A DNA stretch of 64,000 nt from Dacryopinax spathularia (taxonomy: Eukaryota; Basidiomycota; Dacrymycetes; Dacrymycetales; Dacrymycetaceae), in the NCBI GenBank assembly GCA_037974965.1, contig JBBPFI010000005.1, positions 1-64,000 on the forward strand, in the 5' to 3' direction. The position numbers and the translations under genes are program-made. Below the pieces are notes generated by a model. The model had not been told where the DNA came from, made no database searches, and was given only the letters and a program-made list of their open reading frames with translations. This document shows, piece after piece, positions 1 to 64,000 of the stretch; positions within the stretch are counted from its first letter, which is position 1; each line of letters begins with the position of its first letter.

Positions 1-148
1 AACCCCTAACCCTAACCCTAACCCTAACCCTAACCCTAACCCTAACCCTAACCCTAACCCTAACCCTAACCCTAACCCTAACCCTAACCCTAACCCTAAC
101 CCTAACCCTAACCCTACCCCTAACCCTAACCCTAACCCTAACCCTAAC
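1..148. repeat. Telomere, (CCCTAA)n
   Basis: About 24 units of CCCTAA read 5' to 3', so the G-rich strand TTAGGG points outwards and base 1 lies at a chromosome end. One variant unit sits near 111-120, where an A is replaced by C (CCCTAC). The array stops sharply at 148 and is followed by unrelated sequence that is in an open reading frame. Confidence 0.97.
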
Positions 149-3100
149 GGCGATACCCACTTCAGCTTCAACGAATATCTCACGCTCCATGCTGGCCGCT
201 TCACCCGCATGCTCTTCGACAAGCACGAGTTCATTGGCTTCCCATCCCGCCATCTTACCTTCTATCTTGGTGAATCGGAAGGACGGCACATCTGGCTTGT
301 CTTCCGTGCCAAGCACAGGGAACAGCGTTTGCAAGGCAATCACGACGGCAAGGAACGCTGGATCAGGCGCATGCGCTACTTCCGTGGCTTCCTCTGCTGG
401 TGCTGTGCCCAGCTGCCAGGCAAGAACATCGTCTCCGAGAGCATGCTGCACTGGGGAGATGAAGATGTGTCCACGCTTGTGTATGTACCCCTCCGCATGC
501 TTCCCGTATCGCTCGCTCACCATGGCCGCGCAGGCACGGTCACGTCATCCTCTCACCGGTTGAGGTGGAAGACCTGCACCGGATCATGACAACCAGCTAC
601 GAAATCTTCGCAGGCCTTATGCAGCCCCTGGATCCATTCTTTCTCAACCACGAGCCCTTCTCGGTCACCCTCAAGTACGGCCAGGACAACCCGATCTCGG
701 AGACCCGCACGGCATGGGACAACTTCAAGAAGAGGTGGGACGCCTTGTACAGGTTTGAGGCCATCGGCCGCTTTGTCTGTGCGCTCGCCATGGTCCAAAG
801 GTCAGTACGCTCGCTCGTAAAGACATGATGCGCTGAGTCAGTGGCATGCAGAGTGAAAGATGAGGATGGGGAAGAGTGTGCGGTGCTCTGCGACTACAAC
901 CGGATGAAGGCAGAGTTTCTCGGGAGGGAACGTGGAGGCCAGGGCGCAGCGTTCTATCCGCTCGGCTTCACCAAGGACGCGTGCAACATCCAGGCAAACA
1001 CCCTCCCAAGCTTTTTCGCCCCCGTCCTCCAGCGCCTGAACCAACGGTATATGGTGCCGAGCGAAAACGAGCAAGGTGAGGAGATAGCGGGGCCTGACCC
1101 GTTTGAGTGCATCAAATGGCAGGGCTACTCGGCACAGAAGAAGGTCTTCCGGAACTCGACAGACGAGCACGAGATCAGTCTTGGTCAGGAGGCCGCTGCG
1201 TTGGGTGTCTGTGGCGTTGGGGGCGGGTTTGAACGCAAGGTGCATGAGATGATCGAGCGTCTCAATCGGCAGTCAAGCTTCGACAAGACCGCGACACGCA
1301 TCCGGCAAGGTGAGGGATCGCTCGGGATCCGCTCGGAGATGGAGCTCGTCATCCACCCAGACAGGCTTGCCCCTGAGCATCGTAGCGGAAGGTAAATCTC
1401 TTCCCTTTCCACGCACGCATGGTGTGTTAACGGACCGATCTAGCTGGGTGGTCAGCAAGCTCCTCAAGCCGATGACAACGGTGTATTATTCGGGTCTGCC
1501 CTCAGCGCAGTTCCGGGCATCGCTGCTTGTGCTCAGGCCTTCCGTACACTTCATGCAACATCCAGCGCAACCTCTGACATGACGCACAGGTCTATCCAAA
1601 CCTGCTTCTGGACGCGGCATGGTTCTGGACGGTCAGAGCGCGCCGTGTGTGGAAGGATGCGATGACGATCACCAACAACGGGACACGTCCTTGTCCCTGG
1701 TATCTCATCGAGGGCATCGCAATCTGCCTCCGGAACATTGCGCTGGCCCAGACGGGGGACATGCGCACGATCTCAGGGCCTGTCTACCGTGCTGCAGGCC
1801 TGTGGTCTTCGATCCGTGAGAACGGTGTGCCGACCATGCTCAAGTCGTTCTGGGCGGGAGGGCCGCAAGGCCAGCTTGTGCCCAGCGCATGGCCACGGCC
1901 CATTCAGGGCAGGCTCCGTGCATCCGTAGCGGTAAGTGCGATCACGGCACACTTTGGTAAGGAGGCCGGCCTGGCCTATCGTCGCCGTTTCGAGCTCGAG
2001 TGGCGCCTCGACATGCTCGCAGAGCAAGGGAATGGCAGCGGCTCCGCCCTTCGCCAGGCAGCAGCGCAGCAGATCATCGAGGCGTACCGGCAGGAGATCC
2101 AGGAGAATGCCCTTTCAGCTGCAGGCCTGCTTGTGAGCACCAGTCGAATGTCGCTCTGGCGTGCCGGAGAATGCCATGCATTGGTCAGCCAGGTGATCGA
2201 CCGACGAGAGCGCGCCATCAACGAATGGAAGGCCGAAGGAATGCCCCTCAATGCCACCAACGGCTATATGTACATCACGCGCATGCTCGGCACAGAAGAC
2301 CTCGTCCCAGCGTTCCCTCTCTCTGTCCAGCGTGCAACCATATCGACAGTGGACCTTGTCGATCTGATGCTGAAGATGGCGCGGGGGAAGAGGGCGATGG
2401 GATCTCCTTTCTTTGGTAAGCGCCGTATGCTCACCCTGTCTGTCCTGCAGACTGCGATCGGGCATTTGACCCGTGGCACGCCGGCCGAGCTGCACGAGCA
2501 AGTGATCGGCTGGTTACGGGACGCCATGTGCCATGTGCTCAGGGCGTCAAGGCTGAACATTGTGCCTTGGGCTGGTCGGCGCGGTCTCTGGGCCAGTGCG
2601 CTTCACTGGATCCACGTGGTCGATGACAACCCCCGGCAGGCCCGGTCTGGCCGCTATGTGCCTGCGGATGAGGACGAGTACGTGACGATGCAGATCCAGG
2701 CCGAACGCGACCGTGTCAACCCCCGGCCGCACGCCTGGAAAGCTCAGCTCCCGCCAACGCTCTGGTCGATTCCAACCTTCCGCAGGGACCTGTCCGAGGA
2801 GATGAACAACGGCTTTGAAGAGCTCTGCAAGGGCGGGGGGCGTGGGGCGACAGGTGCGCAGTATCGACCGGCATTTGAGCACCTCTGTGCGCTCTTCAAG
2901 GAGCGGATCGAGACCGACCTGCACCAGTACATCCTATTCTGTGCCACGCTGCTCTGCAAGATCCACCCACGATACCGATACATGGCGTCCAACCCAAACG
3001 CACGTCTCAACACGGTCGAGGATGCACGCAACGTGGTGAAGAACATGGTAATGCTGGTGCCAGAGCGTGCCGCAGGGACAACCCACGTGGGGATCGTGGC

Positions 3101-3660
3101 CGCCTCGTTCATCGCCTGGCTGATGTACATGCTCTACGATCAGCAGGAGGAGCTTGCGACACATTGGGGGGTGACAGATGCGATGATGAAGACAAAGACC
3201 TGTGAGTGTGACTGGATACGGGATGGATGCTCTGCTAATGACCACAGCGAACCATGCCTTGCATTGGGGTCTGTTCGCATCCTGGGGCTTCTACACCGTC
3301 CTCAGCCCGCACAAGGATATGCTGGGTAAGCGTGGTCCACGCCAGCGCCAAACGAACGGCATCAAATACTGGCGAATGGCCAAGCATAGCCGGATCGAAG
3401 CGCTCTGGAGGGAGATCAAGGACTGCTGGGAACGAGAACAGCACAAAGAAGGGCTACGGCATATCTGGTCGGATGCAGACATTGCGCACTGGGAAGCTAC
3501 AGGTATGTTGCAGCGTCCCGCACAGCGCAATACGGGCGCAAGCCCGGACAAGAGGGCGACAGTGCAGCAACGGCATGCCCCGATGACGCAGGAGATGTTG
3601 CGTAATCTGACACGCAGCATGCACTCATCCCGGCTCGAGCTGAACCCGCGTGGAGTCTAA
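149..3660 (+). CDS. Telomere-abutting gene of unknown family, 5' end missing
   Basis: I do not recognise this protein. Exons that join cleanly are 149-480, 534-800, 852-1309, 1365-1543, 1590-3201 and 3248-3660, with introns of 53, 51, 55, 46 and 46 bases, all GT-AG. Their sum, 3,261 bases, is divisible by three and gives 1,086 residues plus stop. No initiator is visible: the frame starts at the last telomere repeat with Gly-Asp-Thr-His-Phe-Ser-Phe and is open through the telomere itself as Asn-Pro repeats. The product is mostly hydrophilic and probably helical, with many Trp and Arg (for example HWGLFASWGFY near the C-terminus). One short hydrophobic stretch (VGIVAASFIAWLMYMLY, about 3,090-3,140) could be a buried helix. 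There are no helicase, reverse transcriptase, kinase or nuclease motifs that I can see, so it is not a RecQ-type telomere-linked helicase. Five correct introns argue that it was under selection until recently. The exon model is solid; function is unknown. Confidence 0.75.
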
Positions 3661-3887
3661 GTCGGGAGCGGATAAAGGGAGCGCAACGAAATAAACGTAG
3701 AGGCTGTATATAAAGAAAGGATACCTTGTATTATAATGTATTATATGTATATTACGCTGTAGGTGGCCCAGGGGGGCCTTGGAAAGAGGCAGAGGACGAT
3801 ACGGTGCAACGGAGATGCAAGAGAGGGGTTACGGGGATGGTGGATGTGCTGCGAGCATTGCAGCGTGCGCCTAACGAATGACCCGTG

Positions 3888-4083
3888 CCAACCCATCACG
3901 AGCTTGCAGGCGAGCTCGTGATGGGTTGGGCCGCTTTTTTGCTTAGCACAGCCCCTTCACGAGCTCGCGCGCGAGGAGGTGATGGGTTCGTAAGCGTTTT
4001 TCCATCACCTCCTCGCGCGCGAGCTCGTGATGGGTTCAAATGTGTGCCAACCCATCACGAGCTCGCCTGCGGGGAGGTGATGG
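3888..4083. repeat. Cluster of palindromes sharing one motif
   Basis: Three neighbouring structures reuse the words CCCATCAC and GAGCTCG. The hairpin at 3888-3929 has perfect 17-base arms and an 8-base loop. The hairpin at 3957-4030 has perfect 29-base arms and a 16-base loop, and its arms include an alternating GCGCGC core. A third, incomplete copy lies at 4047-4083. The words GAGGAGGTGATGGG and GGGGAGGTGATGGG link the second and third. They lie downstream of the terminal gene and upstream of an A/T-rich stretch. They could be remains of small inverted-repeat elements or structures formed in RNA; no coding frame explains them. Confidence 0.8.
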
Positions 4084-4859
4084 GTGTTACAGATAGGGAG
4101 ATAGGGAGGTTTCGGGCCGCATTTTTGGCGTACCCTACCCTCAACCCCTATCCGTACTCACCCATAGATCCCTGTAGGATTAGCCCAAAACCTTAAAAAA
4201 CCACCCCCTCTAACATACTTAAAATTGTGCTCAAAATTGCAATTTCACAAAAAAATGACAGGGGGGACTTAGAAAAAAAAGGCCCTACCCCAGGTGGTGG
4301 TAGGGGTTCAAGTTGCAAAAGACCGGACCCTTCACCTGGTCGCGCGTGAACAGCGTCCCCAGTGGCTGTGCGCCACGTGGCCCCAAAACGTGGCAGGGCC
4401 ATGCGTGACTTTTGCACCGCCTTGACCCGGTTTTCTTTAACTTATAGATTGGGGTGGGCTTCGGGACAAAGGACGGTTGAAGGGGGATGGGAGCAAGGGG
4501 CAGGAAGGAATGTCTGGGGAGGATGGAGAAGTATAGGACTCTTACCAAAGGAGATGAGGACAGGAAGTCAAGAAGCGAAAAGGGCGGTCAGGGCACATCG
4601 GCGTGGTCCCTGAACATGCTAACCGCTAACCTCTCTGTCCTCTAGCATCCTTCTTGCGGTTGCTTTGTGTTACTCCGGACCGTTCTCGACCGTCCGCTAC
4701 TGGTACTGAGCTGGGAAAGTGGGGATGAAAGGGAGATGAGAAGGGAAAGAGCTAGCTGTGGTTATAGAGGGCCAGGTGCGTGGATGGCGCTCCTCTTGTG
4801 TACTCGGCCTGACTGCATCCTCCCTTAGGGTGCCTCTCTCTGACTACCGGACATTGTCA

Positions 4860-5720
4860 GGTCAAGATCTCAACAATGTCCTTATTGATTTGCAGGGCGG
4901 CAAGCTCAGCGTACAGAAGGAGCCAAGGGGAATAGGTTGAGGAAAGAAGTGAAGGCGGATCATTGCTGTGAGAGTGGGAATGGTTGTTCAAGGTCATGGA
5001 GTGGTCCACTCTTGTGCGAGGGCCCTGGGTCAAACAACATCCGGCACATCTTCATCTACGTCTTGACAACTCACTTATCAATCTCGAAAGGGAGAAGGCA
5101 AGCAGGTGGATGGAGGCCAGGAGGGAGTATTAACAGAGATGTGAGGGTAGATCTTTGGTGTAAGGTGGTGAAGAGTGTGTCGCTTGACATAACTTTGGCC
5201 TGAATGCTGAGTTGTCGTCCTAGGGTCCGGCCTTGGATGACGTGCGACACATCTTCATCAACACTACAATAACCGCCTTATCAATTTTCAAGGTGAGAAG
5301 GAGAGAGGGTGGATGGGAGAGTGAGTGAGATGACCCAAAAAGAAATGGGGGCTTTTTGTTGCTGGAAGGAGTGGAACGGTCTGCCGTTCTGCTGAGCTTG
5401 TTGAGGAATGGTCGACCTTGCGCCCAGGGTCCGCACCCAAACTACATCCAACTTTTGACATTGCATCCTCGATAACGCACTTATCGATTTGGAAGGGGAG
5501 AAGGGGGGATCATAGGGGAATGGGATGAGTACGGGATATGAAGAGAGCTGAGGGAATTGGAGGGGTGAAAGGCCTCGAATGGTCAACCGTTCAAGGAGGC
5601 TTTGATGTGAACAGTCGACCGTTCATAAAGGTCCAGGCTGCCTGGAGTTGTTCTCGTGGGAACGACCGTTCAGAGCATTGTCATTAATTGATGTGGTTTT
5701 GAAAGTTGGCAGAGCCCAAG
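4860..5720. repeat. Degenerate subtelomeric tandem repeat, period about 200 bases
   Basis: A diverged unit recurs near 4873, 5073, 5274, 5476 and 5680. Each unit has a variant of CTTATCAATTT or CTTATCGATTT followed by a purine-rich stretch (GGAAGGGGAGAAGG or similar), preceded in several units by a GGGTCC... CATC block. Units differ greatly from each other, so the array looks old. No reading frame continues from unit to unit. Confidence 0.6.
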
Positions 5721-5763
5721 AGAAGATGACAATGTACGTTCTCCCTTTTCTCCTGTCTAAATC

Positions 5764-5830
5764 GGATGAGTGAGGGGCCCGGACCGGTTGGAAAAGGGCG
5801 CTTTGCTCACCAATGCCCATTGGTGCGGGG
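5764..5830. repeat. Dispersed block, copy 1 (partner at 7024-7091)
   Basis: The segment around GGACCGGTTGGAAAAGGGCG and CATTGGTG recurs about 1.26 kb further in, with roughly nine of ten positions alike. Both copies begin with GATGAGTGAGG. It is non-coding as far as I can see and is part of the shuffled subtelomeric mosaic. Confidence 0.75.
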
Positions 5831-5832
5831 TG

Positions 5833-5895
5833 CCAGGGTTAGGGTCCAGACCTAGCCCTAACCCTGGCCTGAACCCAGCCTCAAAGGGGTATAGA
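5833..5895. repeat. Interstitial telomere-like palindrome, copy 1
   Basis: CCAGGGTTAGGG (5833-5844) faces its exact reverse complement CCCTAACCCTGG (5856-5867), so two short telomere-like stretches lie head to head around an 11-base spacer. The following bases up to AAAGGGGTATAGATG recur at 6437-6495. Such interstitial tracts usually mark old chromosome ends or repair by telomerase. Confidence 0.8.
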
Positions 5896-6152
5896 TGAGA
5901 ATGATTTGTGGTGGGCCACCAAAAGCTATGAAACAAGGTTCACAAAAGAAATGTAGATAAAGACTGCAATTAGAACTAACAAAGAAAGCCCAAAAAAAGA
6001 AGGGTAGATACAGAATATCTCTAGAAAAGCTACAAAAATCCAAAAAAAGAATTGTATATAACCGTGAGCCAGGGGATGCGGTAGCGCCGCACACTGCAGA
6101 GATCACAAGCAACACTTTTACAAGATATGACTACCGTACATAAACAATGCAT

Positions 6153-6218
6153 GTGGTGTCTGCCTCCTATGTATGCGGTGCCTGCATCCTATGTATGTGG
6201 TGCCTGCATCATATAAAC
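6153..6218. repeat. Short tandem repeat, 22-base unit, about 2.7 copies
   Basis: The unit GTGCCTGCATCCTATGTATG and close variants are repeated head to tail, ending in GTGCCTGCATCATATAAAC. Too short and diverged to code for anything that I can recognise. Confidence 0.6.
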
Positions 6219-6436
6219 TGAGAGAAAACAGGAAAAAGCGGTGCACAAAACTCGCATGATGAATACCACATTAGTCCAGGGCTAGTCAGCCACAAACATG
6301 GTGGCTGCCCCCATGCATATAAGGGCGCAGCCACCGTCAGTATGTGTCGCAACATATTCTAACGGTGGCTGTGTGTTAGTATGGGTACGTGCAGCCACCG
6401 GCCCATAAAGGGCTGAGCGGCTGTGGCAAATGTCAT

Positions 6437-6495
6437 CAGGGTCCAGACCTAGCCCTAACCCTGGCCTAAACCCAGCCTCAAAGGGGTATAGATGG
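6437..6495. repeat. Interstitial telomere-like block, copy 2
   Basis: The stretch GGGTCCAGACCTAGCCCTAA through AAAGGGGTATAGATG repeats the block at 5843-5895 with a single evident change (CCTAAAC for CCTGAAC). The left arm of the palindrome is missing here, so this copy is shorter than the first. Confidence 0.75.
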
Positions 6496-7023
6496 TAGGA
6501 TTCCCGAGAGAACAGATCTGAGGCCACAGTACCCCCAGACCTGTGCACCAAGTACATGCAGAAAAGGAAGTAATGCTACTGTGGATTGGAACTGTACAGC
6601 CCTACCTCAGGGTGTAGCCAACACTACCCAATACTCACAATGTCCCCGAGCTCCTGCTTTGAAGGTCCCTGATTTGTATTTGGGTTGTTGACTCATCTGA
6701 AGTTGCATAGCAGCTGTGTCAAAGTCCAACCAACCAACTGATAAAGACTTGATGTCCATGATTCTCTATTAAAGGTAGTGTCAAGCCTTTTGTCTAGGCT
6801 TGACAGCATTGCCTGATTCTCTCTCATATCTGAAAGTGTCCAAAGATGCTTGATGTCGGCCTTATCATGCCAAGTTACTGTCATTGGTGGTCCGTTAACC
6901 ACAAAGGCTCCGATTATTGCCTAAGGGTCTTGCTGATAGGCCGAAAACTGCAGATTGCATCTGATATTTATCCAGTCGGACTGAAGAACATTTGAGTCAG
7001 GGATGAAACTGGTTGTCCTCTGA

Positions 7024-7091
7024 CAGGATGAGTGAGGAGCCTGGACCGGTTGGAAAAGGGCGATTTGCTCACCAATACCCATTGGTGTGCA
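7024..7091. repeat. Dispersed block, copy 2 (partner at 5764-5830)
   Basis: This is the second copy of the GATGAGTGAGG ... GGACCGGTTGGAAAAGGGCG ... CCCATTGGTG block, in the same orientation as the first. Sequence before and after the block is different in the two places. Confidence 0.75.
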
Positions 7092-7959
7092 GTGCTGCAG
7101 TTAGACCTTTTCTGTGGAGCATACCAGTCGCTCACATGTCATCTGTTTTGGTTCAACTCAGTGGGGCGTGTTTTGGTTGCCCTTTTCTGCCTGGTCTGTG
7201 ACTTAACTACCTGTGTTGGTTGTCTGCTGCATAACAGACAGTTGGGCGGACCTCACTGGGCTTCTCAGGTGGAGTTAGTTTGCAACATTGTCAACAACTT
7301 TGGACAGTATCCCCTCTCTGTAGTAGTTGATAGCTTATAGAGTGGCTTCGTTAAGCAGTCTTTGGGGAACAGAGGAAGACGGAGGGAAAGCTAGGAAAGT
7401 GCACTGCCAGCTTACAGCAACAACTGCTATGGCAGTCGGTGTACATCCGCCTTAGAAAGGGGAGGACTTTCACAAGTCGCCTAGAAGTGAAAGACCTGTG
7501 TGTTGTGGGCAGGGAAACGGGTGCATCGGAGTAGGGCACCTGCACGGGTGTTCGACATGACTGGGACACCACTAGTGGCAACAGACGTGGCCATGATGTC
7601 GCACTGTTGAGACACGTGAATTACGTCTCTCTCGTACTTCACATCGCAGGGAGCAGTGCTCATGGTCTTGTATTGTCAACTTCCTTGTCTGACGTGGCAT
7701 CAAGGTGCACCTTAAATATGCGCAGGCATTAGGCTGGTTACAGCAATAACGCATTATTATTATGCGGCATTGTCATATGACCTCATTAGTAAGGTGGTGA
7801 AACATGACTTTGCAATGGTCATCGACGGTGCGTTTTTCTAATAATGGTAAATTTATTAAGCATGGTGATACAACAGTTGAATGGTTGTGCTACAAAGTCT
7901 TGCAATTAGTTTCCCGAGAAGGATATAGGGATGGGGTGGTATGGCAACATGGTGTACAT

Positions 7960-10900
7960 CTACGAAAGGTCGAATCCGGCGCCCGCGTTGATAGCGGTGA
8001 GAAGTTTATCGCGGAGCACTCGCTCGCTCGTATAGCGAGGTAACTGATTACAGCGGATCAGCAAGAGGGTGGAACCTGCAAACACAGGCCACACTACCTT
8101 CAGGAGGTTCACACATGTGCTTGAAGTCGGGAGCCGACTTTGGTCGGATCCCGCATCTCGAATGGCGAACTTCGGATTGAGCTCCCCGAAGCCAAGCAAC
8201 GGAGGACGCGAACAACTGGTAACAAAGCGCAATAGTGCTCGACGTTCTTGATGGTTGAATGACTGTACCACCTGCTATTGTCTTGAGCGAGCAACGCCTA
8301 GTTCCAAACAAACATTGGCATACCTTCCAAAAGTTCCGGATGGTTGGGTCATCTTCGTCGTACACACCGCCATATACCGTGTTTTTCTGCAGGTCGTCGA
8401 CATCAATCTCCTCCTCCGCTCCCCCAATGAGAATCTGAAGTTCTCGTTGATCAAACATGCGTAGCCACTTGAGATCAACCACGTCCGAGAGGCCCTCCAG
8501 AAAGGCGTCGCATTGAGGTCGTATCTGCACATTTAGCCGATACGATGCCACAAGAGCGATGTAGCGCAATCGATTTTCTTTGGTCACTGCGATGTTTGAG
8601 CCGTTCGGAATAAGATCGATCGTCCGAGTAACTCCCAGCTCAGAGTCGGTTACAGCAAACGTCAGAGATAGCTCCTCCGGGGAATCACAGTGCTTGAGAT
8701 ACACCAGGCCATTGTAAAGCTCCGGGTCGAGCGAGGCGAGATCATCAAAATAGCTGCGCTTGCCAAGCCACTGCAGATATTGTCACTACACACTGTAGCA
8801 CGTAGAGCGTTATCACTCACTTTGCCTAGAAAGAACGGTGCAAACGCAAGATCCACGAGGATGCCATCGTACAAGGCCTTGCCGAGGATTCGTCCCATAA
8901 ACCTGAACCAGTTCAACTGACGGCCTTTTCGATCCCGGTCAGCACTAGAAGCCATTGTGACAGCATCAACCCACTCTCTCTTGCGTAGCTATGCGGGTTG
9001 GGATACAATTCTTGTTTGGCGTTGGCAAGCCACAGACCGCGGTTAACGTCGAAGGCCTCCTTCGTCAGTCTGTAAAGAGGTTAGAGCGATACGCCACGTA
9101 TTCCGAGCAAACATACGATGTCAAGAACTCTTTGAAGACGCCTCCCCCATCAATGCCAGCTCTACGATATAGTCAGCACGGCAGACTGCATCAAAATCAG
9201 CATACGGACTCGATATTTCCCCACTGATCGCGGAACGTGATGGCAACTGGCCCCTTCAAAGCCGGACCGAGACCGTTCAAACCGTCGTACCTTCCTGCCA
9301 GTGAGCACATTTAACGCAGTGTCATGGAAGTAACCGTACCCATCCTCTGCGATATGATCCCGTCTGATTTCCACCGCATGACGTCGGCGTCTCATGCGAA
9401 ACTCGTCGTATAAATCTAGGGACTGGATGTCGTTCCTGGAACAAGCCTTATGAGGCAGGATAATGCATACGTATGCTCCACTACGCACCTAACGAACTGT
9501 CGGAAAATACCGACGCGGACTTCAAAAGGTATGGCGAAAGGGAGGTTGTTTAGCACGCCAAGCCGTGGACTGAGCCTTGCCATCTGTCCTTTGGAAAGCG
9601 ATTTTGTACGAACGTCCGACTTAGACTCCTCAAAGACGGCAGCTTCAACGAACGAGGAGAGGTCACGGGGTTGAAGCATGTGCCAATGCTCGGGTGTCGT
9701 GAAAGGCCGCCGGGAGCTGTGGTATCGATCAACGACAGAGGAACTTCGCATTGGATAACTGACTCACTCCCTCGCACGAATTTGCACTAGCAGATGAGTG
9801 GTTCTCTCGCGTACACCTTCCCAGGTAACACAGAGACCAGCTACATTCGCAGACAGGTCGTCGATGGGATCCCAGTATAGGGTGAAGCTGATCTTCAACA
9901 GAAGACCGGACAGCTCAATCAGCTCGTCCAAGGAGAACGGATTCTTGGGCGCATTAGGTGCAGAAAAGAACTCGTCCTGGAAGACGCATCAGACTCCAAG
10001 CATACGGCGAAGGTGTATTCCCTGCTTACATCACCCATTGTGAGCAGAGCGTAGGAATATATTTCGGTGAGGAGCAGCAGAGCCGGCCACAAGGGAGTAA
10101 GGGCAGCGCCTGGACAGTCAATAACACGTGCGCAGAGCCATGGCGACCGGACTCACTGTGCAAAGCAACGCTTCCATTGAGGAAGCCTGACCACTTTCCC
10201 CTGATGCCGATGCGATATATCTCTCGTTCGAAGCCACCCCTCCCCGCTCTTGCTATGATCGGCAGGACTATGTCCCTTTTCTCTGGCCAAACCTGCACCC
10301 GGCATAAGTCATGGACCGACAAGAAATCGCGTGACGACGCACGTGGACAAGAGTTAGCAAATACGTGTAGAGGGCGGTCAACGATGTTGTTGGTGTCTTT
10401 GATATGAGACCAAGGAGGTGGGTTGAGGAGACAAGAGTAGACAGGCGCGTCACGGTGCGATGATCCGGCGGCGCTATATTGGTTCGTGCGGCACTAGAGG
10501 GCGGATTCGTCGTCACAAGATCATCATCCTCGTCATCGAGAGCAGCGGATGCGATGACAGCGTTGGCAGCGGGTGCAGGCTGAAAGCCGGCGGCCCCTAC
10601 TGTCCTCATCAATGACGATCCCCATTCTAGCCAACTAGTGATGGCATCGCCACTCCAGCTGGCAAGTCGTGGGGAGGCAAGACCGACTAGATTAGCCAGC
10701 AGATCACGCGCAACTGCAGGATCGGACAGCGATGGGGGACCATGGGACATAAGGAGGTTTTGTAGAGGCAGGTGGGAGGCAAGGTGGCTGAGAGCCTAAG
10801 GGGAATTAAGTCACAGTTGAGGGTCATACGGCGGGTAGTACTTACGGGGATAGGCAATCGATTGAGGAGAAGAGGGAGAGTGAGGATATGGTTGGTGACA

Positions 10901-11725
10901 CCAATGAGAGCGGCCTTGTAAGGCGGCGCTGAGCTAGGGAAGACCGAGAACGGTGCGGTGACCAGCGTCGTCAAGTACGGAAGACTGGGATGCGTCTTGA
11001 AATGAACAGGCTGTAACCCAATCAATCGCATGAACGAAAGGGTTAGGTGTGCAACGCACGATGCTTTCATACGCCGCGGCAAGCGTTTGGTACATGCCGC
11101 GCTCCGACAGGTGTGCAAGTATCATCTGAGCCACCTCCGGCTGATGGGGTGATGGTTTGGTAACGGTGGTAAGCTCTACAATGGTGGATAGCAGTGACAC
11201 AGCATTCGGAGAGCTGCAGCAGAATCAGATTCGCTCTGCCGAGGATGGCCGTTAGACGAGACGTACGATGGTTGCGAACAGGCAACAACGAGAATCCTGG
11301 CAGTGATGGATCGGAGGTACTGAGCTGCCTGCTCAGTTGGCAGGCTTTCGAATGGCTTCAGCCCTGTGAGAGGCCATCAGTGAAGGGCCACAGCGGTTTC
11401 TATGGACGGACTGACCATTTTGTTTGACCTGGCTACACCACTGCGCGAGTCGCTCATCATCACCAGGCCCGAGGCTTCCGATCAAGTATGGTAGGCTGCC
11501 GGTCTCGTGCCACCTCTGGGCGCAAAACTCCCTCCACCGCCGAGCCTCCTTTCGCCCTCTCCAAACTCTCTGAATTTCCAGCGCGGCTCGCTCTTTCTTA
11601 CGCTGTTCCTCTCGTGCCAATCGCGCCTCTCTGGCCGAGCCGAGTACGGCGGTGGAAGTGGACGAGCCTGAGCTTCCAGCGAGGTTGATGTGCCGTCTAT
11701 TGGGTCCTTCGAATGAATAGGCCAT
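7960..11725 (-). CDS. HECT-type E3 ubiquitin ligase, Hul5/UBE3-like
   Basis: The enzyme takes ubiquitin from an E2 onto a cysteine and passes it to the substrate; Hul5 and UBE3B/C relatives work with the proteasome in chain extension and quality control. The start MAYSFEGPNRR at 11725 matches the family N-terminus and is followed by basic helices with an IQ-like motif (IQRVWRGRKEARRW). The C-terminal third is a clear HECT domain: RFMGRILGKALYDG near 8,900, then QILIGGAEEEIDVDDL and NTVYGGVYDEDDPTI near 8,400, then LLGFGELNPKFAIRDAG and LPTSSTCVNLLK. The catalytic Cys codon is 8113-8115, and the protein ends in AGFDLS, the normal HECT tail. Several introns of about 50 bases interrupt it; I placed some (for example one ending just before LKPFESL) but not all. 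An earlier Met at 11938 lies in frame but has no family support. It is the most distal recognisable housekeeping gene and looks intact. Confidence 0.88.
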
Positions 11726-12596
11726 GGCTGAGTGAATGTTATGATGAATGTAAGCGGCGGCGAGCAGTAAAGAGATACGGTGCTTGTACAGTACTCTGTA
11801 CGCTGCCCTATCGACGTCCCTCGCCCTTACCGCCTCTGAGGCGGCATACGTATGCGCGCCGTTGACTAAGCTGCTTCCGGAAGAAGCGCCCGTATAGCCA
11901 CCAAATCCAATGAGTCCGACCATCAAACGGCTGCTCACCTCCTTTCGACTCTGACTTACTTCAGCACGTAAACTTTGATAGTCACATCAGCATCAGATTG
12001 TAAATTCATGTTGTCAAATACTCCATCTGGCACATTACTTCAGGTGGCAACGATCTCACACCCTGACGACACCTCCGCTTTTTCTGATCGCAATGTGCGT
12101 GGGTTGGCTGCGCTTGATGCGAAGTGAAAGGGGCGGCAGCCGAGACGTCCGATAACCACATTCGTCCGCGTAATCCGGATGTTCTACAGATGTTCCGTTC
12201 GTGCTCCATGCGTCCGCTGCATTGCCTGCTTACCAAATGTGCAGGTGCTGTGGCTCATTAAGCAATGAAATGGTGATGGGAGGCGGTGTCCAGGAACAAA
12301 TTGAAACACGTCCTTACACCGCACGCACGAGGGCCACCCAAGTCATCTTCCATATAAGGAAATTCGAACGTCATTTGCCAAAGAGAGAAGCACCAACACC
12401 AACTACGGAATATCGCTTCTCGCTGTTTGCCTGGGTAAAAGTACTTTCTGCCGCAAGAACCGCGCGTTTGACGGGGCGATGGCCTGTGTCCGGCTGAAGC
12501 GGAGAAGCGCAACCTCATCACTCCTGGCTACTCCGCAGTTCATCCGCTCTCGTCCGAACATTGCTTGCTTTCTCCGAGAGGTGCAGCAATCCTCCG

Positions 12597-12605
12597 TATA
12601 TAAAG
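12597..12605 (+). promoter_or_regulatory. TATA box of the six-repeat secreted protein gene
   Basis: TATATAAAG lies 280 bases before the ATG. The same box lies 281 bases before the ATG of the inverted paralogue, and the bases behind it (CCAGCTGG, CATCTCCACCATCC, CGCCGGTCGGTAAGC in one or the other form) are kept between the copies, which is the main evidence that it is functional. Confidence 0.65.
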
Positions 12606-12884
12606 CCCCCACTCCAGCTGGTCCAATATCTCCACCATCCTCTACACTCACCGCGCCGGTCGGTAAGCAAATCAGCTCTCCAGCCGAGTAGCTGGTTGAT
12701 GTTCCGTCTAGCTGTCTAACTTCGCTGGTCGAAGCAATCACAACTACAAATTTCCAAGGTCAGGTGTCCCTCATGCTTCCCTCGCGGCCTTCCTCTGACA
12801 CGGCGCCTTAGAGTCCGCAGTCGCATTCGTTCATTTCCCTACAAAGAACACCCAGAGATCCAATCCATCAACCCTATTCCAACA

Positions 12885-14916
12885 TGCATCGTACGTCTCC
12901 CTGTACACACGTGGATTTTCTCACTAAGAGTTTTCGAAAGCCGTCAACGTCCTCTCCCTTGCTCTTGCGCTCTCTGCTGTTTCTTTGGCTGCTCCCACGC
13001 CATATTCTTCAGGGTCTGGGTCCCAGGTGAGCGAGAGAACCGGTACTCGTCCATTTCAAGCTCCTTATGTGTTGTGTTCAGCTTGCTGCTCGTGGTTCCG
13101 ACCTGCAACCGACTGCTCGCGGTCTCGCGCTCGAGGAAGATGCCTTCAATACTTTGGTATGATCTTCAGACGTGGTCTAGTATACTATTCTAACAAACTC
13201 TCGTCTGTCAATTAGGCCTCTCGCGCATGGACTCGTAGTCAAGAAGCCGAACTCCAGGCAGCCGCCAGGGAATATGCCAGGCTGAATGCTTTGCGGGGCA
13301 CCGAGCACTTCGACCAGCAGGCATGGCTGGCTGCCCAGACGAGATATAATCAGCTGCGGGCTGCTAAGACTGCGGAAGAGAACAAGAAGGGTAGCCAGAG
13401 CCGGCGCCACTCTAGGTCCCTCGAGGAAGACGAGAACGACAACGATCTTGTGAGCGAAGCTGCTCGATTTCAGTCCTCTGCCTTGTTGACCCGACATGAC
13501 AGGCTGCCCGTGCATGGACTCGCAGCCAAGAAGCTGCACTTCAAGAGGCTGCTAGGGAATACGCGCGGTTGAATGCTCTACGGGGCACGGAGCATTTCGA
13601 TCACGATGCTTGGCTTGCCGCGCAGACGAGATACAACCAGCTCCAGGCTGCAAAGACTGCTGACGCGAACAAGAAGGGCAACCAGAGCAAGAGTGGAGGT
13701 AGCCGCCGCCACTCTCGGTCGCTTGAGGATGACGAGGAGGATTACAGCCTTGTGAGCGGCTAGTCCCCTCCCATGCTTCATTGCTCGCGCTCACGGACAT
13801 CACAGGCCGCCCGAGCATGGACCCGCAGTCAGGAAGCTGCCCTTCAAGAAGCCGCTAGGGAGTACGCCCGACTCAACGCTCTACGCGGCACGGAGCATTT
13901 CGATCACGATGCTTGGCTTGCCGCGCAGACGAGATACAACCAGCTCCAAGCTGCAAAGACTGCTGACGCGAACAAGAAGGGTAACCAGAGCAAGAGTGGA
14001 GGTAGCCGGCGCCACTCTCGGTCGCTTGAGGTGGATGACGAAGGGTACAGCCTTGTGAGCGGTTTGTGTTTCCACTGTCCTCTGCCTTGCTGATCAACAT
14101 CATAGGCCGCTCGCGCATGGACTCGTAGTCAAGAAGCCGAACTCCAGGCAGCCGCCAGGGAATATGCCAGGCTGAATGCTTTGCGGGGCACCGAGCACTT
14201 CGACCAGCAGGCATGGCTGGCTGCCCAGACGAGATATAATCAGCTGCGGGCTGCTAAGACTGCGGAAGAGAACAAGAAGGGTAGCCAGAGCCGGCGCCAC
14301 TCTAGGTCGATTGAGAAGGACGATGGCGACAACGACCTCGTTAGTGGTTCTTCTCGCTCCGCCGTCTTCGACTTGACTTATAGGTCTCACAGGCTGCGCG
14401 CGCATGGACTCGTGCTCAAGAAGCAGCACTGCAGGAGGCCGCTAGGGAGTACGCCAGGCTGAATGCGCTGCGCGGCACCGAGCATTTCGACCAGCAAGCT
14501 TGGCTCGCCGCACAGACAAGATATAATCAGCTTCGGGCTGCCAAGACTGCGGAAGAGAACAAGAAGGGCAGTCAGAGCCGGCGCCACTCTCGGTCCATTG
14601 AGGATGACGAGGAGGATTCCAGCCTTGTAAGCGGCTGTGCCTCCGCTGTCCCCTGCCTTGCTGAAGACCATTACAGGCCGCTCGCGCGTGGACCCGTGCT
14701 CAAGAAGCAGAACTACAGGCAGCTGCCAGGGAATACGCTCGGCTGAATGCTCAACGCGGCACAGAGCACTTTGACCAACAGGCGTGGCTGGCCGCCCAGA
14801 CGAGATACAATCAGCTTCGGGCTGCCAAGACTGCAGAAGAGAACAAGAAGGGCAGTCAGAGCCGGCGCCACTCTCGCTCTTTCGACGATGAAAACAACCT
14901 CGACGAGTTAGACTAG
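12885..14916 (+). CDS. Secreted exon-per-repeat protein, six repeats
   Basis: No known family. Exons are 12885-12891, 12941-13026, 13082-13156, 13216-13449, 13503-13751, 13806-14054, 14106-14339, 14393-14626 and 14677-14916, which give 535 residues. Exons 1-2 encode a signal peptide (MHPVNVLSLALALSAVSLAA) with a likely cut near Ala-Pro-Thr-Pro. Exon 3 is a 25-residue linker. Exons 4-9 each encode one repeat of 78, 83, 83, 78, 78 and 79 residues: an Ala-rich amphipathic helix (RAWTRSQEAxLQxAAREYAR), the core LRGTEHFDxxAWLAAQTRYNQL, a lysine-rich turn (NKKG), a basic SRRHSRS and an acidic tail. The long repeats carry a KSGGS insert. All introns after exon 2 are phase 0, 50-59 bases, and in the repeat region mostly start GTGAGC. 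The dibasic KK and RR sites could be Kex2 targets, which would release a set of near-identical peptides; this is inference. A role outside the cell is likely, function unknown. Confidence 0.85.
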
Positions 14917-14946
14917 AGGCTATTCCATCGTGCTTGAATGGTTTAG

Positions 14947-17900
14947 AGCAGTTTTGGGGCGAATGGATTCAGTTTCTCCGCAACCAATATCTATTCCGAG
15001 CCGCCCAAGGAGTTCTAGCTTGTCGCTCTACTGGTGTGCCGCATGATGCCCGATTACAAGGACATCAGAAGACTTGCCACTCGAACTTCCTCCAAAGGGG
15101 GTTTCACGATACGATTTGGCACGTGGTCATAGCCAAGGGCAGCCAGACGCTACGATGGAGAAGTAGACTTCGGTCGTCGGAGCCTGGGAGGAACGATCCC
15201 AACGTAGCCTGTATGGTGGCTCAAGACTACAAGGGCTGCGTTGAGCCAGTGAGGCGAACTCGCTAAGATCACAAGTATGCACTCAGTTCTTCTGGTTGCT
15301 GAACTTCAGCGCGAGTCACGAAGACATCAACTTTCAAGTTGTAAAGGCGCGAGCAAGCTACCTCCTTGGACCTAATGCCCTCGGTAAACATTCTCGTAGT
15401 TACTTTGTCGCGGACAACTCCAATGACAGCAGTACGTGCAGCAGTTACCACTCTATTTACGTCTCAAGGAAAAAATGAATCAGCTGCCGCGCCCACTGAC
15501 CTGTGGGACACAGCCGTTGCCAGTGCCAGCGGCACCAAGGGGCACTACAGACTACCTTCGGACCGGACCTTTATTTCCCCGTCGTCACCCTAGGGATGGT
15601 CTTCCTGATTATTTAACGGTCTCCTTCGACATCTTCACATCTTACGCTGACAAAGTGGAGTAGCGGGTATGGTAGTGCTACCGACTTGTAATCGTACACT
15701 TCAACAAACGCCGCGATGGACATAACTCAGCCTTCAATTCGGATCGCCGCTGCTAGTCATCATCAGCTCCGACTTGCACTGCCAGGTATGCCCTGCAGGG
15801 TGAGACACGGCCTTGACCCCACACCCTCGTTATTGCAGCATGTCCGAGGCAATCCTCCAGTACATGTCTTGCCTCCGATCGCCGGTGCGAGCAATGCCTT
15901 TTCTTCCCACTACTAGCCCATTACCTGCATCGCAAGTGGAAAGAAGAGAAGACCATAGTCTGTGCTTCTCTTCTCCGATCAGCCCTGCCCTGGAATCAAC
16001 AAGAACACTCACCCCAGTTAGCGGATATGTTGATGACCGCAAACGGGCCTGTTGCAGAAAGGGGTAAAGGCCCGAAGGTGCTAGACAAGCGGAAGCTGCG
16101 CGGAAGGCCCGGCGGTGCGCCTTCATGTACACCCTTGGTATTCAATCGCTGGTCAACTGACCTGCGCATGATTTTTACCCAGTCTGCGCTTCCCTTGATA
16201 AACGGGAGCAAGAAGCAGACTGAATGGAATAACGGCACTCTGGCATATGAAAGCTGCCGGCACCGACAAGGCCCGCCATACACACTTTCCATTAGGTCAA
16301 GGCCGCCGCTTTCAGCCGTTTCTTGAACAGCGCACTGGGGCTTGAGCCAATCGGCGGATGAAGGGTAATCAACCGTCATCGTTCAATCGTCAATGTCTAG
16401 GCTTCCTATGAGTGTGTTCCTTGCTTCCGTCGCTAACTCCGTCTCTTTGCCTGGCCCCTCAACCAAATTCGGACGAACACAGAGCGGGGCAAAGCACCGT
16501 GCGTTCTTGGCCCGATTGTCCTTTTCGGGTGTTCTCCAGTGACCCTGCACTTCGGACATCTGGGTCGCCCTCTAACTCCGGTTCAATGGAAAGGTGACCG
16601 GTTCTCGGGAAAGCAAGTACCGGGCACGTTACTCTCGACAAATTCACAAGCTGGTCCTGTCATGGCTGTAAGTACTCTTGAACACTCGAGGAGATGTTAA
16701 CGTTGCTGTGGGGCGGAAGGTTGCGCAATCCCGCTGTAACCCCCTGCGCTTTCTTACCTCTGGCTACTCTGTGTCTTGTCTTCAACCATTCCGTGAGCAG
16801 GAGAGGGGGCTACTAGGTCTATGTCCTCAACCCAGTACATGCATACGCCCGGCCAATCTCCGCGATCCCCCCCTGGGCGATGTGAAGCAGTTGCATCAAC
16901 CCCTTCAAGTTGTCGGGCCCACCCTCCGTAATGGATGACACCGACCTGCATCGCCCTTTCAGAACCTGTCAGAAGAAAGAAGGACGACACTCCTTCTGCA
17001 CACCTGACCTCGGCCGGATGTCCTTCTCCGATCACTGGAGGAACTGATTTCCCTCTGGTCTCTCCCTTGAAGTCCGCACAGTCGGTTTAGACACAAGAAG
17101 ATCTCTGTATGTCGTCTTCCAGGAAGCTTACGGGAACATATGATAGTTGAGATCCCATGATGTTCTGCGGTCCTTTTGTGAGCGGTCCCGTTTCCTGCAT
17201 CCCTCTGAGTGCTTGGACGGCGAGGAGGGAAGGAGATAGGTTGCACTACTGATTTTGACACTATTTTCCTTGAACCATATGTAGATGTGCTCTGGTTTAG
17301 TCGGAGAAAGCTGCTTGTTGCTGTCTACCTATATATTGTCGATCATCCGATCATCCGATTACGCCCCGATCTAATGCCATAATGTCACAATCTCATTCAT
17401 GCCGGCCGAAGTGACCCCGAAGTCCTAGTAAAATACACGAAACTTGTTTGAACAGCAGGCTCACGAAGCTGAAGATCGAACCGCAAACGGCCAAGAGCGC
17501 AATATCGGAAGGCCGAACATTGTTGAGCAAGTGTCGGAAGTGCGGAAGTTTGAAAATTTGAACATGAGAAGACCGAGATTATCTGTGGGAATTTACAATG
17601 GGCATTACGAGAGCAGTGCGCGTTGTCCGTCCGATGTATTCTGTTGTTGTTCGACAAGAGAACTGTGTGCGACAGGGGACAAAGGGACGCTAAGTCTGTT
17701 ACGGCCGGCCGATATGTCTCGCCAGCAAATGCAATCGTCCCCGAGCCCCCGGGCCTAAGCCTTACGAAGGGCCGAGCCCCGCCTCCCCGCTATGAACGCA
17801 GCCTCGGCTCATTCCACTGTCGGCAAAGAGCGGCAAGAGAGCGAAAAGGCGCGATCGGGCCATCCCCCCATTGGACGGAATCAGATGGGCGTCACGGCCC

Positions 17901-18860
17901 AAATCCGCATTGCATTCCAATCGACAGGGACCCGGGGCGGCCACCGCCGTTCACTCGCTCGCTCAGGCTCATGCTCACTCACACACGCAATCCTATTTCA
18001 CGCTCACCTAAAACGCCTCGAGGCAGCGGTTCTCCCCCCTCTGCAACTCTGTTTCGGCTGCCCTCCCCCTCCCTCGACGCTTCTTCGGTCGGACGGGCTC
18101 GGCATGCGAACGCACGGTGTCCGATTTCACCAGCTTACACCTGAAGCCCGAAGAGGATGTTCCAGCTTCTGTAATCCGCACATGCTCCCTGGCCTGACCC
18201 CGGGTCCTCCTTGACTGTCAGAGAATCAGCGACTGTGCCCGAATTGAGATGTTGCTGTATGAGAGGCCATGGCCCGCGGAGGGGAGAGAATGGGAAGCGG
18301 TGGACGGTTCCCACACTTGCACAGCCAGGGAAATTGACATTGAAGGGGCTCCGAGAAGCTACACCCAAGCTCTGGGTCATTGTCTGCGGTTGTGGTTGTG
18401 GCCTATCGGCACAAAGCTGTACGGGGGCCCAAAGGATGATCAGATCTAGGCCTCTCTCGTAGGGTCTTCCTTTCCACACGGCTTTGTTCCCCGAGCGTGA
18501 AATGGGGGAAGTGTGGCACAGAAGTGACCTTACACCCTTTGAACACTGACTGCTGCTGCTGTTCTCCGTTCCCCGATCTGCGATCCCATTCGTTTGGATC
18601 CATTCGGTTTGGCTCCCCAATGTCCCCCGCCTTCCCATATCATCCCCCCCTTCCTCGTCCTGGCCCAATTGTATATACACTGTCGAATGGGTTGTGCTTC
18701 TCCCCGCCTTATCCCACCTTCCTCCAACCAACAACCCTTTCGCCACCTTTTCACCTTCTCACTCTTCTCCCCCCCTCCCACCGCTCATCTCTCCCGGGGC
18801 CACTCGCCTTCCAACCTTCCGACCTTCCGACATTGCAAGGCTATTTCATCCCCCCCTCCG
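14947..18860. other. Region without a recognisable gene
   Basis: About 3.9 kb between the repeat-protein gene and the FKBP gene. Open frames reach at most 170 codons (17,623-18,144 on +, 18,135-18,746 on -), overlap on opposite strands, are rich in Pro, Ser and Arg, and show no motif. From about 18,600 the + strand turns pyrimidine-rich, as expected of the promoter of the FKBP gene. I see no transposon ends or tRNA. Confidence 0.6.
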
Positions 18861-18865
18861 CCCTC

Positions 18866-18873
18866 TATATAAA
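18866..18873 (+). promoter_or_regulatory. TATA box of the FKBP gene
   Basis: TATATAAA lies 153 bases before the ATG and follows a long CT-rich tract, a usual arrangement of strong fungal promoters. Confidence 0.55.
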
Positions 18874-19025
18874 TCCAGCAAGAGATGGCAACACCCCTCC
18901 TCCAGCACAAACGGTCATTCGCAATCCCCCCTCCCCTCAAGCTTCATTCCCCGCAGAACGATACCCCCAGGACGGCTCTCGCACCCCCCTCCCGCTCTCG
19001 CCAACCCTCACCCGCTGCACGAACC

Positions 19026-19620
19026 ATGTCCCAACAAACGCAGGTCATCATCCAAGTCACCAGGCCCGGTGATGGTGTGGTACGTCATCTTCTCCCTCAC
19101 CATTCACTACCCTCGTCGCCGCCTCCACCCTCGCCATCTCTCGTCCTCTTGCGCATAAGCTGACCATCTAACGCAGAACCGTGCTCGCGTGCGCGGCGAC
19201 GTCCTCCTCATCAACTACACCGCTATGCTCGAGGACGGCACCGTCGTGGATGCCACTCGCACCCGCGGCAAGCCCTACAAGGTGGTCTATGGGCAAGGAG
19301 ATGCCATCACCGGCCTGGACTGGGGTGAGTCACCTTCGAGGCCTAGCGGGAGGTGACAGACTCTGACCATGCCTCTTCGTAGCCCTTGGCAGGCCCGCTA
19401 TGAGTCTCGGAGCCAGGGCGAAGATCATCATTCCTCCTTGCTATGTACGTTCATTCCTCCTCCGTCCACCCTCCTTCCAAGGCTTATGATCGTTCAGGCG
19501 TATGGCAAACGTGGCTTCCCTCCTCTGATCCCGGGCGATGCGACGCTCCACTTCGACGTCGAAGTCGTCGCTGTCGGCAAGAAGACCTACGAGTCCGATT
19601 GGTACAACACCACGGCCTAA
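19026..19620 (+). CDS. FKBP-type peptidyl-prolyl isomerase, FKBP12-like
   Basis: A small cytosolic prolyl isomerase; FKBP12 proteins speed proline cis-trans folding steps and are the receptor of FK506 and rapamycin. Exons 19026-19079, 19177-19324, 19383-19444 and 19498-19620 give 128 residues, close to the family length of 107-115 plus a short N-terminal extension. Recognisable parts are LLINYTAMLEDG, RGKPYKV, MSLGARAKIIIPPCYAYG and ATLHFDVEVV. Of the known pocket residues of human FKBP12, Tyr26, Asp37, Ile56, Tyr82 and Phe99 have counterparts. Phe36 is Val, Phe46 is Tyr, Val55 is Ala and Trp59 is Leu, and two residues are added after this point (GLDWALGRPAM). The Trp59 and Phe36 changes would be expected to weaken drug binding. 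It may therefore be a second FKBP beside a canonical one elsewhere in the genome. It lies alone between the arms of the inverted duplication. Confidence 0.93.
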
Positions 19621-22600
19621 CGCCCTCCGACTCGACACAACAGCGCACCTAGCCCGCCTCCCGTCCATGCCCGTTCATGGATGGTGCGGGTGCGCTCTAT
19701 CCCCTCTGCTACTACTACCGATCACTTCATCATCGTCATCGTCATCATGGATGGCCCTCGAGCCGAAGCCGTTTTCATTTTTCTTTGGTCATCATGTGTC
19801 ACCTTCATCTACTTCTCTCTCCATGGGATTCTCGGATCTTTCTCGCCACCTCACGCTCAACCAACCCAAACCAAACCAAACCAAATCATACGACACCCAA
19901 ATCCTCGCAAACGACACCCCCGCAAACAACAACACCCGCTCGTGTTGTACTGTTGTACCCCTAGCCCTCAGCCTCCTGCCTTCGTTCGGCCCGCTCCGTC
20001 GGTCGACTGTATCATTCCCCTCTTCGTCTCCTTCCTCTTCCCTCTTGTTTCCTTTCTTTCTTCTGTCAGGCCAGACAACTACAAAAGCTACGAGACTCTT
20101 CTCCCAGCACACCGAACGAAATCAAATCAAATCACTCGAAACGAAATGAATGCACCGTTCTACCACTTCTCTCTTGTTCGCCTGTACTTAGTTCTCGAGA
20201 AGGCTCTGTAGTTGCTGTTTGATATCCGAACTCATGTTGTCCAGTAACTAGCTGCTAGCTAGAGCGTACCAGTTGCTCCAGATAACCCCCCTCGATGTTT
20301 TCGAACAGTCAAATGAATTCAAGTTCAATGAACACGTCGTCCTCGCTCCTCTCTTCGCGTCTTTCCCCAGTCCGCTTATTGGCACAAGTCTTGCTACACA
20401 TGCTTCGCCGGTCCGATCAGGTCCCACAAAGGGGCACGTTCCCCCAAGCCGTATGGAGACACTTGTCGTAGCATGCGGAGATATGGGAATTGTTGATTAC
20501 AGGAACGGCGTGGAGGACAAAGGGACACAGACACAGGCTCGGTTCACACGCCGGGCGTTAGAGCGTAGGGTGATGTGTCATGTATGCATATATGTACATT
20601 GCAGAAGATGTCGTAATCTAGGCGCTTGAAATTCCGGTTGCATATGGGGGCCGAATTTGGTGGAAGTCCGATATGGACGGTCAGGAGTTGAGAGGTTGTT
20701 GGGATTTTGCATCCAGGCGATGATGGAGAATAAGCGGTAATGTCGGGGTGAACTCCAGAGCGCAACATTCTGCTTGTGGTATGTATTCTGAGAGACCAGC
20801 CTGGGCAAATCAGTCCACGAAATCAAACTCATGCTCGGACAGGATCACATGTGAAGAAGCAGAGTATGATTCGCTCGTATTCGACCAGGAGACGGAGAAA
20901 TCTGGCGGTGCAGCGTGTCGGAGTGTTGTATCGAGCGGATAACAACCAGGCAGTAACGCGAGTCAACATGCTGGGTCCCGTCCGCCAGGCTGCTATCCGC
21001 CGATAGAGCGGAGTAATGACCAACATGTGAGCCGATCAAGATCAGGACTGGCAAGCTCGTGAAAGCAGCAAAAGACCACGAAAGGACAATCCGTCCACGA
21101 ATCCTCAAGATCCCAGGGCAGGGCAGGGCAAGATCTTCAAGCCAAAATATGACGTTGCTTCTCCTCTTCTGCTGGGACAAGAAGGACGGTTCTGGATGCG
21201 CGAGCGTGAAGTCTTCCGCGCGTGAATGGGCGATGAGGGGCGGGACCTCGGAAGCCGAGCGTTTTCCGCTTTCTGCGCTGGGGTTCATCTATGCGAGGTG
21301 ACCTGGCGTACTGGTCGTCCCTCAGTGCTTCTCTCGTCGTCAGGGGTGTTCTGGCTTCGCCGAGAGCTTATGTGGAGGAGAGCTTCTGGAGCTTCTATCA
21401 GCTTCGTACGGCGTCTGACAAGCACGGATCAGCCGAGGATTTGTCGTCCGAGAGCGTTGTTAGGTGGAGGCGAGGATGAAAATTCGGAGACCCGGGGCAG
21501 GTAATGCTGGCGTGCGCGGGCCAAGCTTGTGCAAAAGTAGGATTCGCGTTCAGCGCGGAGTGAGGCGGATAATTCCTCGGACCGGTCCAGTGTCCAAGTA
21601 ACAGACAGCAGGACCGGAGACAGTAGGTGGAAGCAGCGAGGATACGCCAGGGTAGGCAACGAGATAGTGACCCCTACTTCCTACGTCTGTGAAATCAGGG
21701 AAATCCGCAAAACGCGCACCGGAGAATGACCCTTTAGCGGTGCTGCATAAGAATCAGGGTAATAGCGCAGGATCTCCCGCTGGAGATCCGCTGGCGGGGA
21801 TAAGTAATGCAGGACAATATTGCCAAGTGTGCGAGGAGGACGCGGAGGAGAGTCGAGGAGGCTGGAGCAGGTCGGAAATCGCCGAGCAGCAAGCGTGGAT
21901 GTGTTTGCGATTATCCGAGAGAGTTGCGTAGTCAGCTTGAGAGCCTTGAAGCCGCACGGATCTGGTGCACAGTGCAGATAGGGCATGTGGACATGAACGA
22001 TTCCAAACCAGACCATCCCGAACTAGTGATCCCAGTGATCGCGGCTGACAATAGCCCAGGATTCGCCGATAACGACAATTGTCGCTGTCGTTGTAGCGCT
22101 TTCCAGGGACTTGGTACGTGCGCATCCGGCACGTTCGACGTCCACAATACGCGAGACCAAGGGAGCCACAGATGCCAGATTGGAAGGTTGCCTGGATGGT
22201 CGGAACACCCATAGATCCTTATATGTGTGCCGTGAAACAGGATACATAGGCCCAGCCTTGTCGGGTTCTTGAGCGCTGAGCGCTGATCTTCGGAAACGGC
22301 CAGCTTTGTGAAAGTCGGATAGGACATTGAGCGTTACTCCGAAAGGAGATGGAGAGCGCCCTTCAAATGGGGCCATCTTGTAGTTAGCGTTGAGGATCTT
22401 GCTGCACATAATTGTTAAGCATTTATCATTGCTGAGAGATGATTGCGTCTGGTTAGGAGCGTTGGAAGTAGTATGTTGCGAGTTGAGAACCGCGTTGGCT
22501 TGCCCGCTGCTATGGGCGCTTCTTCGGGTGGCGGGAAGGGTTTTCCACACGCGTCCCTTTTGGCCGACGACCTCATCACTGCGGACGGCGAGCTCGACAT

Positions 22601-22665
22601 CCAACACAACCCGCTCATCATTTCATGCAACGACAACGAACTTCAACCTCACAAACTCATGAGCG
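19621..22665. other. Region without a recognisable gene
   Basis: The first 600 bases are pyrimidine-rich 3' flank of the FKBP gene, with a small (AAACC)n run at about 19,865-19,885. The rest holds overlapping frames up to about 200 codons (22,023-22,607 on -, 21,754-22,212 on -) without family features. The last 200 bases must hold the promoter of the next gene. Confidence 0.55.
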
Positions 22666-23826
22666 ATGAACGACGCCTCCTCCTCATTGTTCCAGCAGCT
22701 TCAGCTGGGAAACAGCACAAATTGGGGAATAGACAATGCATTCCCAAACCCCAACCCGCCTCCGCCACCTCAACCAGTGAACGGCGACACTCAATATCAT
22801 GAACCTGTAAGTAGCTTATGATCCACTGTTGTGTATGAACTAACATATGAATCAGGTACTCGAATTTCCACCGCCGGCTGCACCTAGACCATCCATTGTC
22901 GAACTGAAACGACGATACCTGAGCGCTCTCCCCACGGATCGTTTAGTCAATACTATCCTGGACCTCGAACTTCGCGGGCTGCGACATGATTCCTCGTTCG
23001 GTGCACACATGTGGCCTCCAGACCTGGAGGCAGCTGTGCGGGAGCTGGACGATACGCGCCATGAAGCTGAACCAGTACATCGCCCGGTCATGCCTCGACC
23101 AGCGGTGGCCGGACCATCGCATCCGAGGCCTGCTGTACTCCAACAGCGGCCGGTTGGACGCGCTGTGGACGGAGAACGGGAGACCGTGCATGTTGGGAGT
23201 AATGGCTTGCCGAACTATGAGGAGATGATCGTTGAGGCGCTATGCGAGATTGGCGACGAGGACGGCCTGCAGCCGAAGGTCATCTTTGACTGGATCGCTG
23301 AGTACGCCCGTTCCCCCTCAATCTTGCACTGTATTCTGACGCGGTTTTGTAGGAGATATCCAATTAACAGCAACTTCCGACCATCAGCTCATCAGGCTAT
23401 CCAAAAGAGCCATAAGCGCGGTAGGCTGGAGAAGACCGGTAATAAATATCGGTTGAATCCAGACTGGGATGGCACAGTAAGCACCCAACATCGCTACCTT
23501 CTCTCTTCTCCGTTAACGCGGTTCCGCAGGTCTTAACGAAAAAGCCCACGAGGCGACCCAAACCAGCGGCAGACGCCGTACCTGCTGTATCAGCACCGTC
23601 ATCATCCATGCCCTCCGCGCCTCCAGCGCCTCCACCACTACTAATGCCAACCGCGTCCATGTCCATCGAAGCAGCACTATCCATGCTCGTCAATGGCGCC
23701 ACAGCACCCCAACCGCCTATACCCGTGTACACACCGCCGACAGACGTGCAAGCGAGCTTGAACAGCCTTGCGCAGCAATTCGCAGCTAGGAGCAGAAAGG
23801 CGAGGATGGAGAATGTGCCAGTGTAG
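22666..23826 (+). CDS. H15 (linker-histone-like) winged-helix protein
   Basis: Exons 22666-22806, 22856-23301, 23353-23476 and 23530-23826 join in frame to 335 residues. The N-terminus is Asn/Gln/Pro-rich (FQQLQLGNSTNWG). The centre, spliced over the second intron, reads NYEEMIVEALCEIGDEDGL, then IFDWIAERYPINSNFR, then KSHKRGRLEKTGNKYRL. This is the layout of the H15 globular domain of linker histones and related DNA-binding proteins. The flanks lack the long lysine-rich tail of histone H1: the C-terminus has only a short basic patch (TKKPTRRPKPA) and then a Pro/Ala-rich region. I therefore read it as a chromatin or transcription protein that carries an H15-like domain, not as H1 itself. The start was chosen because it opens the longest frame that splices into exon 2 in phase 0. 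Confidence 0.7.
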
Positions 23827-24214
23827 CGGAAGTGTGCGCAGTGGTTGTCACGGGATGAGTTCATGTTTTGCATTTTGGATTGTATGCACCGGGGTCGTGG
23901 ACCTTGTTGTACGCTATATGTATGTACCATTGTAATACGGCTTCATATACTCGATACCCCGCTACTCACCCTTAACGCATAATATAAGTGCTGTACCTGT
24001 GCAATATCCGATTTCGCCCACGTTCTATATATGCTCGTGGTTTTACCACTAAGACCGAAGATTCAGGGTCATGGTGTGTCCAGAAGGAAGCTGCCCGACT
24101 CAGGAATAGGACCAGTTTGACTTTGTGCCATTTGCACCTCGGATAGTGACACACATAATAAGTTATTCACCCAAAGTATCCCTAAACCATTCAAGCAGCA
24201 CGACGAGTTAACCT

Positions 24215-25375
24215 CTAATCTAACTCTTCGAGGGAATCGACGTCCTCGATCGACCTAGAGTGGCGCCGGCTCTGACTGCCTTTCTTGTTCTCTTCCGCGG
24301 TCTTCGCAGCCCGCAGCTGATTATATCTCGTTTGCGCGGCCAACCAAGCTTGCTGGTCAAAGTGCTCCGTGCCGCGTTGAGCATTCAGGCGAGCGTATTC
24401 CCTGGCGGCTGCCTGGAGTTCTGCTTCTTGTGCACGGGTCCATGCGCGGGCAGCCTGTAATACCCGTGAGCATGAGCAACAGGCGCTGGGAGTGGACGAT
24501 CCACTCACGAGGCTGTAATCCTCCTCGTCATCCTCAAGGGAGCGAGAGTGGCGCCGGCTACCTCCACTCTTGCTCTGGTTGCCCTTCTTGTTCGCGTCGG
24601 CGGTCTTTGCAGCCTGCAGCTGGTTGTATCTCGTCTGCGCGGCAAGCCATGCATCGTGATCGAAATGTTCCGTGCCGCGTAGAGCGTTCAACCGGGCGTA
24701 TTCCCTAGCAGCCTCTTGAAGTGCAGCTTCTTGGCTGCGCGTCCATGCACGGGCAGCCTGTCATGTCGGTCAGCAAGGCAGAGCGCAGCCATCAAGCAAC
24801 TTCGCTCACAAGGCCGTTCTCGTTCTCGTCTTCCTCGAGGGACCTAGAGTGGCGCCGGCTCTGGCTACCCTTCTTGTTCTCCTCCGCGGTCTTCGCAGCA
24901 CGAAGCTGATTGTATCTCGTTTGGGCGGCCAGCCATGCCTGCTGGTCGAAATGCTCAGTGCCCCGCAAAGCATTCAGCCTGGCATATTCCCTGGCGGCTG
25001 CCTGAAGCTCGGCTTCTTGACTACGAGTCCATGCGCGAGCGGCCTAATGACAGACGCGGGCTTGTTAGAATAGTATGTAGACCACGTCTGAAGATCATAC
25101 CAAAGTATTAAAGGCGTCTTCCTCAAGCGCGAGACCGCGAGCAGTCGGTTGCAGGTCGGAATCGCGAGCGGCAAGCTGATAATCAAATGAGCACATGAAA
25201 CGGTACGCCATTTGGTTCTTTCGCTCACGTCAGATGCAGCACGGGAAGAATAGGGTGTGGGAGCAGCGAGGGAGACGGTAGAGAGAGCAAGAGCGAGAGA
25301 GAGGACGTTGACGGCTACCATGAACTGTCAGCCCGGAAAACAAAAAGACCGTGCGCCTGGAGACGTACGATGCAT
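24215..25375 (-). CDS. Secreted exon-per-repeat protein, three repeats (paralogue)
   Basis: Exons in reading order are 25369-25375, 25229-25314, 25101-25175, 24810-25043, 24509-24757 and 24215-24454, which give 296 residues. Exon lengths 7, 86, 75, 234, 249 and 240 equal those of exons 1, 2, 3, 4, 5 and 9 of the six-repeat paralogue, so the two genes differ by three inner exons. The signal peptide is MHPVNVLSLALALSTVSLAA. The linker exon differs in one residue (RDSD for RGSD). Repeat 1 is of the short type, repeat 2 carries the KSGGS insert, and repeat 3 ends the protein with SLEELD (LDELD in the other gene). Sharing of all splice sites shows that duplication followed the origin of the exon structure. 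As with the paralogue, no known family and no known function; secretion is inferred from the signal peptide. Confidence 0.85.
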
Positions 25376-25655
25376 GTTTGGAGGGTTGTAAATGGGTGTT
25401 CTGGGTGTTTTTTTGTAGCGGGTGAACGAATGCGAGGGGAAATTCTGAAGTGCCATGTCAGACCCAAGCGGTTACTATTTGCGCAAGTGACGCCCAACCT
25501 TAGAAGTGTGCGGTTGTGGATGCTTCGACCTGCGAAGTTGAACGGCTGGACAGAGTATTAGCAAGGCTACTCTGAGGTGGAGAAGGTGTATGGCTTACCG
25601 ACCGGCGCGTTGAGTGTGGAGGATGGTGGAGATGTCGAGCCAGCTGGACCGTGGT

Positions 25656-25664
25656 CTTTATATA
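25656..25664 (-). promoter_or_regulatory. TATA box of the three-repeat gene
   Basis: Read on the minus strand it is TATATAAAG, 281 bases before the ATG, the counterpart of the box at 12597-12605. The spacing to the start codon is conserved to within one base between the copies. Confidence 0.65.
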
Positions 25665-28600
25665 CGAAGACTTATCCGACAGCTCGGAGAAACCAACCAA
25701 GGTCCGGTTGAGAGCGGACGAACTGCGGAGTAGCCAGGAGTGATGTGACCGCACTTCCAGCTTCAGCAGGACACAGGCCATCGCCCCGTAAAACGAGTGT
25801 TTCTAGGCGGCAGAGAGCGCTTTTACCCATGCAGCAACCCTGAACTAACAGACTGTAGTCGTTGTGTATGCTTCTGTCCATGGGAGATGAGGTTCGAATT
25901 TCCTTATTGGGGAATATGACTTGGGTGTCCCTCGTGCGTGCGGTGTAAGGACGTGTTTCAATTTGTTCCTGGACACCGCCTCCCATCACATAATGATTGC
26001 TTAATGAGCCACAGCACCTGCAAATTTGGTAAGCAGGCAATGCAGCTCACGCATGGAGCACGGACGGAACATCTTTGGAACATCTTTGAGCATCCGGATT
26101 GCACGGACGAATGCGGTTGTCGGACGTCTTGGCTGCCGCCCCGTTCACTTCGCATCAAGCGCAGCCAACCAGTCGCGTTTCCACTCAGAGAAAGCAGAGG
26201 CGTCGTCAGGGAGTAAGATCGTTGCCACCTGAGTGACGGGGGAACTGTCGTATTTGTCAGTCAACATGAATCCACATTCTGATGCTGATGTGACCATCAA
26301 CGTTTATGCGCTGTGAAGTAAGTAAGAGCAGCAAAGAAGCAAGCGTTTGATGTTACACATTCGGTGCGGGTGGCTGTGCGGGCGCTTCTTTCGGAAGCAG
26401 TACAGGCAGCGCACTGCCAAGGCACAAGTATTCCCCTCACAACTCTGCCGCTTTGACAGCCTTGCAACATTCAAGTAGCTCATGGTCTTTCCCTTCCAAG
26501 GTCACAATCCCTTCCAGAAGTCAAGATCAACAAATGAGTCAGACGTTTCCGCGACTCATTGACAGGTTTCAGCGTGCTGGTTGTTGCCGGGGGTCTTCGA
26601 GAGGCACCATGCTCCCCATGCGCTCGCTGCACAATACGACTTCTCACATAACGGAACGAGCGTCTCCTATGTGAGCTCCCCGCCGTAGGTGCATCCTCGC
26701 TAAGCAATGGCCCCTCACAGAAGAAAACGGCCTGTTTAAGCCGAATGCTCTGCGGACGAAAGTTCGGCGAATTCCCGCATAGCGACAGTCCTAAGGAGTT
26801 CGTGGGCGGCGGAACGGTCAACTAGCCGCCCAGGCTAACCGACCGAAGGGAAGGTTGAATCCATCGATGAGTCAACCGACATGAGCAGGTTACGATCCAT
26901 GAACGAAGTCGCAATTCGACTGACGCGAATGCCCGGAGAGGCCGCAGAGGGGATTGTTGAGCCGACCGCAGTTCGCGTTATGGAGCACTGAGAAGGATAA
27001 GGCCTTTCGGCCTCGACCGCACTCGGAAGATGGAGGTGGGCGATGTGAAGGTCTGCAGACACGGTACAGCTGGGAACCATAGGTGGACGAAGGCAAGCGG
27101 AGGCCCAGACTCGTAAGGCGTGCAAGGAGAAAGATTGCAACATCCCGAGGATCATCCTCACGCCATAGCTAATCGCCACGATTGTGGCATCGGCCTCGGC
27201 ATAGCACACCACATGCAAAGTCCCGATAAGCATATCATTCTGCATTACAAAGCGTACGGCTCTATAGCGCGCCGGAACCCGTCAATCTTCGCAGTATACT
27301 ATCCGAGCGGACAGCCGTCTTTGGTTGCTGGAATGCGGACGAGCGGATCTGGCTCCAAAAGGGCAATTTCATCCTAAACCAAGCTGAGAAGCACAGAGAA
27401 CAATAATGCCGACAATAACGCAAGAAGTGGTATTGTAGATAAGGTTTGCCGATACGCGAAACGCCCAGCGTGGCTTCGAATTTGGAAGCATGTTGAGCAC
27501 GTTCGGAGGCCGAGCCCGCTGCTCCAAGGCACGCTGCAGCAGAGTTACTTCTGAAAGATCTAGATCCTCCAAGCCGCCGGCCAAACTCTGCAGAGTTCAG
27601 TTGTGGGTTGTTGTTACTTCGTCATTCGTGAGGTAGTGAGTTGCCATTCGCGTCACGACCCCTATCGCTGCCGTCCTTCTCGCATGTGCCATGATAGTCG
27701 CCGAAATAGTCAGCCCACTTGAGGTTCGCGAACGTCATCCACACGCCGGCTTTCGGATAGGCAGCGTCACACTGAGTCAGCCGTCTTGCTGTTGTCAACA
27801 ATGTTTTCCGAAACACAGGATCTTTTGTTGGCATTGCGCAATGTGCGGTGCATGATGCGCTGACGGGCGGAGCACACGGCGCCGCGGAACGTGTGTCCCC
27901 AACCTCGCATCAACCAGGATCACCTCCGTAACCAAATACGTTTCTGCCGCGCGGCATCCGTTCGGATCTGCCGGGAATCAGACCGTCTGTCAGATAAAGC
28001 AAACACGACCCGAGGAACGATTAAGCGTCGCACAGGCTATTTGACGGCGACTTCCGGATGCCGTGCTGGCGTGGTCGGGCGTAACCACACGGTTGATTGA
28101 TCTTCCATGTGCTGGGCTTCGCACGTGCTGGTTTCTCCGAATGCAGCAAGTCGACGACGGTGGTTGGTGTAAAGAACGCTTTGCTGAATAGAAAGAGTTC
28201 TTCGAATGGTAGTCGCCTAAGCGTGCTGCCTGATGTGGACAGCTCGAGGTAAAAGCTCATAGGCGCCCGGCCCGCGGCGGATAGCGCCCATGCGGAAACC
28301 AATGCACGTGCCCAGGATAGGGGTTGCAGTATTCAATCGCAGCTCGATGACTTGTTCATGTCCCGGCTGCGCTGCATCGTGGCAAATGCATTTCGACTTT
28401 TGTCCATCGGAGACGCGTAGCGTGACCCAAGCAGTTCGAGCGCTTTCGTATCGGAGATTGACTCGGTTATGGAAATCTGCTCAATTTCGCCGACCTTTCG
28501 GTAAATGCAACCAGGTCAGCAGCAGGCAAGCCTGAATGGCGATATCGGCAATGAGTTCAAGCTGGTTCCTCCGAGAGCCCACCAGTCCTGGGCGCAAGAA

Positions 28601-29415
28601 CTGTTAAGCTAGAGGCTTGCACACCTGAGCAAGCCAGCACAGGAACAGACAAAGCACGAGCAAGGGGGCTCAGAGACAAGCTTATGTACAGCGAACTCGG
28701 TGGCCGGTCGCAGCCTAAACTCAGGGCGGCCCTGCACAGGGGAAATGAAACCCGGTTATGTAAACTGCAAGGGATTGTCCGTACCTCCGAGGCTAGGGTC
28801 CGGCTCACTTTCAGGCACGGATTAACCCGCCTCCGAGCCGAGGCCGTTCCGGTTTAACCGCCTCCGTATTTTCTCCACACTCAGCCTCCCCCGACCGTTG
28901 CAGTCTCGGGGTCTTCGGTGGACCCAACTTGGCAGGCCTGTGATATGTTCGATGAGTTGGAGCAAGTGGATGGAGCGACCGGAGGTGCCGGTCGGGCTTG
29001 ATCAGCTGGCGGAGGGGCCGCTCGGGAGATCCTCCCAGCCATTCGATTGGTCAGCAGTTCATTCCCGCTCCCGGGCTCGGTCAATTCGGCAGTTCGGTCT
29101 CCGGCGTCCAGTCCACCCTACCGACCTCCGGTCCCCAGTCGATCCCTTCCCCAAGGTTTTACCAGTGAATAACCGTTGGAGGCCGATCGGAGTCGATCGA
29201 TCACAACTGCGACACATACGTAATTCAATTATTTAGCCTTTTGCCCCAAGTGGTCAATCGCGATGAGAATTCGGCAGAATGTCAGATTTAGGCTTCCTGC
29301 CTCCGCCCTCACTTCCCCACATCTCCCCGCACCCGGCCGCACCCGTGTTTCCGACTCTGCCCGTCCCGGCTCCGGGCCTTGAGATCGGGAGGCCTTCCAG
29401 GTTTCGTGAAAATCC

Positions 29416-29447
29416 GTCCCAACTCTGGACATGTCCAGAGTTGGGAC
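29416..29447. repeat. Perfect 32-base palindrome
   Basis: The 16 bases GTCCCAACTCTGGACA are followed at once by their exact reverse complement, without a loop. A chance origin of such a palindrome is very unlikely in 64 kb. It could extrude as a cruciform or be the joint of two inverted element ends. Confidence 0.9.
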
Positions 29448-29470
29448 AAGCTGAGTTTCAAATTTAAATC

Positions 29471-29610
29471 CATTTGCTTCCATTTGGGGGCGCTTTTTTG
29501 CTTCCATAGGGGTCCTCAAGAGCGGCTGTGCAGGGTGCTGCACCCCTGCACAGCCGCTTTTAAGGACCCTTATGGAAGCAAAAAAGCGCAGCCACAAATG
29601 GAAGCAAATG
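29471..29610. repeat. Long imperfect hairpin, arms about 65 bases
   Basis: The left arm begins CATTTGCTTCCATTTG and ends GCGGCTGTGCAGG. The right arm is its reverse complement with a handful of mismatches and small indels, around a loop GTGCTGCACC that is itself self-complementary. No coding frame is maintained. It resembles a small foldback element or a source of a structured RNA. Confidence 0.88.
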
Positions 29611-29756
29611 CAAAGTCAAGAAAAGAGTGTTATTTATTTATTTTATTATTGTTTTCAATTCAACACTTAAATTAAAGTATTGCTTCGAGCGTGCTACAGC
29701 TGCGATGTGAATTAAAATGAAATAAAACGAGTGAAAAATGAGCTCAAACAATTTTT

Positions 29757-29792
29757 ATTTTCGCGGCTGTGCACGCGCACAGCCGCGAAAAT
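29757..29792. repeat. Hairpin with perfect 16-base arms
   Basis: The arms are ATTTTCGCGGCTGTGC and its complement with the 4-base loop ACGC. The word GCGGCTGTGC is the same as in the inner arms of the long hairpin 150 bases upstream, so the structures share an origin. Confidence 0.88.
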
Positions 29793-29816
29793 CCTAAGTT
29801 GAAAATTAATTAGTCA

Positions 29817-29888
29817 GCATTTGTTTCCTCGCTTCGTCAGCATGGATGCATTTTTGCATCCACCCTGACGAAGCGGGGAAGCAAATGC
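29817..29888. repeat. Imperfect hairpin, arms about 34 bases
   Basis: The left arm runs from GCATTTGTTTCC to CATGGATGCA. The right arm mirrors it with a few changes, ending GAAGCAAATGC, around a T-rich loop. The ends reuse the word GAAGCAAATG seen at the ends of the 29471-29610 hairpin. Confidence 0.85.
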
Positions 29889-30874
29889 TTCCGTTTGCCT
29901 CCGGACTTGGGACTCGGGACACGCCCGGACACTTCACGGAACCTGGAAGTACTGGAGATCGGGACCCTTGCCTTGTGTTGTTCTGCGTGTTTCCGAGGTT
30001 GCTCCCGCGGGCTTTCGCTGGGAAACGTGAAGAGGTAGCCAAATGCGGTATACACACCGACTGGAGGTGTTTTGCTGAGGAAATGGATTAGATTGGAGGT
30101 ATGGAGGTAGAGATTGGAGGATGGAGGCGGGGTTTGGGTGGGGAAACGAGACAATTGTAGTTAGTTGCTCGGTGCCGTGCCGTCCGGTCCGTTTTTGTAT
30201 AGATCTGTTGTGACGGGTTTAGACCTTGATGAAGAAACTCGTGTGCGGGGTTCGGAGCCGACATTTCGAGTTTTCTTGTCGTCACAGAACCGCAGAATCG
30301 GGCCCGACCAGTCCAACGCGTGAAATGTCAAACGGACAGCGCAACCGCGTGAACGCGTCAGAACAAGTTGGAAAAAATGCAACACTTCGCAGAATGATCC
30401 GTGCAGGTGAAACTGGCCAGAATTTTCGTTGGTTGTCAGCGACAGGAAAGTCCTTTACGACAGGAAGCTGCGAGAGAAATCGAGAGAGAAAGAAAACCCT
30501 TATGACGTTACTTCGTCCTATGATACCACAGCTCGGGTGCGACGATGCACACGGAGGACCCGTACAGCGTGTGAAACGCACAGAAGCGGGCTGCGTTGAA
30601 GCTGCGAAGCAAGGGAAGCCCCGTCCATTTTGCATGTTGGGAGACAAGATTGATTGATTGCCTGTGCCCCCGAGCACGGGGGCGTCCTCCCTTTTCTCGG
30701 GGCCAGAAGCAGGAAGTCCAGAACCTGCGAAGGATTATGAAGTGGGCCAGGAGGTGGGATTAATGGGGATGAACGACTTTTACTTTCATGAGAGAAGGCC
30801 CGGCCAGTTCTCGCGCTCCCGTGTCCGAGGTTTAGGCTTGGGAAATCGGAAGACTGCATGTTCGTTCTTCTTTA

Positions 30875-30921
30875 CCCATTGCCTTGCCTGAATACGTCGT
30901 CAGGCAAGGTAAATCAATGGG
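30875..30921. repeat. Hairpin with nested arms
   Basis: Inner arms CCTTGCCTGA and TCAGGCAAGG enclose the loop ATACGTCG, and outer arms CCCATTG and CAATGGG frame it. It lies about 1 kb beyond the main hairpin cluster and does not obviously share its words. Confidence 0.8.
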
Positions 30922-32938
30922 TTTACGTTGTCCTGTTCCCGCGGGGCTGCTCGGGGACCCGGTGAGCCGTGCAAATTCCCGCATATCTTGCTGGTTCGCT
31001 TGAGCAGAAAAGGCGTTTTTCATGCATTTGTGTGAGTCAAGCGCACGTTGCAAGATTTTGCCAGTTGAGGCGCTGGCGAGGTTGGCCGGGTCGTGCTACA
31101 TCCAGGATGGGTGCATACGCTAGTGCGACAAAACAACATGCAACACCTGTTGTAGCAGGTTGACCGTAGTCGCTGGCTGCACCGCCCGCTCGTACGCTAC
31201 GCTCAGCAGTACTGCGAGCGTATGGACCGCAAAAGCATGGCCGGTACCCGGTTAACGCCGCGGGTGGTGGGTTTTTGACGGAGGCAAAAGATGATCATGA
31301 GGGGTGGCGAGACGCTGATCGGGACGCGGGCGGTGTGCGGGCCGGTGGTCGCGGTTGGGTTTATGAGGTGCGGTGGGGCCCAGACCCGGAAGGGGGCAAA
31401 AGCGTGCAGTGTGGGTTACGCCCCATGTGGCGTGTATGTATTGTGGTGCGTGTTACACACGCCCCTCCTCCCATCCCACTTTGCCCCGGAGAGAGGCCGG
31501 TTCCTCGGGCCAGCCCATCCCGTAAACACGGCGAATCCTCCAAAGGGGTCGCACACGTTACGAGTACTGAATACAATTCATCCCCCCCATGCCCGCATGC
31601 AACAACCAGGGACTGGGCCCAACTTCCCCTTCGGGACGGTCGATCCGGGCGGTGGGTGGTGGCAGATCATGACCGTTCGTCCCGGTTTCGCCGCACCATC
31701 CCGGCTTGTTTACCACAGGCCGGAAAAAGGCACTCCCTCCATCTCACTTGGTGGGCAAGAGTGAACGACGCTGGGGCCCTTTATCAACCCGGGGTGTCCA
31801 CCTCCGTCGTCTGCGACTCCCTTTGCTCCCCCGCATCGTACCTCTACTCTCTCCCTCTCCCTACCGTCCAGCGCCTCCATCCTCCCCTGCGCTGATTCCC
31901 CGTTGCAAGTAGTCGAGAGTGCACTAATTCCCGCCACATTACTCGTGACGCGCACCGATACGCCGAAATACCGGAAGAGGATCCGCGCCCAGCGAGTGAA
32001 CGCTGAGCCTGCAACCGCCTCCCCAGCCAAACGCAAACGCGACGTCACACCGCCTCTTGTTCTGGCTCGCGTCTCGATTCCCGTTCGATCCCCACTTTCC
32101 CCCCCTCCCCGCGGCGTGTTATACATAACCTTGTCGTATTGCGCGTCTCGCCCATTCACCCATTCATCACGCCTCGTCGAACTTTATCCCTTCCCTCTCC
32201 CCGCGTTTTTTACCCTCCCCCGGCATCCCCTCCCCGCCGGTGTTTGGTAAAATTCCCCATTGTTCGGCATACAATCGCGATCGGACCCCTTTGTGGCACT
32301 CGAGCTTGAGCAGGTGAGCAACCGATCTAGACCTTTTTCGCGTCATTTCCCGGCCGGGCGGATCAGGCGAGGCTGCTGCCTTTGGAGGGGGGCGAGAGCG
32401 AGGCGAGGCGATGGTTGCTTCCCGCGGCCAGGGGAGGCGAGGAGCGGCGAATGATTGTCCCGTTCCGGGTGTAGGGACCAAGCGCGCGTCGCTGCTGTCG
32501 ACTTGCCAGTCCAAGGACTGAGCATGCTTATTTTTGCGCGCGTGTTTGTCTGCCCTTCGCCCGCCTTCTCGCCCTTCTTTCCCTTCCCGTTCTCTCCCCC
32601 CTTGCTTCTGCTTCTTCTTCCCCCTTCCCGGTGCTTTGTTGCTTCCCTTCCCCGCCCTCCTCGGCTGTGGTGTGTCTGCGTGCAACGCGGACGCATCAAA
32701 CTCTGCTGTTATCCGTTTTGATTGGCCGGCCTGGGCCCTCATTCGCCCGATCATCGCATCAATCACGAACACAACCGCTGACGCTCGCTCCCTCTTTGCT
32801 CTCCCTCATAGGTGCAAACGCTATAATAGCCCCTCGCTCCACACTCATCCTCCCCCGCTCATCGCTTCCCCCACCAACTTATCCCCGCACTCCGCAAACC
32901 CGTCATCCCCCACACACCTCACACCATAACCATACGCA

Positions 32939-34102
32939 ATGGATCTCCTCGACACTGCTTGGTGCCCCGTATGCGACAGGCAGATCCCACCAGAGGTCAT
33001 CGTCGCAACACCCACCGCATCCCCCCCCCCAACCTCCCCCGCCCCGCAGCCAATCAAGACCCGTGGCGGCACTATCAAGGCTGCACCAGGCTCAAGACGA
33101 ACAGCGGCAGGGCACCTCCGCCCAAAGAGCACCGCCAATGTCGCCGCTGCCGCCCAGTCTCCATCACCATCGCCCGCACCTGCAGCGCCCGCGTCATCAT
33201 CCCCACCCAAGAAGGCAGCAAAGCCGAAGACATACATCTCTCAAGCGCCCACTCCCCTCTACTGCTCTCCCGAGTGTGAGCTGAGGGACGCCATGTCTAC
33301 GCTCTCTGTCTCCATCCCCAAGTCACCGACGGAGGCGACGTACGCTGCCTACGGCAGGCACGCGCATGTACCCAGCTCGCCGATAATGATCTCTGGCAGC
33401 TCGTCCTCCTCCGATGCTGGAGGTAGCTACGGCAGCCCCATGTCGCACAACAGCGACTACTTTGCCTACCTCGAGGGCCGACCGCGGCGACCGTCACAAG
33501 TGAACACCGGCTCGTCGGCCGAGTCACTCTCCTCCCTTAACCAGCCGTCGCGCATGCTCCCGCCTACTATCGCCGCGAGCTCTCGCTCAAGAAGGCCATC
33601 ATCCTCTTCCCTCGCACCGCGGAGTGCAGCATATGCACACTCCCCACCTGCAGATGGTGCAAAGCAGTACACGCTCTCCTTCACCCGCGCACCATCCTCC
33701 ACCGCCTCGCCCTCTTCTTCCCCGCCAGCGATCAGCATCATGCCTGCCTACGCAGCACGCCGGGATCGTAGCCTCTCGCGCGCGAGCTCAAGCCTGCGCG
33801 AAGCAGCCGGTATGGCTCTGCCCTTATCGCCTCGTTCCATGCCTCGCTCGACGAGCGACATGTCCACCTCCACCCCTCGCCCCTTCACGCCCCTCGAGTC
33901 GCGCCCACGCCCGCTCTCCACCTCCAGCAAGAGGAAAGAGAGTCCAGACGGCATCAAGGTCCTCCCCGTGAAGGAAGAAGAAGAGCCGACGAGCAAATGG
34001 TGGTCCTGGAACGGATACAACGTCCCCACATACGAAGCCATGCCCGTGAAGAGCAAGGACGGCACGCCCGAGCGGAAACGGATGTTCTACTTCCAGCAGT
34101 AG
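32939..34102 (+). CDS. Ecl1-type zinc protein (life-span regulatory factor family)
   Basis: A single exon of 387 codons. Two cysteine pairs define the family: WCPVCDRQI at residues 8-16 and LYCSPEC-x-L near residue 110, the latter followed by an acidic residue and Asp-Ala. Fission-yeast Ecl1-3 proteins are short and extend chronological life span under starvation. Basidiomycete members are longer, with a disordered Ser/Pro-rich tail as here (many SRSS, RPSS and SPR words). The C-terminus ends with a conserved-looking patch, SKWWSWNGYNVPTYEAMPV. The region is likely nuclear or cytosolic and regulated by phosphorylation, which is inference from the Ser/Pro content. A TATAATA lies about 115 bases before the ATG. 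Long overlapping frames on the minus strand are shadows of the biased composition. Confidence 0.78.
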   Translation: MDLLDTAWCPVCDRQIPPEVIVATPTASPPPTSPAPQPIKTRGGTIKAAPGSRRTAAGHLRPKSTANVAAAAQSPSPSPAPAAPASSSPPKKAAKPKTYISQAPTPLYCSPECELRDAMSTLSVSIPKSPTEATYAAYGRHAHVPSSPIMISGSSSSSDAGGSYGSPMSHNSDYFAYLEGRPRRPSQVNTGSSAESLSSLNQPSRMLPPTIAASSRSRRPSSSSLAPRSAAYAHSPPADGAKQYTLSFTRAPSSTASPSSSPPAISIMPAYAARRDRSLSRASSSLREAAGMALPLSPRSMPRSTSDMSTSTPRPFTPLESRPRPLSTSSKRKESPDGIKVLPVKEEEEPTSKWWSWNGYNVPTYEAMPVKSKDGTPERKRMFYFQQ

Positions 34103-37100
34103 TCGTCTCTGCCCTCGCTGGCGGTTGATGCGCAATACCCGACTGTACAATATTAACACTTTCGACGATACCCGCGACGCATATATCTTGGATTTTCTTC
34201 ATTTACCTGCTGCGACCAATCTTCATCCGGGTCTTCAACGCCCGACGGAGGGAGCTTCGAGCCTCAACGCTCCCCTCCCCGCCTCTGCTCGAACACACGC
34301 TAACCCGCAAGTGTGACGACATATGGTCCTCCCCACCCGGAGGACGACGTAGAGGCTCCTTACTACTTCTTTTCCTGTTTTTTTCTGCTCTTTCAAGTAA
34401 CATCAACAACGCTTCGATGAAGCGAACATGCAACGACTGTGATAGTAACATAGTGTCAAAAACAAATAATGATTGTAGGAGTGTTTTAGTTAGTGCCCGT
34501 TAGGAGGGGGCGAATGAGATGATGATTGCTGTTGTCTGCTACTTTGGTGTGCGAACTGTTTTGCCTTGTCCCCTCGCTTCTATCCTGTTTGAATGGGAAA
34601 TACAAGCATCGGGCAGATAGACTGAGGGGAGGATGTTCGACTTGCTGTCTCGGGCACGAACTTCACAGGCACAGTTGAGCGCAGCTGTAGTTCGGCGGTG
34701 CCTCAGCAGAGCGCAGTGCACGCAGCAACACATCAACAGGCATCAGAAAACCAGGAATCAGATCCCCGCACACACACGCACACGCAGTGCATCGCGTATC
34801 AACCCCGCGGTGCTACGCCCACACGCCAACACGCATACTTCATGGGGGTGGTATGATGGTATGATCCTATGATCCTATGACTATGCTCGAACTCTGCTTT
34901 ACACGTTGCATTTGATGGACGATCCGCTTGTGCCCTCTAAGGTCTAAGGGGGTCAGACGATTCGCCCGCGTTTGGTAGCCTCAACTCTGGAGATTCATGC
35001 GCGCGGGTATGGCGCGCTAAAATGCCTCATGCATATGGTTCGGTGCCGCCCTCCAACCTCAGGCAGATCTTCCCCCCCTTGGCTGTACGACGGTGCAGTC
35101 ATGAGTACGGTATATGCAGGGGGTATCACCCAGCACTGCAGGTAAGTAGCGGCGCTGACGCGGCACCGCTGATGCGGTGATGCGCTCATTTTGTTCTCTG
35201 GTGCTCATGCCCGTGGGGTACTGTGTGGAGTAGGTTTGATGGTCTTGATGGGCGATGGAAGGATGCGGGGTTCGGGAGTAAGGAGCCGGGTGATCCTAGC
35301 CCCTGTGGGACGAATAATTACCTTGTTTGGGGCGGAGGGGCTGCTGCTTCTTGCTCCAAAACGAGAATTGCATAGAAGCAAAAAGCGAGAAACAGCTCCA
35401 AAGCCGCCTGGTAGCTTCTTTGATCCTAAAGTTCGTCACAGAGGGAGCAGTATATTCGGCACGGCGCAACTGCCATAAACGGCAAACCGAGTTTGATGGA
35501 GAAATCCATCCCGAAGCTCGAGTAAAGTGCGGGGAAATGACGGCCTTTGACCATGGGCTCGGTTCGGTTCGGAGTGACTTCGGTGCATGGACACGTCAGC
35601 GGCGCACTACTGTTAACCGCGTGTTCTTCGCCTCGTTCCCGCCGCGCCTTTGCGAGTGACTCGAGCGGTCAGCTGTCTACTACGAAAGCAGTAATCTAGT
35701 AACCTTGCACTTGAACGTTATTACCACCCTCAAGCAGGCAGCAGGCAGTAGGTTTCCTCGAGGCTGAAGCGCTGCGCTAGGTTTCGGGCATTGATCGCGG
35801 TCCGGGGTTTGCGACAACGGACACGGTACAATCCTGTGGGGGGCATGTGTCCAACCCACAAGTGCATTCCCGCGCTCCAGTACGTGCTGCTGCTGTTCGT
35901 TTGACGCAGGTCCCTTCGGTTGGTCGTGCACCTGTTCAAGCCCGTTTCAAGCCATTCCACTCTACCTGGACTCGCGGTGGAGGCTGGCTGGCTGGAACGG
36001 AAGGGAATGGAACGACAAGTGGGCCAAGTCTGCTGGGCAGGAAAGGGCGTTGCAAGCCTCGTTCCCCCACACCCTGCGAGCTGCGTTGATGGAGGAGAAC
36101 ACTGCTGGTTGGGGGCGGGCGCTACCAGCGCCTGGCAAGTGAGGTGGAGCCCCAACACGACCTCCGCTTTCTTACTGAGTTACTGAATCACCGGGTATGG
36201 GACCTCCATCCCCGCCAAGCTGACTCGCCTTCGCTATACAGGGGACCGACTCGGATGTCTTCCCGGACTACTACCCTCAGTGTGGAATCTGTGTGGCGAC
36301 GGGGAAGGTCGCAGCCTAATTCTATTTTGGCTTCCTACAGGCTTTGGCTTGCCTTTGGAGGGGAGGGCATTGGGACCGATAGGCTGCCCCGATATGCGAG
36401 CTCGGGCGGAGAGACGCTCTGTGCTTGAACAGTTTGTCCTGAAGCTACGCTGCTGCTGCCCTTGATCAAGCGCCGTTGTATCGTGCAGAGCACTTTCAGA
36501 GGCAGCGTATTTGCCTGTTTGATCGGTTGTGGTTATATAAAAGACGTGGGACACTGCACGCAAGATTACGTGCTGCTTGCCACCAGGTTGTGCAGTGATC
36601 TATGCGGAGCAAGCAGCAGTGGTTGAGGACGGTCTATGGCAGTATTGGCTCATTGAGTCCTCTCACAACGCCCGCCCAAAATGTTTAGATGGTATCGCAG
36701 TGGAATGTGCTCAGTCCTCTTGCATCACCCTCGCTTCAGGCAGCATGATATCGTGCAGCTGTGACACAGTATGTACGCTTGAAGAGGTAGCGGGATATTT
36801 GCGGTGCAGAATAAGCGTTTTTCAGAGAAGTGGCCGCATCTTCCTTTCCGTTCTGTAAGCCAAAAGGCGCACAGCAACAGCACGTAAGAATATTATCAAT
36901 AAGTTAGGTGTTTATAAAAGAGGACGCAAGCGGCGGTGTTATAACCGGCTCCAGTCAATTGGCCAGGAGACGGCTAAGAAGTCCAGGTACCAAACCGGGG
37001 TCGAAGACAACGTTCTGGAACGAGCTTCAAACTCTTTGTCAGTGCTTGCATCATCATGCCAATTGCCTGTCGTTATCTCGCAGATTGGCTCGGGAATAGC

Positions 37101-37424
37101 GCTCAGGCCCTAAGAAGCATTGAATTAGACGTTCTTCCATTCCATCCCGGCTTTGTCCTCGCACGCGGCTTCCAGCATCGGGTCCCGCCGTCTCGAGAGC
37201 GGCGGCTCCTGGGTAAACCTCTTGCGGGTCGTCCGAGCGCGGTCGTCCAGAACTACTAACCCGTCTCTCATTACTTTAGCGAGCGGAAGTACGAGGCGGA
37301 AGGGCGACGAGAGAGAGGCGGTTGGCGGACCGACGGACGAACCCTGGCAGGGACGGAAGGCCAGACACGGGAGGCTGGCAAGAGTCGCGACCCGCTTGTG
37401 CACGGCCAAGGTTTCGCTCGCTAT
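34103..37424. other. Region without a recognisable gene
   Basis: About 3.3 kb. Frames reach about 140 codons at most and overlap on both strands (35,730-36,158 on -, 36,234-36,563 on -). None has a recognisable motif. The last few hundred bases are the promoter and 5' leader of the next gene. Confidence 0.55.
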
Positions 37425-38315
37425 ATGCGCTCGGTGTCCGCCTCGGTACTCGCCCTCGCTCATCGTCGACCTGTGTCCTTGAATACCTGCTTCTCCCTCT
37501 CTTGTCGTCGTCTTCCATTCCCGGGTCTGTCGTCTGCTGCACGAAGCATGGATCTTGCCATCTCAACGGCGTCGAATACCGTGCCTCCCACAACGATCGT
37601 CGTCACTTCCCATAACCAATATGTCACTCCTGGCACCCTATCTCCCACCTCTGTCGCACCGTCGCCGATGACCCAGTTCCAAGCGTGGTTCCAAGCCGCC
37701 GTCACGGCCGGCGTGCACGAACCGGAAGCGATGGCGATCACCACCGTCGCGACCACTTCCTCCCGAATCCCCGGCGCGGCAATCCCATCGACCCGTATCG
37801 TCCTCCTCAAACAGTCCGATCCGCGAGGATTCGTCTTCTACACGAACTACTCCTCTCGAAAGTCCCAAGAGCTGCTCGAGAACCCGTATGCGGCGCTATG
37901 CTTCTACTGGCGCGAGATCCACCGGTCCGTACGCGTTGTCGGCAAGGTGGAGAAGGTCAGTGAGGAGGAGAGCGATGCGTACTTTGCTACTCGACCGAGA
38001 GGGAGCCAGATTGGCGCTTGGGCTAGTCCGCAGAGCAAGGTCGTGAAGGAGGGAGAGCTAAGCGCGAGAGTCAAGCATATAGAACGGAAGTTCCCGGAGG
38101 GAGAGGAGGTGAAGAGGCCGGAAGGATGGGGTGGGTGGAGAGTTGTGCCATTGTGAGTTCGTCGGATATATGCGCGAAGTTCCGCCAGACCTGATATCTT
38201 GCTCAGCGAAGTCGAGTTCTGGGAAGGCAAGCCGAGCAGACTGCACGATCGGGTACGCTACCTGAAGAAAGAGGGTGAGGAGGATGCGTGGGAGATCGAT
38301 CGACTTGCCCCGTAA
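37425..38315 (+). CDS. PDX3: Pyridoxamine 5'-phosphate oxidase
   Basis: This FMN enzyme oxidises pyridoxamine or pyridoxine phosphate to pyridoxal phosphate, the last step of vitamin B6 salvage. Exons 37425-38152 and 38207-38315 give 278 residues. Family parts are [27 protein letters not shown]-like strand [39 protein letters not shown], and after the intron the signature [14 protein letters not shown], then WEIDRLAP at the very end, as in the family. The first 40 residues before MDLAISTAS are rich in Arg, Ser and Leu and look like a mitochondrial presequence. The second Met at 37548 could start a shorter cytosolic form. I chose the first ATG in the open frame (37425). Confidence 0.93.
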
Positions 38316-38878
38316 TCGCATTTGCCCTGCCCGCTTTGTTGTTTCATTTTGGGATGTCGGAATGTCGTTCTCTGTATACTCCAACAGCACACCAATCAAA
38401 ATCGTATCTATGCCAATGAATAAATGTACTGCAATGAATTGTTTTATGTATATACAGCAGTATGTCCGTCGTTGCCTTCCTTCTCCTTCCTGTCAGACCA
38501 GAGCACGCAAGCCAGGTATCCCAGATCTCCGATCGCAAGGAGTGATATATGTTACATGCAGTTCCTGATAGATACTCCTCCTTCCATATGATCCTGCATG
38601 CTGAACCCAGCCGTATCCCGAGCTCTCCCTCTGATCCTGTGCCGTAGTGCAATACTTGCTGCGCATTTTCAGTCTTCAGAAGATCATCGCGAGGAGCGTT
38701 CGGACCTACACATACGAACAGGAAGTGGAGAGGGGAGAGGCCATGATCAGCGTCATCTGAACGCATCAACCATCGTGATCGAGCGATACCTTGACGCCCG
38801 CTGCCCAGCTGCTGTCAAGTGTGCCCGAAGGTCGCCGGAACATGTCCCGCATATGACGTTCGCTGAATCTGCACCAAA

Positions 38879-40234
38879 TCATAAGTAATCTGGTTCAGTC
38901 GGGATGACCTCTCGCACGTACTTTCGTGGCATCTCTCCGTTCGGTCCTACGGGATCGAATGCTCCTTTCTCGGCCGCCATCGCATGAGAGAAGTACACCT
39001 TCCTCTCCTCCCTCTTCTCAGGAGCTAAGCAGCTGAAGTTCTCCACCTTGCTCGGGTCGCGTTCGGCAATGCGCGGATCGTCCATCAGTCGTGCGAGCGT
39101 ACGTATGGCAGAGTACATGCTGCTTGGCTCCTTTGGTGGTGGAGGCGGAGGCGGGAGGTCCTTGAGGAAGGAGGTGTAGAGGGAGTTGACGATGGGATAG
39201 AAGGGTCGGGGGAAGTAGATCTGTTCGGGTGCGTTGGGGACGATGTGTAGCTTCGCACCGCCGGCGGCATTGACGAATTGACGATGCAGATTCTCGGCAT
39301 CTGCTCGAGGACAAACGAAACTATCGCCCTGTATGCAGGTTAATCACCCCGTTTCGGCCGGCGTCAAAGCTAGACGTACGCTGATGATGACGACGGGCTG
39401 CTTGATCATGGCCATCTCTTCGGGTTTGAGGTTCGTCCGCTACAAGAGACCCGTCAATCATAATAGTTTCGAGGAAGAAAAGGGACGCACTTGGAAGACA
39501 GTGAGGGTAAAATCCAGGAAGCGAGATGTTCGTGCTGGCGGATATTGCGTTTCCACGTACTGTGCCCATTGATCTTGCTGATCAAGTGGCAAGCCCTGCA
39601 CGCAAAGTCAGGTGGTCAGCATACAAGATGGACAAGACATGCGTACCTCATAGAAAGTATGGCCCAACATCTCGTTGATAGCTTCTTCCTGCGTCTCGAC
39701 ATCCGGTGCAGTGGTAAGCATCTGCACCAGATCCCTCCACACCTCTGCAACCCAGTCCTCCTCCTCCTCTCGTTGTATACTGATTAATCCCAGACTGAGG
39801 ATACGGTCTGGCCAGAGTAATGCCATACGCAAGGCGGCATGTATGGAGAGGACGCAGGGTGCGAAGACGTGTACCGGCGGCAGCTGTAATCGCTCGAGGC
39901 ACTTCATGAACATCGCGGCGTCGACCCATGAGTCCCGTACTTCGCATGGCCGACTTATCGTCTTGCCTGCTGATCGATGGTCGAATGCAATGAGGTTGTA
40001 CGCCTCGTTCAGTTGAGGGTCATTGAACTGGTTGATCAGTCCGACTGAGACGTCGAAGATGGTCCCTGTGACTGCCCATCAGAAGACGTCGGAAGACGCG
40101 GCGTTGCCATGCGTACCTGGCATCAACAGAATCGTCGGCTTCGACCGATCCAACATTGGCACTTCGCCTTGCATGGGGAAGTTGGTCTTGTAGAAGACGG
40201 ACAAGTCATCCTCAGGAAAGTCGAGGTAAGGCAT
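38879..40234 (-). CDS. Alpha/beta hydrolase-fold protein, active site altered
   Basis: Exons in reading order 40117-40234, 39647-40065, 39491-39595, 39380-39439 and 38879-39328 give 383 residues. The fold is visible in KPTILLMPGTIFDVSVGL, YNLIAFDHRSAGKT, and LPPVHVFAPCVLSIHAALRMAL. The last is the place of the nucleophile elbow, which normally reads Gly-x-Ser-x-Gly; here it is Ala-Pro-Cys-Val-Leu, so the usual serine is Cys and both glycines are lost. Later, VVIISGDSFVCP is the strand with the acid, but the expected His after the last strand is absent (LHIVPNAPEQIYF). This suggests a protein that kept the fold but not classical hydrolysis, or one that uses Cys. The C-terminal 80 residues (MYSAIRTLARLMDDPR...) are an extension of their own. 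Substrate unknown. Confidence 0.82.
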
Positions 40235-42189
40235 GTCGGTGGCTCCCGCTTATGGTCGTTGGAGACGGGAGGGGGGGTGTGGCAAGAAGCAGAAAGGAGG
40301 TAATAGTGACTGTCAGCTTTCTTAGGGCAATCCAGGTTGCATGCTTGGTAGGGGACAGGAGAAGGCAAGGAATTCTAGGCTGATGCGGCTACCGTGAGCT
40401 GGGCGAGGTCGTCGTACGAGAAGGGCGCGGATAGTGAGGGTGATGACCGAAAGTGGAATGCGCAGAAGACGAGAGGAAGGGTGGGCGGATCAGTATATAG
40501 AAGCTGGTGCCTAGAAGCGGATAGGAGAAGGATGGGCTGGGTGGCTTCTCTGCTCGTGAGTTCGACGGGACTGGTTGTTATTCGCTATGAATGGAGCGTG
40601 GCATGCAGCACCTCCTTCCCGTTCGGGCATTGGCCACTCTCTTTGCTTTCTCCGCCCTGAGGCCTCCCTCCGCGCCTCCGTTACTGCTGACGCGCATCGG
40701 ATGTCCGACGAGGTAACGGGAGCAATGTCGCTCGCTCCCCCACCCAACCGTCTCGCGCGCCCCTTCACCTCCGCCGGGCTTACCGTGGCCACCAAGAAGA
40801 GGCTGGACGGGAGGTCGCCCCCTCTTCATCCACAAACCACTCGCCCAACCCAAGGAAACAACATGAGACAATGTGAATATCATTCATTAGTCAACAGTGC
40901 GCTACCCTGTCACCGTCCAACAGTCCGGCAAGCCATACGGATCCGCTTTTTCAGCCGCCTGTCCTTTCCATGTGTGTGCGCCGAGTGGCCGAGGGACTCC
41001 GGCTTGGTGGGCCTGAGCTCGCAACAGGGGACGACAGCCAGCAATGAGTGTCTTTCCTCCGCGCAAAATCACAGCCATCTTCCTCTTCAAAGCCGTCGGC
41101 CCGATTCCGTGGCATAGGGCAAAAATCGAGGAAGACTCCCAAACTGCCTCAGGCACGTCGTAACGAGGGATAAAAAGCCTTTCACCACTTTCTGATGTTC
41201 TACAAGAGCGAAGCACGGACCATCACTTGCTTCAAAGCAAAAAGGCCAGACCCGACTCGAGCGGTTCATGGCGTCCGTCTAATCTTATCTCCCGATTGAG
41301 AGTATCCGAACCCGAAAGAGGACGTCTGTCACCCACTCCAGTGCGTCCGGATCCGCCACAAGGGTATCTCTGACTGGGCTGTCCCATGCAACGGAATGTT
41401 TTCATTTCCTCTTCCGCGCCGCGACGTAACTGGTCGAATGTGAAAATGGAGGGGATCCAACAGCAGTACATTCGTTCGTCGGATCACTGCAGCCGATCAC
41501 TGATCGCCGCGCGCGTTGATATGGGATACGTAAAGCGAACAAGAGGCGGGTGGGTGACTGCTCAAGATGCGTAAAATTTCCGAACAAACTTGCTGGTGGG
41601 ACAGTCTGAATTGCATACCATGGTGATCGATCCATTCGGCTCCGTCCAATCCCGTAGCGTGCCGCACGGTCCGCTTTGCAATGAATGCCCTGTTGATGTT
41701 GTACAACCCAAACTGGTAAAAGGCTGAATTGCTCCGAGATCTCTGAAGGATGAGCGTCGCCCGATCAGCTCGACCGAGGCTTTGGCATTCCTTCTCCTTC
41801 TTCAGCATATGGCAGCGTCCAATGCCAAAAGCATTTACCATCCTCACAACGAACCTCGGTTACAATGTTGACCTTCTGATGGAAGCTGGCCGGCTCGCGC
41901 ACGGTCCGCTCTTGAATGAAAGGAAAAGATGGCTGGCGATGGTTGCCCACCGAAAACACACGATGACGATCATGACGACTGCATGTGGTATTGGACCCTT
42001 AATTGCCACAACACAACGTTCCCACGAAGTCTTGTTGGGCGCGTTATTTGCCAGCGGGAATGTTAAGGACGTTCCAGAACAAAGTGATGGAGGTGGAGCG
42101 GCGTTTCTGGAGATGAAGGTATCGATCCAGTTTATATTCAAAGCAGCGTGCCACTGACGCGTATGCATAGACAGTAGTAAGGGTCAAGA
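40235..42189. other. Intergenic region
   Basis: About 2 kb between the 5' end of the hydrolase gene and the 3' end of the DAHP synthase gene. Frames up to 180 codons (40,575-41,117 on +) overlap others on the minus strand and show no motif. A tRNA-like A-box word near 40,980 has no matching B box. Confidence 0.55.
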
Positions 42190-44159
42190 TCAGTGATGGT
42201 CCGCGCGACCATTCATAGTCTTGCCGAGTTCCTGAAGTAGCACATTGGTTGTCGGATGCACTTTCGACGTGTTTTCGCGCGCCTGCTTGTAGCGATCGGA
42301 CAGAAGGAAGGCAAGATCTTTGACGATGTGTCAGCACTTTTCCCAACTTTTAGCGACGGCTGCTGCGCACCGAGGGCTTGCTCGAAGTTCAACCGCGGAT
42401 CGCAATAGCTCTGGTATCTGAGCTCCAGCTCTTCCTCTCCGAGCTGCATGCTGCCACCCAGACACTCTGTAACGGAAAATCCTTGCTCGTTCAACTCGCC
42501 CGTAAACTCTAAACTCACTCCACCAAGACGGGAGTTATGCTGCGCATGGACCTCAAGGCTGGATGTCACCTCGCCAATAATAGCACTGAAGTGGCGAGTC
42601 TTGTATCCCGTCGACGATGTATGCGTGTTACCGTGCATTGGATCGCACACCCATATGACTGGATGTCCACTGGCACGGACGGCTGCGATATGTCCCGGAA
42701 GATGTGATTCGACCTTGCCTGCTCCATAACGAGTGATGAGTGTAATCTTGCCATGTTCCTTGTTCGGGTTGACAACTGCGAAAGCAGTCAATATCACCAT
42801 CTCCAGCTATGTGACCGGCAGACGTACTGTCCAGCAATCGTACAAGCTCGTCGTCTTTCATAGAAGGCCCGACCTTGATGCCGATCGGGTTCCGGATGCC
42901 CCTGAAGTATTCGACATGAGCGTGGGTCAACTGCCTTGTCCGATCTCCAATCCACAGGAAGTGGGCTGATGTGTTGTAGTACGTCTTGGGCGCCGGCTTC
43001 TGCTCTACGTCCGTGTACGAAGGTGTGCCAGCCGGAACTGGTAGCAAACGGGTCATAGCCTCTTCGAAGTCCAGCATCAAGCCTTCGTGACTAGAATGAT
43101 GTTAGTTCTGTCAAAGGGTCATAAAAGGGTGGGCAGACCTGGAGTAGAAATCGACTTCGCCAAGCACCCCGCGCCCTCCTCCCTTCACATATGCGCCTTC
43201 TTCTACACCTCCAATCGCTCCAACCGTTTGTGTGAAAGCAAGTGCATCCGACAGCGCGTTTGTGATGTTCTCGAACTCCGCTCTTGATTATGATCAGTAA
43301 CGGCTATCTCCGCCTGCACTGAAGTACTCACTTCAGTGTTGGTGAGCGAACGTGTTTGAGTGACCAGGTGCGAGGGTGGTGTAGAGAGGCGAAGTCGGAG
43401 GTCAGCAGCGCACGAACGTAGTTCAATGTTGTTGTGGAGTAGAAGTAGGCGCTGCAGACGATCGTCAGCATGGCTGATACGCATTGACTTGATGACTCAC
43501 CTCAGCATACGTTCCGGGTCCGGTTCTCGTTCATCTGGTGAGATGCCATTGACATTGTCTCCCCTATAAAGGTGCTTAGCTGTGAGAGGGTATAGAAGGA
43601 TATGGTCTAGCACACCTGAAGCTTAGCACAGTCTTGCCGTTGATGACCTCCGTCCCACTGCTTCTCGGTTTCGCATACTGTCCCGCTATGCGGCCGATTC
43701 GAACGATCGGTACTCGAGCACCCCACAATAGAACCAAGGAGAACGAAAGAATTAGGCCAATTTTGTTTGTGATGTTCCTCTGGGGCAAGGTCAGCAAGTT
43801 GCATCGAAAAGGTAAGGGAGGGACGCACATGTGTGCATGCCTCGAACGACTCGGCGCAGTCTCCTGCATGTAGAATCAAGCCCTGTCCAGCTTCCACTCG
43901 TGACAGCTGATGTCGCAGCCTTTCGATCTGGGCATGGGAGTGAGCTTAGAAAACCAGTATGACTACTCTTGCGCACCTCTGCAGGTGTGACTAATGGGGG
44001 AAGGTGCTTGATCTTTTGGGTAACTAGAGCCAAATGATCCTTGTCCGCATATTTCACGTCCTAGTCCTCGATCAGACAGACACTACTTTCTTGAGTACAC
44101 AGACGAGCCTGTGCGATTGGCTTTGCCCTCCAGGACGACGGTGACCAGTCTTCTGCCAT
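42190..44159 (-). CDS. Class-II 3-deoxy-7-phosphoheptulonate (DAHP) synthase
   Basis: First enzyme of the shikimate pathway: condenses phosphoenolpyruvate and erythrose 4-phosphate on the way to aromatic amino acids. Ten exons: 44109-44159, 43977-44060, 43829-43927, 43616-43779, 43501-43563, 43332-43451, 43139-43282, 42828-43090, 42371-42775 and 42190-42317, summing to 506 residues, the usual class-II size. Motifs in order: [105 protein letters not shown], and [11 protein letters not shown]. The metal ligands known from the bacterial enzyme (Cys in GDCAE, His in PMHGN, Glu, Asp in CDPR) are all present. Intron 1 appears to start with GC instead of GT (CAG before GCTCGT); this join alone restores the conserved KPIAQ-DVKY spacing. 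Plant-type class II in a fungus differs from the yeast Aro3/Aro4 class I. Confidence 0.94.
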
Positions 44160-44448
44160 TTCGCAAGAGGGTGGTGAACAGGCAAGAATAGTTCTTTACC
44201 AAGCTTGTTCAATGTCTTATTCAAGCCATTTTGCTGGTCGAGTCGGAAATTTAGGACCCTACCCAGCATCGCCATGCCGTGATTGTGTACGTCACTAAAT
44301 TGGGAGTCTAACATTGTCGAAGGCAACATAATAATATTGGGCGCGTGGAAAGATCGCAAACCTAAGCTGCGTGTATCCTGCCTCGTGCATGTGCCTATAG
44401 GGAATGTGACGCTGCGAGGTATGACATAGTCTCAATGGACATCATGAA

Positions 44449-46010
44449 TCAGTCTTTGAATTGACTTTCGCCCTTCTCCGGAATGACCTGTAACATGACC
44501 TCTCTCTGACTTTCATCCCAGCCGCCATCCCACCCAGATTGTCCTTCCCCGCCACCCCACATCTGACTATATGGAAGCTGAGAGCTAGGGGCAGTAACGA
44601 AGTCGTCGGCGGCTTGCGACAACTGGCTCTGATCTCCGCCGTAGTACCAGTCGCCCACTGCAGTTTGCTGGCTCTCGCTGAAGTCGTTCTGTCGGGGGTG
44701 GTACGCGGCCGAAAGGTACTCTTCGCGGAAGCTCGAAGGGCCAGGTCCCGACGAGGAATTCTGGATGGACATTAGACACCGAGCCTTAAGTGCTATTCTC
44801 CGGTAACGACTCACGTGCGAGCCGCTTCGAACATGGTGGACGAGCACTTCCCAAGGCTGAGCGCGCTCGGGTGAGCCGGTGAGCCGGGAAAGGACCGTAT
44901 GAGCGCTCGGTCGTTGATGAGGCTGGGTGGAGTAGCATTCTTGTATCAGAGGTACGAGGATCCGTGAAAGCTGGAAGCTGCAGCGATAGTTCTCTATTGG
45001 TGGCGGCCGAGCATCTTGCATCAACACCGCCATCATGACACTTCGTGTTAGAAGATTCCAGAAAGGGCGCTTGCCAGATACAAGCTAGAAGAGGGTAAGA
45101 TGATCCACAACTCGTGGGCTTGAATGAAGAGATTAACACACTTCATAAACGGTCATTCCAAAGGACCATATGTCGCTAGCTGGGGTTCGAGCGCTCCGGA
45201 TGTCCAGTCCAAACCGTGTTGGTTCCATCCGTTCTGGCGCCATCCAGGGCATCGAGCCCGCATATAGCATACTTGTGATTCCAGGATCTATGTCTTCCAC
45301 TACTGTCGATAATCCAAAGTCTGCAAGGAGAGCGTGTCCGTCGTCAGAGACGAGAATATTGTTCTTCAAGATACGGTGTCAGATCATACCCAATCAATTT
45401 AGCGAGTAGACCTACCCCTTTGATGTCACCGTGAACGACTGGGGGATCTTGACTGTGGAGATAATCTAGTCCAGATCCGATGCCAATGATCTGAAGAAGC
45501 CACAATGAAGCGTCACCGACAACGACACGGCGGAAGGAACGTACGAGGTTTGCGACCAGCGCATGTCCCTCTTCATTGTCGTGCCAGCGTTGCTCCAGGT
45601 AGTTCATAGCGGTTCCGTTGACTTGCCATGGGGAAACCATGCATAGTTCTTCAATCCCCCATTTTGTGCTGACTCCGAGTAAGGGCAGCAGATTGTCGTG
45701 TTGCAGTTTCGACCATATTCTGATCTCGCTTCGGAGACGCTTTCCAGCTCGTCAAGTCAAGAAACCCATTATCGGTCGGACCATTGCCTACTTTCAAGAG
45801 TTTGTCTGTCGGTGCAATGTGTCTTCGTAGAATTTTCAATGCCACTAGTTGGGAGCTTCCCCTTTCGGAAAGGGTGCCCCGCCAGACGTCAGCAAAGGCA
45901 CCGCCTCCGGCGGCAATAGCTTCAAGCTTGTCCACACGGTTGCCCAGATCGGATGTCGATGCCAGAATAGGTTGTAAGAGATCCTCAAGGCCGGACATCA
46001 TCCATCGCAA
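44449..46010 (-). CDS. Tyrosine-kinase-like (TKL) protein kinase
   Basis: The N-terminus MRWMMSGLEDLLQPI leads into the domain: AAGGGAFADVWRG (glycine loop), LVALKILRRHI (lysine), then after an intron SEIRIWSKLQHDNLLPLLG. The catalytic loop is VVHGDIKG followed over an intron by NNILV; ADFGLS is the magnesium loop; GSMPWMAPERM ends the activation segment; DIWSFGMTVYEV and later QECYSTQPHQRPSAHTVLSRL close the domain. HGDIKG in place of HRDLK is typical of the fungal TKL kinases that have multiplied in Agaricomycetes. The last exon (44449 to about 44765) is a Gln/Ser/Gly-rich tail (GGGEGQSGWDGGWDESQ) without a domain. Exon 1 is 45792-46010. The intervening frames contain short introns, each in frame with the next family motif. 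It is divergent from the next gene with about 160 bases between the start codons. Confidence 0.88.
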
Positions 46011-46171
46011 CTAGAGCCAGTCAATATTGAGGATGGTATTTGCGAGCTGCAAACCGGAGCAATGTGGTGGTTGTGAGGTAGACCGTCAGTAGATCACGTG
46101 GATATCAGACGCGGGGATCCTTCCACCGGCACCAGTTTTCGACCGCGCTCGTCGTTCTCCTCAAAAGGCCG

Positions 46172-48836
46172 ATGGTGAGGCTGCCCCATTCCCCTATCCA
46201 CCTCGCAACAGCATTGGCGCGCTCCTTTCATCGTCGGACTATGAACAACCACAGCCAACAAAGGAAGGCCTCATTCGATGCGTTAGCATCGTTCTCTGCT
46301 GAGCTGGCAACAGCCAGCACCGACGAATACAATCCGTCCCGACCGGAACTTCCACCGAACGTCTCTGTACATCCACAATCAACGGCCGCAGCGACCTCAG
46401 CAGCTCAACCACAGATACCATACCTGGATCCTCAGTGGCTAGCGTCTACTTTGCAGCAGGTTGCACCCTTGCTGAACTCTATACCCCAACCGCACTCTGC
46501 TTTGAGCCCCCTCGCCGCGAGCGCACGGGAGCGTTCCCCTGAGCTGGATCAGACATCTCGCTCACGATCTTTGTCACCTGGACCTGAAATGACTCTATCT
46601 CCAAAGCAATCTCAGCCATCTTCAGAGTACATCGCCCAATGCATGCAGCCATCCAAGTCTGTGGACAAGCCTGATCCTCATCATTTACTGGTTCTCGACC
46701 TGAATGGCACCCTCCTAGTCCGTCTGAAGAAGTCCTCTGCCACCGGTAGGCGCGTTGTCCGACCGCGACCATATCTCCGTGCATTCCTCCGGTATCTGTT
46801 TGATCCTGATCCTGAGCAGCAAACGTCCTTATGGCAGGTGATGGTGTGGAGTTCTGCGCAACCTGGGAATGTGAACGATATGGTACAGCATGCATTTGGG
46901 TGTTATCGAGAACGGCTTGTGGCAGTCTGGGCGAGGGATACGTTGGGTCTCAGTGCAGCGGACTATCGTGAGCATGCATTGCCGCCATCGATTGTGCTGT
47001 ACTGAACGTTCGTAGACAGGAAAGTGCAGACGACGAAGGGTATATGCGCTACACTCGTCTCTCAGGCCCGTGGCTCTGATAACAGCTTGTAGATCTGGCT
47101 AAGATATGGAACAACATCCCGGTTCCCAATCAACACATTTATTCTCCTATCAATACTATTCTTTTGGATGATTCTGCTCTAAAAGGTGGGCTGGATCCGT
47201 CCTCACTGTATGTCACGTCTAATGCCTCTACCCAGCCCATCTGCAACCGCACAACCACCTACCACTGCTTGAATACACTTTGGATCTACATCAACAGGAT
47301 GAGAGCCGTCACCAGCGACCCTTGAGGAAGAAGGGAAAGAAGGGAAAGGCGCTCGCTCAACCAGAATCATCACTTTCCGCCGGACCTCCTGACGGCCCAG
47401 ATAATCAACTTCTGGCAATTATTGGCGTTCTGGATACTGTTGCTCACCAGTCATCCGCTTGTGGATGGATCCGCGCTGGCGGGCTCTGGACCGGCCGCGA
47501 CCGTGCTAGGCGTGCGGCCACAGCGGAGATACTACAGAAGAAGCTGGAGGCTGAAATACGACAAGCCTCGCAGGGACAAGCAACATCGGCGTCGTCCTCG
47601 ACGCCTGCTGATAATGCTTCGGATTCCAAAAAGCGCGAAGATGAGCTGCGCGAGAAACTCCGCCTCTCGCTTCTGAGGAAGCGTGGGACTCCTTCGTCTT
47701 CAGCTGTCGACATGGTGAGCTTGTCTGGTTTGCATTTTGAAAATCGCCTGACCTATCTAGGGTAATGCTGATGATGAGAATTCTGACAAAGAAGTGGAAG
47801 ATATGCTGGATCTCTCAGCCGACGAAGGAACTGGTACTGGCGACCCTATCCCTGGCAACTCTACTGAAATCTGGTATGAGGATCCTGTGAACCTGCAGTA
47901 CTGGGTAGACAAAGGCGTCGAAGTGCTCACCCGAAGAGGCATAGCTGTCTTGCCAGAGGGCGGTGAGGATGATGGCAACATTCTGCCCAATTCGGATTTT
48001 CCGGGCTCCTCTTCTGCTCGTACTGTCACGCCTGCTGCCAAACAGAACGAGAGCGGCTTTGTTCCGGATGCTGTGAGAGAGGTCGCAATTTGGTTGTCAG
48101 TTATGCTCACTTCTCAAAGGTACAGAACAAGATCATCAACGGACAAAATGCCCTCGCTGAGCCTCTGTCAACTGCTGCTCGATATTCTTCCATGACTCGA
48201 GAAGTGTCACCACCGCCGATCTCACCACCAGGAGCGGACATCCAGATTCCCTATGGGGAAATGACCGGCACTGGTTCTCTACCGGATTCTTCTCAATCGT
48301 CTGTGGCTGCCTACAACCATCCCAACGCACGGAAAGACAGCCGACAGCCTCGTGGCAGAAGAGGTCGCGGTGCGCAGGACCGTGGCCGTGGATCATATGG
48401 AGGCTCACGCGGCCGCGGTCCGTATGCGGAAGCTGGTCAGCGCGAGTCTTCCCATCGAGAACGTGATAGGTATGACCGGGATCGCGACCAAGAAAGCCCT
48501 TATTACCGAGACTCGGCCGAAAGGAGTCACGTTCGCTGGGACTACGAAGGCAGTTACATGCAAGCCAGCTATCGAAGAACCGCAGAGGACTATTCGCCAT
48601 ACTCAAGCTCCGGGAGAGATCACTATGCCGCGTCCTCAGCAAGGGACGAGTTCGGACGTGATATTGAGCGACATTATGAACGACATGTGCCGCATGAATC
48701 GCACGCACCCGACCTGTGGCGATATGGTGGCGGCGGTGCCTATCCTGCTTATCCTCCATTCGGACCGATTTACGAACCCCGTGATCCTTACTGGCAGGGC
48801 GACGATGCTCACGGCGGCAGAAGGCCGTATTACTGA
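46172..48836 (+). CDS. FCP1/NIF-type phosphatase-domain protein with arginine-rich tail
   Basis: The NIF/FCP1 fold removes phosphate, in known members often from the RNA polymerase II tail. The domain begins HLLVLDLNGTLLVR, continues RPRPYLRAFLRYLF, VMVWSSAQPGNVNDMV, RLVAVWARDTLGLS, HRKVQTTKDLAKIW and INTILLDDSALKA. The first Asp of the DxDGT motif is there, but the second is Asn (DLNGT). Exon 1 ends at 46967. Exon 2 (47016-47039) is only 24 bases and supplies RKVQTTK; the next begins at ATCTGG near 47094. The C-terminal third is rich in Arg, Gly, Tyr and Asp (RGRRGRGAQDRGRGSYGG and RERDRYDRDRD), as in RNA-binding tails, so a function in transcription or RNA processing is likely. A Met at 46241 is an alternative start; the upstream 23 residues look weakly presequence-like. 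Confidence 0.85.
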
Positions 48837-49177
48837 GAGGTGCAGCTTGGCAGCCCCTACGGTCGACCGTCGCTACATTTGCTTGCAATTTTACTCTCGC
48901 ATGTATTCCACGTTTGGATAGTGATACTTAAGACACATTCTACATAATCTGAATGTCACATTTCTTGCCAAACCATGAGCATTGTTGGGAGCCGGACACG
49001 ACGCATTCCAATCGCGTCGGGCTGTAAGGGTCGCGTCCGCCACTTCCTCCACGTTGACATCGTACCGCCTGCTGACGTCGACGCGGTCAGAAATATCATT
49101 CTCGCCGACTTCCTAAAGCCTGAATGCTTTTATACCTGTAGGTCGTCGAGCTTGTCTACGGCAGGGCGTGTTAAATC
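48837..49177. other. Short intergenic region
   Basis: About 340 bases between two genes on the same strand. An open frame starting at 48975 (MSIVGSRTRRIP) overlaps the next gene start but in another frame and has no support. I see no other signal. Confidence 0.5.
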
Positions 49178-52100
49178 ATGCCTGGGTGTCTCTACCGACG
49201 GGTGCTGCTGGCATTCATAGCTCTTGCTGTCTGCCTGTCGGTCACACGAGCAGCGGAGCAGGCAGCAGACGGCATAGAGACTGTGAAGGCAGAGGAGCTA
49301 CCTCTTGAGCGTGGAGAAGAGGCCATCGTGCGCATTGAATTCATCCGTAGTCCCAGTTAGCTAACATCCTGAAGGCGCCCGAGGCTTCTGCACCACCGGA
49401 CGAAGGTCAGTCCTTCGAAATGAGGTGATGTGAATGATTCTGACAGCGCTGTAGGCACTCAAGCATATCATGAAGCCCTTCGGACACTCGAGACCCTCTA
49501 CTCGACCGATCATGCCCAATGGATCGCATCACAGCAATCACCTTCCTTCATTCGAACATTCATATCCCGCAGGTTGGGTCTGCTCGATACTGTCCTGCGC
49601 AAACTATCGGAGATTCGGATTCCTGGTTTGCGTTCGAGAGCCGCTTGGAAGGAAGCGTATCGAGGGAGAGGCGTGAAGGTGCTGGACCTGCTGAACTATG
49701 CGGTCGAGCAAGGAAATATGGATGCCCTGGCCAAACTGGGCGAAATATCCATGGTGCGCCGTCTTTGCAGCTGCATGATCCGGTCGAACTGAACGTATGT
49801 GCAGTTCCCTCCTTCATCTATGCCGATGAACCTCACAAGAGCATTCAACGCGTATGAACAACATGCTTCCGCAACTGGTGACCCAACATCGCATTCCATG
49901 CTGGCATTCTTCTATGCTACCGGATATGGTGGCATTGTCGAGGTCGACCAGGCAAAGGCATTATTATACTACACCTTTGCTGCGCTGGGTGGTGATCAGA
50001 CTGCCGAGATGACTCTAGGGTACCGCCATTGGGCTGGGATTGGAGCACCGGAAGATTGCATGACCGCGCTGGGGTGGTACGAAAGCGCAGCAGAACGAGG
50101 TACGCGTGCTAGATCAGGTTACCCCTCCGTTCTAATAGGCTTTCCAGCCATGGCAATGTTCTTGAGCGGACCTCCTGGTGGACGAACGCTGTTACTGTAT
50201 CCAATACGGCTGTCGGATCTGGTGGGAGGTGTCTACGGACCAGGATCGAGTGTCGCATCGACTGGTTGGAATGCCAACCGAGCAGCTATCCGAGCTGGAC
50301 AGGCGAGAGCTGCGGGGGAGACATGGCAGGATATCCTGGAGTTCTATCAGGTGCGCGTGAAGTTTTCGTTTACCAGAGATGGTTCTTACCTTGTCGCAGT
50401 ATCACACCGACCAGGGGGAGCTGGAGTATACACTAAGGCTCGGGAAGATCTACTACCACGGCACGCTGTACATTCCAGCTGCCGGCGCGTCAGCCGGTGG
50501 TGACGCCGTCGGGGCTGTCCTGCAAGACTACAGACGAGCGCGCCAGTACTTCCTACGCATCGCACGCCATATGTATCCACGGGACAATGCTGCTGCACCT
50601 CTTCTCGGCAGACGCGAGCTGGACGAACGAAGCTCGATTCTCGTTGCCCAAGCGTGTGGATATCTTGGACGGATGTATCTACGGGGTGAAGGCGTCAAGG
50701 CCGATGCAAGAATGGCAAAGATGTGGTTCGAACGCGGTGCCGATTACGGTGAGCGAGAATGCCACAATGGCCTTGGTATCATCTACAAAGAAGGTCTTCT
50801 CGGAGCGAAGGACGATACGAGAGCTATCAACTATTTTGCTGGCGCTTCTGGTGCCGATCTGGCTGAAGCTCAGGTGCAGCTTGGGCGATATCATCTTTGT
50901 AAGCTCATCAACCTTTATTGCCCAAACTATACTTACAGTTTCATCAAGTGAACGGCGATACTGTATCAGCTACGCAGTTCTTCGATATCGCACTTCGACA
51001 TGGCTCGCCTTTCGAGGCATACTACTACCTTGCCCACATCCACGCAAGTGCTGCCCGAGCTGTCAGCATGAGCACGACAAGCTCCGGCTCTTGCGCTGTT
51101 GCCCTGTCTTGGTTCAAGATTGTCGCAGAACGAGGAGCATGGAAGAACGATTGGATGGGCGAAGCCGAGAGGCGCTGGAATACGGGGAATGAGCAGGACA
51201 AGAAGGTTGCCATGCTGTACTGGGCTATCGCGGCCGAAGCAGGGCATGAGATTGCACAAAACAACCTGGCGTATCTTCTGGACAAGGGTAAGAGGGTATT
51301 GACCAATGTTCGTTCACCTGCTAATAGTGCGCTAGGAGAAGACTATGGAATGACAAACGATACAGCCAAGACCGCCTTGCTCTACTGGACCCGATCAGCT
51401 GCTCAGAACAATATCGACGCTCTTGTCAAAGTGGGTGACTATCACTACCACGGACTCGGGATAAGCGACGCCCTGGCACCCGAACGGCTGGAGAAAGCGG
51501 CCGGATATTACCAGAGTGCTGTCGAGTCCCAGCTCAGCGCTCTGGCGATGTGGAATCTCGGCTGGATGTACGAGAACGGATTAGGCATTCCTCAGGACTT
51601 CCATCTGGCCAAGCGGTATTATGATCTTGCGATGGAGACGAACCCGGCCGGATACCTGCCCGTGACGCTGTCTCTGATCAAGCTTTACGCTCGTAGTATC
51701 TGGTACACCCTATGGGGCGGGAAGAATCATGGTCTCTCGTTATGGGATCTTCGGGATACGGGAGATGATCATTGGTACCTCGGAAAAACGAAGGATGACG
51801 CCAAGAAGGGGAGAAGGAATTCTTTGGACGGGTCGGTGGGAGAACCGATCGGCGAAGATGCGGTGCAGTGGGCTCGCGACCGACGAGACAGAGAGGACCG
51901 AGACGATTTCGGTCCGGAGGACTACCTGTTCTCTGGAGATGGGGAGGACAGCGAGAGCGTAGAGTTTGTGGAGACGCTTCTCCTGATGATTCTGTGCGGG
52001 TTGTTGGCGTGGTTGATCTATGTGCGGACTCAGTGGGTCACGAGACGAGCCGAGGAGGAGCGAAGGCGACGGGATGCGGCGGGACAGCAGGATGGGCAGG

Positions 52101-52183
52101 CGGCTAATCGTGGGAATGGGGCGCCTCCGCCGGGTAACCCACCTGGCCCAGGAGGACCAGATGTGGTGGCCGGATTTCTATAG
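49178..52183 (+). CDS. Sel1-repeat ER membrane protein, Hrd3/SEL1L-like
   Basis: Hrd3 is the luminal partner of the Hrd1 ubiquitin ligase in ER-associated degradation and presents misfolded proteins. The start MPGCLYRRVLLAFIALAVCL is a signal peptide. Then follow Sel1/TPR-like units: AFFYATGYGG-type (LAFFYATGYGGIVEVDQAKA), LGYRHWAGIGAPEDC-type, GYLGRMYLRGEGVKADARMA, GLGIIYKEGLLGAKDDTRA, NNLAYLLDKG, VGDYHYHGLGI, and NLGWMYENGLGIPQDFHLA. After a charged region a single membrane helix (TLLLMILCGLLAWLIYV, near residue 350 of the last exon) and a Pro/Gly-rich tail end the protein, as in Hrd3. Several short introns lie between 49,290 and 50,950; the last long exon starts near 50,940. I could not fix the first intron exactly. 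It is convergent with the next gene (about 240 bases between the stops). Confidence 0.88.
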
Positions 52184-52419
52184 CGTTGGCTGCTGTCGGA
52201 ATACATAAACACCGGATATCTCAGTCATGAGCTCTCGAACACCTTCAGAACGAATGACATTCACTGTTATACCCAACCAGGAACAGGCAACAAAAGTATG
52301 TACAATAAATCCTATAGTACAAAAAGGCGCCCTCGCGATATCTTACAAACGCATCTTCTAAGTATGACCACAGAAACCCGAAAGAAAGTGATAAGTACAC
52401 ACATGGAAGCAAGACACGC

Positions 52420-55400
52420 TCAGAGCAAACCGAAAACAGGCGCCTGGAACTGGAGCTCCCTCTCCCCCCGTCTAGCAGCCTTCGTTTCAGCGCTCCTGAT
52501 AATCTCCTTTATCGCACCTCGCTCGACTCTGTCGGTGCTCTGCTGTTTCCGTAGCTTGTTCTCCTCCTGCGAGGTCTGCCGACGGACAGCGTCGAGCACT
52601 TTTCTCTGGGAGGAGAAGGGCGACTTGGACGACTTCGACCGGCCGAAGAGGGAGTTGCTCGATGTTGACGGCGTGAGGGGCGGGTTGGGCGACGCAGGGG
52701 AAGAACTTGCAGCTGGGTTGGCCAGAGCGGGCGTCAGAGCAGGTGTAGGCGGCATGAAGTTCAGTTGCTGTTCTTCCCTCGGTGTCGTTTTCCCTGGCGA
52801 CGACCTGCTCCTGGACCCAAGGCTGAGCCAGGAGCCCAAGTCCACCTTCACGCGCAAGCTCCTCGGGTTCGACTCCTGCGGCTGCTGGTGCTGTTGGTGC
52901 AGGGAAGAAAGGGCGATCTCGTCGTCCTCTTCATCCAGCGAGAACCGGCTGGGCGGCATCATCTGCGCCTGCGAACTGACGTACGAGCTCCCCGGAGCGC
53001 CCCAGAGCGAGCTACTGGACGAACTCCCGCTCCGGCTACTCGTACCGCTCGTTGGCCGGCGGGCGGAAGTAGTGAACCTTCGCTCGAGCAGAGCGGACTT
53101 GAAGGAGCTTGTGCCGCTCGCTGCGGAGCCGGCGCTGCCCGTGGGTCGGTGGCGAGAGACTTCGCTTTTTGCTCGGCGGAGGGCGGAGCCGGAGCCGGAG
53201 TTGGAGTTGGAGGTCGAGGTGGTGGAGGGGTTGCGTTCGTGGGTGTGGGAAGGAGGGGGAGGCTCGATGACGCCTAGGCCTTGCGGGCGCTGGCGGAGGT
53301 CTTCCATCGATAGGGAGGAGAGACGCGGGCGAGGGGAGATGAGGGAAGTGGGAGAGTTGCGGGTAGGCGTCTCAGGAGGAGTAAGCCGGCGTGCGCTTCG
53401 TGGAGGTCGGGGTGGTGGGGTTGTCGTTGTCGTAGTCGGCGTCGTCTGCGATGGCTCAACAGGAGCCTGCTGAGGCGCCTCATTCACCTCCGGGATACCG
53501 GGCATCCCACTCCCACTCCCCATCTGCGCCGTATTCCCATTCACCTCCCCCGCTCCATTCCCACTCCCACCAGCAGGCGGAGACGCTCCGCCCGGCGCAC
53601 CCTGCAACTCCCTCGCATTCGACATCCCCCTTGGCCTAGGGGGAGCTTTCTCGGGATGGTCGCCTTCTCCTCCTCCGCTGGGCCCAGGAGGACCACCGGG
53701 AGGACCCGGAGGGTCGGCGGTCGGCTCGTGTTTATCAGGCCTTATACGCGGGCCGCGGATGTTACTTTTCCCCTGCACATAACACAATCAGCACCAATCC
53801 AAGCCGAGACAACAACTCCAGGCGAAGCACAGGAGGCGATAGAGGCGGGAATGGAGAGGACAGGAAAAGAGGGGTAGGAAATGAATGGAGGAAGAGAGCG
53901 AGACGCACCATGACGACCTTCAACGCCCTAATCTGCAAACTCTGCACATTCACAACAGTCGCCATCTCATAAATGCTCACCGCCAGCCCGTTCCCCCCAC
54001 CCATCCCCGCTCCCGCGCCGCCAACCACCGCCCCACCCTCTCCACCTTCACTATTCCTCCTTGGATCCGCAGAACCGGGAGGCGCGGTGTACATGACCCC
54101 GCTCAGCCGCTCATGCAAAGCATGCCTCACAAGTCCCTGCAAATGCGGCACCTCATAAATCTGACTCAACACCAACAACGCCCCCAGCACCGGCGGGGCT
54201 CTCTGGAGGGGCGTCATCAATGAATAAGTATACAAATACTGCACGAGCGCCAGTGCGAGGGGGTACGGCTCGGGCATCAGGAGCTTTCTCGGTGTGAGGC
54301 GAGGGTCTGGCCGGGGGAGGGGGGGGCCGCCGGAGAGGCCGGGGCCTTGCGGGCTGGGGTTGGAGGGGTTGGAGTATGCTTCGGGTGGGGGGGAGAGCGA
54401 GCGCGGTGAGGGAGGTTCAAGGGGAGGGGCGGAGGAGGTGTCCACCCATTCCGGGTGGTCTTCCAGCAGCGCTGAGACTCTTTTGAGGAACGCTCGACGT
54501 TGTTCTCTGAACCAGGGCCATCTCTCGTCTAGGATACGGCGGGAGACGCGGATCAGTCGACCGTCATCGCATACTATCTCAAAGTCCGCCAATACCTCCG
54601 CTTCCAACGCCGCCAGGCCTAGCTCGCTCTCTCGAAGCCCTAGAGCGAGCGAAGGGGGTTGGTAGATCCCCCATGCTTCGAGGTCTATTATGGCCACGTG
54701 TGTCCAGGAAAGCAGCCGGCGCTGGTAGTCCTCGACGAGGTTTCCGGATCGGTTGCCGAAGATGAGGAATTTTGCTTGTTGGGGGTAGAGCAGGCCTCTG
54801 GACCAGGAGCCGGAGGAGAGAGCGGAGCCGGGGTCTATGCGCTGCCAGGTGTGCGTGCGCAGGTCTAGGGACCAGAGGGAGAAGGCGTTGTATGTGTGTG
54901 CCAAGTACGTTCCGCACAGGAGGAGGTGGTTGCCCAGTATCGCGCCTGTTGGGAACCTCAGCCCCGGGGGTAAAGAGGGGGAAGAGGCAAAAGAGTCAGT
55001 TTCGTCCGATACGGCCAGTGGGCTCGGAGCGGTCGGAGAAGGAGTAGGCCGGAGGAGGATAAGTTCCCGCGAAACGTCCATAAAGTTGTAGTTTGAGTAA
55101 ATGTAGATCCCGTTCGGCTCGTCCCTTGGCGGAGGCTCAGAGTAGCTCAAATGCTGGATAGTGCTCTTGTCCGTCCCTCCCCATCCGCCTTTCCCTCCTG
55201 CTCCTGCCCCTTTTCCGCCAGAAGCCTGCCGACCTCGCGGGCCGAAGCCGTCCATCAGCTCTGGGTCGACCGACCCGGGGGGAGGGTAGACGACGCGTAA
55301 TGGTGCGCAGACAGCTACGCTCCGGTATGTCCCTGCGTGTGTGCCGCTCTCCTGCGCCCCGACCCACATCCTGTGCCTGAGGTCGTACACGTGCACATTA

Positions 55401-55999
55401 TCCAGCCAGTCGTTCTTCGGCGGTCCGTGCCCTCCGATCACGTATAGCCTGTCGCCCGATACTGCCGATAAGTGGGCATATCGGGGGAGGGGGACGTGTG
55501 CCGGGTTTTCTGTTACTGGTGGTGGGGTAGGGGGGAGCCAGCGACGGGTGGGGAGGTGGAAGAGGTGGATGTCGGAGAGGACTGTTACGTTGGGCATTTC
55601 TCCGCCCTGGCCTGGGGCTTGCGAGGCTTGAGGGAGAGGAGGGGTGTTCCCGCCGTTGGTTTGGGAGGAGGAAGAATCGGGCGCGTCGGTCATTCCCCCA
55701 AATACGACCAAATAATCTTCCCACACATCTGCCGAATGAAAGTACCTCGGCTGTGGCCCGACCGTCTCCCCCGCTCCTCCTGCCCCTTCTTCCGATGAAG
55801 GCGTACCAATCTTCTCCCATGTGAGAGACTTGATGTCAAACACGTACATATCGGCCAGCATCCGTCGTTGTGAGACGAGCCGACCGCCGAAGAGGTAGAC
55901 TTTGTCCCCGTGGAGGGTTGTGGATGCGCCGGCGGTTTGGGGCGGGATTTGGCCGCGGGTGGGGCGGACGAGGGTCGTTAGGTCTGAGATGGGGAACAT
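52420..55999 (-). CDS. Kelch-repeat and BTB protein, Ral2-like
   Basis: Two exons, 53909-55999 and 52420-53772, joined in phase 0 (VVM then GKSNIRG), give 1,147 residues. The N-terminal 450 residues are Kelch repeats, each with paired Gly and an aromatic pair: KVYLFGGRL with TWEKIG, YLVVFGGMTD, RLYVIGGHGPP with YDLRHRMWVG, and LLLCGTYL with THTWQRI. A BTB-like region follows, starting FEIVCDDGRLIRVSRRILDE. It includes YPLALALVQYLYTYSL and ends with helices near VNVQSLQIRALKVV. The second exon is disordered, Ser/Pro/Thr-rich, with a basic coiled end (VLDAVRRQTSQEENKLRKQQ). Domain order is that of Ral2, a Ras-pathway protein of fission yeast; the assignment is by architecture only. Long plus-strand frames over the same bases (52,298-53,473) are shadows. 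The intron is 136 bases, longer than most here. Confidence 0.85.
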
Positions 56000-57462
56000 G
56001 GCTATTAGGTTGGGGGGATAAGTGGTGGTGGGTGGTGGGGAGTGACGGCAGAGTCGGGGGTCGAAGGAGGGGAGGAGAAAGAGCGCGAGGGTGAGGGTGA
56101 GGGTGAGGAGAGGGGTTCAGAGGGGTGAGCGGGGCGAAGTGCAGTCGCGCGTGAGTGCTGAGAGGGAGGGCGGATGGCGTATATGCACCGCTCGCTGATG
56201 CCTGATGCTTGACTGATGTGCTGGTAATATGCCCCAAAGTCGTACTCGTGTACGATGGCGATGGCGATCCCCCAACCCAGAGCACAGGAGGGATCAAAAC
56301 GCAGACACCAGCGAGTACAGCAGCGGGCCGCAATTAGACTAGACAGCGAACAACAGAACGTGGCCAGACAGGAGAGAGGACAGCAGACAGGAGAGAGGTA
56401 AAGAGAGGAGAGCGTACGTCCCCCTCACGCTCAACCCCAGTAAATAGAGAGAGAGGACGACGAGCAGACCCGACTCTCCGGCTACCCCTTCCACACCCTT
56501 GCCCTTCCAGAGGTGGCACACCCACACCCAATTCTGACCTTCCCGATCACACCCTCAGACGCGCTGATCAAAAACCCAAAAATGCACCCTTCTTCCTCGC
56601 CATGCGGGTACCCCGGATTTGGTTCCGCTCTCTTTGGTGAATATACAATAATGTGGGTTTGCGTGCCTCCGCTCTGGTCAGCCACTTGAAGGCACATAGC
56701 AAGCGAGCGGTCTTACGGTCTGGCCCAGCCCGTAGCGGTGGTCAGAAGTCGGGGTGAGAATTTGGACGCTATTTGCGGATGATTTGGATGATGAGGACGT
56801 GAGGTAAGGGGGTGAAGGGGTGGCTCCAATGTGGGGACAACGCTTTTGACTCGCGTTGCGCTTTCCCACAGGCTTGGACGGTGCGAGAATGGGGGAGAGG
56901 GGTGCGAGAATGGGTGCTTGACGACGCTGGTACTTACGTTGTACATAACCCCTCCTTCGCTGGGATGGGAGGTGGTGAGGTACGAGTTACCCTCATTCCC
57001 ATTACTACTTCTCCTCACCATAAGTACGAGCAGCGCTCGTAAGCTGCGTGCTGGACATCGATAACGAGCGAGCACGTCGCACACAAGTCTCGTGCTCTTA
57101 CAGCACATGACTCCCCACACGCGCGCTTTACCTCATCCCTAAATCCGGCGAGAGAGCCAGCGGTTACACGTCTTCCTCGGTCATCCTTAGGTCCTGCTTT
57201 GGTGGTTGTTTATTCTTGACCACTAGTGCGCTAGCAATATGCATCAACCTCGGTGATTACTGTAAGAACTTCTTCTACTCCTAAGTATTTGCTCCTATTT
57301 CTGTTCTGTGCAGAGCGCCACGTAGCGAGCGCCTCCGACCCCTCCTACCCCGCATAGGCGACCCGACACCAACGAGCTGCGCACCAGCTCCCAACAACCA
57401 CGTAGCGAACCCCCTACTCCCCATCCTCAGACCAGGAAAGCAGGAAAGCATATATAGGCAGG
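56000..57462. other. Intergenic region with G-rich tract
   Basis: About 1.4 kb upstream of the Kelch-BTB gene. A tract of GAGGGTGAGGGTGAGGGTGA type at about 56,087-56,118 has four or more G-runs on the plus strand and could fold as a quadruplex in the promoter or leader. Open frames here overlap on both strands and are composition-driven. I see no gene. Confidence 0.55.
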
Positions 57463-60440
57463 TTATTTCCCTCCTCCTCCCTCCGCCTCTTCCTGCACAT
57501 ACCGCACCCACTCGTCATGCAACTTCCTCTGCACTTCCCACCCTTTCCTGAGCGCTTTGACCCGGCTCTTACTCAGTTCCTCGCCTTTCCCATCCCTAAC
57601 GGGCACACCATCCTGATCCCACTCTGCATAAGTCCCCTCCGCTACATTCGGGGGCTTGTACATCTCCCCCGGCTTCACTTTTCCCTTTTCCAGCTTAGCC
57701 TGCTTGGCCGCTCGTTGTGCTTCTTGTGCCGCTGCTTTCTTCGCTGCCCTTTCAGCGGCAGCAGCGGCCTTTTCCTCCCGCTGCTGGATCAGGATGGCAG
57801 GAGGGACGAGTTTGACCAAAGCACGATGGTCGTCCGTGTCGTCTAGTGCTACGCCGAGAGGGACGAGGTCTTCGTCCCGCAGCTTGTCGCACGCTTTTAG
57901 GACGTCTTTTAGCGGTGGGGTGTGCGTGATGGAGAGGTGGCGGATCGTGTCGCGGAAAGTGGAGAGGACGCGGAGGTAGGGCATTAGGAGGGCTTCTCTC
58001 TATTTTCGCTCCATCAGCTCGCCACACACAAAAGAAAAGAAGAAGAAGCGAGGAAGGGGAGGATAGAAGGTAAGGAGGACGCACGTCCACGTTCCCACTC
58101 TCAGCCGACTCCACCTCACCCCACCCGATCCCCCCTCCCGGCCCAGCCTGCGCCCCCTCCCCCAGCCCAAACATCCTTAACATCCTGGTGACCCACAGCG
58201 CCACCCCCCTAATCGCAGCGATATTCGCCGACCTCCCCCGGCGCGAGATGTACACGTTCGTTTTGCTTATCAGGTCTGTGAGGACTTGCAGTGCGAGGGG
58301 GGTGTTGAAGCTGTCGCAGAGGGCGAGGCGGAAGGCGTGTTGCGCGGATTGCAGCCTGGACGGGTATCACAGTAAGCAAATGACTGACTGTGGTAGAGGG
58401 AAGGGGCAACGCACTGCGCAACGAGCTCTTTCTCTTCGGCGTTGTAACCATGTCCGTTGTCGCGGGTTGCTGCGCCAGCGACGCTGGACTCGGCAATGAG
58501 CGCTTTGACAGTCGTGAAGAAGTTCTATACGCGAGTTAGTCAATTTGATGTAGGTATAGGCGCGAAAATGGATACGTTAATGGCAGTCTCGATACTCTTC
58601 GCCTCCTGGATCAACGCCTCCTTATAGTCCATCTTCCCGTTCCACGGCTGCAGAAGGAAGGTCAGCCGGAGCTGGCGAGCCGTATTTGCTCTCAAGGCGT
58701 CCTATGAGCAGCGCGGTCAGATCGTATCCATTTGTAGGTGCGAAGAGGGATCCAGGGAAAGGGTGGAGCGCACCTCGATAGTGATAAAGTTCTTGAGGGA
58801 TTTGCTCATCTTCAACCCCTCTATATGCAGGTGCCCAGTATGTAGGAAATAGTTGACCCACTGTCGGCAATCATGATATGCCTATATCGTGCGCACGTAA
58901 GCGACAGCCCCCGGCACCTAACATGGAAGGGAACAAGGGGACGGTGACGCTCACCTCGGACTGGGCCATCTCGTTATCATGATGCGGGAACGCGAGATCA
59001 ATCCCGCCAGAATGGATGTCCATCTGTTCTCCCAGAACTTCACTAGCCATGACAGAGCATTCGATATGCCACCCCGGCCTTCCCGGACCCCACGGGGACG
59101 GCCAGGACGGTTCGCCCGGCTTTGACGCTTTCCACAGCGCAAAATCGGATGCGGACCTCTTCCCGCTCGTCGAGGTTAAGGAGCCCTCGCCCTCCTCAAG
59201 GAGCTTCTTGTTGTTCTTGCTCCACGGCTCGAGCTTCGCGTACACATGCTTCCATTCTTCAGCGTTATGCTGGGTTTTGGCGTCGTCAAAAGCGACAGTG
59301 TCGAACCAGACGCTCGAGCCGGCTTCGTATGCCCAGCCGCGGTCGATCACGCGTTGGACAAAGGCGGTGATTTCTTGGACGTAGTCCGTGACGCGGGTGA
59401 GGGCGTCGGGCGGCATGACTCGGAGGCGGTCCATGTCTTTCATGAATTGGTCTTCCCAGTAGGCGGCGTGTGCGCGGGAGATGGCGGGGTCTGTTACGGA
59501 GTGACCATACTGCGAGCCGTTAGCAAAGAGCTTTCCTGTCAATAAATGCGCATACAAGTCCGTCAAGGTATAATGAGAGCACATCCCTCGCTCCTTCGAT
59601 CAGCTCCACCGCCTTAGCGGCCGAGGTATCCTGCTGCTCCAGCGCCTTATCCGCTTTCTCCAAAGCAACATGCGCCGATTGCAGCGCAGCCATATGCATC
59701 GGCACCTTCTCGTCCTGCTGCGTAGCCTGTACGGCCCAAGCGTCCTTAGCCGTGAACTGCTGGAAGATATCTGGCCAGGCGGATTCGGCCGGATTGGGGA
59801 TCGTGGCGAGCTTGGAGGTTCGGTATTGTTGCCACGCTTTGCGGACTTCGTCGATCAGGGATGGGGTGAGAGAGGTGGACTTGGTCTTGAGTTGTTCTAT
59901 TAGGTAGTTTTGTCGTGATCGGATGATGATCTGAGACATATAAGAAAGGTCGGAGGTACAGCAGCGTATATGCAGACCTTGTCATCGATGTCCGTGATGT
60001 TCATAACAAAGAAGACGTCGTAACCGAAGTAGTCGACCAGTATGCGTCTCAGGATATCCTGAGTCACATAATTCCTTCGGCCAGTCAGACAAGAATCATA
60101 TATTCAAGCATCGGCTGCACCTAGCATGTCCCATATGCGAGGCTTCGTAGACAGTAGGACCGCAGTTGTACCATTTGACCTGCCGTCCCCGTATTGGAAT
60201 GAACTCAGTCTAGAAGATCACCAGCATCAGAAACCGCCAAGCAAGCCAAATACTTCATTCCACCTTCTCCCGTGTCAGAGAGTTGTAGATCTTCAGCCGC
60301 GGTTCCTCCACGACCGGCACAGGCTTGATCCATTCTGGTTGCCTAGTCCTTGTTTCGGCCATAGCAAGCGTGGAAGCAAAGCGAGAGACAAGAGTAGTAC
60401 GACGTTTAAGCTGAGGCCAGAATATAGGGCAGCGTAGCAT
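57463..60440 (-). CDS. Cysteinyl-tRNA synthetase, probably dual-targeted
   Basis: Charges tRNA-Cys with cysteine. Family parts in reading order: [26 protein letters not shown] (HIGH motif as HMGH), [89 protein letters not shown], then [21 protein letters not shown] (KMSKS), and the eukaryotic C-terminal part with a long Ala/Lys helix ([20 protein letters not shown]) and [26 protein letters not shown]. Zinc-ligand Cys and His of the family are visible (CGPTV, HIEC, HHDNE). The frame begins at 60440 with [20 protein letters not shown], a basic, aliphatic and serine-bearing leader without acidic residues, and a second Met at 60362 ([11 protein letters not shown]) starts the conserved cytosolic form. 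Many short introns; only some were placed. Confidence 0.92.
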
Positions 60441-61001
60441 CCAAATTATCGCGCAGGTATGCGCTCAGTCCGGCAGCGCGGAATGGGCGAGTCAGGTACT
60501 CCAACAGGCCTGCAGTGAGTAGGGACTCGGTGTAAGAAGCGCGCGTGAAATGTTGCGCGATTTGATTGATGGTCGCTTTACGGAGACAAAAGCCAGTCAG
60601 GGTCCGAGGGTGTGTTCCGTCATCGAACAGGTACGGTGGCGTTGAGGGGTGAACATGCCGAATTCGGCACAGCCCCGGTGCTTCTGCCAATAGATCGTCG
60701 CGCCGGGCACCGGGCGTCCATACGCTCACCTCCGCTTCCACTGCACCCTGCACCCCGACTCGCACACCGCCCATCGCCCTCACCCCTGCACTCTATTATT
60801 CTTGCTACTTGCTACTGTCTATATTCAATCCAATCAACCACCACCTTCTTTCTCTCTTTATCGACCGTCTACTTGCTACTTGCAATTCTCGTTCATATAC
60901 CCCCTCTTGGTCTTCCTTGCTCTCGCTGGCTGCGAGCACCGCATTCCAGGAATTCCACACGTTCTCGAACGATCTCAACCTTCAGGTCTGGCTGTCTCAA
61001 C
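60441..61001. promoter_or_regulatory. Shared promoter region of divergent genes
   Basis: About 560 bases lie between the start codons of the cysteinyl-tRNA synthetase (-) and the kinase (+). The kinase side is pyrimidine-rich (runs of CTTTCTCTCTTT and similar between 60,780 and 60,900). No clear TATA box is seen on either strand. Confidence 0.5.
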
Positions 61002-64000
61002 ATGGCCCACAATCGACAGCGCTCAAGCTCTGTCAACCAGCGAGCTCAGGTGAGTACCCATGCTTTTAAGTCTACGTGCGTGGCTCATGTTGAACGCATA
61101 TAGCTCGCACACGCGTATCAGGAGCTGGGGAAGGAGCTTTCGTCCGAAAAAATACGCGTTGTTGGGAACTACACCCTAGGAAAGGTCATAGGCGAAGGTA
61201 CGCTCTTACTACCTACATAAGCTGGCCAAGCTTCTCACGACGAGTCAGGTACATATGGCAAAGTCCGGCTGGGCACGCACCGGATCACGTCTACTCGGGT
61301 TGCCATCAAGCAGATACCCAAAGCGATGTCCGCGCAGCTCACACGCGAGATCCACCACCACCGCCAGCTGCATCACCCGCACGTCACACAGCTGTATGAG
61401 GTCATCGCTACCGAGTCCTCGATCTGGCTTGTTACCGAGCTCTGCACGGGTGGGGAGCTTTTCGACTATTTGGCTGAGAAGGGCCGGTTGTCGGAGAAGG
61501 AAGCTAGGGTCATCTTTGGCCAGCTGTGCCTTGCCGTTGCGTACATTCATGGCAAGGGAGTTGTACATCGGGATCTGAAGCTGGAGAATGTGCTGCTGGA
61601 CGAGTACTGTCATGTCAAGCTGGGAGACTTTGGCTTCACTCGAGAGTTCGAACCGGGTCGCTTGCTGGATACCTTCTGCGGGACTACGGGTTATGCATCT
61701 CCGGAGATGCTGCTCGGAAACAAGTACTCAGGGCGAGAGGTCGATATCTGGTCACTGGGCGTCATCCTTTATTCCCTTCTCTGCGGCGGATTGCCGTTCG
61801 ATGACGATGATGAGATGGTCATGCGGAATAAGGTGATACATGGCGCATATCCGGAGCCTGACTGGCTCAGTGAGGGTACGTTTCGTCGACTCACCGCCCT
61901 ACACCTCTCGTCTGACCCCACCGCAGAGGCTCGAGATCTCATCCGTCATATCCTGGTCAAGAAGCCGGAAGACCGCTTTACCATCAAGCAGATTCTAAGC
62001 CACCCATGGTTCAATAAGCACCTGCCAGACGACGTGACGGCTCCAGGGACAGCCGAGGTAGACCAGAAAGACTTCGTCACGTCTCCGCCGGCGCGGCAGC
62101 GCACTCCATCCCCCGCACGTTCCAAGGCGCGTCCATCGCTAACAGCGGAAGTGATGACTTCCCCCAATGTGTCCTCCCCTTCCCGCAAGTCCGATGCGTC
62201 AGCGCCCTCTTCGCTCTCCGATCACTCTCGACATTCCACCACCGATGTTGAAAGCGAGCCCACCACGCCAGATCCTACGGAGCAAGATGACGATGTCATC
62301 ACCGACCATTTCTCACCCGAAACACCCTTCCGTATCGGTTCCCTCCAGCGCACAGGCAGCCAGTCCACAATCAAGATGATGGACCAAACACCCAAAGCAA
62401 CGTCAACCCAGACCAAGCGTCCCGGGCAAGAAAACCTCTCCGTACTAGAAGAAGAGCCCCCTGGCCCATCTCCACTCCTATCCTCCTCCTCCTTCCCCTC
62501 GCGCACACCCGTGCGAACAAAAAGAAGATCCGTCTCTTCGGCATTTAGCGCGCCGCCTTCGCCTATCGTCACCCCTGGGATGCTAGACGGACCGGACTTC
62601 CTGTCTATGCTTGAATATCCCCTACCAGTGGTGTTCACCAGCCCGCTCGAGCGAACGCTGCTGAACTCACTGAGTGACCTGGGGATCGATACGGGCCAAA
62701 TGGTGCATAGCGTCCTGACAAATGCGTGCGATAGCTCAGCAGCTATCTGGTGGATGCTGAAACGGAAAGCGGAGCGAAGGGAAGAATCGAGCACTGTCGA
62801 AGAGGCTGTCGCTAAAGCTCAAGACGTGCCGAGAGCAGACGAACTGGAGGCGAAAGGCGGTAGTCTGAGGCTCGAGACTACTTCGCAACCCTCGGTCACC
62901 GCGCCGTCTGACGATACGAGTTCCGCTGCTGCGCATCTGCGACCACCGCTGGTGTCGAATTCCGTTTCGGCACCGGAGCTGTATCTGCGTGCTGCGACGC
63001 CGCAGACGCCACCTCCTGGAAGGGCTACCGGTGCAGATCGGAGTCCAGCTCGCAGCTCACCAGCACCTACGGAACCCTCAGAGAAAGGCAAGAGCAAAGA
63101 CGGGCGATCGCGTTCCGGCTCGATCACGATGCTCCAGCGTGCATCGACCGTACTCGGAGCTGCCGGACTGGGGAGAAAGAAGTCGGGCGATATCATGCGA
63201 GAAGACCCGCTTAAACTTACCAAGATCGGCTCCGATAAGGAGAAGTCTCCTGAGCAGAAACCGACGCATCCACCTCAACCTGTTGTAACAACTTCGCCTC
63301 CCACAGACCCGGGGACAAGTCCTGAACAACCCTTCTCATTCCCTGGCCCAGCACCGGATTCGCTGACCGCCCCCACGCCTGTACCTACGCCAGCGGAGGA
63401 CACTCTGGCTCCTCTACCGAATCTTGATGGTGGCAGCTTTGGGCGGAGAGGGTTCATGTCGGCACTGAAGACTTGGTGGCAAGATGACCGACGCAAGCGG
63501 AAAAGCACATCGATCGGTGCAGCTCTGGGAGCGCAGCGAGTTGGCCAGAAACGCAAGCCCACTGGACTGGTTGCCAAGCCGACCGGTAGTTTGACGCCCC
63601 GCAGACCTTCTGGACCATCAAGACGGTCAAGCAGTATCCCCTCGAGAAGGTCATCGATCGCTTCTATCAATAAGGAAGCCGTCTTGGCTTCCCTTTCGCC
63701 GGACCATTATCCTACCGTCAGCAGACAGCGGAGCGACCCGAGTCGACGATCTTTCACCCCCAATAGCGATCGAGGCGAGTTCATCAGCTCCAGACCGGCT
63801 TCTGTGCGCTCGATGTCATACAACACTCCAATGAAACGACCGCAGCATGGTCGACAGAGCTCGAGCAGCTCGATTGGGTCGTCGGCAAGTCGTATGCGTG
63901 CGAACCAGTCGCCTCTACAACAATATCATCGTCGTGGCGGGTCTGGCTCTTCCATTAAAGTTATTCGGCAGACTCGGACTGTCTCGCTCCCTCCAACAGC
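61002..64000 (+). CDS. CAMK-family (Kin4/Snf1-related) protein kinase, 3' end beyond window
   Basis: Exon 1 is 61002-61049 (MAHNRQRSSSVNQRAQ), exon 2 is 61104-61197, exon 3 starts at 61249. An intron follows near 61,875-61,925 with a phase-fitting join into ARDLIRHILVKKPEDRF. Domain parts: IGEGTYGKVRLG, VAIKQIPKAM, HHPHVTQLYEV, VVHRDLKLENVLL, KLGDFGFTREF, DTFCGTTGYASPEMLLG (SPE in place of APE), VDIWSLGVILYSLLCGGLPF, and HPWFNKHL. All catalytic residues are there. A long disordered Ser/Pro/Arg region follows, with an island SPLERTLLNSLSDLGIDTGQ and NACDSSAAIWWMLKRKAE that resembles the small helical domain of Kin4/Frk1-like fungal kinases. Such kinases act in spindle-position and growth checkpoints in yeast; the role here is inferred. 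The frame is still open at the window end. Confidence 0.88.

Follow-up and report, generated by a model that had tools for sequence, protein, structure and literature searches.

The DNA analysed here (the window) is a stretch of 64,000 nucleotides that forms a chromosome end, as contig C5 opens with telomere repeats, (CCCTAA)n, at window positions 1-147. Six related genes, designated A to F, lie on this contig at 13-80 kb from the telomere, and the family is therefore subtelomeric. The models of all six genes were built from GT-AG sites and paralogy alone.

C5 12884-14916, + strand: gene A, 6 repeats, in the window
C5 24215-25375, - strand: gene B, 3 repeats, in the window; paralog of A
C5 65260-67193, - strand: gene C, 5 repeats, beyond the window
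C5 73393-74789, - strand: gene D, 4 repeats and a 51-nt last exon, beyond the window
C5 76061-77169, - strand: gene E, 3 repeats, beyond the window
C5 78411-80141, - strand: gene F, 5 repeats, beyond the window

A search of the genome (29.2 Mb, 24 contigs) with the first repeat of gene A (A1) returned 26 matches, all on C5 at 13-80 kb, and searches with repeats E1 and D2 returned 26 and 22 matches at the same places. These counts are lower bounds, as the best candidates alone were scored; none of the scored matches to A1, E1, or D2 lay outside this interval. Just past the family, C5 82282-82982 carries another tandem repeat, situated in a 360-codon open frame, with copies spaced about 270 nt apart that are 78-82% identical, to which none of the three family-repeat searches gave a match.

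The model of gene A, rebuilt from sequence, comprises nine coding exons that encode 535 residues. The preliminary description had the gene run from 12885 to 14916; its end at the stop codon was correct, and the ATG actually lies at 12884.

12884-12890, + strand: coding exon 1, 7 nt, ATGCATC
12941-13026, + strand: exon 2, 86 nt, hydrophobic N-terminus, signal-peptide-like
13082-13156, + strand: exon 3, 75 nt, short, pro-like region
13216-13449, + strand: repeat exon 1, 234 nt
13503-13751, + strand: repeat exon 2, 249 nt
13806-14054, + strand: repeat exon 3, 249 nt
14106-14339, + strand: repeat exon 4, 234 nt, the repeat used for structure prediction
14393-14626, + strand: repeat exon 5, 234 nt
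14677-14916, + strand: repeat exon 6, 240 nt including the stop

The corresponding exons of gene B, the second family member in the window, are as follows.

25369-25375, 25229-25314, 25101-25175, - strand: N-terminal exons of gene B
24810-25043, 24509-24757, 24215-24454, - strand: repeat exons of gene B

All six repeat exons of gene A (exons 4 to 9) are phase 0-0. The earlier proposal that each repeat of this gene is exactly one symmetric phase-0 exon was borne out, and the same architecture recurs in the five paralogs: the six genes together contain 26 repeat exons encoding 73-99 residues each, every one of them phase 0-0 and with an open frame (26/26). The coding part of all six genes starts with an exon of 7 nt (ATGCA[TGC]C), which is followed by one of 86 nt that encodes a signal-peptide-like stretch, and the third is 75 nt long in A, B, C, and E, 66 nt in F, and 18 nt in D. 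Judged by eye, the protein N-terminus is hydrophobic in all six models; in gene C, an in-frame ATG upstream (at -21) would extend it. Cysteine is absent after residue 20 from all six proteins, their GRAVY values range from -1.08 to -1.45, and their C-termini are acidic (..LD or ..MD), with no GPI-like hydrophobic end seen by eye in any of the six. The short acidic tail is encoded inside the last repeat exon in five of the six genes and by an exon of its own in D.

All 39 introns modelled in the six genes are GT-AG introns with GTNNG donors and lengths of 49-70 nt (median 53), a uniformity that provides a setting for intron definition, and a YTNAY branch-like motif is present in 33 of them. Retention without a frameshift or a stop would be possible for one of the 21 introns that follow repeat exons.

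DNA self-comparison of gene A revealed six direct copies of 272 nt with 62-100% identity to the reference copy. Repeat copies also align through their introns, which fits the duplication of exon-intron units. As tandem copying keeps the frame solely with symmetric exons, exon duplication would be expected to produce a row of exons that are all symmetric. The shared symmetry thus does not count as several independent coincidences, since it arises automatically when one symmetric exon is duplicated in tandem. When A is compared with B, the first, second, and last repeats pair and extra copies are found in A. Among five within-A pairs run, A1 and A4 (13216-13449 and 14106-14339) are the closest, with a dS of 0.10 as against 0.48-1.87 for the four pairs of neighbours, suggesting that gene conversion or the copying of an exon took place recently. 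We also observed an inverted segmental duplication in the window, 11871-13991 versus 26400-24269 at 81% identity, that takes in parts of A and B and roughly 1 kb of the DNA upstream of them.

The leader regions of the six genes share several further features.

12599-12604, + strand: TATAAA box of gene A
12663-12711, + strand: putative 5'-leader intron of gene A, 49 nt, starting at the conserved donor GCGCCGGTCG/GTAAGC
12718-12734, + strand: 17-bp leader element AACTTCGCNGGTCGAAG of gene A, containing CTTCG-N5-CGAAG (palindromic arms)
25523-25539, - strand: 17-bp leader element AACTTCGCNGGTCGAAG of gene B
C5 67287, 74931, 77307, and 80298: 17-bp leader element AACTTCGCNGGTCGAAG of the other four genes

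A single TATAAA was found in all six genes, between -243 and -299 relative to the ATG, and all six leaders contain a conserved GGTCGG donor-like site. Such sites suggest leader introns in all six genes, of which that in D would use a GC donor, not GT. The motif at this position is of the CGCYGGTCGG type (GTGCTGGTCGG in D). The CTTCG arm of the 17-bp element begins 62-71 nt beyond the donor-like site. Allowing at most one mismatch, AACTTCGCNGGTCGAAG matches the genome six times, once upstream of each family gene (five exact matches, and gene E with one mismatch), whereas a control search with the pattern reversed yielded a single match. A reading of the element as a coding stretch was rejected because the ATG positions in the six leaders do not fit it: from TATA+25 to the start codon, gene D lacks any ATG; in genes A and C a single ATG precedes the element and falls within the putative leader intron; and in genes B, E, and F leader ATGs lie solely after the element.

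Structure prediction was carried out with AlphaFold2 on repeat 4 of gene A (A4), using an alignment of the nine repeats in the window (A and B). The model shows helices at residues 7-25 and 34-59 followed by a disordered linker, with a mean pLDDT of 77.5 and a pTM of 0.57; by blocks, the mean pLDDT is 92-94 over residues 11-50 and does not exceed 67 from residue 51 onward. The exon borders lie in the linker, so that the exon corresponds to the module. In the three matched A/B repeats, the hairpin core has 37 synonymous versus one nonsynonymous change over 156 codons (dN/dS 0.006), and the linker 14.5 versus 10.5 over 84 codons (dN/dS 0.144). Nine chosen within-gene repeat pairs gave values of 0.052 for the core and 0.209 for the linker. 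Constraint is thus stronger on the hairpin module than on the linker carrying the RR sites, and the modules appear functional, with strong conservation. Among the 26 single pairs run, four of which had saturated dS, much weaker constraint, based on few changes, was seen for A1/A4 (0.33, 11 changes) and D1/D2 (0.36, 9 changes), both outside the nine pooled pairs.

Dibasic sites between the repeats had been part of the preliminary description. In gene A they are confirmed, with RR in every one of the five inter-repeat linkers; the pattern does not extend to the whole family, in which KR or RR is found in 17 of 21 linkers (20 inter-repeat linkers, plus one in D ahead of its short final exon). By gene, the counts are 5/5 in A, 2/2 in B, 4/4 in C, 4/4 in D, 1/2 in E, and 1/4 in F, the linkers devoid of KR/RR being the first of E and the first, second, and third of F, and the dibasic position moves between paralogs. 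Shuffled linkers contained KR/RR in 9.7 ± 2.1 cases, and two of 5000 shuffles reached 17, a test that overstates the enrichment because the linkers are related. An RR also occurs inside the hairpin core in five of the 26 repeats, namely all four of D and one of three of E. The linker further holds an R-S position, with Arg in 24 and Ser in 23 of the 26 repeats, followed mostly by a hydrophobic residue and acids. As a guess, this near-invariant Arg-Ser might itself be a cleavage site; for fungal Kex2, evidence of processing at sites with other P2 residues has been described (PMC2515848).

Searches for relatives of the family were made at the level of sequence, profile, and fold. When whole proteins A, C, D, and F were compared to Pfam (E ≤ 5), F scored above the thresholds for LPD7 (72.7 bits), Frey, and TraY, C above that for Arena_ncap_C, and A and D above none; with single repeats, 10 of 26 matched LPD7 at E ≤ 0.1 (best 2.2e-5). 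No Pfam family was common to the paralogs, among these four whole proteins or the 26 repeats taken singly. Since the paralogs disagree, we read the LPD7, Frey, TraY, and Arena_ncap_C matches as helix composition summed over repeats, and a remote link of F to LPD7 may exist. Against PDB sequences, repeat A4 gave no phmmer match at E ≤ 10 and a 26-repeat profile gave four matches, none significant (best E 0.18). Foldseek searches with the hairpin model returned 284 PDB matches, none at E ≤ 0.001 (best 0.14), and no significant match among viral structure models (best E 0.30). A helical hairpin is a simple shape. Pattern searches yielded 334 stretches in viral contigs and 19 in bacterial and archaeal genomes, of which none was confirmed as a relative.

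In the literature, of which coverage was partial, we found no secreted repeat protein of fungi in which every repeat has its own exon, although such proteins may exist; the sections of the gigA literature consulted contain no exon-per-repeat statement, and the words exon and intron are absent from the main text of two genome surveys of Kex2-processed repeat proteins (KEPs). With regard to dikaritin-type RiPPs, no UstYa (DUF3328) gene was found near the family or elsewhere on C5, the five UstYa matches in the genome being located on C6 (four) and C2 (one). The four on C6 fall within 18 kb (1456385-1473948), and this group suggests a dikaritin-type RiPP cluster elsewhere in the genome, although in two of the four the six-frame stretch, read with introns left unmodelled, contains one stop. 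Among other Pfam families searched in the genome, DUF6534 gave four matches and hydrophobin three, a combination that suggests a basidiomycete of Agaricomycotina type; the pheromone and peroxidase-extension families gave none, a negative that carries no information. From C5 1-92000, 75 open stretches with a minimum length of 130 codons were kept, introns being left unmodelled; 20 of these were scanned against Pfam, and seven of the 20 matched (HECT, pyridoxamine-phosphate-oxidase-like, NIF phosphatase-like, Sel1, Kelch, class-I tRNA synthetase, and protein kinase); there was no tailoring enzyme among these seven.

The reading that we favour, tentatively and with a confidence that stops just short of even, is that of a secreted polyprotein akin to Kex2-processed repeat proteins, the product of which is a folded hairpin multiplied by tandem exon duplication. 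The six subtelomeric genes would encode secreted, cysteine-free polyproteins in which a signal-peptide-like leader and a short pro-like region precede three to six alpha-helical hairpin modules. The modules, each about 55 residues in length, would be connected through flexible linkers that carry the conserved R-S-hydrophobic-acidic motif, each module with its linker making up one symmetric phase-0 exon. Module number would be set by unequal crossing-over and gene conversion between repeat exons. A Kex2-type protease in the secretory pathway would most likely cut the linkers, at least partly, at RR/KR, and perhaps also at the near-invariant Arg-Ser, and the freed modules would then act outside the cell, with the hairpin as the functional product.

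This reading is supported by the 26 symmetric exons, the constraint on the predicted hairpin, the excess of linker KR/RR over shuffles, the near-invariant R-S, the lack of late cysteines, the hydrophilic character of the proteins, the pairing of A and B repeats, and the copies that align through introns. It is weakened by the four of 21 linkers that lack KR/RR and the shifting dibasic position, by the RR in the hairpin cores of D (all four) and E (one), where cleavage would damage the module, by the weak constraint in the single pairs A1/A4 and D1/D2, and by the lack of a tailoring enzyme among the seven of 20 scanned neighbours that matched a family, the UstYa-type genes lying on other contigs. 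The preliminary description had offered a repeat-peptide precursor or a surface or effector protein of new type; the precursor, in a KEP-like form, survives as the best reading, with the constraint falling on the hairpin over the RR-bearing linker. As far as PDB and Pfam go, the type may be new.

The same gaps in the dibasic pattern would be accounted for by an uncut multi-module extracellular or cell-wall protein, in which the hairpins are beads on a string serving adhesion, scaffolding, or multivalent binding, with length and valency adjusted through the number of copies. We regard this as a serious possibility, though not a probable one. Highly conserved modules would suit it, as would a telomere-proximal family with variable repeat number, the absence of KR/RR from three of four linkers of F and one of two of E, and the RR inside the cores of D, a position that would do harm in a protein fully exposed to Kex2. 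It has to contend, however, with the enrichment of dibasic sites in the linkers over shuffles, with their occurrence in 15 of 15 linkers of A to D, and with the lack of a GPI-like C-terminus in the six proteins. A role as secreted effector, directed at a host or a neighbouring organism through repeats that bind, as in SP7 of mycorrhizal fungi or Rsp3 of Ustilago maydis, appears unlikely: the proteins are secreted-looking, repeat-built, and subtelomeric, and repeat-containing effectors are described as a known class (PMC4617103, PMC6374014), but selection on the hairpin is strongly purifying, not diversifying.

The suggestion that splicing alone could yield proteins with one to six repeats did not find support. 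Regulated exon skipping would preserve the frame, all inner repeat exons being symmetric, and SP7 of Rhizophagus is reported with five mRNA versions (PMC4617103). Such symmetry is, however, already expected from exon duplication, the introns are uniformly short with GTNNG donors and AG ends (39/39), exon skipping is reported as comparatively low in fungi in a 65-species RNA-seq survey (PMC6142364), and repeat number already varies between the genes in the DNA (6, 3, 5, 4, 3, and 5 in A to F), so that we hold skipped isoforms to be very improbable. That there is no real gene here, or an intron-free one, with the repeats as satellite relics, is hardly credible despite the proximity of these tandem repeats to the telomere, as it is contradicted by pooled dN/dS values of 0.006-0.21, by reading frames that stay open through all 26 repeat exons, and by the single retainable intron among the 21 between repeats.

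Returning to the polyprotein reading, it is possible, if somewhat doubtful, that the family, so far without a known relative, uses the exon as a production unit that encodes a folded hairpin mini-protein plus a cleavable linker, with exon duplication raising the dose of folded product per transcript and a private leader element common to the six genes at a chromosome end. If so, tandem exon duplication would raise the dose of a folded product, not of a short peptide. With a predicted folded, strongly conserved hairpin per exon, the family offers a clean case of exon duplication determining how much of a secreted product is made, or its valency. The six paralogs, with three to six modules, form a natural series on whether the modules work singly or joined, and the co-occurring leader element offers a handle on shared regulation.

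Among known systems, the closest counterpart in organisation would be the KEPs, found in fungi including Agaricomycetes and defined in one genome survey by a signal peptide, at least three repeats, and Kex2 sites between repeats (PMC6339444). All six genes have at least three repeats and a signal-peptide-like leader, and the linkers of A to D are dibasic throughout. Gene A fits the class, with its signal peptide judged by eye, and E and F, in which four of six linkers are without KR/RR, fit in part. KEP motif sizes are given as reaching 352 residues, with a class over 51 residues, and the commonest repeat class in Dikarya outside yeast-like Basidiomycota is put at 9-24 residues (PMC6339444), whereas the repeats of the present family measure 73-99 residues, contain a predicted folded hairpin, and occupy one exon each. 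Rep1 of Ustilago maydis is likewise described as a secreted precursor, cut to repeated 37-residue peptides that affect hyphal wall properties (PMC6339444); compared by description, not by sequence, the modules of the family are larger, hydrophilic, and predicted to be helical. The SP7-like effectors of arbuscular mycorrhizal fungi resemble the family in being secreted, hydrophilic, and repeat-built, with a conserved intron reported before the first repeat (PMC11333574) and several mRNA versions for SP7, but their repeats are given as 6-16 residues (PMC4617103), again a contrast of descriptions and not of sequences. Finally, animal progranulin is described as a secreted chain of modules that are possibly freed by proteolysis as small polypeptides (PMC4527844); its granulin modules are cysteine-rich and unrelated to the hairpins described here, and the analogy is one of organisation only.
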